DNA from: a virus
Length of the DNA: 64,000 nucleotides
Reading direction: 5' to 3' (one strand)
Virus record (IMG/VR): IMGVR_UViG_3300026382_000175
Location: 16,915-80,914 of that record
The notes beneath the pieces were generated by a model, which made no database searches, was not told where the DNA came from, and saw nothing but the letters and a program-made list of their open reading frames with translations. A program made the translations under genes and the position numbers. How positions within the stretch are numbered: the stretch's first letter is position 1; every line of letters starts with the position of its first letter. Shown piece after piece: positions 1 through 64,000 of the stretch.

Positions 1-238
1 CACCAAAATTAGAGTAGTGTTGTGAATAGTCTGGTACTGGTATTATTGAGATGTTGGATTGCTTTAAGGAGTAAAGTTCATTAGTTTCAGAGTGGAAAGA
101 TTTAGCTAAAAATCCTTCAGGAGTGTTTTGGTTGGGAGAGTAAACATCAGCTTGAGTTCCATATATCCTTACTAAGACATTAAATACCTTTACAGAAATC
201 TTACTGAGTATTAGTGAAAGGTTGTCTAGAATAGCCAT
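1..238 (-). CDS. Hypothetical protein, 3' end outside window (partial)
   Basis: Reading leftward from an ATG at 238-236, an open frame of 79 codons runs off the window edge. The visible protein starts MAILDNLSLILSKISVKVFN. Its start overlaps the stop of the upstream gene by one base (TAATG), so translation is probably coupled. I recognise no domain. Its place at the distal end of the head-gene strand suggests a virion or head-tail joining protein, but that is inference only. Confidence 0.6.
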   Translation of the reverse strand, partial: MAILDNLSLILSKISVKVFNVLVRIYGTQADVYSPNQNTPEGFLAKSFHSETNELYSLKQSNISIIPVPDYSQHYSNFG

Positions 239-426
239 TACTGTTCTTCCTTATTAGTTGCTGTAAGGAGCTTCAAGGCTCTACTGTAAAGTAAGGTAGA
301 TAAAGTCCTATCTTCTTCATAAAGGAGTAAAGCAGTATTTAATAATTGGATAGCCTCTATAATGTAGAGAGTAGGTTCTTTACTGCTTAACCTAACTATT
401 AATCTTACTATGGCTTGCTTGTCCAT
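238..426 (-). CDS. Small hypothetical protein (62 aa)
   Basis: A 62-residue, mostly helical and Leu-rich protein. Its stop overlaps the start of the next gene by one base (TAATG), the tight coupling seen elsewhere on this strand. A 121-bp gap holding a palindromic repeat separates it from the upstream gene. No family recognised. Confidence 0.6.
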   Translation of the reverse strand: MDKQAIVRLIVRLSSKEPTLYIIEAIQLLNTALLLYEEDRTLSTLLYSRALKLLTATNKEEQ

Positions 427-458
427 TTGAACTCTCTAGTATTACGATTAGTTAGATT

Positions 459-533
459 AGTATTACTAAGTATTACGAATTCTTATTGACCCTAGGGAAT
501 TTTGAATAGCAGTAATACTAAGTAATACGAATT
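459..533. repeat. 75-bp palindrome-bearing repeat, copy A
   Basis: This element matches 27722-27796 without gaps at 60 of 75 positions. It carries near-inverted arms: 460-476 against 512-528 pair at 16 of 17 positions. They flank a core with TTGAC, CCTAG and AATTTTGAATA. It lies between two minus-strand genes, whereas the other copy lies between plus-strand genes. A role tied to one transcription direction is therefore unlikely. A binding site for a replication, partition or packaging protein is possible; function unknown. Confidence 0.7.
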
Positions 534-547
534 GGCTAAAAATATTA

Positions 548-1303
548 CTAACCCAGTACAGCCTCTATGTAACCTGCATTCTTAACCCAATCTACTAACT
601 GCTGATCAGTCATTCCATTCTTACCTTTAACTCTCTTATCCCTTACAAACTGAAGGAAAGAGGCTTCATCAGAAAAGCTTTCTACACTACCACTAGGGTA
701 AACTACATCAAAAGTATCTCCATCGTAAGTAATGACTACCTTAGTAGCCTCTTCCTCAGTTTTCTTAAAAATCTTCCTTAAGAGTTGAAGAACTTTAGTC
801 CTCTTCCTACAAATCTCATCTCCTTTCCTATCTCCTGAACAACCATACCTATTGTAGAAGAAGTTTACTCTAGCAACAGCTTGCTTATAATCCTTAGAAG
901 CCTTAGCTACTGTTTTAGCTATTGTCTCAGGGTCTTTAGTAAATAAACCTTCAGGAGGATGCCACTTAGGTTTAACTTTACTTACCCAGTTAGCCTCATC
1001 TATCTCTAAGAGTAGGCTGTTAAGTCTTTCTATTAACCTCATTTCATTAACTCCACAAACCTTTTTAAGTTTCTGTATTAGTGAAAGCGTTTTAGAGCTG
1101 AATTTTCTTTCCTTAGCTAGCTTTATTACTCTACAAACAAAGATTCTCTGGTAGTTAGATTTACAACCAAACTTAAGTATCTCCTCCAACCTTCTCTGAA
1201 GAGAGTCCTCTGGAAGTAAGTGAAGATGATTAATTAGGAAAAGGAAGGAGGCTTGGTCTATGAAGAACTTAGGGAGTTGTTCTTTAACCTTCCTCTCCTC
1301 CAC
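548..1303 (-). CDS. Hypothetical protein, about 251 aa
   Basis: Basic, helix-rich protein with no recognised domain. The frame can be extended to a TTG at 1330. I prefer the GTG at 1303-1301 because an AAGGAG lies 8 nt before it and the overlap with the upstream gene falls from 47 to 20 bp. The centre has Cys residues (NRYGCSGDRKGDEICRKR), and the C-terminal part looks like a small beta-rich domain. It sits downstream of small head-cluster genes, so it may be a virion or assembly protein. Confidence 0.65.
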   Translation of the reverse strand: MEERKVKEQLPKFFIDQASFLFLINHLHLLPEDSLQRRLEEILKFGCKSNYQRIFVCRVIKLAKERKFSSKTLSLIQKLKKVCGVNEMRLIERLNSLLLEIDEANWVSKVKPKWHPPEGLFTKDPETIAKTVAKASKDYKQAVARVNFFYNRYGCSGDRKGDEICRKRTKVLQLLRKIFKKTEEEATKVVITYDGDTFDVVYPSGSVESFSDEASFLQFVRDKRVKGKNGMTDQQLVDWVKNAGYIEAVLG

Positions 1304-1622
1304 TTTGAAGCTCCTTAGCCTTATTCTCAATAAACTCTACCATAGCTTTAAGTCCACCTTCATCTACCTCATAAGAATCAAAGACAATGTTACCATTTTC
1401 ATCTAGCTTAGTATTTACTTGGAGGATTTCTTTACCTGCTACATTAATAGCTACCATATAAGTACCTTGCTCTTCATCAATAGGGTCAAAGTCAAAATAA
1501 GAAGATTCTCTAAGGATAATCCCCATTTTATCGTAGAGGTCTTGAGTAAGAGCTTCTTTAACCTTTTTCTTCCTAGACTTACACCTCTCTACTAAAGCTA
1601 AAAGTCTTTTAGCGTTAGCCAT
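1284..1622 (-). CDS. Hypothetical protein (112 aa)
   Basis: The basic N-terminal segment (residues 1-25) is followed by an acidic half with predicted beta strands and a C-terminal helix. It starts 13 bp after the ferredoxin-like gene and overlaps the next gene. The preceding AGGTTAAG gives a reasonable ribosome-binding site. No family recognised. Confidence 0.65.
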   Translation of the reverse strand: MANAKRLLALVERCKSRKKKVKEALTQDLYDKMGIILRESSYFDFDPIDEEQGTYMVAINVAGKEILQVNTKLDENGNIVFDSYEVDEGGLKAMVEFIENKAKELQSGGEEG

Positions 1623-1635
1623 AACTTAACCTCCT

Positions 1636-1827
1636 CTACATAACTGAATCTTTCCAATCTATTGCTAGTGTAGGGCAATTTTGGATACATAACCCACAAT
1701 TTAAACAAGAGGATTCACTTGAACTAGAAAAGTGAGGGTAATCGTTAAGAATTTGAAAACAACCCATAGGACATTCATCTACACAGATATAGCATTGAAT
1801 ACACAACTCGTAATCTATTTTTACCAT
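1636..1827 (-). CDS. 2[4Fe-4S] ferredoxin-like protein (63 aa)
   Basis: Two classic iron-sulfur motifs are visible: CIQCYICVDECP (Cys 9, 12, 15, 19) and CLNCGLCIQNCP (Cys 41, 44, 47, 51). This is the CxxCxxCxxxCP pattern of bacterial 2[4Fe-4S] ferredoxins, and at 63 residues the protein has about the normal length of that family. Such proteins carry low-potential electrons in the cytoplasm. It sits 2 bp after a zinc-ribbon gene and two genes downstream of the major capsid gene, an unusual place for a redox protein. It could feed electrons to ribonucleotide reductase or ThyX, redirect host metabolism, or be a virion protein that keeps a cluster for stability; the sequence cannot decide. Confidence 0.85.
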   Translation of the reverse strand: MVKIDYELCIQCYICVDECPMGCFQILNDYPHFSSSSESSCLNCGLCIQNCPTLAIDWKDSVM

Positions 1828-1829
1828 TC

Positions 1830-2264
1830 CTATCCCTCTACCTCAACTTCTACTTCGCACTCTCCATCTTCCATAGCACAAAGAACTGCATCTTCAGCAG
1901 TAGGATTGGACTTAAGTTGGAGTAGCTTAGCTATTGCATCTACTTTGTTAAGAGCTGAAAAGATAGGATTACCTTGCTCATCTACTAAATCAAAAGTAGG
2001 AGCATCTGAACCATTAAAAATAAGTTTAGCTTTTATAACTTTAGCTTCATTAGATTGTTCAGGCTCTTCTGTAGGTTGTTCTGGTTCTTGGTCATCTACC
2101 TTCCTAGTCATAGGAGTACCACACTTAGGACAATCATAATTAGAGCAAGGTATTCCCATAGGAGCTTCCATCTCATAACCACAGTTAGGACATACGCAAG
2201 TTTTAGTGGGGATTTCTATATCTAACTCCTCTAGTAGAGAAATTATTTCATGTATCTTTGCCAT
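1830..2264 (-). CDS. Zinc-ribbon protein (144 aa)
   Basis: The N-terminal helix is followed by a zinc ribbon with Cys pairs in CVCPNCGYE and YDCPKCGTPM (about residues 23-52). A Pro/Glu linker (about 58-72) leads to an acidic C-terminal domain of about 70 residues. The gene lies just past the terminator of the major capsid gene and 2 bp before the ferredoxin-like gene, so the two are probably made together. Function unknown. Confidence 0.7.
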   Translation of the reverse strand: MAKIHEIISLLEELDIEIPTKTCVCPNCGYEMEAPMGIPCSNYDCPKCGTPMTRKVDDQEPEQPTEEPEQSNEAKVIKAKLIFNGSDAPTFDLVDEQGNPIFSALNKVDAIAKLLQLKSNPTAEDAVLCAMEDGECEVEVEVEG

Positions 2265-2291
2265 ACCTTAACCTCCTTTATTACTGAAAAT

Positions 2292-2315
2292 GGGAGAGGG
2301 TTGGTACCCTCTCCC
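2292..2315 (-). terminator. Intrinsic terminator after the capsid gene
   Basis: Perfect 10-bp stem (GGGAGAGGGT with ACCCTCTCCC) and a 4-base loop, followed on the minus strand by ATTTTC. It lies 8 bp past the major capsid stop. It would cap the abundant capsid message and lower expression of the ferredoxin-like and following genes. Confidence 0.75.
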
Positions 2316-2323
2316 TATATCAA

Positions 2324-3706
2324 TTAAGCATTCTTAACTTCAAGCTTACCTACGAACTGAGGAACAATAACTTCTACTCCAGCCCATACAGCAACAGCCC
2401 TCTGGTTTGTTAGTGGGTTAGGAGAAAGTGGAATGAGGTCTGTTGTAGTAAGAGGCATATAAGGAGCATAAACTGCTGCACCTTCAAATGGGTTATCAGG
2501 ATTGTAAACTCCTAGTGCTACATTAGCAGGGAGTGCATTAGCATCGTTAACCCTGATAACAGTTACTCCATCAAGAGTACCGAATACATGAGCACCCATT
2601 GCCTTACCATCAGCAATCTTCTCAAATCCAGGGAGAGTTGAAAGAATGGATGCTACCTTAGCACCTGCTATGATAACATTAATAACTCCTCTACCTGCAT
2701 TCTGAACAATAGAACCTTCAAGATCTGCTAATGCATCCTTAGCTGTTTGCTTATGTTCAAAGTAGCTTACTCCATCTGGAGGAGTTTTATCCCAATTAAT
2801 AACTCCACCAGCAGGATTAGCATTCATCTTCCTGATAAGGTCGCCACCAATTTCATTATTAATAGCTACAACCAGGTCTTTAGCTAGTTCATCTTCAGCT
2901 ACAATTCCAAACCTTTGCCTGAGAGCATAGGATTGGAGAAGTCCTACTACTCCTTTAAGAGCATAAATCCTAGCTGTAACAGGTACAGATTCAAATACAG
3001 AACCAATGCTAGGTAGATCTGCTTGAGCTTCTACATCAAGCTGATATCCAACTACAATAGAAGTTCCACTAGCAGGAGCATCAGCAAAGTGGAGTTCTAC
3101 TGTACCAGTTTTGTAGTCAATAGAACCCCAAACTCCTACTCCAAGGATTACTCCATTACCATCATCCTTACCATAAACATTTCCAGCTTTAACTTGGAAA
3201 GTTTCAGGTCTTACAGGAACAGGTTCAATTGTTACTGTGAAGTCTTTAGTAGTACCATCTCCAGTAGCTACTTCTTTATCTGAGATTACATTAGAAGCAA
3301 GTCCACTAGGAAGAACTGCTCCAGTTCTAGGGTCAATAATAGTATCTCCTGTGTCTTGCCTCTTGATTACTTTGAAGTAAACATTTCCACGCTCTTCTTC
3401 AATGTTCTGTACACTAGCTATGAAAGGAATAACAGAGTTACCATAAGCTACTGTGATAACATCAAAAGCTACTTTGGGAAGAGCTCCTAGTGAGCTAAGT
3501 CCATCTTCCCTAACAGTAGCTTCAAGCATTTCCCACTTTTCAAGTTCTTTACCAAGCTGAACTACATCCCAAGCTTGAACTCCTTTAAGCTTACCAAGGA
3601 TAGTATGGGATTCAAGGGTTTCTACCTGCTCACGATACCTTTTAAAGTAGCTCTCTGCTTGTGCTTCTACTTCCCTAAGCTTCTTTTCAATAATGAGTTC
3701 GCTCAT
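2324..3706 (-). CDS. Major capsid protein (HK97 fold, T4 gp23-like)
   Basis: Forms the head shell. The 460-residue protein starts with a charged helix (about 1-45), likely the piece removed or refolded in maturation. Next comes the pattern seen in T4-like major heads: SLGALPKVAFDVITVAYGNS followed by VQNIEEERGNVYFKV. Residues about 148-225 form an inserted beta domain with DGTTKDFT...GSIDYKTGTVELHF, a small Ig-like insertion found in several large-phage capsids. The C-terminal half holds the A-domain strands. The gene follows the protease-scaffold gene, has a strong AGGAGG site, and is closed by a terminator, as expected for a highly made protein. Confidence 0.85.
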   Translation of the reverse strand: MSELIIEKKLREVEAQAESYFKRYREQVETLESHTILGKLKGVQAWDVVQLGKELEKWEMLEATVREDGLSSLGALPKVAFDVITVAYGNSVIPFIASVQNIEEERGNVYFKVIKRQDTGDTIIDPRTGAVLPSGLASNVISDKEVATGDGTTKDFTVTIEPVPVRPETFQVKAGNVYGKDDGNGVILGVGVWGSIDYKTGTVELHFADAPASGTSIVVGYQLDVEAQADLPSIGSVFESVPVTARIYALKGVVGLLQSYALRQRFGIVAEDELAKDLVVAINNEIGGDLIRKMNANPAGGVINWDKTPPDGVSYFEHKQTAKDALADLEGSIVQNAGRGVINVIIAGAKVASILSTLPGFEKIADGKAMGAHVFGTLDGVTVIRVNDANALPANVALGVYNPDNPFEGAAVYAPYMPLTTTDLIPLSPNPLTNQRAVAVWAGVEVIVPQFVGKLEVKNA

Positions 3707-3749
3707 ATTAATCCTCCTTTGCTTGTTTAATTTGGATTGAATTGGATTT

Positions 3750-3775
3750 AACTAACCTGATAGTGCAGGTTAGTT
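3750..3775 (-). terminator. Stop-codon hairpin between scaffold and capsid genes
   Basis: A perfect 10-bp stem (AACTAACCTG with CAGGTTAGTT) with a 6-base loop. It includes the TAA of the protease-scaffold gene. No U-run follows on the minus strand (AAATCC), so it is more likely a processing or partial attenuation site than a full terminator. It sits 43 bp before the capsid start. Confidence 0.45.
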
Positions 3776-4520
3776 ACTTGAGGAATGATTCAGCTATCCT
3801 TACTGTTCTGGGTTTAAGGAACTTGGGAGTATCTTCTTTGGTTTCGTCTACCTTAGATGAGGAAACTTTATACTTATTAACATACTTAGCTGATTCAGTC
3901 ATCCTAGAGAGAACTTCTTTAGCTTCCTCTACTCCTAACTTAGAAACTAACCTTTCTACAACTTCCTTGTCTGCTTTAAACTCTTTAGCTAGTTCCTCTA
4001 CTTGCTTATTGAGTTTTTCCTCCTTGAGCTTAAGGAGAACCTGCTCTATACCTTTAAGGAATTCTTCAACCTCTTCTAATGAACCTACCCTAGACTGGAA
4101 GTCTGCTAGTTTTTCTAGTGTGGATTTAGCTTTTTCTAAGGTTTCCTTAATTTCTTCAGGAGTACCTAACTCAAGGTACTTTTCAAGAGTTTCTTTAGAC
4201 TTGAGGAGAGACTCTTCAACTTCTTCAGGAGAACCTATTTTGAGGTAAGCTTTGAGGATTTCCTCAGACTCTTTTAGAGCCTCTTTAATCTCCTCAGGAG
4301 TACCTAGTACCTCATACTTAACAAGAGTTTCTTTGAGGGATTTGAGCTCCTCTTCTACCTTAGTGAGGCTCTCCTTTACAGATTTAGCTTCCTCTTGGTT
4401 CTTTTGGAGCCCTTCAAGTTGTCTTTTGAGTTCCTCATTTTCCTTAAGAACTTTGTCTAGCTCTTTTTCTAGTTCTACTTTCTCTTTAGTAAGTTGTTCA
4501 AGGACTTGTTCCATAGCCAT
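3774..4520 (-). CDS. Internal-start scaffold protein (248 aa), nested in frame
   Basis: Inside the protease-scaffold gene, AAGGAGGA lies 7 nt before an in-frame ATG at 4520-4518 (protein MAMEQVLEQLTKEK). This is one of the best ribosome-binding sites on the strand and falls exactly at the protease/scaffold boundary. The expected product is the coiled-coil scaffold without protease. Lambda C/Nu3 has the same logic. Inferred from the start signal only. Confidence 0.7.
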   Translation of the reverse strand: MAMEQVLEQLTKEKVELEKELDKVLKENEELKRQLEGLQKNQEEAKSVKESLTKVEEELKSLKETLVKYEVLGTPEEIKEALKESEEILKAYLKIGSPEEVEESLLKSKETLEKYLELGTPEEIKETLEKAKSTLEKLADFQSRVGSLEEVEEFLKGIEQVLLKLKEEKLNKQVEELAKEFKADKEVVERLVSKLGVEEAKEVLSRMTESAKYVNKYKVSSSKVDETKEDTPKFLKPRTVRIAESFLK

Positions 4521-5159
4521 GCTCTTATCCTCCTTAACCTGAATTTGATTAAAGTTAGTTTGGTTGTCTGATATACTACATATACCTCCTAAACATTCCT
4601 TTAAGTCTTGCTTTATGGATTCAACTAGTTCAGGGTTAGCTTGTAAGAATCCTGGGTCATAAACGAAATCAAAACCTATCAGTTCATACTTATCAGGATT
4701 TAAAGCTGGGACTTTACCAGTAGGGTCTTTACCTTCATATTCTCCAAATGCTCTAGAGGATACATAGAGTTTAGCTCCTGCTCTTAATAAAGTATTAAGA
4801 ACCCTACCAGCAGGAGTGTTAAGAATTAGAGCTTCTCCTATACCTCTACCTTGCTCATCTATGTAGAGGTTAGTTACTATGTGAGAAATCTTACCTTCTG
4901 CTATTGTGTTGTCGTTTATAGGAGTATCATGACCAATAGTTCCAAACATTCGTCTTTCTTTAAGCTTCTTTTGGATATCTGGATTGGATATTACCTTTTC
5001 CCAAAGCTTACGAGGGTAGAAGCGATTGTTTCTAGAGTAACCATCTGGTACAAAGAATTGGCCTTTTACCTTACCTAAGATGTGAATACCATCTACTTCG
5101 TTAGACTCTTGCAGTGTGAACTGAATTTGTGGTTCTATGAGGTCAACTAACCTTTCCAT
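3774..5159 (-). CDS. Prohead protease fused to coiled-coil scaffold
   Basis: Residues 1-213 look like a T4 gp21-type prohead serine protease. The likely catalytic His is in GTIGHDTP (H77) and Ser in YVSSRAFG (134-135), preceded by the usual GYSRNNRFYPRKLW entry motif. Residues 214-461 are a long charged coiled coil typical of a scaffold. They include three near-perfect 23-residue repeats (YxxLGTPEEIKExL pattern) and a fourth weaker one. The protease normally cleaves scaffold and capsid during head maturation. Fusing it to the scaffold guarantees co-packaging inside the prohead. An internal start (see 3774-4520) would make extra scaffold alone. Confidence 0.85.
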   Translation of the reverse strand: MERLVDLIEPQIQFTLQESNEVDGIHILGKVKGQFFVPDGYSRNNRFYPRKLWEKVISNPDIQKKLKERRMFGTIGHDTPINDNTIAEGKISHIVTNLYIDEQGRGIGEALILNTPAGRVLNTLLRAGAKLYVSSRAFGEYEGKDPTGKVPALNPDKYELIGFDFVYDPGFLQANPELVESIKQDLKECLGGICSISDNQTNFNQIQVKEDKSMAMEQVLEQLTKEKVELEKELDKVLKENEELKRQLEGLQKNQEEAKSVKESLTKVEEELKSLKETLVKYEVLGTPEEIKEALKESEEILKAYLKIGSPEEVEESLLKSKETLEKYLELGTPEEIKETLEKAKSTLEKLADFQSRVGSLEEVEEFLKGIEQVLLKLKEEKLNKQVEELAKEFKADKEVVERLVSKLGVEEAKEVLSRMTESAKYVNKYKVSSSKVDETKEDTPKFLKPRTVRIAESFLK

Positions 5160-6084
5160 CGTATTTCCTCACTAATTCAAGAAATAGTGAAACTGGGATT
5201 GTTTTTATAATTTGGCACTGAGAACCTTTTATGTTAGAGTAGCTGATACTAGGGTAGTTGTAAGCAACTCTACTCTTCTCTAATGGATCAAATAGTATCT
5301 TAGACTTATCTCCTGATATTATCAATGCATGGTTTACTTTAGGTTCACCTTGCTGTGATAAGGTTATAGAAGGGTTATTACCACAAGACACTAAAGCTAT
5401 TGAGTGAGAGTGATACTTATCAGGGTTGTCATAAACCTGCTTTGCTACCTGAGCATAGCAGGAAGAGTTAGCAGGATTGTTAGAGAGGGCGAAAAGTAGC
5501 ATTTTCTTTAACACATCTTTTACTGTAAACAAGTCCTCTCCTATTATGTCTAGGAGGAATTCTACATCCTCTTTATCAAGTCTATTCTCTATAAGAACCT
5601 TCTTCTCTATTTCCTCTATTAGAGGTAATACTTCTTCAGTAAAGAGCTCGTACTCAACTTCTTCTAAGAGTGGTTTGTAGTAAGCTCCTTCTATATACCA
5701 ATGGGTTTTAAGGCTGGAGAGTAGCTTGAGGAATTCGTATCTTTCTGATGGGGGTAAATAAGATTCACTCCTGAATAACCTAGTAGCTAAGAATCTACCT
5801 AGTGCTCTGTGAAACCTTTTACCAGATATAGATTTGTGCCACTTTCTTAGAGCTAAGAGGTATTTAGTTCTGTACTTTTTCCAGTTCTGCTTTTGGATTA
5901 AAGAACGCTTCCTATCTTTTAACCTTTTCTTTAGAGGTTTACGACGCTTAATAATACCTTGCCAGATTTCTTCAATGGCTTCTTGTGAGAGGTTTTCTAC
6001 ATCATTAAGGGTTTCATATTGGTTTAGTAAACCTGCTTCAGAAAGAAGTAATATTTTGTCGTTTGGGTCTCTAAACTTTATCAT
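5143..6084 (-). CDS. Hypothetical protein with possible papain-like C-terminus (313 aa)
   Basis: The N-terminal 100 residues are very basic (KRRKPLKKRLKDRKR), suggesting DNA or scaffold contact inside the head. A helical middle follows. The last 100 residues contain NSSCYAQVA, KVNHALI and ILFDPLE, a Cys-His-Asp order seen in papain-like and transglutaminase-like folds. That match is weak. It overlaps the protease-scaffold start by 17 bp and the upstream metallopeptidase gene by 4 bp, so it is coupled to head assembly genes. Confidence 0.6.
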   Translation of the reverse strand: MIKFRDPNDKILLLSEAGLLNQYETLNDVENLSQEAIEEIWQGIIKRRKPLKKRLKDRKRSLIQKQNWKKYRTKYLLALRKWHKSISGKRFHRALGRFLATRLFRSESYLPPSERYEFLKLLSSLKTHWYIEGAYYKPLLEEVEYELFTEEVLPLIEEIEKKVLIENRLDKEDVEFLLDIIGEDLFTVKDVLKKMLLFALSNNPANSSCYAQVAKQVYDNPDKYHSHSIALVSCGNNPSITLSQQGEPKVNHALIISGDKSKILFDPLEKSRVAYNYPSISYSNIKGSQCQIIKTIPVSLFLELVRKYDGKVS

Positions 6085-6809
6085 TGGGTTGCCCTTTTGA
6101 ACTGTTCTAAGTAATCTAGAGCCTTCTTAACTATCCTGCGAGTTAACCTAGAAGTACAAGGAAACTCATCAAAATAAGTCCAATAAGTATTTCCATACTT
6201 TACGAGGGAATTCCTTATCTTTCTACACTGTTCTAGGGTAGAATTAGATAAGTAGTTCCTAAACTGCTTTTCTATAATTGGGTAAACAAAGGCTAAAGTT
6301 GCATAAGTAACAGCAAAAGCTTCAACTTCTATTGGATTAAGATGGTAAACAGGAGACTTCTTTAAAGCATTACCTTTGTGCTGGAAGTAATGAACCAGTT
6401 CATGGAGTAAAGTGCTTAGGAAGGAAGCTAATAACTTTCTCTCTGGAAATTTTACTACCTCATCTTTTAAAAGGTAGATGTGGATAGACTTAGGTTGAGG
6501 TTTATATCTACCAGCTACGCTTTTACTCTCTACAATCCAAAAGTTAACTGAAACGGACTCTCCTTTAGGCAAGGAGAGAGTAAAAGCAAGCCAAACATAA
6601 CTATCAGTATATTCCCAAAACTTAACTCCTAAGTTTGAGTGATGGATGTAGTCTCCTAAACAATAATAGAAGTTTTGAGACCTTTTACAGTACTTTACTC
6701 CCTGCTTTAACTCCTTAACAAACCTACTAGAAAAGTCCAGTAAAGAAGATAAGTCTATTTTGTTAATAAACCTCTCCAATAAGCTTAACACTTGTCTTGA
6801 AAGAGTCAT
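6081..6809 (-). CDS. Zinc metallopeptidase-like protein (HExxH, 242 aa)
   Basis: The motif LLHELVHYFQHKGN (His 136, Glu 137, His 140) is a classic HExxH zinc site. A downstream acidic residue in NPIEVEAFA (Glu 161 or 163) is the likely third ligand, a gluzincin-like layout. N-terminal helices and a beta-rich middle precede it. It overlaps both neighbours by 4 bp (ATGA type), inside the head-gene block. A second protease in head maturation, or an injected enzyme, are possible roles; neither is shown. Confidence 0.7.
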   Translation of the reverse strand: MTLSRQVLSLLERFINKIDLSSLLDFSSRFVKELKQGVKYCKRSQNFYYCLGDYIHHSNLGVKFWEYTDSYVWLAFTLSLPKGESVSVNFWIVESKSVAGRYKPQPKSIHIYLLKDEVVKFPERKLLASFLSTLLHELVHYFQHKGNALKKSPVYHLNPIEVEAFAVTYATLAFVYPIIEKQFRNYLSNSTLEQCRKIRNSLVKYGNTYWTYFDEFPCTSRLTRRIVKKALDYLEQFKRATQ

Positions 6810-7381
6810 CTTTTCTTACCACCATACCTGTACTGTTCTGGGTACCAAAGGATTTGACCTTTTACCATACCTGTTTTGAAGAGCTTATTACACACTAATA
6901 CCAGATGTTTACAAAGTGCAGGCACTTTAAAAGGGTTCCTCACCTTATTAGGTACTTTGTTCCAAGGAGATGTTATCCTTGCTAAGCTTGCTCTAATGTA
7001 GAGTGGATAGGCTAAAAAGTATCTAAAGGCTTCACATTGACACCACACTTCACAAGGTAAGTCCCAGTTCCATTCTATATCTTCATTCTTCCTGTGTAAC
7101 TGAATAATACAGTTGAAAAACTTTCCTGGTCTGGTAGCTGATTTAACTCTAGCCCATATGTCTAAAGAAAGTAGGTCTTCAGATAGTTTAAACCTGATTA
7201 TCTTTACTGGTTGAGGAGGAATAGGGTCATACTTGAAAACTTCATAAGGAAAGTTTACATATAGCTGATGTAAGGTTACTTTAGACTTCCTACGCTTCCA
7301 TCTAGGTAACTCTACTATCTGAGATGGATCAGGTTTATTAGACTTTTCTAGCAATCTTAAAACCTCTTGGGATAGGTTCAT
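6806..7381 (-). CDS. SWIM-like zinc-binding protein (191 aa)
   Basis: EVWCQCEAFRYF is followed about 36 residues later by ALCKHLVLV. CxC...CxH is the pattern of SWIM zinc fingers, which bind DNA or protein. The N-terminus shares the LSxxVLxLLE start of the downstream gene. It overlaps that gene by 4 bp and ends the message arm after a 167-aa unknown gene. Role in the head cluster unknown. Confidence 0.65.
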   Translation of the reverse strand: MNLSQEVLRLLEKSNKPDPSQIVELPRWKRRKSKVTLHQLYVNFPYEVFKYDPIPPQPVKIIRFKLSEDLLSLDIWARVKSATRPGKFFNCIIQLHRKNEDIEWNWDLPCEVWCQCEAFRYFLAYPLYIRASLARITSPWNKVPNKVRNPFKVPALCKHLVLVCNKLFKTGMVKGQILWYPEQYRYGGKKR

Positions 7382-7383
7382 TA

Positions 7384-7887
7384 CTACTTACCTTTAGAAA
7401 GCTTTTTGAGTTCTGTAAAGAGGGTTATAAAGGCTTCTCTCATACCCTTTAATACTGAGTCCTGTTCAAACCTCTTTACTGAGGATAAAGTGTCTTGGGA
7501 AAGCTCTTCTTTAGATATCACTAGTTTAGTTTGTAATCTTTGAGGTAGTCCTGGAACATATTCTCTAGCTTTGGAAAAGCCTGCTGAAACTTGAAGAACC
7601 ACTCTATCAGAAAGCTCATTAGCTAAAACCTGAAGAGAGGCTACTGAGTATCTAGCATCAGGCTTCTTAGAAAAGTCTAACCAGATTCCATCTTTCTTGG
7701 TAAACTTTACTTTTACTATTGCCTCATAAGTAAATGTTCTTCCAGGGAAGATAGCATCTTGAGGGTCAGTAGGCCACTCTGGTATTAGGTACATTAAAAG
7801 TTCTCTTATAAACCATCTTAAGTTTAGGTCTTGCTTATCAGTTAGCTCTTCTAACAAGAGGTTGAGGTTATCTATTAACCTACCCAT
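7384..7887 (-). CDS. Hypothetical protein (167 aa)
   Basis: Mixed alpha/beta protein with an N-terminal helix shared in style with its neighbours (GRLIDNLNLLLEEL). AGAGGAG lies upstream of its ATG. It begins 12 bp past the displaced gene fragment at 7900-7979, so before the homing-endonuclease insertion it directly followed the gene at 9100-9696. No family recognised. Confidence 0.6.
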   Translation of the reverse strand: MGRLIDNLNLLLEELTDKQDLNLRWFIRELLMYLIPEWPTDPQDAIFPGRTFTYEAIVKVKFTKKDGIWLDFSKKPDARYSVASLQVLANELSDRVVLQVSAGFSKAREYVPGLPQRLQTKLVISKEELSQDTLSSVKRFEQDSVLKGMREAFITLFTELKKLSKGK

Positions 7888-7899
7888 TTACTACTCCTC

Positions 7900-7979
7900 T
7901 TAGATTAATATTGAAGATTGTTGAAGTTTCTCTATTGTGTCTTCGTATAAATCCTTACCTTCTGATGCTAGGATTAAAA
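7900..7979 (-). pseudogene. Displaced 3' end of the gene at 9100-9696
   Basis: The frame here encodes ILASEGKDLYEDTIEKLQQSSILI then a stop. This matches the last 24 residues of the intact upstream gene at 18 of 24 positions, while the DNA differs at many synonymous sites. The simplest reading is that the homing endonuclease gene inserted near the 3' end and brought a recoded copy of that end, leaving the original tail stranded downstream. Confidence 0.8.
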
Positions 7980-9090
7980 TCAGCTTAAATTCCACTTATA
8001 ACCATAGTCTTGTTTAATTGGTTCTGGACAAGAACCAATGTAGTTAAGAAACTTAATAGTCTCATCTGGGTTTAATCTGATAACTGGATATTTCTCTTTT
8101 GAAATATGATACTTAACTTTAATACCTACTTCACTAAACTTCTCAATTAAGAACCCTACATCTTCAAGTAAAAAAAGAATTCGTATAAAGGTGAATATAA
8201 GGTCTTCTTTTCTTATTGTATCTCTTTATCAGACTCCCATCTCCAATATACCAATGTAAACAAACTATTGGAGTTAACTCCAAATCTTTTGGTACTATCT
8301 TTTTACCCTCTGGATACCATCTAAGATATTGCTCTGTTAGGCAAGGATAGGGTTTTGTTATAAAATGATAAGTAACACTGTTAAATCGCTTATGTTCTTT
8401 CCTATAAATTCTTGAACACTCCAAACCTTCATCAATAAACTGTTGTCTTAGCCATTCTATATAATTCTTGTGTTTATCTCCATGTTGATAATAAGCATTT
8501 CCTTTTACTCTCTTATCTTTTGTTAAACAACCATCCCCTAAAAGAAGACCATCCAACATTTGTTTAAATTCTTCTGATAAAGTAAGATTATAATTTTTAA
8601 CAGTTGAACAGGCTTCTTTCTTCTCTCTCCTTTCTATATTGTGTCTTATCAACCAAATTCTTATAGTCTCATCGTCAACGCCTAATTCCTTTGCAATCTG
8701 GCAAGAAGATTTCCTGTTTACTACATACTCCTGATATAACCGATCTTTATCCATATAAGGTTTAAATTCTTCTCTTGTCTTAAACCCAAACTTCTTAAAA
8801 TAAAAGTCCAACGATGGAGGAATAATACCACATTCCCTAGCTATCTGAGATTTAGACTTCTTTAGAACATAATACTGATAATAAAGCCAATCCTTATCCT
8901 TGTAATACTCCTTCTTATTAAGATTTTTCTTTACATTAGGTTCTCTTCTTGGAATGTCAAACCTGATTAACCAATTTCTTATTGTAGCAGGGTCAACTTT
9001 TAACTCTTTTGCTATCTGTCTGGTAGACTTGCCTAATTCCCAATATTGGTGATAAAGCCAATCTTTATCCTTATAAGGTTTGTTTACCAC
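7980..9090 (-). pseudogene. LAGLIDADG-like homing endonuclease, frameshifted
   Basis: Starts at a GTG (9090) with AGAGG 6 nt upstream. Three tandem helix-turn-helix repeats (about residues 5-50, 62-105, 113-157; pattern QIAKELGVDxxTIRxWLIR) precede two LAGLIDADG-type motifs, LDGLLLGDGCL and LHWYIGDGSL. The frame stops at 8164, but dropping one base from the 7-A run at 8170-8176 restores about 60 more residues (ending YGYKWN...), typical of this family, to a stop at 7980. So it is probably inactivated by a one-base insertion, unless the run is a sequencing error. It is free-standing, with no intron or intein around it. Confidence 0.85.
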
Positions 9091-9099
9091 TTATAACCT

Positions 9100-9696
9100 C
9101 TACAACAATATTGAGGTTTGTCTTAAGGTTTCAATTGTATCTTCATAAAGCTTTTGTCCTTCAGATGCAAGTATTTCGGAATCATTGGTAATTGGAAGAT
9201 CATTCAATGAAAAGCTTCTCCTACTCCTAGCTAATCCCATTAAGAACTCTGCTGTTATTAAGTCTAGGTAAAGCTCATCCTCAAGTTCTATAAACTTTTT
9301 ACCTGAATCATCAGTTTTGATTTCCCACTCAAACCAAGCTACAACTTCTGCTTTACCATTGAAGTTAGTGTAGAGAGTAGGTTTCCTATACTCCCACTCT
9401 ATAAATGGGGTATTTCCAGATTGAGTAGCTATTTGTAGTAGTGGATTGAATACAGTAGAGTAGCAAGGATTTACATCTGATATGTAGTAAGGTATGTTTT
9501 CAGTAAAAGTGTATTGGTAGTTAGTTAGGGTTATAAAGAGCTTTTCCCTAATAGGTTTATACTTAGAGTAAGTTTTGAGAGTCTTTTTAACTAAAACCTC
9601 AAACTTATCGTAGTCTAGCTCTACATCATCTTTACCTATTAAGAACTGACCTGAACGGATAAGGATTAAGTTAAAGAGCTCTTCCAAGGTTAACAT
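9100..9696 (-). CDS. Head-cluster hypothetical protein (198 aa), homing target
   Basis: Begins with helices and a likely metal-free beta domain. The C-terminal helix region (LITAEFLMGLARSRRSFSLNDLPITNDSEIL) resembles adaptor or neck-type virion proteins in style only. Its last 24 codons are a recoded duplicate of the fragment at 7900-7979, showing that the adjacent homing endonuclease gene moved in at this 3' end. Function not recognised. Confidence 0.65.
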   Translation of the reverse strand: MLTLEELFNLILIRSGQFLIGKDDVELDYDKFEVLVKKTLKTYSKYKPIREKLFITLTNYQYTFTENIPYYISDVNPCYSTVFNPLLQIATQSGNTPFIEWEYRKPTLYTNFNGKAEVVAWFEWEIKTDDSGKKFIELEDELYLDLITAEFLMGLARSRRSFSLNDLPITNDSEILASEGQKLYEDTIETLRQTSILL

Positions 9697-9699
9697 TGA

Positions 9700-9948
9700 T
9701 TAATCCTCTTTCTTAGGTTTCCTACCTCTCTTAGGTTTAAAGTCTTGCTTTACCTCTTTAGGAGAATCTTCTTTAATAGATTGAGGTTTAGGTTCTTCAG
9801 TTACTACCTTTAGTACTCCTTTAGTGAGGAGTAGTTTTACTGGAGGTAAGTTAGCTAGGTCTTTAGAGTATTGAGTAGGGAATTCGTATCTTTTGCCTCT
9901 GTAGTTTACTATGACCTTACCTTTAGCAGTAGGTTTTATAGTTTTCAT
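9700..9948 (-). CDS. Small basic protein (82 aa)
   Basis: The N-terminal half could form a small beta domain (KVIVNYRGKRYEF). The C-terminus is a Lys/Pro tail (KPKRGRKPKKED) like AT-hook or nucleic-acid-binding tails. AGGAGG precedes the ATG. It lies between unknown head-cluster genes, 3 bp before the next. Confidence 0.6.
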   Translation of the reverse strand: MKTIKPTAKGKVIVNYRGKRYEFPTQYSKDLANLPPVKLLLTKGVLKVVTEEPKPQSIKEDSPKEVKQDFKPKRGRKPKKED

Positions 9949-9960
9949 AATTAATCCTCC

Positions 9961-10566
9961 TTAACTTACCTTACACTTTTTAAGCTTAAACTTAGGTTTT
10001 AAAGATTGAGCTTTTACTCTTTTAAGATTAGCTTTAACTATCTCAGGTAATTTACCTTTCCTTACTAGAGGTAATCTTTCTCTACGATTACCTCTTATAA
10101 CATGGTAAGACTCAGGTATTAGCTTACCAGCTAAGAATAGAGCTGATACTACAGATTTCTTAAGCCAAGTTAGAGGTTCATCCCAATCTATTCCTGCTGA
10201 TATAGTGTAGTAAGCTAGTGGAACTTCTAAATTGGTTAGGTTTACTTCTATTGGTTCATCATCTGGACTAACTACTACTGCTAAGACTTCGTTATCTACT
10301 ACTGTAAAGAATACATCTACCTCTTCCTTAGTTTCAGGATTAGTAAACCTGATTAAGAGCTCTCCTGTGTTAGGGTCAAAGGAAAGGATTTTAGGTTCTA
10401 TGTTAGAGTAGCCTAAGTAGTTGAGGTACTCTTTAAACCTGTTTTCCAACTCCTGTATGTCTAACTCTACTTCATCATAGGTTATTAAAGCTAGAGGGTT
10501 GCTAGGAATAACTCCTAGAGTAGATAAGTCTTCTAACATCTGGTTAAGTTGTTGGATTAGCTTCAT
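9961..10566 (-). CDS. Hypothetical protein (201 aa), coupled to portal
   Basis: Starts inside the 3' end of the portal gene (23-bp overlap) after GGAGAGG. Acidic first 100 residues, a middle with SAGIDWDEPLTWLKK, and a strongly basic tail. Direct coupling to the portal suggests a head or neck role, but no family is recognised. Confidence 0.6.
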   Translation of the reverse strand: MKLIQQLNQMLEDLSTLGVIPSNPLALITYDEVELDIQELENRFKEYLNYLGYSNIEPKILSFDPNTGELLIRFTNPETKEEVDVFFTVVDNEVLAVVVSPDDEPIEVNLTNLEVPLAYYTISAGIDWDEPLTWLKKSVVSALFLAGKLIPESYHVIRGNRRERLPLVRKGKLPEIVKANLKRVKAQSLKPKFKLKKCKVS

Positions 10567-12037
10567 AGTCTTGTTCCTCTCCAGGGAGTTGAATTAAGGA
10601 GTCTAAACCTATCTTACTGAGTTCGTTGTTAAGGTATTCAGCAAAACCTTCTGTGTTTACATATTGAGAAAGGTTTTCATCACTCTGTAAGTCATTAACA
10701 AACCTGTGGATGTCTGAAAGGTTTTGAGTTATGGTTACTGCGTACTCAATCTTATCTAAGTCGTCTATATTGATGATTGAGTTGGTAAACCTAATTGAAA
10801 AGTCTTCAGGAGTTACTGATATACCTTTGTTAATAAGGTGGATAAGGGTAAGCTCTCTTAATCCATCTACAATAGCTTTCTGTATGTACTTAAGCTTACG
10901 ATAGTACCTAGAGTACCTCTTTAAGATTTCATTCTTAGTACTATCTCCTGAGTTGAAAACAAGCTCAGGAGGAATACCTACACTGGTTAATATAACTTGC
11001 CTTAAGTCCTGAATTGAATCTAACAGGTTGGAGGACTCTTCAGGTTTGTAGTCCAGTTTAGTAATTTGACCTTTCTCTGAGGTAACAGGTATTACTTTTA
11101 TCCTACCAGCTCCTTTTAGGATTTCCACTATTGAGAGCTGGTCTAGGTCTTTATCTACTGATACACCTAGAGAATTAAGCTTCCTCTCTAGTTGTTTAGC
11201 AAAGTCTGAAGCTTCCTCAGGAGACATAGTAGGAGATACATATACTCCTACTACATTACCTTTAGAGAGGAGTTGAATTTGAGAAGCAGGTACTAACTTT
11301 TCTAGTAAGTCAAGTTCTTTAATCTTCTTAATAACTCCTGATGTAAAGAGAGGAGTTCCTATCTTAAGGAAGGAGGGTAGCTTCTTCCTCTCTTCCTCAC
11401 TAAAGTAAGATAAGAACCCTTTACCTAGCCTTAACCTGATTCTTCTAGCATTAACAAAGAATACTACGAAGTCTGTTGGATTATAGTAGAAGTTAGGTTT
11501 GCCTTTATCATCTAACTTGAGGTAGAACTCCAAATCAGTCCCTTTATAGAAAGGTATTACTTCATAAGGTAAATAATCATCTTTGATTTCTACTATACCT
11601 TGACCTTCCTCTATTATTGGCTTAAGAGTGTAAGAACCGAAAGCTATTAGGTCTGGAGTTATGTCCTGTACTAACCTATCTATATCAAACCTAAGTTGAA
11701 AGTCTTCTAGAGCTTTAGCTAATTCTGGATTATCAATATTAGGAGTTATCTCTATAATGTTGTCTGATGATACATCAGGAGTTAATGTATCAAAGGTAAA
11801 TTGGTCTAGGATTACTTCTGCTATATAGGTTTCTCTTACCCTCTCTATTTCCTTGTAAAACTTTTGATAATCCCTAGAAACCTCTAGGTACTTAGAAACT
11901 ACCTCTGTTATTACTTTGTAGTCTTTTTGAGTAAACTGAATTGGAGAGTTAGTTGAATTGGTTTGAGTTGGTTTGTAGTTTTCAGGTAAGTTTAGCTCTA
12001 ACCCTAAACCTGAGAGTATTTTAGATAGCAATCCCAT
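10544..12037 (-). CDS. Portal vertex protein (T4 gp20-like)
   Basis: The portal forms the ring at one head vertex through which DNA is packaged and ejected. Family-like segments include DLIAFGSYTLKPI, an acidic clip region, and the C-terminal DLRQVILTSVGIPPELVFN followed by KNEILKRYSRYYRKLKYIQ, the conserved stem/wing helices. About 497 residues, close to gp20-type portals. The frame extends to a TTG at 12058, but the ATG at 12037 has AAGGA 7 nt upstream and avoids overlap. Lies downstream of TerL and the phosphoesterase. Confidence 0.8.
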   Translation of the reverse strand: MGLLSKILSGLGLELNLPENYKPTQTNSTNSPIQFTQKDYKVITEVVSKYLEVSRDYQKFYKEIERVRETYIAEVILDQFTFDTLTPDVSSDNIIEITPNIDNPELAKALEDFQLRFDIDRLVQDITPDLIAFGSYTLKPIIEEGQGIVEIKDDYLPYEVIPFYKGTDLEFYLKLDDKGKPNFYYNPTDFVVFFVNARRIRLRLGKGFLSYFSEEERKKLPSFLKIGTPLFTSGVIKKIKELDLLEKLVPASQIQLLSKGNVVGVYVSPTMSPEEASDFAKQLERKLNSLGVSVDKDLDQLSIVEILKGAGRIKVIPVTSEKGQITKLDYKPEESSNLLDSIQDLRQVILTSVGIPPELVFNSGDSTKNEILKRYSRYYRKLKYIQKAIVDGLRELTLIHLINKGISVTPEDFSIRFTNSIINIDDLDKIEYAVTITQNLSDIHRFVNDLQSDENLSQYVNTEGFAEYLNNELSKIGLDSLIQLPGEEQDYEANPTT

Positions 12038-12050
12038 TTTAGTTTCCTTG

Positions 12051-12824
12051 TCATTCAAAGGTTAAGTGTTCTATCTTTAGGTTAAAACTTCTTTTAGTAG
12101 CATTAGGTATGTTAGGTAGTTCTATCTTTACAGTACCATTCACACTGGGAGGATAGGCCTGAGCTGAACCATATCCTCCATACTCCATAGAGAAGGAAGG
12201 AACATTTATGTAGTAGGTTTTGTGGAATCTAATCCTAGAATGTTTTCTATCTATTATGTACTTTTGGTCTGCTGTTATTATGAAGTCGTGAGTGTGGCCT
12301 GTTAGGATTATATCTGCATTAGGGAAGATATTACCAAACCTGTGCAAATTGTTTATCTTACCTCCCTTTAACCTGCCTCCTCCTATTCCATGATGCAACA
12401 CTAAGTACCAAGCTGTTTTAGGTAGAGAAACTTTTAAGACTAGAAAGTCTGGAGAATAGAATCTTTCTAAGTTTAGCTTTCTCATTAAGAGGGATAGGAT
12501 ATCTAATCCTACTGATTTGGATATACGGTTCTCGTGGTTTCCACTTACTACTCCTATTATCCTATCTCTAATAGGTTTTAAGACTGAAACTGCTAACCTT
12601 ATCTCTTCATCTATTGACTTAGCCTTGTAAGGATTACCTTTACTACCTATGATAGCTGATTCTAACAAGTCTCCTAATAATACTACCCTAACATTAGGGT
12701 TAGATGTTATATAGTTAAGAACTGAGTGGATTTTGCGTAGGTTACAGGTTTCTGAACCTAAATGTAAGTCTGATAGAGGTAGGAGTTCTATTGAGTCTTG
12801 TTCTTTTATTGTTATGAACTTCAC
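12051..12824 (-). CDS. Calcineurin-like metallophosphoesterase (257 aa)
   Basis: All five motifs of the two-metal family are present in order: SDLHLGS, LGDLLE, GNHENR, LHHG and TGHTHD. Members hydrolyse phosphodiesters or phosphomonoesters in nucleotides or nucleic acids. It starts with GTG and sits between TerL and the portal, which is unusual. It might act in DNA packaging, DNA-end processing or nucleotide recycling; the substrate cannot be read from the sequence. It is distinct from the SbcD-like enzyme at 45428. Confidence 0.85.
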   Translation of the reverse strand: MKFITIKEQDSIELLPLSDLHLGSETCNLRKIHSVLNYITSNPNVRVVLLGDLLESAIIGSKGNPYKAKSIDEEIRLAVSVLKPIRDRIIGVVSGNHENRISKSVGLDILSLLMRKLNLERFYSPDFLVLKVSLPKTAWYLVLHHGIGGGRLKGGKINNLHRFGNIFPNADIILTGHTHDFIITADQKYIIDRKHSRIRFHKTYYINVPSFSMEYGGYGSAQAYPPSVNGTVKIELPNIPNATKRSFNLKIEHLTFE

Positions 12825-12840
12825 ATTCAGAACCTCTTAA

Positions 12841-14706
12841 TCAATCAAAATAGCTACCCCAAAACAGTTGAGTTAGAGTTTGGTTTTGTTGAGAGGTATT
12901 ACTTACTTCTGCTTTATGAATCCTTTGGAAAGCTAACTGTTTGATTAAATCTTTATTAGTTACTAAATTCCAATAAACTCCTACTACTGCATCAGCACCA
13001 TCTTTACTACCTTTAGTTCCATCAGGGAACTCTTGAGGGTGATCTATTTTCTTACCTATATCCTCTACATGTAATAACTCTTTAATCAGTAAGTCGTGTT
13101 TAGGTATCCAAACTCTTTCCTCATATATAGCGTCTCTGAAGGAGAGGTAAGGGTCTTTAGTTCTATCTACTGATAAGAGAGCTGTTTTATAACCCATCTG
13201 GGTTAACTGTTGCCTCATATCCTCAGACTGAAACCCATCAATAGTTACCATTGCTATTGGGTAACCTAATCTAGAAAGGTCTACTATGAATTGTCTTATC
13301 TTGTAAAATGGAATTCTCTCCCCTGGTAGAGGTTCTAAATAAGCTACGAAATCTATAACTACTTCTGGTTCAGAAAAAGAGTGTTTTTCTAAAGTTAGTG
13401 GGTCAACTCTTTCTATTGTTTTGTAGCCTTTTATGTAACCTGAAGCTATACCTGTCCTATCTCCTGTTATGGAAAGGTCTATATGAATAACTCTAGGGCA
13501 CTCTTTAAAGAGTGGGTTCTTTAGGTAGTTTATGTTGAAGTAGTTAATTAAGACATCTGATTTGTCGTTAAAGGATAATCTAATTATCTGTTGGTTAACA
13601 GGGTTAGTAACTGAAGCTTGTTTTATGAGTATGTTTTTAGTTTTGAATATCCTATGGGTTGAACCTACTGAATAACCAGCTAAGTCTCTTATGGCATTGT
13701 GTAAGTCTAACTCAAATTTATCCTTTAGCTCTATTGGAACTTCTATTACCTTAGTTTCATCTATGTATTGCAGTTGGGACTCATCTTCTATTATGAATGG
13801 ATCAGTAGTTTCATCTCCTATGAAAACCTTAAAGGTTTCACCTGAATAAATACCTAGATGTTTCTTAACTTCCCATATAGGGTATTGGAAGATTATTACT
13901 CCTTGCTTACCTCTTACCTTTTCTGCATGCTGGGAAACGAAATCAGTAGGAGATTTCTCAGAAGACACTAAGCAAAGATGTCCTGGAAGTTTGCCACCAG
14001 CTTGAGCAAACCTAGATTCCATTCTTCTAAGGAGTGCATTGTAAGACTCTTGAGCTTGGTTAGATATTACATCAAAGTTAGCTTCATCAAGTATTCCTCC
14101 AAATACAGCCATACCAAGAGTGTGGGTAAACCTAGAACCTGCTACTATACCTATGTTATTAACAAATCTGATTTCAGATGTTTTCCTATTCTCAGCATCT
14201 AAATGTTCTTGGAAGAACTCTGAGTTAGCTATTAGGTTCTTAAATGGTTCATATAAAACCTGATCAGCCAATCCTAGTGTAGCGTTGAAGAGAGCTATTA
14301 CTATCCTATCAGTAGGAATTAAGTTAAACTTTTTATGAGGATTTTCCAATAGGAGAAGTTTATAAAGATCATAAAGTGTTATAACCCTTGCTATTGAACT
14401 CTTGCCAACCCCTATCGCACCTCGCAAGATGCACTCATAATAAGGAGAGTAGAATGGGTTAGGAAAGATTGTTTTTAGAGCTTCTTTCCATAATGGGTAT
14501 ATCTTACCTCCTAAAGAAAGGCCTAAATACTTAGGATGTTCTATAAAGGTTATTATGTCTACTGGAACTTCTTTATAGCCCTCTAATTCAGCATATAGTT
14601 GGAATAAAGATTGAGGGTCATTTTGGAACTTCTCTATTAGCTTCTTTAGTATAGACCTCTCTTTAGGAGGTAAGGTTTTTAGTTTATTGATTAGTTGGTT
14701 TAGCAT
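12841..14706 (-). CDS. terL: Terminase large subunit
   Basis: Packaging motor ATPase plus nuclease. Walker A is RGAIGVGKSS (residues 95-104) and Walker B is GGILDEANF (about 203-211), with a coupling segment LCLVSSEKSP. The nuclease domain shows the three acidic sites of the RNase H-like fold: IHIDLSITGDRTG, VTIDGFQSEDM and KDGADAVVGVYWN. At 621 residues it is the usual size. An unusual structured RNA lies 30 bp upstream in its leader, and a short hairpin (14713-14725) covers its weak AGAG ribosome-binding site. Confidence 0.9.
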   Translation of the reverse strand: MLNQLINKLKTLPPKERSILKKLIEKFQNDPQSLFQLYAELEGYKEVPVDIITFIEHPKYLGLSLGGKIYPLWKEALKTIFPNPFYSPYYECILRGAIGVGKSSIARVITLYDLYKLLLLENPHKKFNLIPTDRIVIALFNATLGLADQVLYEPFKNLIANSEFFQEHLDAENRKTSEIRFVNNIGIVAGSRFTHTLGMAVFGGILDEANFDVISNQAQESYNALLRRMESRFAQAGGKLPGHLCLVSSEKSPTDFVSQHAEKVRGKQGVIIFQYPIWEVKKHLGIYSGETFKVFIGDETTDPFIIEDESQLQYIDETKVIEVPIELKDKFELDLHNAIRDLAGYSVGSTHRIFKTKNILIKQASVTNPVNQQIIRLSFNDKSDVLINYFNINYLKNPLFKECPRVIHIDLSITGDRTGIASGYIKGYKTIERVDPLTLEKHSFSEPEVVIDFVAYLEPLPGERIPFYKIRQFIVDLSRLGYPIAMVTIDGFQSEDMRQQLTQMGYKTALLSVDRTKDPYLSFRDAIYEERVWIPKHDLLIKELLHVEDIGKKIDHPQEFPDGTKGSKDGADAVVGVYWNLVTNKDLIKQLAFQRIHKAEVSNTSQQNQTLTQLFWGSYFD

Positions 14707-14736
14707 TATTGAACTCTTTTAGAGTGTTATGGATTT

Positions 14737-14812
14737 GCAAGGTAGGAGAAGGGAGGACTGGGACTCCCTTTACCTGAGTGGCCAACTCAGGCTCTCCTAC
14801 CCTGCCCCAGTC
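14737..14812 (-). ncRNA. Pseudoknotted three-way-junction RNA element before terL
   Basis: The gap between two packaging genes folds almost completely. P1: 14741-14749 with 14793-14801 (9 bp, extended by 3 bp past one mismatch). P2: 14750-14755 with 14764-14769 (6 bp). P3: 14773-14779 with 14785-14791 (7 bp). The P2 loop GACTGGG (14756-14762) is also perfectly complementary to CCCAGTC (14806-14812) just outside P1, giving a 7-bp pseudoknot. The pairs hold on either strand, but the flanking genes are minus-strand. It is not a tRNA: only two inner arms are present and there is no T-arm. It matches no class I know. It could be a terL leader switch, a separate RNA, or a pac-type DNA signal. Confidence 0.7.
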
Positions 14813-14855
14813 TGATATATGGGTTGTGAGGAATAATGTTTTGAGGTTGTATTAG

Positions 14856-15335
14856 CTATACTTCTAGATGTTCTACTACTGAACTTAGTATTTCCTTTAG
14901 GGTATTTCTGGTTTCTTGATTTATCTCTAGTTGCTCTAGTATAGAAGAGTCTTCTTCAGTTTCTACTACTCTTAACTCTACTGATTGAGATAACTTAGAA
15001 AGTTCTTTTAGGATTGGTACTAAGGACTTAAGGTTATTGAATACTGAGTTATAAGCTTGAACTAATCCATTATAGAACTCTACCTGTTCTATGAAGTTAG
15101 AGAAGTTAGCGTTAGAAAGTAATTCGTCTTCTAGGGTTTCAAGTTTCTCTCCTAGTTTTATCAGACGAGACATGTACTTTTTTATCATTAACCTTGTAAA
15201 AGAAGCTACTTCTAACTTTAGGGAATCTAAGTCTGGGTCTAGTTTGAAATCCTTGGAATTACCTTCTAGGTAGTCTCTTAGAGAGGTTAGTTGTTTATCT
15301 AGTTCTGATTGAACCTTTATGTTAGGCTTTTTCAT
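14856..15335 (-). CDS. Terminase small subunit candidate (159 aa)
   Basis: Helical, coiled-coil-prone protein (MSRLIKLGEKLETLEDELL; FIEQVEFYNGLVQAYNSVF). It lies directly upstream of terL and has the size of T4-like small terminases (gp16 is about 160 residues). No sequence motif proves it; the call rests on position, size and helical content. A terminator-like hairpin precedes it. Confidence 0.4.
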   Translation of the reverse strand: MKKPNIKVQSELDKQLTSLRDYLEGNSKDFKLDPDLDSLKLEVASFTRLMIKKYMSRLIKLGEKLETLEDELLSNANFSNFIEQVEFYNGLVQAYNSVFNNLKSLVPILKELSKLSQSVELRVVETEEDSSILEQLEINQETRNTLKEILSSVVEHLEV

Positions 15336-15360
15336 TAGCTACCTCTTTAAGGTTAAAGAA

Positions 15361-15387
15361 AGGGTAGAGGGTTATTTCCTCTACCCT
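15361..15387 (-). terminator. Intrinsic terminator upstream of the packaging genes
   Basis: Perfect 10-bp stem (AGGGTAGAGG with CCTCTACCCT), 7-base loop, followed on the minus strand by TTCTTT. It separates the nucleotide-metabolism genes from the packaging and head genes. I see no clear promoter between it and the TerS candidate, so partial read-through or a regulated anti-termination step is likely. Confidence 0.65.
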
Positions 15388-15396
15388 TTAACTCTC

Positions 15397-15494
15397 CTGG
15401 TCAGGGAGGAGAGATGAGGGGGAAGGAGGTCAGAATGGAATACAAAGTAAAGAGAATAGTTCAAGAAGGGAGAGTATTATTTAGCCTTAGCTAA
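15397..15494 (+). pseudogene. Chimeric relic of two replication-gene starts (26-codon ORF)
   Basis: A plus-strand fragment in a minus-strand region. 15397-15418 is identical for 22 bp to 44710-44731, the ribosome-binding site and ATG of the sigma-like gene. Then GGAGGT and ATG (15435) begin MEYKVKRIVQ, which matches the primase start MEYRVERIVQ (25464) at 8 of 10 residues. The frame from ATG 15414 runs through both to a TAA at 15494. This looks like a fused scrap of two gene starts, or a tiny decoy peptide. No promoter seen. Confidence 0.6.
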
Positions 15495-15535
15495 CCTAGT
15501 TAAGGTAAGTTAACTCTATTATAATAACTTGATAA

Positions 15536-15970
15536 TTATAATGGTACTTGATTAGGTAGGTTAGAAATTAAAGTTTGGATTGGATTGTTTATGTAGGAAT
15601 AGGATTTAACTATACTTTGGATTAGATTAGCTAATGAACAGTCTTGGTCAAACTGGTAGTTTATTTCGTACTTCTCATTAAACTTGGACTCATCTATTAA
15701 TAAGGAAAACTTTAGGTCTTTAGCTTTTATGTGGGTTAGGATTAGTTCTAATAAAGTAAGCATAAGGCTTCTGCTTACTTTAAGTCTTAACTTTTTATCA
15801 AACTGATAATACTTAAGAGGAATGGTTAGCATTAGTCCAGAGTTAATATCATTGGCTGTAAAGTGGTATTTAGGATAGCGTAGTGTGGAAGAGTAGGTTA
15901 GGTTTAGCAAGTAGGTTTTCCTTTTGCCCTTCTTTAATCTCCTTATGAAGTCTCTTTCTATAATCAACAT
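15536..15970 (-). CDS. Hypothetical protein (144 aa)
   Basis: Basic N-terminus (RRLKKGKRKTYLL) and a mixed alpha/beta body; no family recognised. It follows the nuclease gene by 13 bp on the same strand. A TATAAT-like sequence lies just past its stop on the minus strand, without a matching -35. Confidence 0.6.
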   Translation of the reverse strand: MLIIERDFIRRLKKGKRKTYLLNLTYSSTLRYPKYHFTANDINSGLMLTIPLKYYQFDKKLRLKVSRSLMLTLLELILTHIKAKDLKFSLLIDESKFNEKYEINYQFDQDCSLANLIQSIVKSYSYINNPIQTLISNLPNQVPL

Positions 15971-15983
15971 GATTAGCTCTCCT

Positions 15984-16508
15984 TTATACGTAAACTGGAG
16001 ATAAACAGTAGTTAAGGAAGAAGTCTAACCAAGTTCCTATGTAATCATTATTAACGATGTAGAAAGGTAAAGATTCAGGTCTTTTAGGTAAGTAAAGGTT
16101 TAAAAGGTTGGAGAAGTCTGGTATTCTGTTTAAGTGATCAATGTTTACTATTGCTAAGGGTCGCATGTTATTGGTAGCAAATACTATCATTGGGAATGGA
16201 AATACTCCAAAGTGTTCATAGTACTTATGAGAGGCTACTTCTAATTGGTTAACCCAATCCTTTAGTTCCGATGTAAAGGTTAGGAGTTGGTTGGCTGAAA
16301 CTCTAGAACGCTTTTTACACTCTACTATTAAGTGAGGTCTTTTTATTGTGTCTGGAGAGAATACTATGTCTGAGTAGTCAACCTGGTAAGTACCTGAAGA
16401 TAAGGCTCTGTGGCATTCATGTTTTTTAAGATTCCAACACTCTCTAAAGATTTTAGCTACCCTCTCTTCAAACTGCTTTCCCTTATTCTTAGACCTATTT
16501 CTACCCAT
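15984..16508 (-). CDS. PD-(D/E)XK nuclease, Holliday-resolvase-like (174 aa)
   Basis: The order KGKQFEERVAKIF (Glu), SGTYQVDYSDIVF (Asp) and LIVECKKR (ExK) is the core of PD-(D/E)XK nucleases, with a Ser/Gly-rich loop like archaeal-type Hjc resolvases. A junction-resolving enzyme would be useful before packaging, since T4-like phages need branched DNA debranched for the terminase. Specific activity not provable here. Confidence 0.65.
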   Translation of the reverse strand: MGRNRSKNKGKQFEERVAKIFRECWNLKKHECHRALSSGTYQVDYSDIVFSPDTIKRPHLIVECKKRSRVSANQLLTFTSELKDWVNQLEVASHKYYEHFGVFPFPMIVFATNNMRPLAIVNIDHLNRIPDFSNLLNLYLPKRPESLPFYIVNNDYIGTWLDFFLNYCLSPVYV

Positions 16509-16680
16509 ACTTACTTCTCCTTATTAACCTCTTTAGAATCTTTACCAGTTTGATTTTCTCTGAATCAGTTAATAATCTCCAACCTAATCTATTGTCGTAA
16601 ACTTGAACCTTAAAACAGTTTTGGCAAAATCTGTAATACTTTGACTTGACTTTAACCTCCTCCCACTGATGGTTGCACAC
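16501..16680 (-). CDS. Small zinc-binding protein (59 aa), GTG start
   Basis: Short frame in the gap between nrdB and the nuclease gene. It starts at a GTG with GGAG about 7 nt upstream and overlaps the next gene by 8 bp. The product begins with Cys-x-His (V-C-N-H) and later has FCQNCF, giving a CxH...CxxC zinc pattern, followed by a basic helix. Tight packing and the metal pattern support a real gene. Confidence 0.65.
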   Translation of the reverse strand: MCNHQWEEVKVKSKYYRFCQNCFKVQVYDNRLGWRLLTDSEKIKLVKILKRLIRRSKYG

Positions 16681-16691
16681 AATTCACTCCA

Positions 16692-17798
16692 CTAATCAAA
16701 GTTAATCTTGTCTATATCTTCTTCACTTACAGGTATGTGAGCATAATCAATAGCTCCAGTTTCAAAGAAAGAGGTTTTGTCTTGAGTTAAGAGTTTTTCT
16801 ATATCCTCAAATGGATTTCTGTTAACATCAAATATCGGAGATATGCCTAATAAGGCTAACCTTTGGTTAGTTAAGGTTTGAATGTAGTCTTTAATGTTCT
16901 GTTCAGTCATTAATGGAACTTCTCCTGCTACTGAATTAGTATAAAATTCAATATCTGCTTCTGCACTCCTACCAAATATCTCTTTAATTTCTTCTTCGTT
17001 GTAGTAATATCCTCTATCCCTCCACTCTTTTAGAATGTAAGTAAATAGAGGAATATGGAGAACTTCATCCTTTCTGATCTGGGTTATCTGTTGATTAGAG
17101 CCTTGAAGAATGCCCAATTTATAAGCAAAAATATGGAAAGTATTAAATCCTGTAAAGAACACTACTCCTTCAATAGCTAAATCGTTTACCATAGCTCTAA
17201 AAACAGCTCTTTGGAGAGTTTCTTGTCTGTAAGAAAGTTGATTTAGATTATTCTCATCTACTATTCCTCTGTTAACTAAATCATTAAGAGCTTGAAAATC
17301 CCTAGTTATAGCGTAATTCCTCTTAAGAAGAGGTTCAAAATGCTTGAACTTGTAGTAAACCTCATTAATCTTCTTGTCATCTTCCCCAAACACTGATTTA
17401 AGTATATACTGGTAAGACTCTCTGTGAAGGGATTCAATAGCTGTATGCCAATAGAGAGCTGTTTTTATTTCCTCATCAGCCATTACTCTTAACAGTGTTG
17501 AAGTATTATTAGGAACTATTGAGTCTAGGAGAATTAGAAAGGATATAACATACTCAAAGGTATCCTTTATACCTTTAGGTAAGTCATCAAACTGCTTTTT
17601 GTCCTCAGACATAGATATTTCCTCTGGTCTCCAAAGAATAGACATAGCTTGCTTAATCCACTCTATTGCATAAGAGTGTTTGTTCAGGTTGAGGTTGGCT
17701 AGTCCTGTAGACTTTTCTACTACTTCATCAGTCCAGATTAATTCACTGAAGTTGTCATTACCATTTGGATTAAACACTTGAGGAAACCTACTTACCAT
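16692..17798 (-). CDS. nrdB: Ribonucleotide reductase class I, beta subunit
   Basis: Makes the tyrosyl radical or metal cofactor for dNTP synthesis. Ligands of the di-iron site are visible: Asp in ISMSEDKKQF, ExxH in AIESLHRESY, Glu in LAIEGVVFF and ExxH in RKDEVLHIPL. The Tyr of HRESY stands at the radical position of E. coli NrdB. Length (368) is normal. It follows nrdA by 30 bp, so both subunits are co-expressed. It supplies deoxynucleotides together with ThyX. Confidence 0.95.
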   Translation of the reverse strand: MVSRFPQVFNPNGNDNFSELIWTDEVVEKSTGLANLNLNKHSYAIEWIKQAMSILWRPEEISMSEDKKQFDDLPKGIKDTFEYVISFLILLDSIVPNNTSTLLRVMADEEIKTALYWHTAIESLHRESYQYILKSVFGEDDKKINEVYYKFKHFEPLLKRNYAITRDFQALNDLVNRGIVDENNLNQLSYRQETLQRAVFRAMVNDLAIEGVVFFTGFNTFHIFAYKLGILQGSNQQITQIRKDEVLHIPLFTYILKEWRDRGYYYNEEEIKEIFGRSAEADIEFYTNSVAGEVPLMTEQNIKDYIQTLTNQRLALLGISPIFDVNRNPFEDIEKLLTQDKTSFFETGAIDYAHIPVSEEDIDKINFD

Positions 17799-17828
17799 CT
17801 TTTCTAACCTCCTTAGTAGAGTAGTATA

Positions 17829-20267
17829 TTAATTAGCACAGCTTACACACTCTTCTTTAGCTTGTTCTCCTTCTGCTTTAGCTACTATCCTAGCATAGTA
17901 AAGAGCTTTTATTCCACTCTTCCAAGCCTTATAGATAAACTGACCTAGTATCCTACCCACTTCTTCTTTTGGAATGAAACCATCTCTTATGTTAACTGGA
18001 TAATCAAAAGAAATTCCTGAGTCTATATACTTTTGTATAAACGAAACTATCTCTATTACATCGTATAAGTCCTGCTCAGTAAACTTTGAATACTCATCAT
18101 AATAAAACCAACCTTCTGTAATATATCTAGGAAATACTACATAAACTCCAGTAGACTGCTTTTCAGTCTGAATAAGGTTAAACGGAGGAAAAATACTTGC
18201 AGTAGTTCCTGCGTAAATAGATGTAGAAGTATTAGGAGGAGCATTTAACAGCATTGTATTCCTGATTCCATATTTCTGAATATCTTCTATCAACTCATCA
18301 ACTTCACCCCTATCTACATCAAATTCAACAACAGGAGAAACTTCAAAACCTTCTCCATAAGGGATTTGGCCTAAGAGTACTTCGTTCCACTTAGTTTCAC
18401 TATACTTATTTGTTCTACCTTTCTCTTTAGCTAAATCTACACTAGCTCTTATAGAGTAAAATGCTATCCTACCAAATATCTGCTTAAGCAAGTTAAACAA
18501 CTCATCTTTGTTAACATTTCTACTAGTTAACCTGTAAGCGTATAATTTATTGTCGTCTATTGACTTCCTAATGAGTAAGTCTGCTAGTCCTACAAACCCT
18601 ATTCCTAAAGTTCTGTAGTCCTGATTGTGCTTTTTAATCTCATAGATAGGATGACCTGCTATGTCAAGAATGTTGTCCATATACCTAACTACTAACCTCA
18701 TCAAAGAACTTAATTTCTGATTATCCTGTAAATAACCTAGCTCATACAAAACTGGTAAGTTGAGGGAAAGAAGGTTGCAAGAGTGTACATAACCTAAATC
18801 TTCTATCTTTTCATCAGGTTTCTTACCTTCAGGGTTTGAGTTAGAAAAAGGAGAGTAAGACTCTACACAAAGGTTCCCACACTTAATTTGCTCCTTGAAG
18901 GGAGAATACTGATTTACTGTGTCTACAAAGAAGATATAAGGCATTCCTGATGCCAATATGTTCTTTATTAATTGTCTATAAATTTCCCTAACCTTATAAA
19001 CTTTACCTCTTATCTTTCCTTGCTTAACTAACTCCTCTGCTTTCGTATAATTTTCCTCAAACTCTTTCCCCCAACAGTTTACCAAGTCAATACCACACTT
19101 CATTTTCAACTCATAGTGGTCTATGAGTGTCCAATCTTTATTCTCTTTAACCCTCTCCATAAACAAGTCTGGTACTACTACTTGAGGGTAGAGGGAGAAC
19201 ATTTTCATTCTTATTTCCCCAATAGGATTACGCATAGCCATAAAGTCCAATATATCCATATGCCATATAGGGAGAGCTACTGTACCAGCTCCTTTGCGTT
19301 TTCCAAGCTGATCTATCGTATCTAACATATCGTCAAGTATCTTACACCACTTTAACACTGATACTGATTTACCTTTATTCCCTTGTATATAACTTCCATT
19401 AGGTCTTACTTCTCCAAGATAAATACCTAACCCTCCTCCTCTTTTACTAATCTCTGCAACTTGCCAAAATGAATACATAATACTTTCAAGGTTATCGTGA
19501 ATATCAAGGATATTACAAGATGATAAATTACCTTTAGCTCTTCTAAGGTTAGAAAGTTGAGGAGTAGCTGGAATTATTACCCTATCAAGTAATAGTTTAT
19601 AAAACTTTTTAACATTATTCATGAATAATTCTTTATTTTGCTTATAATCTGGAAGAAAACCAAGAATAGAAATTAAGAGGAGAGCTTCGGCAAAAGTTTC
19701 AACAGGTTTATTATTATAAGTCAATATATATGATTTTGAGAATTTTACTACCTGATAGTAAAAGTCATTCCACATAAAATAAGGAAAGTTATAATTATAA
19801 TCTAACTGAACCTTTTTAGCATACTCATAGAGTTCTTCAAGAATGTCATTAGAGATTTTAAGTATTCTCTCATCATAAATACCTAATTCTATATACTTTT
19901 TTAAGTGAAAAATCCAATCGTTAGCATCTTGAAAAAACCCGTAATCATCAGTAAAAGTGTCATACTCCCTTTCTCTATGTAATCTTATGTCTTTTATCCA
20001 ATCTAATAAATAAAACCTACCTGCTAGAATAGAATAGTCTTTAATTCTACCTTTATCTGATATTGAAAGCTTATTAGCAGTAGCTATTAAATTTTGTTGG
20101 ATTTCTTTAGTAGTAATACCAGACTTAAGAGTAAAGCGAAATTCTTTCCAAAATTGCTCATCATCTATATTTAGACCTTGCCTGCAAAAGTTATACATCT
20201 TAATAATCTTATCCATACTGAAAGGTTCTTTATGACCGTCTCTCTTTACAACTTCAATTCCTATCAT
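17829..20267 (-). CDS. nrdA: Ribonucleotide reductase class I, alpha subunit
   Basis: Catalytic subunit (812 aa). The N-terminal ATP-cone (IEVVKRDGHKEPFSMDKI) suggests allosteric activity control. Active-site parts are LSSCNILDI (first redox Cys), CGNLCVESYSP (N-x-C-x-E radical site) and HSCNLLSLNLP (second redox Cys). NAPPNTSTSIYAGTTASIFP is the conserved substrate-binding stretch. The C-terminal ECVSCAN gives the CxxC pair that thioredoxin or glutaredoxin reduces. It overlaps thyX by 4 bp. Confidence 0.95.
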   Translation of the reverse strand: MIGIEVVKRDGHKEPFSMDKIIKMYNFCRQGLNIDDEQFWKEFRFTLKSGITTKEIQQNLIATANKLSISDKGRIKDYSILAGRFYLLDWIKDIRLHREREYDTFTDDYGFFQDANDWIFHLKKYIELGIYDERILKISNDILEELYEYAKKVQLDYNYNFPYFMWNDFYYQVVKFSKSYILTYNNKPVETFAEALLLISILGFLPDYKQNKELFMNNVKKFYKLLLDRVIIPATPQLSNLRRAKGNLSSCNILDIHDNLESIMYSFWQVAEISKRGGGLGIYLGEVRPNGSYIQGNKGKSVSVLKWCKILDDMLDTIDQLGKRKGAGTVALPIWHMDILDFMAMRNPIGEIRMKMFSLYPQVVVPDLFMERVKENKDWTLIDHYELKMKCGIDLVNCWGKEFEENYTKAEELVKQGKIRGKVYKVREIYRQLIKNILASGMPYIFFVDTVNQYSPFKEQIKCGNLCVESYSPFSNSNPEGKKPDEKIEDLGYVHSCNLLSLNLPVLYELGYLQDNQKLSSLMRLVVRYMDNILDIAGHPIYEIKKHNQDYRTLGIGFVGLADLLIRKSIDDNKLYAYRLTSRNVNKDELFNLLKQIFGRIAFYSIRASVDLAKEKGRTNKYSETKWNEVLLGQIPYGEGFEVSPVVEFDVDRGEVDELIEDIQKYGIRNTMLLNAPPNTSTSIYAGTTASIFPPFNLIQTEKQSTGVYVVFPRYITEGWFYYDEYSKFTEQDLYDVIEIVSFIQKYIDSGISFDYPVNIRDGFIPKEEVGRILGQFIYKAWKSGIKALYYARIVAKAEGEQAKEECVSCAN

Positions 20268-21352
20268 CTATTAACCTCCTCCTTAAGAATTTTCTCATCA
20301 AATAATCCAATTTCTAAATTAAATCTTGCATAATAATCTTTATCTCCATACTCTACATAAACATATTTAACATCTTTATTCCAATCATTACTTTGCATTT
20401 GTTTATATTTATCTTGAATATCTAAAATCCTAATAGTAAATCCTCCCTTATCATACAAACCTAACTTATCATCTCCTATAACTTTAATATATTGACCTAA
20501 AAATTCAGGTTGATATTTGTATAAAAGCTCAAGTTCTGCTTTAGCTACTTCTCTTATTTGTTCTTGAGCTTGTTTTGAATATCTTTCTACATAAAAATTC
20601 CTTGCACATTTGTAATCTTTCATTACCCAAAATACAGTATAAAGAGATTGAGGTAATACAGAACGGGCTACTTCAGGTTTATAGCCTATTTTAAGCAAAA
20701 TCTTATACATACTTTCAAGTTCTTGATAAAAATAACTAAGCTCTTGGAATGTTAAACCTGTTGCTTCATTAAGCAACCCATCTGGATACCAAAACTCAAA
20801 TTCTACTTTATCAGGTTTTACATATCTACGAGAAAGTTCTAAATATGAGCAACACCTATGACGATGATATTGACTTCTTACAAAGAGAGGAACTTTAACT
20901 TTAAAAGTAGCTATTGTTTGTTTGTGCCATTTTATAAAATTTTCTAAATCCTTTTCAGACGCAGAATCACTATCAAGTCTACTTGAAATTTGAGATAATA
21001 CAAAATGCTTAAAATTCCTTTGATGTAACTCCTCTTCAAACGTAAAAATTCTTTTATTTCTCAGAGAATGCTCAATACCAATATAAAAATACGAATCATC
21101 TTTTCTCATAGGAAATCTAATAAATTCAAATGGACTTTTATGCCCTTTTTTAATAAGAAAATCCCAAAGTTTTTTAGGATTTTTAGCCATTTCATTACCA
21201 TAGCTGATTGATGCTACTACTGATACAGCTTCCTCTCTTGATTCTTGATTAAGATTGGATAAAGAAAAATCCCATAGTTCCACAAATCCTTTTACAGGAG
21301 AGTAATCATAAATCTCCTTTTTAGCTATTTTCTTTAAATACTTCAGTCTCAT
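20264..21352 (-). CDS. thyX: Flavin-dependent thymidylate synthase
   Basis: Makes dTMP from dUMP with methylene-tetrahydrofolate and FAD. The signature RHR-x7-S is present as RHRCCSYLELSRRY (R164 to S174). At 362 residues it is longer than usual (220-250). Extra sequence lies at the N-terminus and in a C-terminal region of about 90 residues (DKGGFTIRILDIQDK...) that I do not recognise. It overlaps nrdA by 4 bp. With dUTPase (37131) and dNMP kinase (50324) the phage has its own dTTP route. Confidence 0.92.
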   Translation of the reverse strand: MRLKYLKKIAKKEIYDYSPVKGFVELWDFSLSNLNQESREEAVSVVASISYGNEMAKNPKKLWDFLIKKGHKSPFEFIRFPMRKDDSYFYIGIEHSLRNKRIFTFEEELHQRNFKHFVLSQISSRLDSDSASEKDLENFIKWHKQTIATFKVKVPLFVRSQYHRHRCCSYLELSRRYVKPDKVEFEFWYPDGLLNEATGLTFQELSYFYQELESMYKILLKIGYKPEVARSVLPQSLYTVFWVMKDYKCARNFYVERYSKQAQEQIREVAKAELELLYKYQPEFLGQYIKVIGDDKLGLYDKGGFTIRILDIQDKYKQMQSNDWNKDVKYVYVEYGDKDYYARFNLEIGLFDEKILKEEVNR

Positions 21353-21370
21353 CTTTTAGCCTCCTTCCAT

Positions 21371-21802
21371 CTAAACTTCTACAGGTTCAATTACAAAACT
21401 AACTTCATTCCCTTCTTTAGTTAAAGTCCAAAATACTGGATAAGACTTACCAAACCTGATAGCATATAAGCGTGAAATCAAGTCTTCCAAAATCTTTACC
21501 AGTTCAGCATTCCTAATAGAGGTTTTAACCTCTGTAGGTGAAACCAAATGATTAATTGCTGATACTATTACTTTGTAGTAATGATAGAAATTCACAACAT
21601 CATCTTCTAACAAGGAAATAAGTTCCATATAATCAGAATTGTCCATTATGTTGTCCATAAAGCTAATAAACTTAGAAGGAGTTAGAACCAAATTCAAATC
21701 TGCATTCTCATAAAGAATAGAGACCCTAAACTTCCCTATCTTCTCATCAAAGGTAATTTGAATTTCTTGTATATCTCCTGTAAAAAATTCTAGCAGTCTC
21801 AT
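21371..21802 (-). CDS. Hypothetical protein (143 aa)
   Basis: Beta-rich N-terminal half (EIQITFDEKIGKFRVSILY) and a helical C-terminal half. The frame opens at 21820, but GGAGGT lies 5 nt before the ATG at 21802, which I take as the start. Upstream of thyX on the same message. No family recognised. Confidence 0.6.
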   Translation of the reverse strand: MRLLEFFTGDIQEIQITFDEKIGKFRVSILYENADLNLVLTPSKFISFMDNIMDNSDYMELISLLEDDVVNFYHYYKVIVSAINHLVSPTEVKTSIRNAELVKILEDLISRLYAIRFGKSYPVFWTLTKEGNEVSFVIEPVEV

Positions 21803-21824
21803 TACTCCACCTCCATACATTTAG

Positions 21825-22049
21825 TTAAATTGATCTTGTATTGTCAATACAAATCAAATTATCCTTTTTAACTAACTCCTTTGCACATTTCTCACATAAA
21901 TATTTAAGAAGAGTTCCAAAACCTTTCTTAAGACTAGAAAAGCTTTTACCCTCTTTAAGAGAGTAACAATACCTTGTCATAATAAAACCACACTTATTAC
22001 ACCTTAATGCAGTTCCTTCATAAAGTTTATATTTACACAATGCTTTCAT
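21825..22049 (-). CDS. Small zinc-ribbon protein (74 aa)
   Basis: Two CxxC pairs (RCNKCGF and LCEKCAKE) spaced about 36 residues, a treble-clef or ribbon pattern. Short basic protein that may bind nucleic acid or a host protein. Its start overlaps the previous gene by 4 bp. Confidence 0.65.
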   Translation of the reverse strand: MKALCKYKLYEGTALRCNKCGFIMTRYCYSLKEGKSFSSLKKGFGTLLKYLCEKCAKELVKKDNLICIDNTRSI

Positions 22050-22453
22050 CTCACTTCCTCCTCTTCCTCAATTGAAAGAACATTCCTCAAGTTTATAAAA
22101 GCTGGGACATCCTTAGCCTGTTCAAACTCTAGCATTAGTCCAGCATCCTTAAACTTCTCCCAAAATCTGTTCATGTATTGAACTCCAACTATTGGAATAT
22201 TCAGGACTAGTCCATCAAAAGTTTCTACTTTTAGTCTTAACTTAAAGTCGTATAGCTGGGTCTCCTCTACATAAACTGATTCAGCTCCACTCAGACTTAT
22301 CCAATTCCTCTTACCTTTACTTTCGTAATAAAAGCTGTCCTTACAGTTCAGAACTGCTGTAAACAACCTTCTGTAATCCTTCCAAGATTCCAGCTCAACA
22401 GTTTTAACTAAATTGCTGTAAACTACCTTAGCTTTAATGTAAGTTTTAGCCAT
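22046..22453 (-). CDS. Hypothetical protein (135 aa)
   Basis: Alpha/beta protein with an acidic C-terminal tail (SIEEEEEVR). The frame opens at 22471, but AAGGAGG stands just before the ATG at 22453 (MAKTYIKAKV), the better start. It overlaps the upstream gene by 8 bp. Function unknown. Confidence 0.6.
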   Translation of the reverse strand: MAKTYIKAKVVYSNLVKTVELESWKDYRRLFTAVLNCKDSFYYESKGKRNWISLSGAESVYVEETQLYDFKLRLKVETFDGLVLNIPIVGVQYMNRFWEKFKDAGLMLEFEQAKDVPAFINLRNVLSIEEEEEVR

Positions 22454-22646
22454 CTTTAACCTCCTTATCATCTAGAATATTAATCTCTTTAACAGCCTTC
22501 ACCTTGATTGTATAACCATAATCCAAAATAATCCAATCCTCCTCATCTTCTTTTTCAATTCCTTCAATCATCCCCACAAAGCTACTATCCTTCAAGATGA
22601 TTTCACAAAGCTTTCCAATGTATTTCTCGTACTTTTTCTTAACCAT
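22446..22646 (-). CDS. Small Sm-like beta protein candidate (66 aa)
   Basis: The pattern GKLCEIILKDSSFVGMIEGI...WIILDYGYTIKVKAVKEI resembles the strand order of Sm/LSm folds (helix, then strands with a conserved Gly-x-I/V turn). Such proteins form rings that bind RNA. The match is by eye and weak. Confidence 0.45.
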   Translation of the reverse strand: MVKKKYEKYIGKLCEIILKDSSFVGMIEGIEKEDEEDWIILDYGYTIKVKAVKEINILDDKEVKDG

Positions 22647-22670
22647 ATCAACCCTCCCTACTCTTCAATT

Positions 22671-23123
22671 TTATTGATTTGTAGTATATTTCGTAAATTT
22701 CTTCAACATTGCTTCTGCAAATTCTTCTAGATCTAGCAATTGCCTTACTACATCTTTAGCATCTTCATATATTTCTCTCGTAGTCCACTTCTTGCATATC
22801 TTAGCCAACTCATTATTTTCATCATAATACCCTTTCCAATCAAAAGGATGTGCATAATCCCAACCATACCACCAATACCCTTTTGGTAAGTAAACTCCAT
22901 CACCTTTACTTGAAAAGGTAAAACCTCCATGAACACTAATAATACTTAAATCACCATAATCAAAACCAGCTAATATGTGATTCTCAGGAAGCCCTACATA
23001 AGCTACTGGGTGAGTTCCTAAAGACATTCCTATAATCCTAAAACCAAGACACTCTTCATCAAAGAGTGTTTCAGGTTTGTCTAACATCTCTTTCTGGTAA
23101 ATCATTTCCTTAAACTTCTTCAT
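22671..23123 (-). CDS. Conserved phage protein of unknown function (150 aa)
   Basis: Contains YVGLPENHILAGFDYGD, SVHGGFTFSS and YWWYGWDYAHPFDW. Proteins with this GYV-x-HP, HGG(L/F)T(F/Y)S, GxD-x-AHxxD order recur as small early genes in many unrelated phages without known function. It is the first gene of the minus-strand operon, directly behind three copies of the phage promoter. That marks it as one of the earliest products of this arm. Confidence 0.65.
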   Translation of the reverse strand: MKKFKEMIYQKEMLDKPETLFDEECLGFRIIGMSLGTHPVAYVGLPENHILAGFDYGDLSIISVHGGFTFSSKGDGVYLPKGYWWYGWDYAHPFDWKGYYDENNELAKICKKWTTREIYEDAKDVVRQLLDLEEFAEAMLKKFTKYTTNQ

Positions 23124-23145
23124 CTCAACTCCCCTCTCAAACCTG

Positions 23146-23182
23146 TTTACTAAACTAAACTCAAATCAGGGAGAATTTCAGG
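23146..23182 (-). promoter_or_regulatory. Phage promoter copy M1 (minus arm)
   Basis: Reads CCTGAAATT, 13 bp, GTTTAGTTTAGTAAA on the minus strand. Full match to the ten-copy consensus, 23 bp before the first minus-arm gene. Confidence 0.8.
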
Positions 23183-23205
23183 CTGGTTAATCTAAACTTT
23201 CTACT

Positions 23206-23242
23206 CACTATTAACTAAACCAATCTACCCTAGAATTTCAGG
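23206..23242 (-). promoter_or_regulatory. Phage promoter copy M2 (minus arm)
   Basis: CCTGAAATT, 13 bp, GTTTAGTTAATAGTG on the minus strand; spacing conserved, distal part slightly different. Confidence 0.7.
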
Positions 23243-23264
23243 TTAAACCTATCCAACTATCCCT

Positions 23265-23301
23265 ATCTTAAAATTAAACTCTCTTACTATCAAATTTCAG
23301 G
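23265..23301 (-). promoter_or_regulatory. Phage promoter copy M3 (minus arm, weak)
   Basis: CCTGAAATT, 13 bp, GTTTAATTTTAAGAT. It is the most diverged copy. Its upstream box faces that of the plus copy at 23312 about 10 bp away, so the two could share or compete for a factor. Confidence 0.55.
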
Positions 23302-23311
23302 TTGGTAGTAA

Positions 23312-23348
23312 CCTGAAATTCTAATCCAATCCAGTTTAGTTTTATAGA
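23312..23348 (+). promoter_or_regulatory. Phage promoter copy P1 (plus arm)
   Basis: CCTGAAATT, 13 bp, GTTTAGTTTTATAGA, ending 22 bp before the first plus-arm gene with its GGAGG site. Forms a back-to-back pair with M3. Confidence 0.8.
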
Positions 23349-23370
23349 TACCAATCAGAAGGAGGTTAGT

Positions 23371-23580
23371 ATGAGTAAGAAAACTTACCAGTCCTTACAA
23401 GAGTGGTTATCCACTACTAATCCTATGAACAAGCACTACCTAGCTCAGATTATTTCCCTAATAACTATGTTAGAAGTAGGAGATGAGATTAGTTTAGGAT
23501 TAGTTAAGATTAAGAAGGAGTCTCATACTGATAATGGTTATACTTTCTCAGTTAGTATAGATAGTTCTCTATTAGAGTAA
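23371..23580 (+). CDS. Small hypothetical protein (69 aa)
   Basis: First gene of the plus arm, behind a phage promoter and an AGGAGG site. Helical N-terminus, beta C-terminus (ISLGLVKIKKESHTDNGYTFSVSI). No family recognised. The C-tract repeat R1 starts at its stop codon. Confidence 0.65.
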   Translation: MSKKTYQSLQEWLSTTNPMNKHYLAQIISLITMLEVGDEISLGLVKIKKESHTDNGYTFSVSIDSSLLE

Positions 23581-23616
23581 TCCCCTATTTTTCAGTAGGT
23601 TTCTTAAGTATTACAA
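23578..23616 (+). repeat. C-tract repeat R1
   Basis: AATCCCCTATTTTTCAGTAG followed by GTTTCTTAAGTATTACAA. Matches R2-R4 at 24920-25220. See the origin-candidate entry. Confidence 0.6.
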
Positions 23617-23651
23617 CAACTTTCCCAATCTAGTAAGCTAGAGGAGGAGTT

Positions 23652-24725
23652 ATGATTAGGTTTGAGGAGTATGAAGAGGTATTAGTAAAGTTACAGGATA
23701 ATTTAGATGATGAAAATAGTACTCTAACTTTCCTAGATGTATTAACTAAGTTAATAAGGGATTTATTAGGTACTCATTACAGTAAGTACAGCTGGGTAAG
23801 AGGACTTAACTTTGATGAGATAGCTCCTCAGATAGCTTTAGACTACTACCTTAAGGTAAAATCTGGTTTAAGGATTAACAAGTGGGGAATTTACTTGAGA
23901 AAGAGCTTAGCTAGTGATTTGGTAAAGTTTGCTCATCCTAAAGATGTGAGCTTTGATGACTTGCTTAAAACTCCTTACACTAAAGATGAGGAAGATGACA
24001 AGGATTACCTAGTAGAAATCCAAGAACTGTGGAAAACCCTTTTCCCTCACTTAACTAAATCTGAAATCTTAATCTTAATAGAGCTCTCTACTGAGTATAA
24101 ACTCTCTCCTTATGACAAGGTAAGAGGATTAGCTAAGTACTCTTACAGGAAAAGAATAGAACTAGCTAAAGTCTTAATGAAGTTAACTTACTACTACAGA
24201 ACTAAGGAGGTAAGCATGAACAGGGTAACATCTAACTCACTAGTAAGAACTTTAGCTGGAATTATGATTTCTCCTCTATTCCTAGTTCTAGACCTAGAAG
24301 ACATGGCTAAGGTAATAGCTACTCTAGGAGGACAAACTGTACGCATTCCTACCTACACAGAACTACAAAAGTTAATCCCACTCATCATCCTCTTCTATGA
24401 ACACAAAATCAACAACAAATCCCTCTCAGAACTCTCTAAAAAGTTCAACCTAGACCGTAAAGACCTTTCCCTAATCCTAAACATCCTAAACCAAGTAAAG
24501 CTCTCAGATTACGAAAAGAAGAACCTAATCATTACCCTTTCCAAGCTTACCCAATTGGTAAATGCTCAAGACTCCTTCATATCTCAAAGACTACAGGAGA
24601 TAGAAGATAAGCTCAGAAAGAACTCCAAAACAGCTCTAGAACTCTACAAATCCCTCTCTAAGGAAGAAGCTAAAGGATTAGAAGACCTAATCAAGCTAAC
24701 TACTGAGATAGTTAAATTACTCTAA
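23652..24725 (+). CDS. Putative transcription regulator with Mor-like C-terminus (357 aa)
   Basis: About residues 210-290 read LDLEDMAKVIATLGGQTVRI PTYTELQ..., then NNKSLSELSKKFNLDRKDLSLIL. This is close to Mor/C-family activators: a GGQ-x-(I/V)-x-IP beta strand, then a helix-turn-helix. The N-terminal 180 residues are helical (WVRGLNFDEIAPQIALDYYL...) and might be a diverged sigma-like module, which is speculative. The C-terminal 60 residues are a coiled coil. Second gene of the plus arm, next to the control region, so it may control phage transcription. Confidence 0.5.
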   Translation: MIRFEEYEEVLVKLQDNLDDENSTLTFLDVLTKLIRDLLGTHYSKYSWVRGLNFDEIAPQIALDYYLKVKSGLRINKWGIYLRKSLASDLVKFAHPKDVSFDDLLKTPYTKDEEDDKDYLVEIQELWKTLFPHLTKSEILILIELSTEYKLSPYDKVRGLAKYSYRKRIELAKVLMKLTYYYRTKEVSMNRVTSNSLVRTLAGIMISPLFLVLDLEDMAKVIATLGGQTVRIPTYTELQKLIPLIILFYEHKINNKSLSELSKKFNLDRKDLSLILNILNQVKLSDYEKKNLIITLSKLTQLVNAQDSFISQRLQEIEDKLRKNSKTALELYKSLSKEEAKGLEDLIKLTTEIVKLL

Positions 24726-25344
24726 CCTACTCTACACTATCCTACTTACTTATCTTATACTCTCAACACTGCTATACTACTAATCTTACTAACCTAGTTA
24801 CTCTACTTAACCCTGTTATCCAATCCTATTAGTTAGCTTACTATTCCAGTACTTTAGTTTTGAGTTAGATAGTTAGTTATATCGCTATATACCCTTCTGA
24901 TATTGATATAGTTATACTGATATCCCCCTTTTTCAGTAGGTATTACTTGATTTACAATAGCTTTCTAGTATTACTTATTCAGTTAGATAATTTTTGATTA
25001 GTAGTATAGTTAGTATATAGATAATCCCCCCATTTTCAGTAGGTTTTCCTTGTATTCCATAGGTTATCTCATTATTCGTAGAATACTAATCTGATAGAGA
25101 TATACTGGTAATGGTATAGGTAACAGGTATAGAGTTAGGTAAGTAGGTTAGATAGTACTCTTATACTACTATAAGTATAGATAATCCCCCCCATTTTCAG
25201 TAGGTTTCTTAAGTATAGCAATATCTATCTCAGAATTAGTAATAGAAAACTTATGAATTACTATAACTAAGAGAAATAGAGATATGGGAAAACTAAGTAA
25301 TTCAAGGAGTTATACATATTAGGGAAAATTATCTAACTAACCTA
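24726..25344. other. Gene-free AT-rich region with C-tract repeats; origin candidate
   Basis: The largest non-coding stretch (738 bp to the next start at 25464). It has no convincing frame on either strand. It holds three C-tract repeats: R2 about 24920-24950, R3 about 25014-25050, R4 about 25176-25220. All contain a run of 5-7 C, then (A/T)TTTTCAGTAGG; R3 and R4 are preceded by TATAGATAAT-like sequence. Dense TATA-type steps such as ATATAGTTATACTGATAT would melt easily. It lies directly before the primase gene. A replication origin is plausible but unproven. Confidence 0.45.
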
Positions 25345-25381
25345 CCTGAAACTCTAACTCAGACTAGTTTAGTTATATAGA
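25345..25381 (+). promoter_or_regulatory. Phage promoter copy P2
   Basis: CCTGAAACT, 13 bp, GTTTAGTTATATAGA. First of a tandem pair 58 bp apart before the primase gene. Confidence 0.7.
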
Positions 25382-25402
25382 GTGGGAAAGTTATATACCC
25401 AA

Positions 25403-25439
25403 CCTGAAATTCTAATCCAATTCTGTTTAGTTTAGTAGA
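25403..25439 (+). promoter_or_regulatory. Phage promoter copy P3
   Basis: CCTGAAATT, 13 bp, GTTTAGTTTAGTAGA, 24 bp before the primase ATG. Perfect consensus. Confidence 0.8.
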
Positions 25440-25463
25440 ATAGGTTAACAGGAGGTTGTAAGT

Positions 25464-27698
25464 ATGGAATATAGAGTAGAGAGGATAGTTCAGGTTAGTA
25501 GATATAAGAAGTTGGGAGAAGAGGTAGATAGGACTACTGGTATAGTTTTTGTTAAGTATTACGATAGGCATAAGAAAACTGAGTTTTCAGCCTTCAAAAG
25601 TAAAGAAGATGCTAGGAAGTACTGGGAATATTGGATTGGACACGACCCAGAGGCTTTAAAGTTCTACATAAGCAGTGCTACGATAGAGGGAGAGTTTTCA
25701 GACTTTACCAGAGATGTAATAGAGTTTGAAACTCCTAATGGTAATAGATATCTCTCCTACTACAAAACAGATTTCTCCTTTGGTAAGGATTCTAACTTTA
25801 CCTTTGGAGTTCATGTTCCTAAAGGTACTACTCCTTACTATCCTACTGGTTGGTGGAATCTAAATGTACCTATGAAACCAGAAGACAAATTGATAATAGG
25901 AGTAGGTTCTCAGGTTAATATGGGTAAAGCTTTCACTAAAGAGCTAACCATAGATGAGTTCATAAAACTTATGGAAGCTAAAGGTAAGTTCTACACTCCC
26001 TTTGTCTTTGAGAATAACAAGAGGAATAAAGCTAACGCTTACAGACCTGAAAATTCATTAACAATGATCTGCATTGACGTAGACGATGATTTGAATTTGA
26101 TAGATATTCTGAAAGAAAAAGATAAAAATGGGTTTGTTAATTCCTTTCTTAATAGAGTTACCTACTACCTAGAGCAAGTTAGTAAGAGTGGAGAAGGTTA
26201 TCACTTCTTTGTACCTGTAAAGGTAAAAGACACTCAGCAACTCTTAAAAATTCTCAACTACCTTCAGCTAGAGTACAAAGGAATAGCAGATATTTCAGTA
26301 TTTGAACCAGCTAGGCTAATCTTCTCCTCTCCTTACAGGATAAAAGAGGTTTCTAGGATAGCAGTTACTAGGAACTTTTATGCTGATGTAGAGCTTACCC
26401 AATTAGAACCAGCTTCAGAGAGGTTAGAAAGAATCAAATCTCATCAGCTAACTATTGAGGGTCATAAGAACTATGTGAGGAATGATGGAGCTCTCTACAT
26501 AAGAACCTATGTAGATGGAGATAGGTTAGTTAAGTGGTTTGAGGAAAAGCATGGAAAACTAACTAGTAAAAAGCTTTTCTCAGTTCAAGTTACTTCTAAT
26601 CGCCAATCTATTTCCTCTATAAGCAACGAAAATAGTAAGGTAAGTACTAAACCCTTAGGTAGGGGTAAAAAGTCCGATAATGGCCAAATAGATAAACGAG
26701 GAGGCAAATTTTGGGATGAGTTAAAAGCTAGTACCATAGCAACTGTGAAAGGAGATTTAAATCCAGTTTCAGATAAGAGTAAGGTAAGGGAATACCAGAG
26801 TGGGTTAATAGGATTGATTAAAGAGCTTTCCAAGTTAGCAGGATTTAAGTTCTATGAGTTCAACAGGTATGACAAAGATGGAAATGTAGTAGGTAATTAT
26901 TACCAAATTTCAGTATCTCCTGATGAGAAATCTCCTATGGATATATTTCTGTATGATAACAACCCTGAGTTTTTCTACTTTCAATCTAAAAACGCTTTAA
27001 GACACTTCCCTAAGATATTTGAGGAGATAGTTAGCTATACTACTGATGGAAGACCTTGCTTACACATATCTTGGCTAATTAAACTGTTAAGCTTTATTTC
27101 CAAGAACTTCAAACCAGACTTCAACACAGCTAAGATTAAGGACTTGATTAAGAAGTATGGAATACATGAGAAGTATCTCTATTCTCACTTTGAGGAAGTA
27201 GAAGGATATGTAGTAGAGCTAATCAAAGCTCTTATCAAGAAGAAAGGTAAACCTGTAAGAGTATCTAAATACATTCCTAAAGAAATTATTAGCAAATCTA
27301 GAGTGTGGAGAAGTTTTAGGAAAGAGTTGGAAAGCTTAGGCTTTGTGTTTGAAAGGAAAAGAGGAGGGTTAGTAGTATATTGGGACGAAGAGAAAAAGAA
27401 AGACATTGATTACCTGAAGTATAACTCTAAAGGGCTTTCTCCTAAACTGAGGAAAACCTTTAAGAAGTTCTTTGCAGTGGTAAGTCAGGAAACTTGGTTT
27501 GAAGAGATAGTAGTAATACTAGAAGAAAACTGGGTTAAGCATATGGTTTATTGGGTTAGGAAGATGGTAGGAGAGGAGTTGAGAAAGTGGGAAATGATGT
27601 TTAAACGAAAACTGCGAAGTGGAGAAATGTTGTGGTATGAGGATAAACAAAAGCCTATTAGTGCTTTGTCCTATGTGATTACTAGGATGGTAGCTTGA
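25464..27698 (+). CDS. Archaeo-eukaryotic-type primase (AEP/PrimPol-like), 744 aa
   Basis: The AEP signature is present in order: MICIDVDDD (Asp 205 and 207 as metal ligands), SKSGEGYHFFVPV (sGxGxH) and ISVFEPARLIFSS. AEPs make primers and sometimes extend them. The N-terminal 200 residues are an unrecognised domain. The C-terminal 350 residues are helical and basic and lack Walker motifs, so there is no fused helicase. It sits behind tandem phage promoters next to the origin candidate. The phage also has a DnaG-type primase (35147), so this enzyme may serve initiation and the other lagging-strand priming. Confidence 0.75.
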   Translation: MEYRVERIVQVSRYKKLGEEVDRTTGIVFVKYYDRHKKTEFSAFKSKEDARKYWEYWIGHDPEALKFYISSATIEGEFSDFTRDVIEFETPNGNRYLSYYKTDFSFGKDSNFTFGVHVPKGTTPYYPTGWWNLNVPMKPEDKLIIGVGSQVNMGKAFTKELTIDEFIKLMEAKGKFYTPFVFENNKRNKANAYRPENSLTMICIDVDDDLNLIDILKEKDKNGFVNSFLNRVTYYLEQVSKSGEGYHFFVPVKVKDTQQLLKILNYLQLEYKGIADISVFEPARLIFSSPYRIKEVSRIAVTRNFYADVELTQLEPASERLERIKSHQLTIEGHKNYVRNDGALYIRTYVDGDRLVKWFEEKHGKLTSKKLFSVQVTSNRQSISSISNENSKVSTKPLGRGKKSDNGQIDKRGGKFWDELKASTIATVKGDLNPVSDKSKVREYQSGLIGLIKELSKLAGFKFYEFNRYDKDGNVVGNYYQISVSPDEKSPMDIFLYDNNPEFFYFQSKNALRHFPKIFEEIVSYTTDGRPCLHISWLIKLLSFISKNFKPDFNTAKIKDLIKKYGIHEKYLYSHFEEVEGYVVELIKALIKKKGKPVRVSKYIPKEIISKSRVWRSFRKELESLGFVFERKRGGLVVYWDEEKKKDIDYLKYNSKGLSPKLRKTFKKFFAVVSQETWFEEIVVILEENWVKHMVYWVRKMVGEELRKWEMMFKRKLRSGEMLWYEDKQKPISALSYVITRMVA

Positions 27699-27721
27699 CC
27701 AGTATTATGTATTACTCAAAA

Positions 27722-27796
27722 AGTATTACTTAGTAATATTAAGTTTTGTTGATCCTAGCAAATTTTGAATACCAGTAATACTTAGTATTACTGATT
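27722..27796. repeat. 75-bp palindrome-bearing repeat, copy B
   Basis: Partner of 459-533 (60 of 75 identical, no gaps). Its left arm is itself nearly palindromic (AGTATTACTTAGTAATA). It lies 24 bp past the AEP primase gene and just before promoter P4. Confidence 0.7.
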
Positions 27797-27824
27797 TCAC
27801 AAATCGTAATACTGCTAAAGTTAG

Positions 27825-27861
27825 CCTGAAATTCTAAGGTTAGTTGGTTTAGTTTAGTAAA
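27825..27861 (+). promoter_or_regulatory. Phage promoter copy P4
   Basis: CCTGAAATT, 13 bp, GTTTAGTTTAGTAAA. It drives the SSB-RecA-UvsW operon. The distal box is part of a GTTTA...TAAAC inverted repeat. Confidence 0.8.
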
Positions 27862-27879
27862 CAATTTTAGGAGGTTGTT

Positions 27880-28086
27880 ATGACTAGAGTACTAAACATC
27901 TCAGGAGAGTGGGATGGGAAGGAAATAGTAGGTCATCTAAACTTTAGTGCAGGAGAGTTTTGGTTAGACATTAGTCAAAATGGGAGAATGGTAGAAATCA
28001 ATGAAGGGGAATTTGCACTAGCCAAGTTCTTACAGCTTCTCCTAGATGAATTGGGAGAGGAATTTCTAACTGAACTTAAGAAGTAA
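27880..28086 (+). CDS. Small hypothetical protein (68 aa)
   Basis: Beta-rich first half (GHLNFSAGEFWLDISQNGRMVEI) and a C-terminal amphipathic helix. First gene after promoter P4 with AGGAGG. No family recognised. Confidence 0.65.
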   Translation: MTRVLNISGEWDGKEIVGHLNFSAGEFWLDISQNGRMVEINEGEFALAKFLQLLLDELGEEFLTELKK

Positions 28087-28125
28087 ATTGAATTGGAATT
28101 CATAAAACTTAACAGGAGGATAGTT

Positions 28126-29061
28126 ATGGGATTCAAGAAACCAGACCTAAATGCTATTAGGCAAATGCAAGAGCAGTTCCAATCTTCAAAATCTAACCAA
28201 ACTGATTACAGGTGGGCTAGCTTACCTGAGAAAGGAGAAACTATCAAAGTAAGATTCCTACCTCCAGTAGGAGAAATGAACTTACCTTTCTTCAAGCTTT
28301 ATAAACACTACCAAGTACCTAATCCAGAAGGAGAAGGTACTCTTAATTTCACTTGTCTTAGGACTTGGAATATGGAGTGTCCTATATGCTCTAAAATTGA
28401 GCACTTAAAGAGGAAGTTTGGAGATGATTTCGTTAATCAGTGGTATGCTAGTATGAGAGGCTTCTTTAATGTGCTAATCAAAGATGATCCTAACTATGTA
28501 TCAGGACTACCTTACATTTTAGGTATGCCTAAGTCAGGTTTAATTTGGTTTTTAGGAATAATGGGAGATGAGGACTATGGAGACATAACTGATCCTTATA
28601 CAGGCTTTTGGGTTAAGATTAGCAGAATGGATAACAACCAGCTTAGGTTTGACATAGTTCCTAAACCTAGTCCAATAGCCTCTACTGATGAGGAAATTAA
28701 CCAAATAGCAGAGCAGTGTTTTGACCTTACTAAGATTTGGAGAAACCCTGATGATGAGTACATTATAACAGCTAACAAGATAGCTGATAGGATTGAAGCA
28801 ATAGTTAAAGAGAAAGCAGGATTACTAGAAACAGGTAAAAGCGTAGTAGAAACTCCCAACCAAGTTAATCCTAATCCTGTTAACATTACTAAACCTACTC
28901 CAGTTCCTCAACCAACTCAACCTAAAGTTGAACCTAATCAATCTTCTGTTCAGAAGCCTCCAGGAGCTCCAGATTGCTTTGGTAACTTCAATGAAAGTGA
29001 CACTAGATGTCTAATTTGTATCCACGAAATAGAATGTAGGCAAGCTACTCAAGGAGGGTAA
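28126..29061 (+). CDS. gp32-like single-stranded DNA-binding protein (311 aa)
   Basis: Coats ssDNA in replication and recombination. The start ATG at 28126 has AGGAGG 6 nt upstream; the frame extends to a TTG but no site precedes it. The core resembles T4 gp32: basic N-terminus, YRWASLPEKGETIKVRFLPP OB-strand, LYKHYQVPN, then a zinc site CLRTWNMECPICSKIEHL. A Pro/Gln/Val-rich linker follows (about residues 245-285). The tail carries CxxC...C (DTRCLICIHEIEC), an extra Cys cluster instead of the usual plain acidic tail. Next to recA, as expected. Confidence 0.8.
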   Translation: MGFKKPDLNAIRQMQEQFQSSKSNQTDYRWASLPEKGETIKVRFLPPVGEMNLPFFKLYKHYQVPNPEGEGTLNFTCLRTWNMECPICSKIEHLKRKFGDDFVNQWYASMRGFFNVLIKDDPNYVSGLPYILGMPKSGLIWFLGIMGDEDYGDITDPYTGFWVKISRMDNNQLRFDIVPKPSPIASTDEEINQIAEQCFDLTKIWRNPDDEYIITANKIADRIEAIVKEKAGLLETGKSVVETPNQVNPNPVNITKPTPVPQPTQPKVEPNQSSVQKPPGAPDCFGNFNESDTRCLICIHEIECRQATQGG

Positions 29062-29062
29062 A

Positions 29063-29347
29063 ATGTTTAAAATACTTTACATCAATTCTGAACTAGAACC
29101 TAGTATTCAAGCTTCAATTAGGAGAAGATATCAGGACTATTTAACAGATAACCCATTACTAGCGATAGTAGAAGTTTCTAATGTAGAAGCTCCTAAGATT
29201 GTTAATGAAACGACTGAGGGGGAGAGGTTGGTTATCCCTCCCTCTCTTTTGGATTCAGTTATGGAAGAAGTTTTATATGCTTTAGAGAATCAAGATGGTA
29301 AATATTTGATTTCTTTTATGGAAGGTTTAGTTAAGCAAAACAATTAG
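29063..29347 (+). CDS. Hypothetical protein (94 aa)
   Basis: Follows SSB by 1 bp with GGAGG in the SSB tail, so it is coupled. Alpha/beta protein with a C-terminal helix; no family recognised. Position between SSB and RecA suggests a recombination mediator (UvsY-like role), but the sequence does not show it. Confidence 0.6.
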   Translation: MFKILYINSELEPSIQASIRRRYQDYLTDNPLLAIVEVSNVEAPKIVNETTEGERLVIPPSLLDSVMEEVLYALENQDGKYLISFMEGLVKQNN

Positions 29348-29359
29348 GAGAGGTTAAGC

Positions 29360-30496
29360 ATGGCTAAAAAGGATGTTGATATTTTTGAAACTGGTTCTGC
29401 TTTAGATAAGATTAAAGAGTTAGCTAGTACTTCTTCTCTTACCTACGAGACTGGTATATATCCTCTAGATGCTTTGTTATCAGGAGGGATTCATTCAGGT
29501 AAGATTTATGAGGTATTTGGTAAGGAAAGCTCTGGTAAATCTACTTTAGCTCTGCACTTAGCTAAAGCATATTTAGACTTTTGGAAAGATGAAGGTAATG
29601 TACTTTGGATAGAGAGTGAGAGTGCTTTTGATGTTCAAAGGGCTGTTGCATTTGGAATAGATTTGTCTAAAGTATTAGTTCAAGAAGTAGAGATAGTTGA
29701 AGATGGATTTGAGTTAATAGAGAAGGTTCTAAAGAAGGCTGAGCAAGTAGGTAGGAAAGTGTTTATAGTGTGGGACACTATTGCCTCTTGTTCAACTAAG
29801 AAGGAAAAGGATGATGGTCAATTTGGAGGAGGTATTTCTGAGAAAGCTAGGATGATAAGAAGCCTCTTGAGGAGAATTACCATTCCTCTAGGTAAAACTG
29901 ATTCAGTGTTACTTTTTGTTAACCAAGTGTACGATGTTATAGGTAGCTATACCAATGAGGTGGAAAGTCCTGGAGGTAGAGGTATTAAGTTCCACGCTTC
30001 TACCAGAATTCTAATAGAACAGAAAGCTCAGATTAAGAAAGTAGTTAACAATGTAGAAATTCCAGTAGGAATTAAGTCCAAGCTTACTCTTAAGAAGAAC
30101 AAGTTAGGACTTCCAGGACTTTCAACTATGTTAGTTATATTTGGAGAGAAAGGAATAGATAAGTGGGCTACTATAACAGATTTCCTTAAGCAACTACCTG
30201 AGGTTAAGAAGAGTGGAGCTTGGTTTACATTAGAGTTACCTGATGGAAATTCTATTAAGTTTCAGAATGAAAAACTCTTAAAACAAAAGGTAGAGGAAAA
30301 TCCTGAACTAGAGGAATTCATTAAGTACCTCATCTATAAGTACTATGCTGAACTTTCTATGTTTATGAAAATCAAGTTTTATGATTGGTTAATAGAGGTA
30401 GAAACTAAGTGGTATGGTAAACCTATTACCCAACTAAATGAAGAGGAAGAGAAGCTTTACCAAACTTTTAAAGAGGTAAAGGATGAAATTGGTTGA
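29360..30496 (+). CDS. RecA/UvsX-type recombinase (378 aa)
   Basis: Strand-exchange ATPase. Walker A GKESSGKST (residues 54-62), the catalytic Glu in WIESESAFD, Walker B VFIVWDTIAS, and the loop region KDDGQFGGGISEKARM followed by VLLFVNQVYDV. ESPGGRGIKFHAS is the RecA-family motif after L2. The C-terminal 120 residues are a helical extension. Overlaps the next gene by 14 bp. Acts with the SSB and UvsW-like helicase. Confidence 0.92.
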   Translation: MAKKDVDIFETGSALDKIKELASTSSLTYETGIYPLDALLSGGIHSGKIYEVFGKESSGKSTLALHLAKAYLDFWKDEGNVLWIESESAFDVQRAVAFGIDLSKVLVQEVEIVEDGFELIEKVLKKAEQVGRKVFIVWDTIASCSTKKEKDDGQFGGGISEKARMIRSLLRRITIPLGKTDSVLLFVNQVYDVIGSYTNEVESPGGRGIKFHASTRILIEQKAQIKKVVNNVEIPVGIKSKLTLKKNKLGLPGLSTMLVIFGEKGIDKWATITDFLKQLPEVKKSGAWFTLELPDGNSIKFQNEKLLKQKVEENPELEEFIKYLIYKYYAELSMFMKIKFYDWLIEVETKWYGKPITQLNEEEEKLYQTFKEVKDEIG

Positions 30497-30956
30497 AGAG
30501 CTTAAATCTTTATTGGACTTGCTTTATGAAAAAGCAAGGAAGGTTTCTGATGTAGAGAATAAAGTTACAGGTTTGTGGTATCAAGTAATTAAGCACTTGA
30601 TTAAACTATACCAGTATCAAGACCCTTACGATAGAGATAAACATATAAGAGATTTAGCAACCTATGTGTATGATATACTGGAGTATTTAGACTCTTCCAA
30701 ATCTCCAGTTTCAGAAAGAAAGCTAAGAAAGTGGTTCAATTGGGATAACATAGATAGGAGTATAAAGATTAAAATCAGGCAAGTACATAACAGGTACACA
30801 GCTATTAGACCTAAGTTGTCTGATGAAGAAACTATTAAGATAGTTAAAGACAAACTAGCCCAACTTTTACCTTGCTTGTCTAACATAGACATTGATTGTG
30901 TAGAGAGTTGGATTAATCAGATTAGAGCTGAGGTTCAAAATGAGGATAATTCTTAA
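30483..30956 (+). CDS. DUF29-like helical protein, paralogue 1 (157 aa)
   Basis: All-helical protein of the style GLWYQVIKHLIKLYQYQ...DKHIRDLATYVYDIL, similar to DUF29 proteins and to two more copies here (38852 and 46398). The shared plan is an N-terminal helix hairpin, (L)W/F-x(2-3)-H-(L/M)-x-K-(L/I)Y, a (K/L)W(F/Y) segment and a C-terminal helix pair. It overlaps recA and the UvsW-like helicase, locked between two recombination genes. Function unknown. Confidence 0.65.
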   Translation: MKLVEELKSLLDLLYEKARKVSDVENKVTGLWYQVIKHLIKLYQYQDPYDRDKHIRDLATYVYDILEYLDSSKSPVSERKLRKWFNWDNIDRSIKIKIRQVHNRYTAIRPKLSDEETIKIVKDKLAQLLPCLSNIDIDCVESWINQIRAEVQNEDNS

Positions 30957-32457
30957 AGATAAATTTTGCTACATTGAAGGCTCTCCTTGGGAAATAAGGA
31001 GAGCCAAATCTATCTTAACTTGGAGAGATAAGAATACAGGATTTTCTTATTATCTGTTTAGAGAGTTAGAGAAGAATAAACTACTGGAAACTTATTGGGG
31101 AATTTACTTTTACTTAAAAGATTGGGTTAAACACGAGTTAGTTTTAGAGACTGATTACTACCCAATCTTGCTTAGATTAGGTAAAGTTCAACCTAAGTTA
31201 GTTAAGGAAATTGATTCTAACCTTCTTCCAGGAATTACTCTATTTCCTCATCAGTTAGTAGGAGTTAGAAAAGCTTTACTCTATAAAACTGGAGTAATAG
31301 AAGTTGCTACTGGTGGTGGAAAAACTGAAATGTTTATAGCTACAATAAAGTGGATTTTGGAGAACGAAAATTCTGATGCTAGGTTCCTTGTAGTAGTTCC
31401 TTCAGAGTTCTTACTGAACCAAACTTATGAAAGGTTCTTGAAAAGAGGATTTTCTAAATCTCAGTTAGGTAAGTATTATGGTAAGCAAAAGAAGTTAGGT
31501 CAAATAACAATAAGATTGATAAACTCTGTTAACAAAGCTTTTGATGAAAACAATCCAGATTTAGGTTTTCTCAATTGGCATAAAGAACTGTATGGATTAG
31601 TAATTGATGAGGCTCATCACATTAGAGGAGAAACTTATAAAAGACTTCTCCTTAACTCTATGCATGCTGAGTACATTCTAGGTTATTCAGGTTCACCTTA
31701 TAAGGAAACTGTGGAAACCAACTTTGGAGACGCTATTATCCAAGCTATTACAGGAGGAGTTATTTACAGAGTACCTATGTCTTACTTGGTAAAGGAAGGA
31801 TTGTTAGCTCAAATGTATGTTTACTTTGAGAAATTAGGAGGACAGTTTGCTCAGTTTCCTACTTTATGGAATGAAGTTTATACTAAGTATATAGTTGAGA
31901 ACAAAGAGCGTAATGAGAAAATTATTGAGTGGATTAGGTTCTTCCAAGAGTGGAAAGTTCCAACTTTAGTATTAGTTCAAAGATTAGCTCATGGTAAAAA
32001 GCTACTTAACATGCTTAATGATGATAAATCAGTTTGTATATTTGGAGGAGGAGAGTGTTATATCTGTGAACATGGAGGATTGGTTAACATAGGAGAGATA
32101 GATTACTCAGAGCTTAAGAGGAAAGTAGAGAATGGAGAAATCCTAACGATTATAGCTTCCCAAGTTATGGATGAAGGAGTTGATTTACCTGAAGTAGGAG
32201 CAGTTATAATGGCTGGAGCAGGTAAGTCTTCTATTAAGCTAAAGCAAAGGATAGGTAGAGGAGCTAGGAAAGGTTCTACAGGAGTTAGTTTTTTGGTTGA
32301 CTTCAAAGATATTGGTCATGTTTACCTTTATGCTCAGTATAAGAAAAGGAAGGAACTTTATCAAGAACAAGCTATTGAAGAGATAGATAATTCAGTTGAA
32401 TTTAAGAAGAAGGTAATAGAAGTTTATGGAAAGGAGGTAGAAAATGAAAAGATTTGA
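30940..32457 (+). CDS. uvsW: UvsW-like superfamily 2 helicase (505 aa)
   Basis: Branch migration and fork-regression helicase in T4. Motif I is EVATGGGKTE (121-130), motif II VIDEAHH (DEAH 223-226), motif III LGYSGSP, and motif VI QRIGRGARKG. The N-terminal 90 residues match the accessory domain of UvsW-type enzymes. A CxxC pair (GECYICEHGG, about 370) between helicase motifs IV and V is unusual and may bind zinc. Overlaps the next gene by 14 bp. Confidence 0.85.
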   Translation: MRIILKDKFCYIEGSPWEIRRAKSILTWRDKNTGFSYYLFRELEKNKLLETYWGIYFYLKDWVKHELVLETDYYPILLRLGKVQPKLVKEIDSNLLPGITLFPHQLVGVRKALLYKTGVIEVATGGGKTEMFIATIKWILENENSDARFLVVVPSEFLLNQTYERFLKRGFSKSQLGKYYGKQKKLGQITIRLINSVNKAFDENNPDLGFLNWHKELYGLVIDEAHHIRGETYKRLLLNSMHAEYILGYSGSPYKETVETNFGDAIIQAITGGVIYRVPMSYLVKEGLLAQMYVYFEKLGGQFAQFPTLWNEVYTKYIVENKERNEKIIEWIRFFQEWKVPTLVLVQRLAHGKKLLNMLNDDKSVCIFGGGECYICEHGGLVNIGEIDYSELKRKVENGEILTIIASQVMDEGVDLPEVGAVIMAGAGKSSIKLKQRIGRGARKGSTGVSFLVDFKDIGHVYLYAQYKKRKELYQEQAIEEIDNSVEFKKKVIEVYGKEVENEKI

Positions 32458-32794
32458 AGTTAAACACATTTATGGTAAGTATGAAGGTGATAGAGGAGAA
32501 CTCCTTTATCGCCACACTACTTGTGATGAAGAAGGAAGAGAATACAATGTAGAGATTAGAAAGATTGATGAAGAAACTTGTTTGGTAGAAGTTACTTCTA
32601 TGGATGAATCACAACCAGAAGGTTGTGAAGTTTTAGTTAAAGCAGTTGGAGCAGATAATGTATTTATTGAAGCTTATGAACCTCGTGAACATTGGCAAGT
32701 TGTATTTGAACTTGAAGAAAATAATGAGGAGAAAGAAATAAAAATTGGATTGGGATTATTGCATCTATTAGATTTGCAAATTAAACCTCTCTAA
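32444..32794 (+). CDS. Hypothetical acidic protein (116 aa)
   Basis: Acidic beta-rich protein with AAGGAGG 6 nt before its start inside the helicase gene. Looks small and globular; no family recognised. A short hairpin (CTTAGTCT with AGACTAAG, about 32801-32823) follows its stop without a U-run. Confidence 0.6.
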   Translation: MKRFEVKHIYGKYEGDRGELLYRHTTCDEEGREYNVEIRKIDEETCLVEVTSMDESQPEGCEVLVKAVGADNVFIEAYEPREHWQVVFELEENNEEKEIKIGLGLLHLLDLQIKPL

Positions 32795-32862
32795 CTTGAG
32801 CTTAGTCTATTATAGAGACTAAGTAGTAAAAAGCTTGTGTTTAAGGTTGGTGGAGGAGTGGT

Positions 32863-33339
32863 ATGTTTAGTTTACTAGAGCTGATTCCTAAAAGTGTAGC
32901 TGAGAAGCTTAAAACTCTTCAGGTTAAAGAACTTAACAGGTATGTTCAATACTTAAAGGAAACTGTTAAGGAAAGGGTAATAACTCTTTTGCATTACAGA
33001 AACCACAACTTAGAAGCTCTATCTTCTATACCTGAATTTCCTTACCAAGTAGGTTTATTTTGGGTAGGACAGTTAGACTCTAGGAGGAGGCTAGAACAAG
33101 ATAGAGATGACCCTTTAGTTATTCAAACCGTTTGGAATAAGGACATTTTCCTATTCCCTACTCTAGTGTTCCAATCTCAACAAGATTTAGAAAATTGGTT
33201 AGATAACCAAATCTGGGATAATCAACCTTTTTTGTATAGGGAGGGTAAGGTTTACTACTATGAAAACTTCTTACCTTTAGGAGATAAGAGGTATTCTTCA
33301 ATATCAATATTTTACAATAAGCTGTATCCTCTTTTGTGA
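32863..33339 (+). CDS. Hypothetical protein (158 aa)
   Basis: Helical N-terminus followed by an aromatic-rich alpha/beta domain. Good GGAGG site. Unrecognised. Confidence 0.6.
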   Translation: MFSLLELIPKSVAEKLKTLQVKELNRYVQYLKETVKERVITLLHYRNHNLEALSSIPEFPYQVGLFWVGQLDSRRRLEQDRDDPLVIQTVWNKDIFLFPTLVFQSQQDLENWLDNQIWDNQPFLYREGKVYYYENFLPLGDKRYSSISIFYNKLYPLL

Positions 33340-33347
33340 GGTGAATT

Positions 33348-33533
33348 ATGCCATGTATCCCTTACTGGGAACTGATAAGAGGAAAGTGGGTGTTCAAAAT
33401 CTTAATAGTAAGTGATAGGGATAAGGTTATTTACGATGGAGAATTCAACAAGAAGGATCAAAAGCTACTTAAACTGATTGAAGAGTACTCAGATGATTTT
33501 GAAAGGTTTAAACAAAGGTATTTGGAGGGCTAG
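33348..33533 (+). CDS. Small hypothetical protein (61 aa)
   Basis: Beta hairpin followed by a charged helix. It starts 8 bp after the previous gene and ends 2 bp before the membrane protein gene. Confidence 0.55.
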   Translation: MPCIPYWELIRGKWVFKILIVSDRDKVIYDGEFNKKDQKLLKLIEEYSDDFERFKQRYLEG

Positions 33534-33535
33534 GT

Positions 33536-33982
33536 ATGTTGGATAAAGTACTATTTTATTCAGAGAAAGTGCTTGAAAGTATAGGTATAAAGAGAGAGTG
33601 GCAATATAGAAGCCTTAATGTAGTTAGTTTAATAGGATTATTAATTGGGATAATAGTTTCATTAACTTATCCTTTCAAATATTCAGCTAATGATTACCTT
33701 TTACTATGGATTCTCAGAGGAGTTGGAATAGTTATTGTTGGGTTTGTTTTCCACATATTCTACTTTTTGTTAGGAGCTTGTTTAGATGAAATAAATGATG
33801 AAGATATTAATTTTGCTGAGTTGATTGGGCTTATAATATTTCTTATAACACTTTTTGTAGTTTCAGTTGTATTAGGTAGTTGTGTTGGTATTGTAGGGAT
33901 ACTAATAACCTTTCTGTTCCAGAAATTAACTAAAGTTAAAGTTAGAAATATTTTCCTTTTTCTTAAGGGAGGTACAAAATGA
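33536..33982 (+). CDS. Membrane protein with about four transmembrane segments (148 aa)
   Basis: Hydrophobic spans at about 29-46, 55-80 and 93-128 (the last probably two). The acidic loop GACLDEINDEDINFAE lies between them. No lysis-type signature; host-membrane takeover or superinfection exclusion are possible early roles, neither shown. Overlaps the next start by 4 bp. Confidence 0.6.
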   Translation: MLDKVLFYSEKVLESIGIKREWQYRSLNVVSLIGLLIGIIVSLTYPFKYSANDYLLLWILRGVGIVIVGFVFHIFYFLLGACLDEINDEDINFAELIGLIIFLITLFVVSVVLGSCVGIVGILITFLFQKLTKVKVRNIFLFLKGGTK

Positions 33983-34293
33983 AATATAAGTGGTGGGATA
34001 AATTAGATAATGCTACTAAAGAGTTTCTTGAAGACAATGGGTGTTTTCCTTTTGGGGTTGAATTGAATTTTGTTTATAAAGCAGATAGAAAGCGTTTTGA
34101 TATTGAGAGGTGGCTAAATACTGAATTAAATATTTGTCATCCTGTTAAGAACGCATTGGAAAAGTTACCAAATGTAGTTAAGGTAACTAAATGTGAATTA
34201 GATGAGAATGGTGTTTTACATATAGAACTAGAACTTCTTAGAAAAGCTTCTGGTATTAGCTCTAGAAATGAAGCTAAAGATAATGGAAGTTAG
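33979..34293 (+). CDS. Hypothetical protein (104 aa)
   Basis: Starts at ATGA overlapping the membrane-protein stop after GGGAGGT. Alpha/beta with FGVELNFVYKADRKRFDIERW. No family recognised. Confidence 0.55.
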   Translation: MKYKWWDKLDNATKEFLEDNGCFPFGVELNFVYKADRKRFDIERWLNTELNICHPVKNALEKLPNVVKVTKCELDENGVLHIELELLRKASGISSRNEAKDNGS

Positions 34294-34341
34294 AAGCAAA
34301 GAAATTTACTATTTCCAAAATATCCAAAAGGAGGGTTAGCT

Positions 34342-34929
34342 ATGCTAGTTCCAGTACTTACTACCAACATGGTTTATATCCCTGATTTTTGTCCTCAGTG
34401 TGGTAATTCTTTATCAGTTAAGTTTTCATTTGAAAATGGTATGCCTTTCATAGCTTGTGATAACTGTGACTACAAGAGAGAGTTCATTCTCTTTAAAGAA
34501 TGTCCTAAGTGTGGAGGTAAAATGAAGTACATTCATAAACACAACAAGTTTAAATGTGATGGTTGTAATACTTGGTATGAAGTAGAGTTGAAAGAGTCTG
34601 ATTCTTCTAGAAGAAGAAATTTCCAAATATTGGAAACTCTTTTAAATAAGGAAAATTTTAAGGGGATTGATTTAGCAGAATTCTCAAAAGATTTAATTGT
34701 CCCTTTTCCAGATTCTAATAGTGAGGTAGAAATTCAGAATATTTGGAAAGAAATATTTAGTGAGTCTCTACAAAAGGAAATAATTGATCACATTCTGAAT
34801 TCAGAACAATTTGAGAAAGGAATAGAGAAAAAGATAGCAGAATATGTTACTGAGAAATTGAAAGAACAAATTAGCATACAAGTAATTGATGATATAGTTA
34901 GTGCTCTTGAGACTTATAAAAGAATTTAA
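34342..34929 (+). CDS. Double zinc-ribbon protein (195 aa)
   Basis: Two zinc ribbons in the first 90 residues: FCPQCGN...ACDNCDYKRE and ECPKCGGKMKY...KCDGCNTWYE. These resemble the zinc fingers at the C-terminus of type I topoisomerases. The rest is helical and charged. It may bind ssDNA or RNA polymerase. First of three consecutive zinc-site genes ending in the DnaG-type primase. Confidence 0.65.
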   Translation: MLVPVLTTNMVYIPDFCPQCGNSLSVKFSFENGMPFIACDNCDYKREFILFKECPKCGGKMKYIHKHNKFKCDGCNTWYEVELKESDSSRRRNFQILETLLNKENFKGIDLAEFSKDLIVPFPDSNSEVEIQNIWKEIFSESLQKEIIDHILNSEQFEKGIEKKIAEYVTEKLKEQISIQVIDDIVSALETYKRI

Positions 34930-34939
34930 GAGGGATTGA

Positions 34940-35137
34940 ATGATAATGAGGATTAAAGCTTGGATAGGGAAAGAATGTCACTGTAACTATTGTGGAAGTT
35001 CTGTAATATTTACTAATGATAGTTCTAAAGGTAGAGATTATTTTCTTTATTGTTGTAACAAGGATTGTCCTTATCATAAAGGGCAACCTGTTTACGATGA
35101 TGAATTTCCTGAGTGGCTTTACTTAAAAGATGATTAG
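34940..35137 (+). CDS. Small zinc-binding protein (65 aa)
   Basis: HCNYCGS and YCCNKDCPYH give a CxxC...CxxxC pattern, typical of a compact ribbon. Translated just before the primase gene (9-bp gap). Confidence 0.6.
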   Translation: MIMRIKAWIGKECHCNYCGSSVIFTNDSSKGRDYFLYCCNKDCPYHKGQPVYDDEFPEWLYLKDD

Positions 35138-35146
35138 AGGCCTAAA

Positions 35147-36142
35147 ATGGTTCTTAAAAACTTTCCCTTTGACTATAAGGTTAAGCCTTCAGACCCTAAC
35201 GAAATTCAAATTTGTTGTCCTTTCTGTGAGAAGTTAGGTAAGACTCCTGATACTAAATACCACTTATACATTCACTTAAAGAAAAAGGTATTTCACTGTT
35301 TTAGGTGTGGTAAGTCTGGTAAGTTCAGAACCTTAAACCAACTTATAAGAATTCTAACAGGTAAAAGTCCTAATCTGCTTGAGAGCGATTGGGATGAAAT
35401 TATTAAGGAAGCTTTAAGCTACTTTGACAAATCTTTCTATTTACCTGAAACTTCCCAAGCTCAAGAAGTTTTAGACCTGAATATTATTTCCTACCCAGTT
35501 AGTAAAACTCTTACTCCAATAGCTTACAACTACCTTAAGAGTAGGAATCTAAGCGATTCTGAGATAGAGGAATATCAGATAAGGGTTGGTAAGTCTTACC
35601 AAGTTGATAACAAAACTATAAGGAAGTGGAAAGGTAGGGTTTTATTCCCATTCTTTGAGAATGGTCAAGTTATTTACTTAGTAGGTAGGACTTATACCAA
35701 CCAAGAGCCTAAATACCTCAACTCTAAAGGTAATCGTAGAGATAAGCTATTCCCTAGCAGAACTTTCAAAACTTCTGAAATCATAGTTTGTGAAGGTATA
35801 TTTGATGTAATCAATGCTAAAAGGACTACTGGAATATACAGCGTAGCTACATTAGGTAAAGAGATAACAGAAGAGCAGGTTAACATTATGGTAGAGAATG
35901 GAGTTAGAACAGTTTACCTAGCATTAGACCCAGACTTAACTATTAAAGAATGGCAAAAGAACATCTGGAAATTCCTAGTTAAAGGTTGTAAGGTTTATCC
36001 AGTATTACTCCCACAAGGTTATGATGTAGACTCTATTGGAAGTAGGTTTCCTTATTACCTAGAGTTAGCTTTGAAGAAAAATTTTCTATCAACCCTCTTA
36101 TTTCAGCCTGAAATTCTAGTTCAAACCTGTTTAGTTTATTAA
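35147..36142 (+). CDS. DnaG-type (TOPRIM) primase (331 aa)
   Basis: Zinc-binding N-terminus (CCPFCEKLG...FHCFRCGKSG), then a TOPRIM domain with EIIVCEGIFDVINA (catalytic Glu) and VYLALDPDLT (DxD). It is shorter than bacterial DnaG and lacks a long helicase-binding C-terminus. Makes RNA primers with the DnaB-like helicase (39327). The last 12 codons carry promoter P5, so coding and control DNA overlap. Presence with an AEP primase in one phage is unusual. Confidence 0.88.
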   Translation: MVLKNFPFDYKVKPSDPNEIQICCPFCEKLGKTPDTKYHLYIHLKKKVFHCFRCGKSGKFRTLNQLIRILTGKSPNLLESDWDEIIKEALSYFDKSFYLPETSQAQEVLDLNIISYPVSKTLTPIAYNYLKSRNLSDSEIEEYQIRVGKSYQVDNKTIRKWKGRVLFPFFENGQVIYLVGRTYTNQEPKYLNSKGNRRDKLFPSRTFKTSEIIVCEGIFDVINAKRTTGIYSVATLGKEITEEQVNIMVENGVRTVYLALDPDLTIKEWQKNIWKFLVKGCKVYPVLLPQGYDVDSIGSRFPYYLELALKKNFLSTLLFQPEILVQTCLVY

Positions 36143-36143
36143 A
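36107..36143 (+). promoter_or_regulatory. Phage promoter copy P5 inside the primase gene end
   Basis: CCTGAAATT, 13 bp, GTTTAGTTTATTAAA. It overlaps the primase stop. The distal box lies in a perfect 10-bp inverted repeat (AACCTGTTTA and TAAACAGGTT, 36124-36149) that could be an operator. Confidence 0.78.
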
Positions 36144-36164
36144 CAGGTTGATAGGAGGGTTGAT

Positions 36165-36473
36165 ATGTATGGGGTATATCCTTTCCCTTTAAGGAACAAA
36201 GAAGTAGCTAATGTTCTAAAGTTTTTCTTAGAAGCTTATAAGAAAGGTTCTACCTACTGTCCTATCTGTGGAGGGTATGGGTTTATAGTTCATGGGTTTG
36301 ACTCAGTTGGTAATCCTCTTAACGAAACTAAGTGTAACTACTGTAATGGTAGTGGAAGAGTAATTCTTGATAAGTTTGTTGAGGTTTTAGAGAAGGATTT
36401 AGAGTTAGCTAAGGAATTAAATCAAGAAGACAATCCAAGAGAAGAAGATGAAATAGATGATATTGAATTCTAA
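36165..36473 (+). CDS. DnaJ-type zinc-finger protein (102 aa)
   Basis: YCPICGGYGF and KCNYCNGSGR are the CxxCxGxG repeats of DnaJ zinc fingers; no J-domain is present. The tail is acidic. Driven directly by promoter P5. Similar small proteins occur in many phages; role unknown. Confidence 0.7.
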   Translation: MYGVYPFPLRNKEVANVLKFFLEAYKKGSTYCPICGGYGFIVHGFDSVGNPLNETKCNYCNGSGRVILDKFVEVLEKDLELAKELNQEDNPREEDEIDDIEF

Positions 36474-36492
36474 TCAAATCAGGAGGATAACG

Positions 36493-36570
36493 ATGAGCAT
36501 TATGGATAAGTTTTACCTTCATGCATTAGTATCAAAGCTGTTAAAACCCTTCCTCAGGAGGTCAATATGA
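36493..36570 (+). CDS. 25-residue peptide ORF
   Basis: AGGAGG lies 6 nt before ATG 36493; the frame encodes MSIMDKFYLHALVSKLLKPF plus RRSI, then TGA. The stop overlaps the next gene's ATG (ATGA), and the next gene's AGGAGG lies inside this frame. Two strong sites in tandem argue that it is translated. The peptide is basic and amphipathic and may touch membrane or RNA polymerase. Confidence 0.6.
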   Translation: MSIMDKFYLHALVSKLLKPFLRRSI

Positions 36571-36752
36571 GTACTAGGAAAAAGGTTTTAGTAAAAACTA
36601 GTCAACCTTTGTTAGACTTAGGGAAGATCAAGAAAAATGTTTACCAAGTATTAGAGAGTACTCCTAATGGAATTATAGTAGAGGCTTCCCAATTTCAAAT
36701 TGAAATGCTAAAAGCAGAAGGATTTGAAGTTTTAGAGGAAGTAAACGAATAA
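36567..36752 (+). CDS. Small hypothetical protein (61 aa)
   Basis: Basic N-terminus, acidic C-terminus; beta-alpha-beta feel (IIVEASQFQIEMLKAEGFEVLEE). Coupled by ATGA to the 25-residue ORF. Unrecognised. Confidence 0.55.
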   Translation: MSTRKKVLVKTSQPLLDLGKIKKNVYQVLESTPNGIIVEASQFQIEMLKAEGFEVLEEVNE

Positions 36753-36765
36753 AGGAGGGTTAGGT

Positions 36766-37137
36766 ATGAATTGGAAGTACTTTGCTATGGTAGGAGTAGA
36801 GAAAGAGTTTGATTCACTTGATAACCAAGTTGTTTATCATGTTTATGTTAGCGATGATTTTGAGAAGAGTTCTGAAGTAGTTGGAGTAGGAGATGGTTAT
36901 GATGTTATTAACGAAGTTTCTTTTGTTCCAAGATCAGTAGGAAAGATTAAAGGTAAAGAATTTATTGTTACTGATACTGCTTACCTAGATTCTGATCCAT
37001 TTATTGCTCAGATTCTAATTCCTGTTTTAAAGAACTTCCAAGTTGAAAAGATCAAGATGACATCGTGGATATCTGATCAAGTTAGAGATCTTCTTACTTC
37101 TGCTGGATTCAAGGTTGAAGGAGGTAAGCAATGGTAG
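36766..37137 (+). CDS. Hypothetical protein (123 aa)
   Basis: Alpha/beta protein (TAYLDSDPFIAQILIPVLKN) with a GGAGG start site. It overlaps the dUTPase start by 7 bp, so both are made together. Unrecognised. Confidence 0.55.
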   Translation: MNWKYFAMVGVEKEFDSLDNQVVYHVYVSDDFEKSSEVVGVGDGYDVINEVSFVPRSVGKIKGKEFIVTDTAYLDSDPFIAQILIPVLKNFQVEKIKMTSWISDQVRDLLTSAGFKVEGGKQW

Positions 37138-37829
37138 AGTTATTCAAGGAAGTAATAGAATTACAAGATAAACTAAATTCCAATATTGACCCTAACTGGA
37201 AGACTAACAGGGTTTTAGAAGATTGGGTAATAGCTACTAATCAAGAATTTGCTGAGCTTATGGATAGCCTTCCTTGGGCTTGGTGGAAAAAGCAATCTGA
37301 AATAGGCATAAACAATGTTAGGTTGGAGTTAGTTGATATTTTCCACTTTCTCCTTTCCTTTGCTATACAAGGAGCATATTTAGTAGGAGTGGATAAGGAA
37401 GATTTAGCTCATTACATCCACTTCCAAGCCATCAAAGAACCCTCTACCCATTCTCTTAATCCCAGAACTTTAATGAAGCTTTACAGGGAGATGTTGTTTG
37501 AGATAGGACTCTTTACAACTCATAAAGACAAAGTTTACTTAGACTTGTATTTTGGAACTTTCTTTGAGATGGTAAAAACTGCTGGCATGTCTATTGAAAA
37601 GTTGTTAAAACTCTACTTAGGTAAGAATGCTTTAAATCAACTCAGGAAAGATTTTGGTTATAAGGAAGGTAAATACATTAAAGATTGGAATGGTAGAGAA
37701 GATAATGAAGTTATGATGGAATTGTTAGATAACTTAGAACCTTCTTTTGAAGTTATTTACAGAACTCTAAAAGAATACTATGAAACCAATGTTTTGAGAG
37801 AGGTTGCAAATGAAGTTCGTAAAGGTTAA
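37131..37829 (+). CDS. dut: Dimeric (all-alpha) dUTPase
   Basis: Hydrolyses dUTP to dUMP, feeding ThyX and keeping uracil out of DNA. The pattern ELQDKLNSNIDPNW, ATNQEFAELMDSLPWAWWKK and ELVDIFHFLLS is that of the type 2 dUTPase/MazG-like all-alpha family, with metal-binding Glu/Asp residues conserved. Length 232 is normal for it. It fits with the UDG domain on the polymerase. Confidence 0.9.
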   Translation: MVELFKEVIELQDKLNSNIDPNWKTNRVLEDWVIATNQEFAELMDSLPWAWWKKQSEIGINNVRLELVDIFHFLLSFAIQGAYLVGVDKEDLAHYIHFQAIKEPSTHSLNPRTLMKLYREMLFEIGLFTTHKDKVYLDLYFGTFFEMVKTAGMSIEKLLKLYLGKNALNQLRKDFGYKEGKYIKDWNGREDNEVMMELLDNLEPSFEVIYRTLKEYYETNVLREVANEVRKG

Positions 37830-37998
37830 AGAAGGAGTTTATGTTAACTTAGCTAATGTTACTGATATCAGGATAGAAGGAAGGGAGAATAATTATGTTG
37901 TGGTATTTTACAACAAGGAAGATATAATCACTAAAAGTGAAGGGTTTACTTCATTTGAGGAAGCTGAAGCTTTCGTAAGGAGGGTTATCAATGAATAA
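37810..37998 (+). CDS. Small hypothetical protein (62 aa)
   Basis: Compact beta protein (VYVNLANVTDIRIEGRENNYVVVFYN) with one C-terminal helix. The frame opens at a TTG (37804), but the ATG at 37810 follows GAGAGG and is better. Overlaps both dUTPase and the exonuclease. Confidence 0.6.
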   Translation: MKFVKVKEGVYVNLANVTDIRIEGRENNYVVVFYNKEDIITKSEGFTSFEEAEAFVRRVINE

Positions 37999-38851
37999 CC
38001 ATTACCACTTTATAGATGGTAATTACCTTATGCATCGTTCTATCCATAAAGGTCAAGGATTAACTCACAATAATATTTTTACAGGAGGAGCTTACATCTT
38101 CCTTAGAACCCTTTTTTCTATTGGAAGCTTATCCAATATGATAGTAGTTTTTGATGGAGGTCACTCTAAAAGGAGGAAGCAATTATTAGAAACCTACAAA
38201 GTTAAGGAAAAGCATGACGATGAGTTTAGACAACAGTTCTCTACTACTCAGAAAATTCTAAAAGAGATTTTGCCTGCTTTAGGTATAGCTGTGGTTCAAA
38301 TTTCAGAGCAAGAGGCTGATGATATTATCTATTGGCTTACTACTAGGTTTTATCAAGGTAAGTCAACAGTCCATACTGATGATGAGGATTACCTACAATT
38401 ATTACAATGGAATGTTAAAGTTCACAGGCCTATGAAAGGAGAGTACTACGAATCTGAACAAGATTTTATAGACAAATATGGTTACCATTCTAAATACCTA
38501 GCTTTAAAGAAAGCTCTAATGGGAGACTCTTCAGACAACATTCCTGGAGTTAGAGGGATAGGAGACAAGAGAGCTACCCAGATTGTTAAGGAGATGTTTA
38601 AGCTAAACCTAGAACCTGAAATTCCTAACTTGGAGAGTTTAGTTAAACAGAGGAAGGAAACTTGGGCTAGGAAGGTATTAGATAATCTAGATATAGTAGA
38701 AAGAAATCTAAAGCTGATTGACTTTAGGTATGTTGACTTAGCTGATGTTAACATTCAGTTAGACTTCACTAAGAAAGATTTAATGTTAGCTACTAGGTTA
38801 TTTGGTAAGTATGGGTTTAAGAGTTTGTTATCCAAGTTAGTGGAGGTATAG
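37991..38851 (+). CDS. 5'-3' exonuclease / flap endonuclease (286 aa)
   Basis: Removes RNA primers and flaps; the separate version of the PolA N-terminal domain, which this phage polymerase lacks. Acidic sites at FIDGNYLMHR, VVFDGGHS, EQEADDIIYW and TDDEDYLQLL. The helix-hairpin-helix motif is GDSSDNIPGVRGIGDKRA, followed by the family-typical WARKVLDNLD region. 286 aa is normal. Confidence 0.9.
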   Translation: MNNHYHFIDGNYLMHRSIHKGQGLTHNNIFTGGAYIFLRTLFSIGSLSNMIVVFDGGHSKRRKQLLETYKVKEKHDDEFRQQFSTTQKILKEILPALGIAVVQISEQEADDIIYWLTTRFYQGKSTVHTDDEDYLQLLQWNVKVHRPMKGEYYESEQDFIDKYGYHSKYLALKKALMGDSSDNIPGVRGIGDKRATQIVKEMFKLNLEPEIPNLESLVKQRKETWARKVLDNLDIVERNLKLIDFRYVDLADVNIQLDFTKKDLMLATRLFGKYGFKSLLSKLVEV

Positions 38852-39301
38852 ATGGAACTAATAAGAGAGTTGTTAGATTTATTAGACCAGTTAGAAGAAG
38901 CTAATCAGATTAAAAAGCAAACTCAAGGTTTATGGGATCAGATACTAAGCCATATGGTTAAGTTATACCTCTTTGAGAAAGATGACGATAAGAGAAAACA
39001 CATCAAGGATATTACAGTTTGGGCTAAAGACATTTTGAGAAAACTTAAGAGGAGTAGCTCTAACATTTCTTATGGTAAACTGTACGATTGGTATGATTTA
39101 GATAGAATTGAAGAAAACATTAGAGATGAAATTCTCTACTGGAAGTCTGAGTATCTTTCTGAACCAGTTAGAAGTGATGAAGAGGTTATTGACATTGTTA
39201 AGACTAAAATGATGAAGTTGTTAAGATGCCTAAGCGATAAAAGTTTAAACTGTGTTCTTGATTGGAGAGACCAGATAAAAGATGATTTGAAAGTTTGGTA
39301 A
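38852..39301 (+). CDS. DUF29-like helical protein, paralogue 2 (149 aa)
   Basis: Same plan as 30483-30956: GLWDQILSHMVKLYLFEKDD, KHIKDITVWAKDIL, KLYDWYDLDRIEENI, and a C-terminal MMKLLRCLSDKSLNCVLDW that matches LAQLLPCLSNIDIDCVESW of copy 1 in spacing and both Cys. Follows the exonuclease with no gap and precedes the replicative helicase. Confidence 0.65.
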   Translation: MELIRELLDLLDQLEEANQIKKQTQGLWDQILSHMVKLYLFEKDDDKRKHIKDITVWAKDILRKLKRSSSNISYGKLYDWYDLDRIEENIRDEILYWKSEYLSEPVRSDEEVIDIVKTKMMKLLRCLSDKSLNCVLDWRDQIKDDLKVW

Positions 39302-39326
39302 ATAACAATTAACAAAGAGGTTCAGG

Positions 39327-40619
39327 ATGAGTGAGAAACCCAAGCTTTATTCAAAGGAATTCCAATTTCAGGTTCTTTGTGCTTTAGTACAAGACCCTCT
39401 CTTTAGGTTAGACTTTTTAATGCTCTTAAGTCAAGAGATGTTTGAACCTCCTTACAACTTGTTCTTCCAAGTCCTTCAGAGTTTATCTCCTGGTGAGAAC
39501 TTTCAACCTAAGCAATATCTGTTAGAGATAACCAATTACTTAGTTCAGGTTGGATTAGATGATGAAAAGCAGAGAGAAATCATTTTAGAAGCTAAAAGGC
39601 TTTTTAAAGAGTCTGTAGATGTTTCCTATGTAAAGGAAAGAGTAATCTACTTCCTTAAAGAGGTAGAAGTAAAGAGCTTTCTATCCGAGATTCCAAGATT
39701 GGTTATGGAGGGTAAAGTAGGTTTTGTATTAGAAAAATTTGAATATATAAGTAGTATAGGAGCCTCTACTAGTAATGCTGTTAGCTTAGGAGACTTGGAT
39801 TTAGTTAGAGAGGAGCTAATAAAAAGGTACTCTCCTAGTGTATTAGTTTCAACAGGATTCCCTACCTTAGATAACATTTTCTATGGAGGATTTGCTCCAG
39901 GAGAAATACATGTAGTTCAAGCTCCTCCTAAAGCTGGTAAATCTGCTTTAGGAGTTAATGTAGGAGCTATTAATGTTTTGTTAGGAAAGAAAGTTTTGCA
40001 TGTTACTTTAGAGTTAACTCACTATGAAGTACTTATGAGGTATGTTCAAAGAATAGCTAGTATTAGCTATACAGATATACTTAAAATGGAAGAAGATGAA
40101 TGGAACTTACTAAAAGAAAGGATTTATAATCAAGTTTTGAAAGATTATCTCTTTGTGCTCTACTATCCTGAGAAGTCTGCTTCAGCTATGGAAATTCACA
40201 GTTGGTTAACTAGGCAAAAGGTAGTAAGGGAATGGAAACCTGATTTCATAATTATAGACTACGACGATTGTTTACTACCTTCAACTGGTAGTAAAGATAG
40301 CTTATATGAAGACTCAGGAGATATTTACTCAGACTTAATCAAATTAGCTGTAAAGTGGGATGTTCCCATCCTAACTTTTTCTCAACCAGTAAGAGATGCT
40401 TGGAGTAAACCTGATAAAGGAGAACCAATAGAACCTAACGACCTTGCACATTCAGCAAGGAAGGCTCACAGAAGTTGGAGTATTAGTTCACTGAACTTTA
40501 AAACAGGTTCTGAAGAAGGTTTCTTCTATCTTGGGTTTAACAGGAGAGGTAAGAGTGGAGTAAGAATTCCACTAAAAAGGAAGCTAGAAATTATGTATAT
40601 GGGGGAGATACAATCGTAA
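39327..40619 (+). CDS. dnaB: DnaB-like replicative helicase (430 aa)
   Basis: RecA-fold hexameric helicase. N-terminal helical domain (1-150), then STGFPTLDNIFYGGFAPGEI, Walker A PPKAGKSA (200-207), the Glu in VTLELTHYE, Walker B FIIIDYDD, and LTFSQPVRDAW. HSARKAHRSW plays the part of the Arg-finger region. Works with the DnaG-type primase at the fork. Confidence 0.88.
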   Translation: MSEKPKLYSKEFQFQVLCALVQDPLFRLDFLMLLSQEMFEPPYNLFFQVLQSLSPGENFQPKQYLLEITNYLVQVGLDDEKQREIILEAKRLFKESVDVSYVKERVIYFLKEVEVKSFLSEIPRLVMEGKVGFVLEKFEYISSIGASTSNAVSLGDLDLVREELIKRYSPSVLVSTGFPTLDNIFYGGFAPGEIHVVQAPPKAGKSALGVNVGAINVLLGKKVLHVTLELTHYEVLMRYVQRIASISYTDILKMEEDEWNLLKERIYNQVLKDYLFVLYYPEKSASAMEIHSWLTRQKVVREWKPDFIIIDYDDCLLPSTGSKDSLYEDSGDIYSDLIKLAVKWDVPILTFSQPVRDAWSKPDKGEPIEPNDLAHSARKAHRSWSISSLNFKTGSEEGFFYLGFNRRGKSGVRIPLKRKLEIMYMGEIQS

Positions 40620-40634
40620 AGAAGGAGGATAATA

Positions 40635-40898
40635 ATGGTTAAGTATATTCAAGTAATTCCTACTGAAAAACTACTTTCAGCTATTATGCAAGGATACAGA
40701 ACTATTACTGGAAATCCTCTAGTAATAGCTAAGTATTTCTCTAACATTGAAGTTTGGATTACTAATTCCTTGAAGGAAGGGTTGAAAGAGGTTGAAATTA
40801 ATTTACCTCTTAATGAGAAGTGGAAGTTTGGTATGTATAATGACAAAAAGTTTTATGTTAAGAATGATGAAAAGAACTATTTAGTTGAACTTAAGTAG
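40635..40898 (+). CDS. Hypothetical protein (87 aa)
   Basis: Small alpha/beta protein with AGGAGG site between helicase and polymerase genes. Unrecognised. Confidence 0.55.
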   Translation: MVKYIQVIPTEKLLSAIMQGYRTITGNPLVIAKYFSNIEVWITNSLKEGLKEVEINLPLNEKWKFGMYNDKKFYVKNDEKNYLVELK

Positions 40899-40912
40899 AG
40901 TGAGGGGGCGAA

Positions 40913-43900
40913 ATGAACTCCAGATGTGAAATCTGTAAACTTTATAAGCAATGCAAGACTCACTTTGTTAAGCCCAGAGGTAATTTAGAAAATCCTAATA
41001 TTATAATAGTAGGAGAAGCCCCTGGGTGTGTTTCTGGAGACACATTAATAGAAGTTGCTTTTAGGGATGTATCCAAATATCCAAAAGGAATACCTATAAG
41101 AGAGTTAGTGGGGAAGAAGGACTTTTATGTCTATTCTTATGATATTGAAAAAGATAGACTGGTTCTTGGGAAAGTTAAGAAGGTATGGAAGACTGGAACG
41201 AAAATGACTTACAAGGTTACTTATAAGTGGAAAGCTGCTACTCAAGACGGTGAGGTGAAATGGTTTGAAGATTCTATTATTGTAACTTCTAATCATAAGT
41301 TCTTACTTAAAAAAGCTAAACCAAAAGATCCGTTTAAAGGTATTAATACAAATGTGGAATATGAATACCTTTCTATTGATGAAGGGTTAACCGTAGGACA
41401 TAGTATAATGCCATTCTACAGACGCTTTTATAGTGAAAGAGATAAGCGATACACTTTTATAGGTGTATCACATGACACTATGCAACCAGAACATAAGTTC
41501 TTAATGGAGTTTTTAACTGGAAAAGATTTAGGAGGAAGAAAGTATAATGTCCATCATAAAGATGGAAATGGTTTGAATAATACTTTGGAAAATCTTGAAG
41601 TTCTTACTGTAGCTGAACATGCAAGGATTCACAAGTTAGAATCTAACCCTATGCACGACCCTGTTGTAAGAGAAAAACATAGGCAAGTTCTTTCTTCCAA
41701 AGAGTATAGGGAAAATATGAGTAGAATTATGAAAGAAAAGTTGAGGTCAGATAAAGAATTATATGAAAGAAGAGTAAAGCAACTTTTAGAAGCAGGTAAG
41801 AAAACAAGATTTAAGAAAGGTGAACTTGATCCTGTTAATTACTATAAAAGACTTCTTTCTTATGTGAGAAAAGGTAAGAGAACTCTAGAATGGGTAGAAG
41901 AGAGATTCAAATCTAAGTTTCCAGATTTACCATTTCCACCCATAGATAACCATATTATTGTTTCTATTGAACCTTATGGAGTGATAGATGTTTACGATAT
42001 GGAAGTAGAAAAGTATCATAATTTTGTAGCTAATGGAATTATTATTCATAATTCCACTGAAGATAAGCAAGGGAAACCTTTTGTAGGTAAATCAGGTAAA
42101 TTATTAGAAGAAGTATTTAGGCTCTTCAATAAGAAATTTGAAGAAGTTTGCTACATAACTAATGTAGTTAAGTGTTGTCCTTATGCAGACCTTTTTAATC
42201 CTAGTAAAGGAGTTAGGCCTCCTACTGATAAGGAAATAGAATGTTGCCTTCCTTTTCTGTTAGAAGAACTAGAAAAGTTTAAGGGTAAAGATGTCGTTAT
42301 AATGCCTTTAGGTAATACTGCTTTGAAAGGATTAGGTATAAAAGGTAAGATTTCTGAGTTAGCTGGTAAAGAACTAAAGTGGAATGGGTTTAAGGTTATT
42401 CCTAACTTTCATCCTGCTTCTATTTTAAGGAACCCTAAGTGGAAGCAAAAGTTTATATCAGTATTTGGTAAAGTACTAGACAATAGGCAAGTGGAGTGGG
42501 AGAATTTAATTAAACCTTTACAACCTAAAGAAGCTATCAACTTTTTACAGAAGAAACTTGAGGAGAAACCTGAATGGTTTTGTTTTGATATAGAAACAGA
42601 TGGACTTAATCCATTTAAAAATAGAATAATTATGCTTACTTTTTCATTTCCAAATGACCCTTATGGTTATGTAGTTCCTTTATATCAAAAAGACCCTTTA
42701 CCAGGAGATAATTATGATGTTTTTAATGTTGTAGTAGATAATATTTCTAAGCAAAAGGTATTACAACTTACAAAACAGTTATTAGAAACTATTCCTGTTA
42801 TTGGGCATAACATTAAATTTGATTTAAAATTTATGGTAACTAAAACAGGTTTGGATTTATCCAAAGTTAAAGTAAAAGACGACACATTATTTTTAGCTCA
42901 TTTTGTATTTAACAAGGTTCAACTTGGAGAGACTTTACAACTTAAAGACATAGCTGTTAAGGTATTAGGTTTAGATGGTAGATGGGATGAAGAAGTTAAG
43001 GAATATTTAAAGTCAAGGTATCGTCTAAGGAAAGATAGACATTATGGAAATATTCCAACTTCTTTACTAATTAAGTATGCTGGATTTGATATTCTCTTTA
43101 CTAAAGAGATTTATTTAGTGCTTTCTGAGAGAGTTAAAGTATTTAACTGTGACGAGATTAGGGAAGCTCTTAATAAGGCTACAATTATGATAGCTGAATC
43201 TGAAATAAAAGGAGTTAAGGTAGATAAACAAGTTAGAGATTTTCTTGACTATAAATATCAGTCTGAAATAGAAAGAGCTGAAAAAGAGTTACAGGAATTA
43301 CCTAAAATTAAGAAATGGAAAGAACTAAGAAAAGTATCTTGGTTTAATCCTTCTTCTCAAAAACATCAAAAGGAGGTAGCATTTAAAGTCTACCAATTAC
43401 CTGTAGTAGAAACAACTCAAAAAGGACAGCCTTCTTTAGGTAAGAATGCTATTAACATATATTTCTCCTCTCTTCCAGAAGGTTCAGAAGAAAAACGATT
43501 TATAGAATTGTTTTACAGAATAAAACTTTTCAAAAAATTAAAGTCAACCTACATAGATGGATTTATAAGTAGTATAGACGACCTAGGGATGTATCATCCT
43601 GAATTCAACATAGCAGGAACAATAACAGGTAGATGGTCATCAGGATGGCATACTGTTGCATCAAAGTCCGACATTAAGAGAATGTTTGTTAGTAGGTGGA
43701 AAGATAAAGGAGGACTTATAGTTAGCTTTGATTATTCTCAGTTAGAGGTTAGAATTGCCTCAAGTCTTTCCAATGAAACTAAACTCATAGAAGCTTATAA
43801 GCAAGGGATAGATGTTCATAAAAGAACTGCTTCTATGATATTTAATAAGCCTATGGAAGAGATTACTAAGCAAGAGAGGAAGATTGCTAAAACTGTTGTG

Positions 43901-44626
43901 TTTGGAATTCTTTATGGTAAAACAGCTAAGTCCTTAGCTGAGGATTTTAACATTAGCTTAGAGGAAGCTCAGCAATGGATGGATAATCTATTTGGAGGTT
44001 ACTCCAATCTTAGAAAGTGGATAGAGAATCAGCACAGGTTTGTTTTACAAAATGGTTTTGTTGTAACAGCATTCAATAGAATTATTCCAGTTCCAATGGC
44101 TTTTGAATCTGATAAGTGGAAGAAAGAGGAAGCTAAGCGTAAAGCTGTTAACTATCCTGTTCAATCCTCAGCTTCTGATTTAACTACTACAAGTGCAGTT
44201 AGACTTTGGGAGAATATGAAAAAATTAAATCTGAAGTCTGTTCTTATAGGAACTGTTCACGATGCTATTGTTATAGATGTTTACCTTGGAGAGTTAATTA
44301 CAGTTTTTAACCTTGTGATTAAAAATGCTGAAATAATACCTATGAAAAAATATGAGTGGTTAACTTGTCCTATTAGGATAGATGCTACTATGGGAGATGG
44401 AAGCTGGTTTGGAGGAATAGAATGGGAAAGAAAAGTAGTTACTCCAGATTACCTTGAATTAGAAGGAACAGGATTTGTAAGAGATTTACTGATGTTTAAA
44501 CAGTTAATGGAAATGAGTTATAATTTTGAATATGAAAAGATAGGTGAAGAAGAATTTAATGAACCCAGTCTTGATCAGTTTATTTACTCCCCTAAGAAAG
44601 AAGTATGGAGGGTTAAAATTTGGTAG
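40913..44626 (+). CDS. polA: UDG-DNA polymerase I fusion with intein (1237-aa precursor)
   Basis: The replicative polymerase. Extein N-terminus: family 4 uracil-DNA glycosylase with Cys cluster (CEICKLYKQC), IIIVGEAPG interrupted by an intein, then STEDKQGKPFVGKSGKLLEE, NVVKCCP and FHPASILRNP. Next a 3'-5' exonuclease with DIETDGL (about 559), IGHNIKFDLKF and YAGFD. The family A polymerase has motif A DYSQLEVR (about 940), motif B RKIAKTVVFGILYG and motif C TVHDAIV (about 1114; Ala replaces the usual Glu). No 5'-3' exonuclease; that is a separate gene. UDG-PolA fusions are known in SPO1-type phages. Confidence 0.92.
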   Translation: MNSRCEICKLYKQCKTHFVKPRGNLENPNIIIVGEAPGCVSGDTLIEVAFRDVSKYPKGIPIRELVGKKDFYVYSYDIEKDRLVLGKVKKVWKTGTKMTYKVTYKWKAATQDGEVKWFEDSIIVTSNHKFLLKKAKPKDPFKGINTNVEYEYLSIDEGLTVGHSIMPFYRRFYSERDKRYTFIGVSHDTMQPEHKFLMEFLTGKDLGGRKYNVHHKDGNGLNNTLENLEVLTVAEHARIHKLESNPMHDPVVREKHRQVLSSKEYRENMSRIMKEKLRSDKELYERRVKQLLEAGKKTRFKKGELDPVNYYKRLLSYVRKGKRTLEWVEERFKSKFPDLPFPPIDNHIIVSIEPYGVIDVYDMEVEKYHNFVANGIIIHNSTEDKQGKPFVGKSGKLLEEVFRLFNKKFEEVCYITNVVKCCPYADLFNPSKGVRPPTDKEIECCLPFLLEELEKFKGKDVVIMPLGNTALKGLGIKGKISELAGKELKWNGFKVIPNFHPASILRNPKWKQKFISVFGKVLDNRQVEWENLIKPLQPKEAINFLQKKLEEKPEWFCFDIETDGLNPFKNRIIMLTFSFPNDPYGYVVPLYQKDPLPGDNYDVFNVVVDNISKQKVLQLTKQLLETIPVIGHNIKFDLKFMVTKTGLDLSKVKVKDDTLFLAHFVFNKVQLGETLQLKDIAVKVLGLDGRWDEEVKEYLKSRYRLRKDRHYGNIPTSLLIKYAGFDILFTKEIYLVLSERVKVFNCDEIREALNKATIMIAESEIKGVKVDKQVRDFLDYKYQSEIERAEKELQELPKIKKWKELRKVSWFNPSSQKHQKEVAFKVYQLPVVETTQKGQPSLGKNAINIYFSSLPEGSEEKRFIELFYRIKLFKKLKSTYIDGFISSIDDLGMYHPEFNIAGTITGRWSSGWHTVASKSDIKRMFVSRWKDKGGLIVSFDYSQLEVRIASSLSNETKLIEAYKQGIDVHKRTASMIFNKPMEEITKQERKIAKTVVFGILYGKTAKSLAEDFNISLEEAQQWMDNLFGGYSNLRKWIENQHRFVLQNGFVVTAFNRIIPVPMAFESDKWKKEEAKRKAVNYPVQSSASDLTTTSAVRLWENMKKLNLKSVLIGTVHDAIVIDVYLGELITVFNLVIKNAEIIPMKKYEWLTCPIRIDATMGDGSWFGGIEWERKVVTPDYLELEGTGFVRDLLMFKQLMEMSYNFEYEKIGEEEFNEPSLDQFIYSPKKEVWRVKIW
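41027..42052 (+). other. Intein with HNH homing endonuclease (342 aa) in the UDG domain
   Basis: Residues 39-380 of the precursor. Splice block A is CVSGDTLIEV (Cys1), block B IVTSNHKFLL (TxxH), block F VYDMEVEKYHNFVANG, and block G IIIHN followed by Ser+1. Between lies an HNH nuclease with NVHHKDGNGLNNTLENLEVLT and EHARIH. It interrupts the UDG active-site motif between GEAPG and xTED, so splicing is needed to rebuild the glycosylase. All splicing residues look intact. Confidence 0.9.
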
Positions 44627-44647
44627 TAGGTAGGAAATTTACCTACT
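44625..44647 (+). terminator. Weak hairpin at the polymerase stop
   Basis: Stem AGTAGGTA with TACCTACT, loop of 7, then TTG. It overlaps the polymerase stop codon (TAG 44624-44626). The short U-run makes termination partial at best. Confidence 0.45.
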
Positions 44648-44662
44648 TTGTAAGAAAACCAC

Positions 44663-44690
44663 TTGCCTTCTCTTGAAAAAGGCCTATAAT
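44663..44690 (+). promoter_or_regulatory. Host sigma70-type promoter for the sigma-like gene
   Basis: TTGCCT (44663-44668), 16-bp spacer, TATAAT (44685-44690). The -10 is a perfect match and the -35 matches 4 of 6. It lies 36 bp before the sigma-like gene and matches none of the phage promoter copies. Confidence 0.65.
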
Positions 44691-44726
44691 TATAGATAAG
44701 GAAACAAAACTGGTCAGGGAGGAGAG

Positions 44727-45377
44727 ATGAGAAAGGTAGAAAGGTTTGAAAACTCAGAGTTAAACTCACTCCAAGCAATTATCTACAAATTCTTACAGAG
44801 GAAACCTGAAAACTTAGACTTTGATGAACTTTATCAGGAACTTTTCCTTAAAGGGTTAGAGTTATTAAAAGACCCAAAAGTTCAAACTCTTAATGAGACT
44901 GAGAAGTGGAAGTATATCAAAACTGCTTTACATAACCACATAAAAGACCTTTTAAATGCTCAACCTAAAGAAGTACCTCTTTCAGAAGTAGTAGAACCTG
45001 AAAGTCAACTTTCCTTTATAGAACAAGTATTATCGCCCTATACTAATGTTAGCAAGTCTCCAATTCCAGTGGTTAAATTTATTAATCCAGAAACCTATGC
45101 TATTGGTAAGGAATTGATTGATAAAATAATGGCTTGGGCTGAAACTCAAGATGAAGGGACAAGAATTTTCTTTGAAGAGTATTTTAATCCAAGTCCTGAA
45201 GTGTTAGAGTATATGGAAAAACAAACTAATAAGGGAACTTGGAAAAATAGGAAGTTTGAACCTCTATTCTTAGCAAAGGTGTTAACTGAAATAGGTAAGT
45301 GGAAGTATAAAGATGGTAGAGATAAGTGGTTGAAAATAAAAAGAAAAATGATTAGGGATTTAGGGTTGGCTTTTTAG
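44727..45377 (+). CDS. Sigma-factor-like protein (216 aa)
   Basis: FDELYQELFLKGLELLKD followed by KYIKTALHNHIKDLLNAQ resembles sigma region 2 (core-binding and -10-melting helices) of ECF-type factors. The C-terminal part is helical and basic but has no clear region 4. It stands alone: host-type promoter before it and intrinsic terminator at its stop, unlike the long operons around it. It is the best candidate for the factor that reads the ten phage promoters. Moderate confidence by eye. Confidence 0.55.
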   Translation: MRKVERFENSELNSLQAIIYKFLQRKPENLDFDELYQELFLKGLELLKDPKVQTLNETEKWKYIKTALHNHIKDLLNAQPKEVPLSEVVEPESQLSFIEQVLSPYTNVSKSPIPVVKFINPETYAIGKELIDKIMAWAETQDEGTRIFFEEYFNPSPEVLEYMEKQTNKGTWKNRKFEPLFLAKVLTEIGKWKYKDGRDKWLKIKRKMIRDLGLAF

Positions 45378-45393
45378 CCAACCCTAAATTTTT
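45359..45393 (+). terminator. Strong intrinsic terminator at the sigma-like gene stop
   Basis: 13-bp stem (TTTAGGGTTGGCT with AGCCAACCCTAAA), 4-T loop, then TTTTT. The stem starts before the TAG (45375-45377), so the last codons encode the terminator. Confidence 0.9.
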
Positions 45394-45427
45394 CAGTATT
45401 TCTTATTTTTCTAGAAGGAGGTTTAAA

Positions 45428-46387
45428 ATGAAAATTCTTTATTACTCTGATATTCATTTTAGGGAAAAAGGGTCATTTATTCCTTGGAACAGGCAAGAGA
45501 ATCGCTTCACAAAGGAGTTAAATCGTATCTTAAATTCAATGTACTGGTTATCAGAGATTGTAGAGGTTGAAAAACCTGATTTATTACTTTGCTTAGGAGA
45601 TATATTCAACAATTTGGTAATCCAATCATCCTCTACACTTGATGCTTCTGGTTTAGCGTTTTCTCAGCTAAAGAAAACTTGTAAAAGGTTAGGTATAGAG
45701 CATTGGCTTATTCCAGGAAATCACGACTATTACGGTAGGTATAACAATGCTATCTACTCTATCAGAGTGTTAGAAGGATTCTTTGATAGGGTTTTTTATG
45801 AACCTGTTTATGAGGATAATACTTTATACTTACCTTACTTTACAGATGAAACTAAAGCCTACGAGGAAATCTTATTAAGAGAACCTAAGAAAGTTATAAC
45901 TCACTTAACTTTTAATGGAGCTGATGTAGGTAAGGTTAGAATACAAGGGTTAGCTTTGCCTAAAGGAGTTAAAGCTATTTCTGGTCATGTCCACATTCCT
46001 CAAGAAACGCCTGAATTTCTCTATATAGGAAGTTTAGTTCAATTGAGTTGGGTAGAAGGTACTAAGCATGGTGTTTATGTAGAGGAGAAAGGGAAGTTTA
46101 GATTTATCCAAAATCCAGTTGGTAAGCAAATTGTTAAGATTAGCAAGTTGGAAGAAATAGATAAGTATGATAAGGATAATACTGGATTTATCTTAGAGGC
46201 TACTCAACTCCCAGACAAGTTGCCTAGTGGAGTAGATATTCAGGTTAAGATAGTAAAGCAGGCTAATAAGGAAGTACCAGTTGAATATGAGTTAGATAGT
46301 TTCCAATCTCCTATTGAGCTGTTAGAACAAGAAGTGAAGGGAGTTTATCCTGATAAGGTTAAGCTATTGAAGGAACTGCTTAAGTGA
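45428..46387 (+). CDS. sbcD: SbcD/Mre11-type nuclease (T4 gp47-like)
   Basis: Metallophosphoesterase of the recombination nuclease pair. Motifs: YSDIHFRE, CLGDIFNN, IPGNHDYY, ITHLTF and SGHVHIP. The C-terminal 100 residues are the capping and partner-binding part. Works with the Rad50-type ATPase 500 bp downstream to open DNA ends for recombination-driven replication. Confidence 0.88.
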   Translation: MKILYYSDIHFREKGSFIPWNRQENRFTKELNRILNSMYWLSEIVEVEKPDLLLCLGDIFNNLVIQSSSTLDASGLAFSQLKKTCKRLGIEHWLIPGNHDYYGRYNNAIYSIRVLEGFFDRVFYEPVYEDNTLYLPYFTDETKAYEEILLREPKKVITHLTFNGADVGKVRIQGLALPKGVKAISGHVHIPQETPEFLYIGSLVQLSWVEGTKHGVYVEEKGKFRFIQNPVGKQIVKISKLEEIDKYDKDNTGFILEATQLPDKLPSGVDIQVKIVKQANKEVPVEYELDSFQSPIELLEQEVKGVYPDKVKLLKELLK

Positions 46388-46397
46388 GAGGTAAGTT

Positions 46398-46880
46398 ATG
46401 AAGAGACTAGTAGAGGAATTAATGGAGTTAATTCAAGAGTTAGCTTATAGGGATAAGAAAGAAGTTGAAACTAGATTAACTGACCAGTTTAGACCTTTAG
46501 TAGAACATCTAACCAAAATTTATCTTTACAGAGATAACTATAATCTTAATGGTTGGTTAAGAACTGTTAAGAACATCGTGGGTAGGATGATTGATATAGT
46601 ATTCCTATCCAATGTTAAGATTACTACCAACAGGTTAAAGAAGTGGTTCTATTTCAACAAAATAGATGAGTACTTAGATATTGTTTTGGATATAGTGAAG
46701 AGTGATGTTGATGAATTACCTCTTGCTAGCGATGATTATACTGTTAAGTGTTTTGTTAAAAGAAGGCTTGAAGAAGTGTTTGAAATCTTGGAGAAAAGAG
46801 ACATCAATAAGTTAGAGAAGCTGATTGAAACTATTAAGTCTGATGTTCGCAATTTTAACTACGATTGTTCTGAGAGGTAG
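46398..46880 (+). CDS. DUF29-like helical protein, paralogue 3 (160 aa)
   Basis: Most diverged copy: RPLVEHLTKIYLYRDNYNLN, GWLRTVKNIVGRMIDI, RLKKWFYFNKIDEYLDIV and a C-terminal helix pair. It lacks the CL...C pair of copies 1 and 2. Placed exactly between SbcD and SbcC, with 10-bp and 3-bp gaps. Confidence 0.6.
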   Translation: MKRLVEELMELIQELAYRDKKEVETRLTDQFRPLVEHLTKIYLYRDNYNLNGWLRTVKNIVGRMIDIVFLSNVKITTNRLKKWFYFNKIDEYLDIVLDIVKSDVDELPLASDDYTVKCFVKRRLEEVFEILEKRDINKLEKLIETIKSDVRNFNYDCSER

Positions 46881-46883
46881 ATA

Positions 46884-48488
46884 ATGATTAGGTTTCAAAG
46901 TTACCACATAGAAAACTTCCAATCTATCAAGGAACTCTCTGTTAATCTTGATACCAACAAAGTTTACTGTGTAGTAGGTAAGAATGGTTCAGGCAAGTCT
47001 TCTATGTTTGAAGGCTTAATTTGGATTCTCTATGGTAAAGCTAGAACCAATAACTTTATTAGACAAGGTTCAGCTTACTGTTGTGGTAGTGTAGAGCTTA
47101 CTATTAACGATAAACCTATTGTTATTTCCAGATATAAGAACCATCCTGAATATGGTTCTACTGTTAGAATAAAGATAGATGGTAAAGATTTAGTACTACA
47201 TACTATTAGAGAAGCTAACAAGAAGATTGAAGAGCTTATAGGTAGTTATGAACTCTTCCAGTCTTGCGTAATCCTTACTCAAGGTTTGCCTTACGACTTT
47301 ACTTCCCTCACTCCTACTACCAGAAAAGTGGTTTTTGAAGAGCTAATAGGTATAGCTTACTGGGATAAGTGGAAAGAAAAGTTACAGAAGAAGCTTAAGG
47401 AAGTTCAAACTCAACTTAACCAGATTCTACTAGAAATTTCTAATCTTGAGAATAAGCAAAACTATCTGCAAGGTAAGTTAGAGGAGTTAGAAAACCAAAC
47501 TGGTTTAGACTCTATTAAACAAGAACTCTCTGAAACTGAATCTACTAAGTCTAAGATAGAATCAGAACTTAACAACCTACCTAATATAGAGCTTACCTCT
47601 ATCCAAAACCAACTTTCCCAATTAGAAAGGAAGTTAACCTTATTCCAAAAAGAATATCAAGAGAAGTTTTCTATCATACAGTCTGGTATATGCCCAACCT
47701 GTGGTCAACCTTATCCTGATAGCTTAATAAAGCAAGTTGAAGAAAGGTTAAAGATTCTTAAGGATAGTATAGTCAAGCTAAAACAACTTAAATCTCAGTT
47801 AGAATCGCAAAGAGAGATTGCCTATAAGAGACAAAATTTACTCACTCAATACCAAACCCTTATGAGAAGGATAAACTCTCTTAAAGAGGCAATAGATAAA
47901 TCTCAGAGTGATGTTAAAGGTAAGTTAGAAGAGATAACCAGAGAATTAGACTTGATCCAAACTGAATTAAAAGACTTACAAGCTAAACAAAATGAATTGG
48001 AATCTGATATAGAATTCCTTAATTATGTTATAGATTTACTTAAACCTTCTTCTCAGTTTAGAACCAACTTGCTTAATAGGTATGTAGAAGCTCTTAATAC
48101 AATTCTAGCAGATTTCCCTATTGAGTTTGAAATTAGATTCAAGTTAGGTAGAGGATTGGATTTAGAGATTAAGAGGAATAACCAGATATTGGATTTAAAA
48201 CAGTTGTCTGGAGGAGAAAGGAGGAAGGTTAGTATTGTTATTCTTTTAGCTTTACAGCAGTTAATGGAAAGGATAGGAGGGATTAGAACTAACCTTTTAG
48301 TAGTAGACGAAATCTTTGATGCACTAGATTTAGAAAACCTTCAGTTTGCAGTGGAGCTATTTACAGGGTTTGAAGGAGAGAAATCAGTATTCATTATTAC
48401 CCATAATGAAATGTTAAAAGAAATGGTTTCTAATGTTATAGAAGTGGAAAAGGTTGATGGAATTTCACAATATCAAAATATACCTTAG
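46884..48488 (+). CDS. sbcC: SbcC/Rad50-type ATPase (T4 gp46-like, 534 aa)
   Basis: Walker A VGKNGSGKSS (31-40), long coiled coil with zinc hook CPTCGQP (about 270), ABC signature LSGGERRKV and Walker B LLVVDEIFDALD. Short arms (about 130 residues each way) compared with cellular Rad50, like T4 gp46. Pairs with SbcD. Confidence 0.9.
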   Translation: MIRFQSYHIENFQSIKELSVNLDTNKVYCVVGKNGSGKSSMFEGLIWILYGKARTNNFIRQGSAYCCGSVELTINDKPIVISRYKNHPEYGSTVRIKIDGKDLVLHTIREANKKIEELIGSYELFQSCVILTQGLPYDFTSLTPTTRKVVFEELIGIAYWDKWKEKLQKKLKEVQTQLNQILLEISNLENKQNYLQGKLEELENQTGLDSIKQELSETESTKSKIESELNNLPNIELTSIQNQLSQLERKLTLFQKEYQEKFSIIQSGICPTCGQPYPDSLIKQVEERLKILKDSIVKLKQLKSQLESQREIAYKRQNLLTQYQTLMRRINSLKEAIDKSQSDVKGKLEEITRELDLIQTELKDLQAKQNELESDIEFLNYVIDLLKPSSQFRTNLLNRYVEALNTILADFPIEFEIRFKLGRGLDLEIKRNNQILDLKQLSGGERRKVSIVILLALQQLMERIGGIRTNLLVVDEIFDALDLENLQFAVELFTGFEGEKSVFIITHNEMLKEMVSNVIEVEKVDGISQYQNIP

Positions 48489-48501
48489 AGGGGGTTATGT
48501 A

Positions 48502-49227
48502 ATGAGTTGGAAAGATAAATTTCCAAAGGAAAATCGTTATTATGAAACTGAAAACGGTATTTTATACTGTGGAGATTGTTTAGAAATTATAAAAGAATTT
48601 CCAAAAGAAAGTGCGGATTTAATACTAACTGATCCTCCTTATGGAGTTAATTCAAATGAAACAAATGGAATTGATTATAAAGACGAGTTTTATGATGTGT
48701 GTAAGGTGTCAAAAGAACTATTTAGGGTACTAAAGAACAATACCAGAGCTTATGTTTTTACTGCTCAGAAAACTTTTATAAATGTAGTAAAAGGCTTTGA
48801 GAAAAATGGATTTGAATTACACCAAACTTTAATTTGGTTCAAACCTAACCTTGCTGGAGGAACAAAGAAAAAGGTTTATGACTTTACTTCCGTGTATGAG
48901 CAGATTTTGAATTTCCATAAAGGAAAACCTGTTAGAATAAAGAGAGTAGATGGTTTTAATAATTTTGATGTATTAAGATATACTCAACCACAATCTAATT
49001 TTAAGACTGACAAAAGATACCATATTCACCAAAAACCTCTAAAATTAATTGGGCATTTGGTAGTTGTATCAACTAATGAGTATGATTTAATTTTAGACCC
49101 ATTTGCAGGAGTAGGAACTACTTTAGTAGCTTGTGAAAAGTTGAATAGAAGATGGATAGGAATAGAAATTAATGAGAAATATTGTGAAATAGCTAAAAAG
49201 AGATTTAACCTGATTTTCTCTAGCTAA
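48502..49227 (+). CDS. Beta-class DNA methyltransferase (N4/N6), 241 aa
   Basis: Motif IV LILTDPPYGV near the N-terminus and motif I ILDPFAGVGTTLVA near the C-terminus give the beta-class order; DPPY fits adenine N6 or cytosine N4 methylation. The frame opens at 48454 inside sbcC, but the ATG at 48502 with GAGGGGG upstream is the better start. Its codon use is plainer AT-rich than its neighbours, hinting at separate acquisition. No partner restriction enzyme is seen, so it likely masks phage DNA. Promoter P6 overlaps its 3' end. Confidence 0.88.
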   Translation: MSWKDKFPKENRYYETENGILYCGDCLEIIKEFPKESADLILTDPPYGVNSNETNGIDYKDEFYDVCKVSKELFRVLKNNTRAYVFTAQKTFINVVKGFEKNGFELHQTLIWFKPNLAGGTKKKVYDFTSVYEQILNFHKGKPVRIKRVDGFNNFDVLRYTQPQSNFKTDKRYHIHQKPLKLIGHLVVVSTNEYDLILDPFAGVGTTLVACEKLNRRWIGIEINEKYCEIAKKRFNLIFSS

Positions 49228-49245
49228 CCTGTTTAGTTTAGTAGA
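49209..49245 (+). promoter_or_regulatory. Phage promoter copy P6
   Basis: CCTGATTTT, 13 bp, GTTTAGTTTAGTAGA, starting within the methyltransferase gene. First of a tandem pair 56 bp apart. Confidence 0.65.
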
Positions 49246-49264
49246 AAGGTAAGCCAACCTACAA

Positions 49265-49301
49265 CCTGAAATTTAACCTGAATCAGGTTTAGTTTAATAG
49301 A
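49265..49301 (+). promoter_or_regulatory. Phage promoter copy P7
   Basis: CCTGAAATT, 13 bp, GTTTAGTTTAATAGA, 24 bp before the next gene. Perfect consensus. Confidence 0.8.
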
Positions 49302-49325
49302 AAGTTAAGCGATGAGGAGGGTACT

Positions 49326-49583
49326 ATGGGTAGAAGAAAATTAGAGGGGATACTAAGGAAGTTTAACGCTATTGTTAAGGAAATCCAAGAGGGTAAGGAG
49401 TATTCTGAAGTTTTATTTGAAGTTAAGGCTTCTGATAGGGTTAGCTGGGAAGTGTTAGCTATGGTAGGTAAAGATTGGTCTGAGGTTCTCTACACCAGGA
49501 AGAAAGGAGAGTGTTTAACCTCTTTAACTTGGAAGGAAAGAGAGGTTCTTAACAACTTTGTTAAGGAACTTAGAATGCTTTAA
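49326..49583 (+). CDS. Small hypothetical protein (85 aa)
   Basis: Basic N-terminus and alpha/beta body; GAGGAGGG site behind promoter P7. Unrecognised. Confidence 0.6.
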   Translation: MGRRKLEGILRKFNAIVKEIQEGKEYSEVLFEVKASDRVSWEVLAMVGKDWSEVLYTRKKGECLTSLTWKEREVLNNFVKELRML

Positions 49584-49604
49584 AGAAAGTAAGGATGGAG
49601 GAAG

Positions 49605-50343
49605 ATGAGAGTTAATGTTGTTTATGCTAAGTCTTTCTTTGGTTTTGAGGAAATAGAAGATGAAACAGTAGATTTAATATTTGCTGATCCTCCTTATGGT
49701 ATAAGTAGAAATGAAATCCTAAATAATCCTTTGATAGGGGTATGAACCTAAAAAAGGAGACTGGGATTTAGTTTCAGAAGAATATTTAGAAGAGTTTGCT
49801 GAGCAGTTAGTATCAGGTGCAAAAAGAGTTCTCAAACCTGGAGGTAATATAGTTATATCAGGAGTGTACGGTTCATTAATCCCTTACTTCTTGAAGTTAG
49901 AGAAATATGGTTTTCAGTTTAGACATCACATTATTTGGCACAAAACTAATCCAGCTCCTTCAGTTCACAGGAGAAGTTTAGTTTACTCCAACGAAATATT
50001 ACTCTGGTTCAATAAACCAGGAAAATGGTACTTTGATTATGAGTTGTCTAAGACTTATAACAACGGTAAACAACTTCACGATGTCTGGAATATTCCTGCT
50101 GTAAGAAAACAAGCTGGAGTTACAAGAAAGCCTCCTAAGCTATTAGAGATGATAGTTAGGATTTTATCTCCTGAAGGAGGATTAGTGGTTGACCCTTGCG
50201 TAGGTTCAGGCACTACTATTGAAGTAGCTAGAGAGTGGAATAGGAATTTCATAGCTTATGAGATAGGAGAAGAACAACTCAATTTACTTAAAACCAAGGG
50301 ATTTGAAGTAGTGAGGAATGAAGATGAAAGCTATAATCGTTGA
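49605..50343 (+). pseudogene. Second DNA methyltransferase, frameshifted
   Basis: The frame from ATG 49605 (GGAGG 5 nt upstream) encodes LIFADPPYGIS then hits a stop at 49742. Removing one G from the run at 49737-49740 joins it to the rest (GYEPKKGDWDLV...), which reads through VVDPCVGSGTTIEVAREW (motif I) to 50343. The joined product of about 245 aa is a complete beta-class methyltransferase. As written it is broken, by a true one-base insertion or a sequence error. It shares only motifs with the methyltransferase at 48502. Confidence 0.85.
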
Positions 50344-50875
50344 AGGAGCAGATGGGTTAGGTAAGACTACCATCAGTAAGTACTTAGCTCAAGTATTAGA
50401 ATGGGATTGGATTAGACAACCTAATCCTAATAGTATTTTAGGTTGGATAAAAAGAGAAGTAAAGGAGAATTTTGATTGGAATCCAGTAGAAAGACAATTG
50501 TTACATACTTGTTCTAACTTAGTTGATTATTTAACGGTAAAAGAAAATACAGTATTTGATAGATTTTGGTTGTCTACCTATGTGTACTCTAAAATGTTAG
50601 GTATAGATGATAAGATTGTTAACACTTTAGTAAAGATTAATCGTGATGTGTTTGAAAAAGTATTTAGCGAATATAAAGTAGTTATCCTTACTGGAAACCA
50701 ACCTTTTATTAAAGCTGATAGGGATTACTATGAGAAGAAAGGCAAGTGGGACTTTTTAAACAACCTATACAGGAATCTACCAGTTCAATTTCCTGATTTA
50801 GACATTAAGGTTGTAGATGTTACTAACAAAACTATTTCTGGTGTACTTTATGAAATTTTGGAAAAGTTAGATTAA
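50324..50875 (+). CDS. tmk: Thymidylate/deoxynucleotide kinase (183 aa)
   Basis: P-loop EGADGLGKTT, DRFWLSTYVYS (DR motif) and a lid-like region around KADRDYYEKKGKW point to a dTMP-kinase-type enzyme making dTDP from dTMP. I take the second ATG (50324) as start since GTGAGGA is 6 nt before it. Overlaps the methyltransferase end by 20 bp. Completes the dUTP to dTTP route. Confidence 0.8.
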   Translation: MKAIIVEGADGLGKTTISKYLAQVLEWDWIRQPNPNSILGWIKREVKENFDWNPVERQLLHTCSNLVDYLTVKENTVFDRFWLSTYVYSKMLGIDDKIVNTLVKINRDVFEKVFSEYKVVILTGNQPFIKADRDYYEKKGKWDFLNNLYRNLPVQFPDLDIKVVDVTNKTISGVLYEILEKLD

Positions 50876-50964
50876 TTAGGTTTTACAAAATTTCAACGGA
50901 AGATTTGGAACAGTTGAAGTTAATAGCATTGTGGAAAAAAGAGGGTAGATTTTAAGAAAAAAGG

Positions 50965-50993
50965 TTGACATTTTCTCTTAATCTGGTTATATT
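50965..50993 (+). promoter_or_regulatory. Near-consensus host sigma70 promoter
   Basis: TTGACA (50965-50970), 17-bp spacer, TATATT (50988-50993): perfect -35, ideal spacing, 5 of 6 at -10. The strongest host-type promoter in the window. It serves the gene at 51022 and probably the ParB-like gene. Confidence 0.85.
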
Positions 50994-51021
50994 TAAAGAA
51001 AACGGATTAGGAGGTGTGAAG

Positions 51022-51363
51022 ATGAAAGAAAGAGTAAATAATTGGTACCTTTCTAAAAAGGAAGACTGGAACCCAGTAGAAGTAGTGACTCCTAGAACTA
51101 GAGAAAAGATATCCTTCTTTTATGATTATGAATCTGATACACAGTATCCGATTTTGCAACCTCCTAATACTCACATAAAAGTGTATGAGTATGGAAGACG
51201 GTCAATTTGGGGTGGAGAAATTCTTCCCACCCTTGTTGTTGCTTCACCACATTATGCTCTGTACTATGATCCTTCTATGAAAAAGGTTTTCCTCTTTAGA
51301 GGGAAGACAGGAATCAGTAAAGCATTTACCTTCGCAAAGAACATGGCAAACAGACATAATTAA
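51022..51363 (+). CDS. Early hypothetical protein (113 aa)
   Basis: A longer frame opens at the TTG of the -35 box, but the ATG at 51022 with GGAGGT is the start. The protein is aromatic-rich alpha/beta (VVASPHYALYYDPSMKKVFLF). Codon use has more varied third positions than its neighbours (CGG, GGG, CCG), suggesting recent gain. Immediate-early timing is implied by its promoter, so host takeover or anti-defence is a fair guess. Confidence 0.65.
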   Translation: MKERVNNWYLSKKEDWNPVEVVTPRTREKISFFYDYESDTQYPILQPPNTHIKVYEYGRRSIWGGEILPTLVVASPHYALYYDPSMKKVFLFRGKTGISKAFTFAKNMANRHN

Positions 51364-51386
51364 AATCCTTCTAAAAGGAGGTTAAG

Positions 51387-52142
51387 ATGGAATTGAAGTA
51401 CACTGAACCTGTTAATGGTAAGGAAAGGGTTATTAAGCTAGTTGACATCAACTTAATTGAACCTTCTCCACTACAAAGGGAAATTAGCGAAAAGCATGTT
51501 GACAACTTAGTTAAGTCTATGACCAAGCTAGGTTTCTTAGACCCTCTTATTGGATATGAAAGTAATGGTAAGTACTGGATTGTTAATGGTCAGCATAGGC
51601 TAATGGCTCTAAAGAAGTTAGGAGTTAGTGGAGAAATACCAGTTTTAGTAATTCCATTTGAAGATGCTAAGTACATACTTGACATGAACATTGAAAAAGC
51701 TCCTAATATCAAGGATAAGTCAATTGAAGCTCTAAAGGTTTATAAAGAGTTTATCAAAACTGTACCAAACGAAACTGAGTTTATAGTGGAAGATACTATT
51801 GGAGAAATGTGCTTAGTAACCTTTGGACTGTGCTACGCCACGGATAGTCGTTTTCCAGCTTCTACTTTCTACAACCTGATTAAGAAAATTGACAAAGCTG
51901 AAAATGTTCCTCTTTCAGAAGGATTAGCTCTAAGACAGGAAAGAGCTAATAAGTTAATGGAACTCAGAGAAATTTTCAACCAGAAAAAGCAGGAATTTAT
52001 TGAAGCTGGTTATGATAAGTATCAGGTGGGTAATATTGTTATTAGTTTATCCAATCCTTGGGGAAGGAAGAGGTTGATAGAAGAGAACTTTGATGAAGGG
52101 ATTGATATGATTATTGAAAAAATGAAAAGCCTTACTCCTTAA
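51387..52142 (+). CDS. ParB-like protein (251 aa)
   Basis: N-terminal ParB/sulfiredoxin fold: INLIEPSPLQREISEKHVDNLVKSM, FLDPLIGYESNGK and IVNGQHRLMALKKLG, where GxxR binds nucleotide. The C-terminal 130 residues are helical. Many phage ParB-like proteins are nucleases, CTPases or regulators rather than partition factors. No ParA or clear parS site is present. Confidence 0.78.
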   Translation: MELKYTEPVNGKERVIKLVDINLIEPSPLQREISEKHVDNLVKSMTKLGFLDPLIGYESNGKYWIVNGQHRLMALKKLGVSGEIPVLVIPFEDAKYILDMNIEKAPNIKDKSIEALKVYKEFIKTVPNETEFIVEDTIGEMCLVTFGLCYATDSRFPASTFYNLIKKIDKAENVPLSEGLALRQERANKLMELREIFNQKKQEFIEAGYDKYQVGNIVISLSNPWGRKRLIEENFDEGIDMIIEKMKSLTP

Positions 52143-52155
52143 ACTAGTTTAACTT

Positions 52156-52179
52156 AGAGCTCCCCAAGAAGGGAGCTCT
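52156..52179 (+). terminator. Terminator after the ParB-like gene
   Basis: 9-bp stem AGAGCTCCC with GGGAGCTCT, 6-base loop, then TTATCC. It ends the unit begun by the sigma70-type promoter at 50965. Confidence 0.65.
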
Positions 52180-52216
52180 TATCCTTAACCTAACTAAGTT
52201 AAGAGGAGTTAATGTT

Positions 52217-52402
52217 ATGGGATTTAAGGAACTGGAAAGGGATTGTAAGGTTAATAAAGATTGGAAACTGAAGTGTCCAGTATGCCAATCCTCTTATTTG
52301 GAAATTTCAGAGTTCCCAGAGTTTGAAAAGCTTTTGTGTACTTGCAATAAGTGTGGGATTGATTTTATTGTTCACGCAAAGAATTATAAGAAAGCTGAAT
52401 AG
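52217..52402 (+). CDS. Small zinc-ribbon protein (61 aa)
   Basis: KCPVCQSSY and LCTCNKCGIDF give CxxC...CxCxxC. The fold is a standard ribbon. It precedes the transglycosylase gene by 10 bp. Confidence 0.65.
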   Translation: MGFKELERDCKVNKDWKLKCPVCQSSYLEISEFPEFEKLLCTCNKCGIDFIVHAKNYKKAE

Positions 52403-52412
52403 TGAGGTAGAT

Positions 52413-53075
52413 ATGAAATCCAAACTTTTACTAGGTTCTATCTTAGCCTTACTAGGGCTTAATTCTATTCTAACTTTGTCTTATGTTCACTCTTCCTTGC
52501 AGGAAGCTAAAACACTTATAAAGCAGGTACAGGTTCAGCAGAAGGAGACTCAAGCTAAGCTTAATCAAGAACTTAATGAAGTAAGGAGTAGGTTAGTTAA
52601 CTTAGAGGCTAAAGTTAATCATTGTGAGACTAAACCAAAACCTTCAGTCCTTAATAAACTAGAGTCATTTATCAAAAGAGTAAATCCTAAACTTCCTTCT
52701 AACCAAGTTAGTCTGATAGCTAAAAGTTTAGTAGAATCTAGTAAAGAGTTTAATGTACCTCTATCTATATTAATAGCAATAGCTTGGCAAGAATCTCATT
52801 TTAATCCTTATGCGTGTTCTAACTATGGATGTATAGGAATAATGCAAGTTAATCCTAAAGTGTGGTCTGAGACTCTTAACATTCCTGAATCTGTGTTAGT
52901 TTATCCTGATGTTAACATTAAAGTTGGAGCTTATATCTTAAGGTACTATTACAACCAGACTGGTAGTTGGAAAGAGGCCATTAGAAGGTATTATGGGATT
53001 TCTCCTTACGCTAAAATATATCATGAAAAGGTTTCCAAGAAAATTAGCTTGGTTAAAACTCAGCTGTTTATGTAA
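52413..53075 (+). CDS. Membrane-anchored lytic transglycosylase (220 aa)
   Basis: The ATG at 52413 (MKSKLLLGSILALLGLNSIL) gives an N-terminal signal-anchor. A coiled coil (about 28-70) follows, then an SLT-type domain with catalytic Glu in IAWQESHFNP, GCIGIMQVNP and AYILRYYY. Cleaves peptidoglycan from the periplasmic side. It closes the plus arm, before a two-way terminator. Either a signal-arrest endolysin or an entry enzyme. Confidence 0.8.
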   Translation: MKSKLLLGSILALLGLNSILTLSYVHSSLQEAKTLIKQVQVQQKETQAKLNQELNEVRSRLVNLEAKVNHCETKPKPSVLNKLESFIKRVNPKLPSNQVSLIAKSLVESSKEFNVPLSILIAIAWQESHFNPYACSNYGCIGIMQVNPKVWSETLNIPESVLVYPDVNIKVGAYILRYYYNQTGSWKEAIRRYYGISPYAKIYHEKVSKKISLVKTQLFM

Positions 53076-53083
53076 TACTGAGT

Positions 53084-53111
53084 ACAGCCTAGCTACTGTT
53101 AGCTAGGCTGT
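53084..53111. terminator. Two-way terminator between converging arms
   Basis: 12-bp perfect stem (ACAGCCTAGCTA with TAGCTAGGCTGT), 4-base loop. It contains the stop codon of the minus gene (TAG at 53105-53103) and follows the plus gene by 8 bp. U-runs are poor on both sides. Confidence 0.7.
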
Positions 53112-53399
53112 GTTGCTATTCTCTGAACAACTAACAACAATATGATTTAAACACCCTACCACTACATCTCCACACCTAGCCTGTCCTATCTTATTAACCC
53201 TTACAGTATCAGAACAAGTAACAATAATACCTAAATGTCCACAATTCCCTATAACTAGATCATAACATCTAGCGTTCCCTTTTTGATTAGTACTAGTATT
53301 ACCAGAACAATTAACAATAATTCCTACTGTACCTATACACCCATCATGACAACAACACACTCCAGCTGTTAAATCAGTACATCTAGCTAATCCCTTCAT
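53103..53399 (-). CDS. PAAR-like tail spike tip, Cys-rich (98 aa)
   Basis: Three PAAR-type units: GLARCTDL..., GNARCYDLVIGNCGHLGIIV and GQARCGDVVVGCLNHIVV. PAAR proteins sharpen the tip of contractile tail spikes (as in T4 gp5.4) and bind a metal. This one has 12 Cys, far more than usual, with ARC-x-D and (I/V)V-x-CS repeated. It may bind several metals or disulfides for heat stability. It supports a contractile tail. Confidence 0.8.
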   Translation of the reverse strand: MKGLARCTDLTAGVCCCHDGCIGTVGIIVNCSGNTSTNQKGNARCYDLVIGNCGHLGIIVTCSDTVRVNKIGQARCGDVVVGCLNHIVVSCSENSNTA

Positions 53400-54092
53400 C
53401 TAAACAATCTCCTGTAAATCATTTAGGTAATCTTGGAACTTTTCTTTAGGAGAAAGTGTTTTGTTAACCACATAACTAGCTTTGTCTTTTACATCTTTAG
53501 GAACATTTAAGGTTTCTTGATAAATCTGATGAGCAGATTCGTTGAAGATAGAACTAGCAGAAAGAGCATCTTGCTGAACAGCACTTAAACAGTTAAGGAA
53601 GTTAGAGACTTCTTTAATAACATTAATAATATCGCTAATTAAATCCTTCACTCCTCCTAATACAGAGGATAGCTTACTAGCAATATTCCCTATCTCTTCT
53701 ATTAGAGAATTTAAGTACTCTGAATTAGAGTTTAATGCATCACAAGGGTTATTAGCTTCAGAAATTTCCTGTAACTTGCTGTTAAGTTTATCTAAGTTGC
53801 TAACAGGAGAACCAGAAGTGAGTAAATCTTGAGCTTTCTTAAGGAGTTCTGATTGAACATCTATTCCATCAAATTCTTTAGCTATACACTGTACTAAATC
53901 TGTTGCTGTTTTGTAAGCTGAACTGCAAGCATCAATTAAAGAATCAGTAACACTATCTAAATAGCTTTCTAATTCATCTAATACTGAATTACAGTTTAAG
54001 TTAGGATCGGATTCTACTAAAGACCTAATTTGTTTAATCTTATCTTTAGCTTGCAGGTACTTAGTATAGTAAGCAGTATCAAAAACTCCCAT
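53400..54092 (-). CDS. Helical virion-like protein (230 aa)
   Basis: All helical with several Cys, Ser/Asn-rich linkers and LSSVLGGVKDLISDIINVIK, an amphipathic stretch. Directly upstream of the PAAR-like gene (0-bp gap), so a tail-tip or baseplate-hub partner is likely. Confidence 0.6.
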   Translation of the reverse strand: MGVFDTAYYTKYLQAKDKIKQIRSLVESDPNLNCNSVLDELESYLDSVTDSLIDACSSAYKTATDLVQCIAKEFDGIDVQSELLKKAQDLLTSGSPVSNLDKLNSKLQEISEANNPCDALNSNSEYLNSLIEEIGNIASKLSSVLGGVKDLISDIINVIKEVSNFLNCLSAVQQDALSASSIFNESAHQIYQETLNVPKDVKDKASYVVNKTLSPKEKFQDYLNDLQEIV

Positions 54093-54136
54093 CTATTCCT
54101 ACTCCTCAGTTAGCTTTAATCACAATTAAGTTTCTT

Positions 54137-54142
54137 ATTATA
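54137..54142 (-). promoter_or_regulatory. Possible -10 box before the tail-tip genes
   Basis: TATAAT on the minus strand, 45 bp before the 230-aa gene, in an AT-rich gap. No convincing -35 at 16-18 bp, so weak or activator-dependent if real. Confidence 0.3.
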
Positions 54143-54163
54143 CAATTATTCCACATGAATCTT

Positions 54164-54727
54164 TTATTCAATTACTCCTTTTTCAATTAGTTTAAATCCA
54201 TTAGCTAAGCACAATTCATATACATCTTCAGGAGATTGTCTCCAGTAAGGTATTTCTTCTGGTAGAACACCTAAGTATTGTAAGATAAAGCAAGTTCCAG
54301 TAGAACATACAAACTTACCATTAGGTTCTGATTCCTTACCTTTGATAACAAATTTAATTATTTCAGTATAGTCGTAAGGTAATCCTGCTTGACAAATAAA
54401 ATCCAATATCTTGAAATATTCAGTATAAGTTTCATAGTCTACTTCTTTACCCAAGACTACATAAGGAGTACCTTTGGTATGGTAGCTAGGAGTAGTTAAT
54501 TGCCACTTAGCTCCAAAGATTCCTAAGTACTTATGTCTAGTATTTTCCCAAGCTTCTACTCTATAATAACCATCTAAATCAAATCCTACATGAGAGAACT
54601 TACTCCTAGTAAACCACTTAATAAGTTTGGATATCAAAGAAATGCCTTGAAAGAATATTACCCTGATTAGATAAGGCTTTTCAGAATCAAGGAATATCTG
54701 CTGGAGTTGAGAAGTCTTAAAGACCAT
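54164..54727 (-). CDS. Permuted NlpC/P60-like hydrolase (187 aa)
   Basis: SKFSHVGFDLDG (His) comes before GKFVCSTGTCFIL (Cys), the permuted order of YiiX/YaeF-type NlpC/P60 papain-like enzymes. They act on peptidoglycan or lipids. Sits beside the SLT gene, so wall penetration or lysis is likely. Confidence 0.75.
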   Translation of the reverse strand: MVFKTSQLQQIFLDSEKPYLIRVIFFQGISLISKLIKWFTRSKFSHVGFDLDGYYRVEAWENTRHKYLGIFGAKWQLTTPSYHTKGTPYVVLGKEVDYETYTEYFKILDFICQAGLPYDYTEIIKFVIKGKESEPNGKFVCSTGTCFILQYLGVLPEEIPYWRQSPEDVYELCLANGFKLIEKGVIE

Positions 54728-54734
54728 TTCAACC

Positions 54735-55310
54735 TCACCTACTTAGTTTGAAATAGTAGTAGTTAATCTTATCTACATAAGTAATAGTCTCCCTACAATG
54801 CTTTCCAGTAAACTTGCATAAGTTTTCCCTAAACTCCTTCCAATAGTAAGGCCTTCCTGCATCCTTCCACACTTTATAAATCCATCCCATACCAGCATTA
54901 TAACTAGCAAATATGTAGTTAAGCTTTTCTAAGTATTCTAGTTTTGGAAACTTCTTCCTCCACCACTTAGCTATTATCCAATCAAACTTAATACCAGTAG
55001 CTATATTAACTTCTGGAATAAGGAGTAGGTTAGGGTTTTTAATACCTAGCCATTTACCTGTTTGAGGCATAATCTGCATTAATCCTAGAGCACCTACATA
55101 ACTCTTAGCTTTAGGGTTTAGCAAACTCTCTTGAATTGCTTGAGCTTTAAACCATCTCCAGTCCAACCACCAAAAATACCTTTTACCATACCTTTGAAAA
55201 TAAACATCATATTTATGGTTGTTTATTACTTGGTCAATAGTTAACCCTTGAGCAGTATTAAAAAATCCTATAAACAGCCAAATAAGAAAAATCAGAATTG
55301 ACTTCTTCAT
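54735..55310 (-). CDS. Secreted lytic transglycosylase (191 aa)
   Basis: Signal peptide (MKKSILIFLIWLFIGFFNTA), then SLT-type domain: catalytic Glu in AIQESLLNP, GALGLMQIMP and IFASYNAGMG. Cuts the wall in the periplasm. Part of the lysis set with holin candidates and spanins upstream. Confidence 0.85.
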   Translation of the reverse strand: MKKSILIFLIWLFIGFFNTAQGLTIDQVINNHKYDVYFQRYGKRYFWWLDWRWFKAQAIQESLLNPKAKSYVGALGLMQIMPQTGKWLGIKNPNLLLIPEVNIATGIKFDWIIAKWWRKKFPKLEYLEKLNYIFASYNAGMGWIYKVWKDAGRPYYWKEFRENLCKFTGKHCRETITYVDKINYYYFKLSR

Positions 55311-55320
55311 AGCTTTCTAC

Positions 55321-55572
55321 CTAAAGCATGAAGTTGGTAAAAGCATAGATTAATCCTAAAGCTATTAATCCTATTATTAATCCTGAATAAATAGCTACTG
55401 CAATATTGCCTTCTTCAAATACCTTCTTGTGGATAATCTCAAACTCTTTTTGGAAAATGTGGAGTACGCTCATTCTAGTTAAGGTTATGGTAACTAGTGA
55501 TAGCATTATGAACAGTACTAATCCCAAAAGTTTAGAAATAGTTAACATTTGAATCGGATTAAGGGTTTCCAT
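55321..55572 (-). CDS. Two-span membrane protein, holin candidate (83 aa)
   Basis: Transmembrane spans at about 14-33 and 58-80 joined by a charged loop (HIFQKEFEIIHKKVFEEGN). NIAVAIYSGLIIGLIALGL resembles DUF350 membrane helices. Size, topology and place between a transglycosylase and spanin genes suggest a holin. AAAGGAG precedes the ATG at 55572. Confidence 0.5.
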   Translation of the reverse strand: METLNPIQMLTISKLLGLVLFIMLSLVTITLTRMSVLHIFQKEFEIIHKKVFEEGNIAVAIYSGLIIGLIALGLIYAFTNFML

Positions 55573-55584
55573 CACTTTACTCCT

Positions 55585-56364
55585 TTAGTAAGTTATTGCT
55601 AACTTTGTTAGTCCTTCTTGCTCTAAATACCACTTAACAATGGTTCTAGATTCAGGGCTAGGGTTAATGTAATATATTTTGAACTTGGTTTCTGGGAATT
55701 CTGAAAGTACTAAGTTAAAAATGTTAATCTCCTTATTAAGGTAAAATACCTCTGGTAATATGAAGACATGAGGGTCATTTTGTAAGAATGAATCCAATGA
55801 GGTTACTTCACAGATAGAATAGGCTAATCCACCTGATAAAAGCATCCCTATATTATCAATAGTTTCTTCATAAGGTAGATTCAAATCTAATATATACCTT
55901 AAGCGTTTGATAAAAACTTGGAATACTTTAGAGTGAGTTTTAAGGAATAAATTGGCTAATTCATGATTATGGTTTCTTAACTCTTCTGAATACTTTTCTT
56001 CAACTTCTCTAGCAGTCTCTAAAATAGGTTCAGGGTATAAAGAACAATTACGATAAGCTAAGATTGAGATGTAGTTGATTAATTGATGATACCACAAAGA
56101 CCACAAAGAATATTTTAGCCTTATTATGTTGTAAGTTTCAGGATAAAACTTCAGTCTACAATACCTCATTTCCATAAATGTATTAGAAATAGTTCTAGCT
56201 ATGATAGACAACCACTTACATCCACTAGCAGTTATCCTCAAATCTGTATCAACTTGTTCAAATGGAGGATTTTCTTTTATCTCAGGATAGTGAATGTTGA
56301 GGAGGATTTCCTTCATACTGATAATAGAACAGGTATCTAGTCCACAGGATTTGTCACAAGTCAT
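55585..56364 (-). CDS. Hypothetical protein (259 aa)
   Basis: Mixed protein with a Cys-rich start (CDKSCGLDTCSI) and a C-terminal alpha/beta part (HVFILPEVFYL...KFKIYYINPS). The ATG at 56364 overlaps the upstream stop (TAATG) and follows GGAGGAG, better than the ATG four codons earlier. Unrecognised. Confidence 0.6.
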   Translation of the reverse strand: MTCDKSCGLDTCSIISMKEILLNIHYPEIKENPPFEQVDTDLRITASGCKWLSIIARTISNTFMEMRYCRLKFYPETYNIIRLKYSLWSLWYHQLINYISILAYRNCSLYPEPILETAREVEEKYSEELRNHNHELANLFLKTHSKVFQVFIKRLRYILDLNLPYEETIDNIGMLLSGGLAYSICEVTSLDSFLQNDPHVFILPEVFYLNKEINIFNLVLSEFPETKFKIYYINPSPESRTIVKWYLEQEGLTKLAITY

Positions 56365-56771
56365 TAGCTCCTCCAAGTGATATTCTTAACATTATCAGAT
56401 ATTTCATCTAGCTTCTTTGGAATATCTTCCTCTAGCTTTTTCTTCATGCTATTCAGTAAGGATTTTACTTCCTCTAGTTTTTCAGTGATTAGTTGATTAT
56501 TAGCATCATTAGTCCTATCTCTAGATTCTATTAGTTTTTCTATACTGTTAATAAGGTTCTCAATATTCTTAAACTGAAGTTCTAATACTTTTTCATCAGT
56601 TTTAGGTTTATCAATTGGAACTGATATGATAAGTTTTGCCATAAATCCATAAAAAGTCCTAGTTAAGAAATATCCCCCTACTCCTCCTGCTCCCATAGAC
56701 ATAGAAACTACAACCAATTTCCAAGTTGGGTATTCTCTAATTGCCTTGTCCATTAGTTCTACTATTTCCAT
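56364..56771 (-). CDS. Membrane-anchored coiled-coil protein (135 aa)
   Basis: One span (about 17-38, KLVVVSMSMGAGGVGGYFL) and a long coiled coil after it (about 62-128). Could be a second holin-like or antiholin component, or a spanin-associated protein. Start lies within the o-spanin gene (35-bp overlap). Confidence 0.55.
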   Translation of the reverse strand: MEIVELMDKAIREYPTWKLVVVSMSMGAGGVGGYFLTRTFYGFMAKLIISVPIDKPKTDEKVLELQFKNIENLINSIEKLIESRDRTNDANNQLITEKLEEVKSLLNSMKKKLEEDIPKKLDEISDNVKNITWRS

Positions 56772-57069
56772 TTGATACTCCTTGTTGGGTGATCAATCTA
56801 CAAGACTGTAAATAATTTTGGAGAAGAATTAAGTACTGAGAAACTTGATAAGCAGAATCTGAATCATAGCAGTAATAGACTTTATTGTTCAGGTTAACTT
56901 TATATAAATTAACCTGAGGAGGTTGAGGTGGATTGGGAAGTTTAGGTAAATCACATTTATAAACAACTTTGGTTTTATAAACCACTTTAGGTTGACTGGG
57001 TTGAGTAGTAATACAACTACTTAGCAGTAGAGGAATTATTAGAAATAAAATCCTTAAATTGGAGAACAT
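56737..57069 (-). CDS. Outer-membrane spanin lipoprotein (Rz1-like, 110 aa)
   Basis: Signal peptide with lipobox LLSSC (Cys 19), then a Pro-rich stretch (LPKLPNPPQPPQ), the marks of an o-spanin. The gene starts inside the i-spanin gene in another frame (53-bp overlap). Links to the outer membrane, so the host is diderm. Confidence 0.78.
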   Translation of the reverse strand: MFSNLRILFLIIPLLLSSCITTQPSQPKVVYKTKVVYKCDLPKLPNPPQPPQVNLYKVNLNNKVYYCYDSDSAYQVSQYLILLQNYLQSCRLITQQGVSNGNSRTNGQGN

Positions 57070-57469
57070 TGCTTACCTCATCACTAGGATTAACTTCTAC
57101 CTTAATAGTTTGGTTCTTTAAAACTTTGTTAGTATGTTCTAATTTGTGGATAGTAGTTTTTAACTTAGTTAGCTTAGTGATTAAAGAATCTCTTTCTCTA
57201 ATTACTTGTTCACAAGTTTGTCTGTAAGAGTTATAAGTGGAGTAACAGGCTGTAAGTTGAGATTGAATAACTTTGAGTTGGCTGTTAAGGTTATCTATGG
57301 TAGCTTGTTTTTGTTTAATTTGTTGCTTAAGGGAGATAATTTTGTTTTGTAATATCTCAGTCTCTATCTTAAAGAATGTTAGTTCTCCCCAAATGAAGAT
57401 TGTTGATAATAATGCTATACCAGTTCTGCTGAATAGAAACTTTACGAGTATTGTTAAAATTGGTAGCAT
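57017..57469 (-). CDS. Inner-membrane spanin (Rz-like, 150 aa)
   Basis: N-terminal membrane anchor (about 4-28) followed by a long periplasmic coiled coil (IETEILQNKIISLKQQIKQK...). Together with the overlapping lipoprotein gene this is the Rz/Rz1 layout for fusing the two membranes at the end of lysis. Confidence 0.75.
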   Translation of the reverse strand: MLPILTILVKFLFSRTGIALLSTIFIWGELTFFKIETEILQNKIISLKQQIKQKQATIDNLNSQLKVIQSQLTACYSTYNSYRQTCEQVIRERDSLITKLTKLKTTIHKLEHTNKVLKNQTIKVEVNPSDEVSNVLQFKDFISNNSSTAK

Positions 57470-57479
57470 TGATTACCTC

Positions 57480-57845
57480 TTAGTAGGATTTATACATAGG
57501 AATAACCCATACCTTAACAGTTCCTTCAGAAGATAAATCGCCACTCATAGAAATATTAACCTGTAAAGCTTCCTCATTTTGAGCCATAGGAAGGTAAATC
57601 CTATACTTGCCTGCATTAAGAGCTCTTTTATATTCAACTAAGTTAGAACCATCATCCTGCTGAATAGGAAATATTTCACCTGTGGTAACTTCTTTAGCTC
57701 CAAAAGAAACAGTAATAGAATCTTCACTACCTTTAGTATAATCAATGTAAACCATGCAATCCCTTCTAGAATTCTCTACTTCTACTGAAATGCTACTATT
57801 AGATTCAGCAATCTTATTTCCATTCTTATCAAATACTTGGATCAT
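57480..57845 (-). CDS. Beta-rich virion-like protein (121 aa)
   Basis: Beta sandwich style (ISVEVENSRRDCMVYIDYTKG...GKYRIYLPM). Lies between fibre and lysis genes; may be a fibre-associated or decoration protein. Unrecognised. Confidence 0.55.
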   Translation of the reverse strand: MIQVFDKNGNKIAESNSSISVEVENSRRDCMVYIDYTKGSEDSITVSFGAKEVTTGEIFPIQQDDGSNLVEYKRALNAGKYRIYLPMAQNEEALQVNISMSGDLSSEGTVKVWVIPMYKSY

Positions 57846-57855
57846 TTCTCACCTC

Positions 57856-58269
57856 TTAAGGTAGAAATTTAGTAAGAGGGATATACTTCTCCCTAGTTGC
57901 AAAATAGATCTTATTATCAGGAATAGAGGAATCATTAAGGATTTGTTTATGTAGTTGCTTGATTATACCTAACCAACCAGTCCTAATTCCAACCTTGAGT
58001 AGTTGTTCCCAACTTTCCCTCAAGTCAAATACCTTACAAAGATTCTCTAGTTCAGTATTAAAATCAGATACCCCTTCTAAAATCTTGGCTGAGGACTCAT
58101 AAATAAGTTGACCTATTTTATCTACTGTAAGAGAACCTTTAGAGTAAGTTACAAGTTTGGTAGTGTGAAGTTTCCAATCAGCTTCATCGCTCCTTTGCTT
58201 CCATTCAGGGTAATAACGATGTATATAAACAGTGGTTAACTGAGATAAGACTAATTCCCTTTCAATCAT
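57856..58269 (-). CDS. Hypothetical protein (137 aa)
   Basis: Helical, Trp-containing protein (DLRESWEQLLKVGIRTGWLG). Follows the fibre gene by 15 bp; a fibre chaperone or connector is possible from position only. Confidence 0.55.
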   Translation of the reverse strand: MIERELVLSQLTTVYIHRYYPEWKQRSDEADWKLHTTKLVTYSKGSLTVDKIGQLIYESSAKILEGVSDFNTELENLCKVFDLRESWEQLLKVGIRTGWLGIIKQLHKQILNDSSIPDNKIYFATREKYIPLTKFLP

Positions 58270-58284
58270 AACTTAACTCCTCAA

Positions 58285-59700
58285 TTATTTCTTGAACTCT
58301 TCTTGAGAACCAATTGAATCCATCTCAGTATGCCAATCTACATAAAGTATCGGTAATTCACTGTTGAAAGTGTCATCATTATCAGTCCCTAACCTAGTTA
58401 ATCTGTGGAATACTATCTGGGATAGTGATTTAACTTGGTCAATAGCTCCAAAGTTAAGCAAAACATGTTTACCAATCATATCTTCCGTTATTTCAAAAGT
58501 TTTGGTTATAGTTTTAACATTCTTGTCCGTAGTACTAACTTGCTGATATTCTGAACCAGTATTTATAATTTCTACTGGAATAATTTCCCACTCCAGTTTC
58601 AACCTAACCTTTCCAGGATTAGCATCAGGAGGAATGAAAGAATGTATATGAAACATGCAATTACTATCATATTTAACTGAGTGGTTGAACTGAGTAAAGA
58701 ATGAGATGGAGCTAATAGTATTAGGAGGAAAAGCTAGAGTAGTGAAGGTGGGAGAAATAACTTCAGCATATACAGTGTAATAATCAAGAGGTATTGCATC
58801 AATAGGAACTTGTATGTCATAGTAAGGAGTTTCAGATAAGTTAGTTATTTGAACTAACTTATTTCCTTTTTCATCAGTAGTTACAGAGATATCAATATCA
58901 CTTTCATTAAAGTATCTTCTAACACAAATATAATCTACTAATAGTGGGTTGGATGTAGTGTCTGAGTCACAAACAAATTGGAGGTATTCCCCACCTTTGT
59001 AAAGGATACTTACTGATTTAACTGTTTTATTAACAGTTAGGTTCTTAAAGATAGTCTGGGTAGGTGTTAAAATAGCTTGATAATCATTCCACTTATTAGG
59101 TTGTTGAGAACCATTAGGATAACACAAACTAGTACAGATAGAATGATTACCAGTTCCTTTATCAGAAATTAAATAAAGGGAGCCCAGTCTAATACCTGAG
59201 TCAAAGTCCATATCTTTGGAATACATATTCCATTCTATTACTACATTAGTGGGAATGGATATCTTAGACTTAGTACCAAGGATGTTATTTCCTCCATTTA
59301 CCTTTAAATGACTGTTAGCGTCAAGCCCTCCATACTGGTAAGTCCAAGTATCTTCATCTAAGATATCAAAATCATCGTAAAGGAGGAATACAGCTTTATT
59401 GTTAGCACTACCTGAACCTGGAACGAATTTATAGGTTTTAGTCTCTCTGGGATTAAGAGATGTTTTTATCCAAACTTTATTCTTGTAGACTGCGTATTCA
59501 GTCTTCTGTTCATATTTGGTGGAAGCTAAAGCATATTCAATTATGTTAGGATCACCAGTAATCCTATTAGTTAACTGATCATTAAAGACTGTAGCATTAC
59601 CTGTTAATCTTAAAGAACCATCAGGAGCAAATTCAAATCCAATAGGAAAGGAGGGAGACCCTCCCTTACCTCCTCTGAAAAAGAAGTTTCCTAAACTCAC
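58285..59700 (-). CDS. Tail-fibre protein with lectin-like domain (471 aa)
   Basis: LLYDDFDILDEDTWTYQYGG...NGGNNILGTKSKI is a concanavalin/DUF2341-like jelly roll (about 103-280). The last 140 residues (MFHIHSFIPPDANPGKVRLKLEWEI...YVDWHTEMDSIGS) match a C-terminal fibre domain common in phages. Likely binds host surface sugar. Confidence 0.72.
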   Translation of the reverse strand: MSLGNFFFRGGKGGSPSFPIGFEFAPDGSLRLTGNATVFNDQLTNRITGDPNIIEYALASTKYEQKTEYAVYKNKVWIKTSLNPRETKTYKFVPGSGSANNKAVFLLYDDFDILDEDTWTYQYGGLDANSHLKVNGGNNILGTKSKISIPTNVVIEWNMYSKDMDFDSGIRLGSLYLISDKGTGNHSICTSLCYPNGSQQPNKWNDYQAILTPTQTIFKNLTVNKTVKSVSILYKGGEYLQFVCDSDTTSNPLLVDYICVRRYFNESDIDISVTTDEKGNKLVQITNLSETPYYDIQVPIDAIPLDYYTVYAEVISPTFTTLAFPPNTISSISFFTQFNHSVKYDSNCMFHIHSFIPPDANPGKVRLKLEWEIIPVEIINTGSEYQQVSTTDKNVKTITKTFEITEDMIGKHVLLNFGAIDQVKSLSQIVFHRLTRLGTDNDDTFNSELPILYVDWHTEMDSIGSQEEFKK

Positions 59701-59776
59701 TTCTACCTCATTTAATATTGTTTAGAAGTAATAAATGAAACATTAGTTGTCTGATTAAATGATAGTTGTGTATCTA

Positions 59777-60193
59777 TTATTTACTCTCCTTAATACCATA
59801 AATCTCTTTAAAGAGTTTACCTATCTTATCTTGTCTATCCATAAGTTTATCTATTAACTCTTTACCATTTATTAGAAACTCTACATCAGCACGAGTTTGA
59901 ATTGAATGATATTTGCTAAATGCATATTCAATCATTTCACGAGTTTCCTTATCCATCTTATCTTTGATTTCATTTGGGATGGCCTCTTCCCAAATCCTTG
60001 AAAGGAGAGCAAATATAAGGGAAATCATCTTGGCATTGTCTGCGACTGAATCATGTAGGTCAAATACTTCTTCATTTACTCTATAACGTAGCTGGTACTT
60101 CTTATGTCCGTAAGGCTTTTCGTCAGGGATTTCTTTAATCACCCTCTTAAACATGAAAGGTTTTACTTGCTTCTTTTCAATTTTGAATTTCAT
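59777..60193 (-). CDS. Hypothetical protein (138 aa)
   Basis: The ATG at 60193 has AAGGAGG 6 nt upstream; the longer frame into the upstream terminator is not used. Charged alpha/beta protein (YGHKKYQLRYRVNEEVFDLHD). Just downstream of the long fibre gene, so a fibre assembly factor is possible. Confidence 0.6.
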   Translation of the reverse strand: MKFKIEKKQVKPFMFKRVIKEIPDEKPYGHKKYQLRYRVNEEVFDLHDSVADNAKMISLIFALLSRIWEEAIPNEIKDKMDKETREMIEYAFSKYHSIQTRADVEFLINGKELIDKLMDRQDKIGKLFKEIYGIKESK

Positions 60194-60212
60194 TGTATCC
60201 TCCTTATTAAAA

Positions 60213-60339
60213 TAAATAAAGGACTGGAGAATTACTCTCCAGTCCACAAGTCAATTTTGAAGTTATTTACATAAGTATCTTCAATACCTTCAAGTTTGAT
60301 TCTCAACGCTCTACCTTTCTTATTAACAGCTTGGTATCT
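60213..60339. repeat. 127-bp perfect direct repeat, left copy
   Basis: Identical to 63874-64000 over the full visible 127 bp and may go on past the window. Covers the terminator and the last 35 codons of the long fibre gene. Confidence 0.95.
60221..60245 (-). terminator. Terminator formed by the end of the long fibre gene
   Basis: 10-bp perfect stem GGACTGGAGA with TCTCCAGTCC, 5-base loop, followed on the minus strand by TTTATTTATTTT. The TAA stop (60234-60232) is in the loop; the last codons (W-T-G-E) form the stem. Confidence 0.88.
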
Positions 60340-63300
60340 TGATTTAATAACATCTTGGTCTGATAAGTAGGTTCTATATTGTAGAGTTTGAGGTTCTGTT
60401 CTTTGAGGAATGATAACTGAGGTTATTGTTGAAGATTGTTCTGGAACTGTAACCACAAACCTAAGAGGCTTTCCACCTACATTAAATACTGTAGAATCGC
60501 TTAGGATGTCAGTGTTGATGCTATCAAAACTTGCAGAATCATTACTAATGTAAGATCTATGGTCGTGGCTATTCGGATTAAGATTTTCTTGCTGTTTACT
60601 AGGGGTATAAAGTGAAAAGTAAACTGTTTTCTCACCAACGGTTATTGACGACGGAACCTTGTCAAAGTCTAGTGGGAGTAATATCAGGTAATCTTCTGTT
60701 GAGGAATAACCACAAATTGCTATGCAATTGTTTGACACATGAATGTCCCTAACTTGGGAAAAATCTGATGCTGTAATGACTAAAAGTTTCTGTTCATTAA
60801 AATCAAAGATGGCTGGATGTTGAGTGGAGCTCTCAACAAAATAACCTGCACCTATTAGTTTATCTCCGTTTGTAGAAAGTTTTGAAATGCGAACTGTATT
60901 GTTCAAATCACTTAAGTAGTATATATATGGCTTTGTGTTAACTGAATCAAAAATCAACCTATCACCAGTTACAATTTTACCAGGTGCAACTGAACTAAAC
61001 TGTACTGATGTCCCATAATATATTTGTTGGTAAGATACGTTAATCAAGTTCAAATCACTAGTGATGTATATTGCTCTTCCGTTAGATTTTTCATAACCAA
61101 CAGCTGTTATTCCATCATGTGTTAAATAAATATCGTAGATTCTTATATTACCTCCTGTAAATCTCTTTCCTGTTGCAAACATAAGATTATGATTTAGTTT
61201 CCTAATGAAACCATAATCTGCTGAATCACCAGATTCATATCCACAAACAAAAATACCTTCTTCATAAACTTCAATATCTGTTAAAGTGGACACAGAGTCT
61301 TTTGCTATTACTACTTCTAATGTTTCGGGATTTATCTTGAGATAGTAACCTAAATTATGATTATCCGAACCAATTGCATAAATATAACCATCAAAATACT
61401 TCATTGATGTGATGGTAATATAACAATTATGCGTATCATCTCGTAGTACTACAGCTTTCTTAAGATTACCAAATTTGTCAAATTTAAACATACAAGATTC
61501 TGCTCCTACATAAACATCAAAACCTACTTGTAAAACTGAACTAAAGTTATGTCTAGTATTCCCATCCTCACTAAATACGAGAGCAAAATCGTTCGTAATA
61601 TCATAAGATGTTACTTGAACAGTATTCCCATTTACTATCAATTCATCACCAACTTTTAGTATGTTACTTAAGTCTTCAGCTAACTCAAAACTGTTAGTTG
61701 TAGCATTCTGAATCTTGTCACTAATGTCTTTATCTTTCCAAAGACATCTATCAGGTGTGGACTCCATCGCAACATAAACTTTGGTTGGTTCTTTCCAAGC
61801 TCTTTGTGGAGGATTGGTAAGGTTGAAGGAGGAAATGTCTGATTGATAGTAGGGATAAACAGAGTCAGGTAAAGAATACTGTAAAACAACATTATTTGGG
61901 TATTCACTAACAACAAACATCTTGTGTCCATCTGAACTAAAGAAAAGCCCATTCAAAGAGGATTCTCCCTCAACGCTAACAGTAGTTGTATGTTTAGCAG
62001 TTGTGATATCCCAAGGTTTACTAAGCGAAAATTCAACAATTTTTGAGCCACTATGACCAGTAACGAATAATTTCTTACCATTAGGAGAGAAGAAAAGCTG
62101 ATGGGGAGGGTTAAAAAAGCTTGACATATCCAAACTCACACCTGAATAACTCATTGTTGTAACATCCCAAGGAACAGATAAGTTATACAGGCGTATGCTT
62201 TTTGTTGTACCTTCTGAAACAAAAAGCATATTTCCTTCTGTGTTAAAGAACATACCTAAAAATGCGTTAGCACTATCAGAAGAAAAATCTTTATAACCTG
62301 CAGATACACGACTAGTTATATCCCATGGTGTAGTTAAAGTGAACTTATTTAATCTATGTTTATCTTGAGAATAAATAAATACTGCTGTTCCGTCCTCTTT
62401 AAAAAAGATAGCTGTAGGATCTAAAAAATCCATTTCAGCTATCTTATTAAAAGACGAAATATCCCAGGGATTAGACAAACGAAACTGGTAAATTTTATTA
62501 GTATCGGTGCTGGGTGATGTTATATACATATACTGTCCATCACTTGAGAAAAATACATTGTTTGGGAAATCAGTTACACTACTTATATCTTTGCTGATTT
62601 CAAGCACAGCCTCACTAATGTGCGACTCATTAAGACTAACACCTTCTATCTCTCCTTCCTTAACTCCATCCACACTGTTATACAGTATAACTTTTTCACC
62701 AGTCACAACTTCATCCATTGTTTTTAAGGTATTCTTATCAGAACCTGATAATACTTTAATCTCTTTGAGCTTTTCAGTAACAGTTACCTGATATTGATAC
62801 CAATCATTATCAGTTTCTTCTTGTTCAAAAGGAATAGATACCCAGACTGAAGGAAAGTCCTTCTTAAACGCCTTCTGAGGAACAGTTGATAGAGAGAAAG
62901 AAGAAATATCAATAGAACAACGGAAAAGGGAATATTGATAAACCTTGTCAGTTCCAGAATCTATGGTATACAATAAACATCCATCAGAAGATATACACAT
63001 TCCATATGAGCCTGTTACTTTAAACGCAACTCCACTATATGTTGCAGAAGAAACATCCCAAGGTTCAGATAGGTTATACTGATATACCTGTTTGTTTCCC
63101 CCACCAAAAACGAACATTTTTGTCCCATCTACGGAAAAGGCCAAGTCTCTGGGGGAATCTTGTGATTGTATGGAAAAACTTTTATTACTATAACTTGCAG
63201 TAGATAAGTCCCAGGGAGTGGAAAGGTTATATTGAAGAATGGAGGAATTTTTAATATCTCCCACCCAGAACTTTGTTCCATCAGGACTGAAAAATAGTCC

Positions 63301-63852
63301 AGCAGGTTGAGTTGTTTGAGATGCCAAAGAGAAAGTAACGTTAGCATAATTTGCTGTGCTAACGTCCCATGGAGTTGTCAAGTTATACTGGTATATTTTA
63401 CCTGTTGTCCATTCGGAAACATACATCTTTTTACCATCTGGAGAGAAGAACAAACCTTGAGGAGCATCTTGGGTTAGCTCTGAATTCAAAGAAAACTCCT
63501 TACTAAATTTCGCAGATGATACATCCCAAGCTCTCTCTAATTCATATTGAAATATAGTCTTTTCACTACCACCAACCACATACATTGTGGAACCATTAGA
63601 AGAAAACCTTACAAAGGCTGGGGAAGAAGTTTGGGCACTAATATCATAATTAATTCCAGTATCCCCAGCTTCGCTCAAATCCCAAGGAGCTCCTTGTTCA
63701 GTAACACTGCCAGCATTGCCATTAATATATTTATTACCGTCAAACAAAACGATTTCTTCATTTTCCTTTATTTTAGCAATAGTTATGAGAGTTGTTGCGT
63801 CTGAACCAGACAAAATGGGTATCTCCTTCCAACCACCTTTCAATGCTTTCAT
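60232..63852 (-). CDS. Long tail-fibre protein with beta-propellers (1206 aa)
   Basis: Many blades of the form GLFFSPDGKKMYVS...IYQYNLTTPWDVSTA, with Ser-x-DG and PWD marks, known in phage receptor proteins. One set covers about residues 50-320 and a second about 420-690, probably two propellers. Residues 700-1050 look like a further beta-propeller of another type. The C-terminal 60 residues (QTLQYRTYLSDQDVIKSRYQ...) are a short domain shared with the next gene. I take the ATG at 63852, with GGAGG 5 nt upstream, rather than 63864. Confidence 0.75.
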   Translation of the reverse strand: MKALKGGWKEIPILSGSDATTLITIAKIKENEEIVLFDGNKYINGNAGSVTEQGAPWDLSEAGDTGINYDISAQTSSPAFVRFSSNGSTMYVVGGSEKTIFQYELERAWDVSSAKFSKEFSLNSELTQDAPQGLFFSPDGKKMYVSEWTTGKIYQYNLTTPWDVSTANYANVTFSLASQTTQPAGLFFSPDGTKFWVGDIKNSSILQYNLSTPWDLSTASYSNKSFSIQSQDSPRDLAFSVDGTKMFVFGGGNKQVYQYNLSEPWDVSSATYSGVAFKVTGSYGMCISSDGCLLYTIDSGTDKVYQYSLFRCSIDISSFSLSTVPQKAFKKDFPSVWVSIPFEQEETDNDWYQYQVTVTEKLKEIKVLSGSDKNTLKTMDEVVTGEKVILYNSVDGVKEGEIEGVSLNESHISEAVLEISKDISSVTDFPNNVFFSSDGQYMYITSPSTDTNKIYQFRLSNPWDISSFNKIAEMDFLDPTAIFFKEDGTAVFIYSQDKHRLNKFTLTTPWDITSRVSAGYKDFSSDSANAFLGMFFNTEGNMLFVSEGTTKSIRLYNLSVPWDVTTMSYSGVSLDMSSFFNPPHQLFFSPNGKKLFVTGHSGSKIVEFSLSKPWDITTAKHTTTVSVEGESSLNGLFFSSDGHKMFVVSEYPNNVVLQYSLPDSVYPYYQSDISSFNLTNPPQRAWKEPTKVYVAMESTPDRCLWKDKDISDKIQNATTNSFELAEDLSNILKVGDELIVNGNTVQVTSYDITNDFALVFSEDGNTRHNFSSVLQVGFDVYVGAESCMFKFDKFGNLKKAVVLRDDTHNCYITITSMKYFDGYIYAIGSDNHNLGYYLKINPETLEVVIAKDSVSTLTDIEVYEEGIFVCGYESGDSADYGFIRKLNHNLMFATGKRFTGGNIRIYDIYLTHDGITAVGYEKSNGRAIYITSDLNLINVSYQQIYYGTSVQFSSVAPGKIVTGDRLIFDSVNTKPYIYYLSDLNNTVRISKLSTNGDKLIGAGYFVESSTQHPAIFDFNEQKLLVITASDFSQVRDIHVSNNCIAICGYSSTEDYLILLPLDFDKVPSSITVGEKTVYFSLYTPSKQQENLNPNSHDHRSYISNDSASFDSINTDILSDSTVFNVGGKPLRFVVTVPEQSSTITSVIIPQRTEPQTLQYRTYLSDQDVIKSRYQAVNKKGRALRIKLEGIEDTYVNNFKIDLWTGE

Positions 63853-63881
63853 ATACTCCTCCATTAATTAGTGTAAATAAA

Positions 63882-63906
63882 GGACTGGAGAATTACTCTC
63901 CAGTCC
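63882..63906 (-). terminator. Terminator at the end of the upstream fibre gene
   Basis: Second copy of the hairpin at 60221, followed by TTTATTTAC on the minus strand. It precedes the long fibre gene by 30 bp, so that gene depends on read-through or a start signal not seen here. Confidence 0.8.
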
Positions 63907-64000
63907 ACAAGTCAATTTTGAAGTTATTTACATAAGTATCTTCAATACCTTCAAGTTTGATTCTCAACGCTCTACCTTTCTTATTAACAGCTTGGTATCT
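63893..64000 (-). CDS. C-terminus of another fibre gene (partial)
   Basis: The last 35 codons are identical to those of the 1206-aa fibre. The rest is outside the window. Shows at least two fibre genes in series with a shared end. Confidence 0.85.
   Translation of the reverse strand, partial: RYQAVNKKGRALRIKLEGIEDTYVNNFKIDLWTGE

Follow-up and report, generated by a model that had tools for sequence, protein, structure and literature searches.

A pseudoknotted three-way-junction RNA element between the presumed small- and large-terminase genes of a phage, and its possible role in the terS-terL mRNA

The mRNA of T4 gene 32 carries a pseudoknot near its start codon, which has been proposed to be a protein operator. 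Sampling of structured RNAs in phages is poor, and to our knowledge pseudoknotted folds in a packaging operon are undescribed outside the phi29-like phages. The packaging RNA (pRNA) of phi29-type phages has a three-way junction, and its molecules are joined through complementary CE and D loops (PMC6765105). In the exonuclease-resistant RNAs (xrRNAs) of flaviviruses, loop L3 pairs with sequence located downstream (PMC5760640), in pseudoknots of 2-7 bp (PMC8571300). When the genes of one operon decay at different rates, the usual cause is a stable structure between the cistrons that has no U-tract (malE-malF, papBA); such structures guard the upstream gene against 3'-5' exonucleases or, once an endonuclease has cut, the downstream one, as described for malE, for papBA and genome-wide (PMC5927463).

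The element reported here occupies positions 14737..14812 on the minus strand of the window, the term used below for the whole 64,000-nucleotide stretch of DNA that was analysed. Like the protective structures of malE-malF, puf and papBA it is stable, lies between co-directional genes, has no U-tract and is so placed that it could influence the relative amounts of the two mRNAs (PMC5927463); those structures are hairpins, however, whereas the phage element, known here from its sequence, is a pseudoknotted three-way junction. With phi29-type pRNA it has in common the three-way junction, the setting among phage packaging genes and a potential for loop pairing. It differs in that there is no complementarity between its two hairpin loops, UGGCC and UCCCAGUC, the second of which pairs instead with the 5' flank; in that it has no match to the Rfam Phage_pRNA covariance model, either at the gathering threshold or at E<=5; and in that it does not accompany the motor genes as a pRNA would, being absent from contig G002 and from the other terminase-family records searched. 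The flaviviral xrRNAs resemble it in having a three-way junction closed into a loop by the pairing of a hairpin loop with a flank of P1, over a comparable length. Their sequence is unrelated, the partner of the phage loop lies upstream of P1 (GACUGGG, 14812-14806) rather than downstream, the arrangement by which an xrRNA sets a ring around its 5' end, and the phage presumably grows in a bacterium that has no Xrn1. A position close to the start codon of a phage mRNA is shared with the T4 gene 32 pseudoknot, which has a different fold.

All genes around the element lie on the minus strand, and the RNA reads 14812→14737, within a 149-nt gap between two co-directional genes. The downstream gene, terL (12841..14706, minus strand, 621 aa), was recognized by the match of its product to the large terminase family PHROG 9 (E = 1e-6) and by its 40% identity to annotated phage TerL proteins. 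The upstream gene (14856..15335, minus strand, 159 aa) is presumed, by synteny and weak similarity, to encode the small terminase. Most of the annotated relatives examined have, ahead of terL, a gene of ~155-170 aa, and the protein, for which no direct family match was found, is 25% identical to its counterpart in Acinetobacter phage Ab1-TPeters, which itself gives a weak match to a PHROG small terminase (E = 0.006). A LAGLIDADG/HNH-type homing endonuclease gene (window 8164-9090, minus strand; PHROG matches down to 4e-32) is located near the portal-side genes.

An earlier note on this DNA had described a pseudoknotted three-way-junction RNA beside terL, and the pairing was confirmed at 14737-14812, although it had been folded on the plus strand and the sense RNA, like the genes, is on the minus strand. 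On the coding strand the 76-nt element runs GACUGGG-GCAGGGUAGGAGA-G-P2-UAA-AGGGAG U CCCAGUC CUCCCU-UCUCCUACCUUGC. The strands of P1, GCAGGGUAGGAGA (14793..14805) and UCUCCUACCUUGC (14737..14749), form 13 uninterrupted pairs that include one G.U; this position is a C.A mismatch on the plus strand, and the stem that had been read as nine pairs plus three thus keeps its pairs and loses its gap. P2 is the hairpin CCUGAGU-UGGCC-ACUCAGG (14773..14791), the loop region of which contains the self-complementary UGGCCA in all three known sequences. In the P3 hairpin, AGGGAG-UCCCAGUC-CUCCCU (14750..14769), the loop holds CCCAGUC (14756..14762), which makes seven Watson-Crick pairs with GACUGGG (14806..14812) immediately 5' of P1; the predicted energy of this duplex is -11.3 kcal/mol. 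The 7-bp loop-flank pseudoknot had been seen before, but on the sense strand its flanking partner is 5' of P1 and its loop is that of the second hairpin, not of the first. Nested stems and pseudoknot together amount to 33 pairs and engage nearly all nucleotides. The 3' strand of P1 ends 30 nt before the terL ATG, and this spacer lies outside the predicted fold.

The structure at 14737-14812 is real, and the previous judgement that it is unlikely by chance was borne out by several tests. The 149-nt gap has a predicted folding energy of -50.2 kcal/mol (z = -5.3), which was matched by none of 200 shuffles and by none of 4000 dinucleotide shuffles. A three-way junction with a 7-bp loop-flank pseudoknot was likewise never encountered in 4000 dinucleotide shuffles, and one with 6 bp arose in five of them. 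In a 100-nt sliding scan of both strands no other place in the 64-kb window was as stable as the element, and when four related phage contigs (~313 kb, both strands) were scanned for the same topology, matches elsewhere were seen only at much weaker energies. The GC content of the element is 61%, as opposed to 34% for the genome, as the earlier note had remarked; in AT-rich genomes, an intergenic stretch rich in GC is an accepted sign of a structured RNA (PMC6429828). At 70 C the secondary structure alone is still predicted to hold -20 kcal/mol. Amino-acid composition, through the IVYWREL index, predicts growth at ~64-68 C for these phages and at ~35-41 C for relatives that infect E. coli and Acinetobacter; such a host would be consistent with a GC-rich stem in a genome of 34% GC. 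At ~40% identity to Aquificota enzymes, the ribonucleotide reductase (RNR) gives no more than a hint of the host.

Three related IMG/VR contigs, L001, L002 and L004, cover the terS-terL junction. The element is present in L001 (TerL 98% identical) and in L004 (TerL 93%), which with the window makes three known copies, all from close relatives. L001 departs from the window at 8% of positions over the 2 kb around the element; within the element there is a single substitution, which turns a G.U of P1 into A-U, and one insertion at the junction. In L004 the sequence from terS to the element is rearranged and the element itself is kept. Across the three phages the P1 pair 15-78 is G.U, A-U and, in L004, G-C; in the latter the top pair of P3 also changes from G-C to U.G. 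With the gap in the L004 loop set at alignment column 62 (MAFFT placed it at 61), an A-U pair of the pseudoknot becomes G-C, the loop is one base shorter and 6 bp are kept; on the same reading, random placement of the L004 changes gave two compensated pairs with at least 31 of the 33 pairs kept at p = 0.0017, and retention of pairs alone at p = 0.06. The search for compensatory changes in related contigs, suggested earlier, thus yielded them in P1, P3 and the pseudoknot. A shuffle control on the three aligned sequences scored 105 of 500, three sequences being too weak a set to show covariation. We consider the pseudoknot to be well supported, if short of proof.

The third contig that covers the junction, L002 (G002; TerL 85% identical), has no element there, the TerS stop nearly abutting the TerL start, and the covariance model found no match anywhere in G002, an incomplete contig of 58.8 kb whose missing part could carry the RNA. 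Among terminase-family loci with a readable junction (TerL identity 44-28%), the upstream gene abuts or overlaps terL in most, and the few longer apparent terS-terL gaps stem from automatic start and ORF calling. Run over 40 whole phage records, the covariance model (nested stems) returned exactly three copies, with E < 1e-25, and exact-pattern scans of 2.9 million IMG/VR viral contigs with pieces of P1-P2, P2 and P1' gave real copies in L001 and L004 only; the remaining pattern matches share 16 nt by chance. Two covariance-model matches in Thermus phage phiLo (E of 1.8 and 3.3) and two in 136 Aquificota genomes were at chance level. By BLAST the gap had no match in phage DNA and, among plasmids, one chance match of 27 nt in a transposase. 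Rfam gave no match at the gathering threshold and, for a 351-nt region searched at E<=5, nothing above threshold; the traJ-II RNA (RF01760) reached 22.6 bits against a threshold of 40 (E = 0.054). Because the element is absent from L002, because the junctions of the wider family mostly abut and because no other copies were found, it is most simply read as a lineage-specific structured RNA, gained in one lineage. A pair of phages with and without the RNA at 85% TerL identity offers a natural control for a role in packaging or in terS:terL dosage.

These distributions bear on the two packaging roles that the earlier note had considered, a packaging RNA and a pac-like DNA signal. Since a motor with an 85%-identical TerL works without an RNA between the genes, an essential motor RNA or an obligatory pac site appears unlikely. 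A trans-acting RNA, whether for packaging or as another stable phage RNA, could be excised from the terS-terL transcript or transcribed within it, and its UGGCCA could permit dimers; the element is very stable, has a three-way junction and sits in the packaging operon, and all three phages retain the UGGCCA loop, which could pair between molecules as a 6-bp loop-loop duplex of -9.5 kcal/mol. We nevertheless regard this as quite unlikely, given its absence from between the genes of G002 and from the 58.8 kb of that incomplete contig, the lack of a further copy in the 40 terminase-family and related records, the lack of a convincing promoter or terminator around the element, and the two hairpin loops, which unlike those of phi29 pRNA do not complement each other. 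The other role would be that of a DNA signal (pac or cos, or a site of replication or recombination) that works in cruciform or single-stranded form. The nested inverted repeats do adjoin the terminase genes, and terS or its neighbourhood is a frequent location of pac sites. Against it, the pseudoknot, a structure that only a single strand can make, has been kept under selection through compensating changes, and a protein that recognises duplex DNA would have no need of them; the mismatches are G.U on the coding strand, a weak argument; the L001 and L004 contigs extend for tens of kb on both sides, so there is no genome end here; and L002 does without the element. Such a signal seems to us decidedly improbable.

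The position upstream of terL resembles a 5'-UTR, and pseudoknotted three-way junctions are found in several riboswitches. A metabolite riboswitch or a ribozyme is nonetheless very improbable, since almost no conserved nucleotide is left unpaired for a binding or active site, as far as three such close sequences can reveal conservation of single bases, no expression platform is visible, and Rfam offered nothing even at E<=5 save the sub-threshold traJ-II. Alternatively, a phage protein (TerL, TerS or a late regulator) would bind the folded RNA as a translational operator or leader and control terL translation, in the manner of the T4 gene 32 pseudoknot. The element is placed immediately before terL, whose ribosome-binding site, AAAGAG, looks weak next to the GAGGT-type one in L002, the relative that has no RNA; and a compact fold with few free nucleotides would suit recognition of shape by a protein. 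On the other hand, the start site is not visibly sequestered, the 30-nt spacer being outside the fold, and no second copy of the motif was found elsewhere in the phage as a binding target. A protein-bound terL leader is a possibility of some weight, albeit an unlikely one, and the main rival to the reading that follows.

No intrinsic terminator or U-tract was found at the element, and no convincing promoter or terminator brackets it. No sequestration of a ribosome-binding site is visible in the terL leader, so a classical switch there, as once proposed, is no more than a possibility. The ~30 nt before the terL ATG would probably allow a ribosome to load without melting the element. As an antisense RNA against its own phage the element was rejected: trans-pairing of at least 12 nt is absent beyond its own arms, apart from one 13-nt match in G001. 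With a motor RNA and a pac site unlikely, no genome end, no antisense pairing, no U-tract and an uncovered terL start, a structural element that acts on the mRNA is favoured.

One possible explanation for the location of the element, inserted between two genes that abut in relatives, is that it acts in cis to uncouple the expression of terS and terL through mRNA decay or processing. By analogy with known operons we favour this reading, tentatively, and would give it somewhat less than an even chance. The element would be co-transcribed within the terS-terL mRNA of a thermophilic phage lineage, its compact pseudoknotted three-way junction separating the two cistrons as a structural barrier. Once an endonuclease had cut in the AU-rich flank, the element would shield one cistron from exonucleases, either terS at its 3' end or terL at its 5' end, and it would break translational coupling between the genes. 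TerS and TerL would in this way be made in unequal amounts from one transcript, a difference in dosage that might benefit the phage. Against a decay barrier it may be said that a plain hairpin is enough for most such structures, and that the pseudoknot suggests binding of a protein or ligand, or a mechanical block.

The last of these can be pictured from the geometry. P1 has 13 pairs, P3 and the pseudoknot stacked on each other have about 13-14 and share a continuous 3' strand, and the pseudoknot strand meets P1 without a linker. With no linker and a continuous 3' strand, P3 and the pseudoknot could form only by folding alongside P1, which would set the helices side by side, tied at both ends. 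An additional scenario is a phage analogue of the exonuclease-resistant RNAs, of mirrored topology, in which the closed ring would mechanically block a ribonuclease and so set a stable end of the terL mRNA, or free a stable small RNA, in a thermophile. We hold this to be rather unlikely; if true, it would mean that a nuclease-blocking RNA shape arose independently.

Several further observations were made in these contigs. Upstream of terS, a putative antisense RNA (window 15336-15440, minus strand) ends in a strong hairpin followed by TTTCTTT. In the window, 22 nt of it are perfectly complementary to 44710-44731 (plus strand), where the gene at 44727..45377 has its ribosome-binding site and ATG. 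The orthologous RNA of G001 matches the start of a 236-aa gene over 15 nt exactly (~21 with one G.U), an extra A in the target being met by an extra U in the RNA, a covarying base; that of G002 matches the starts of a primase-like gene over 19 nt, a DnaB-type helicase gene over 15 nt and a small gene over 13 nt. Taken singly, matches of 14-16 nt are frequent in the background, but in three phages the best or nearly best match lies at the same orthologous site; L004 has no such matches. One possibility is a late RNA by which early genes are turned off; alternatively, the plus strand could carry a decayed copy of one or more gene starts. The terminator-like hairpin in this region (window 15357-15395, minus strand) keeps its position in the window, L001, L002 and L004, whereas its stem sequence is wholly changed among the phages (GGGTAGAGG, GAGGCGGG, GGGAGGCTAA).

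What looks like an intein with an atypical split interrupts the Walker A motif of TerL in L004 (IMGVR_UViG_3300026488_000001, ~2260-4001); its N-part has 32 residues (CLGNQQLIEVYMNEEDIKKYGLEEFIIEESNE), its C-part ends in HHN|T, and a free endonuclease-like ORF lies between the halves. It resembles AceL-TerL and GOS-TerL, and would be a thermophilic relative of AceL-TerL. A 39-nt repeat (AACCTGAAATTCTAATCCA...GTTTAGTTTAGTAGA) occurs in eight copies between window positions 23310 and 49301, in or near intergenic regions of the block of plus-strand genes; these are possibly phage promoters or operators. Finally, a 134-nt direct repeat (98% identity; window 60206-60339 and 63867-64000) flanks a 1210-aa gene; its second copy makes up the last 134 bases of the contig, and the repeat may reflect a duplication or an assembly effect.
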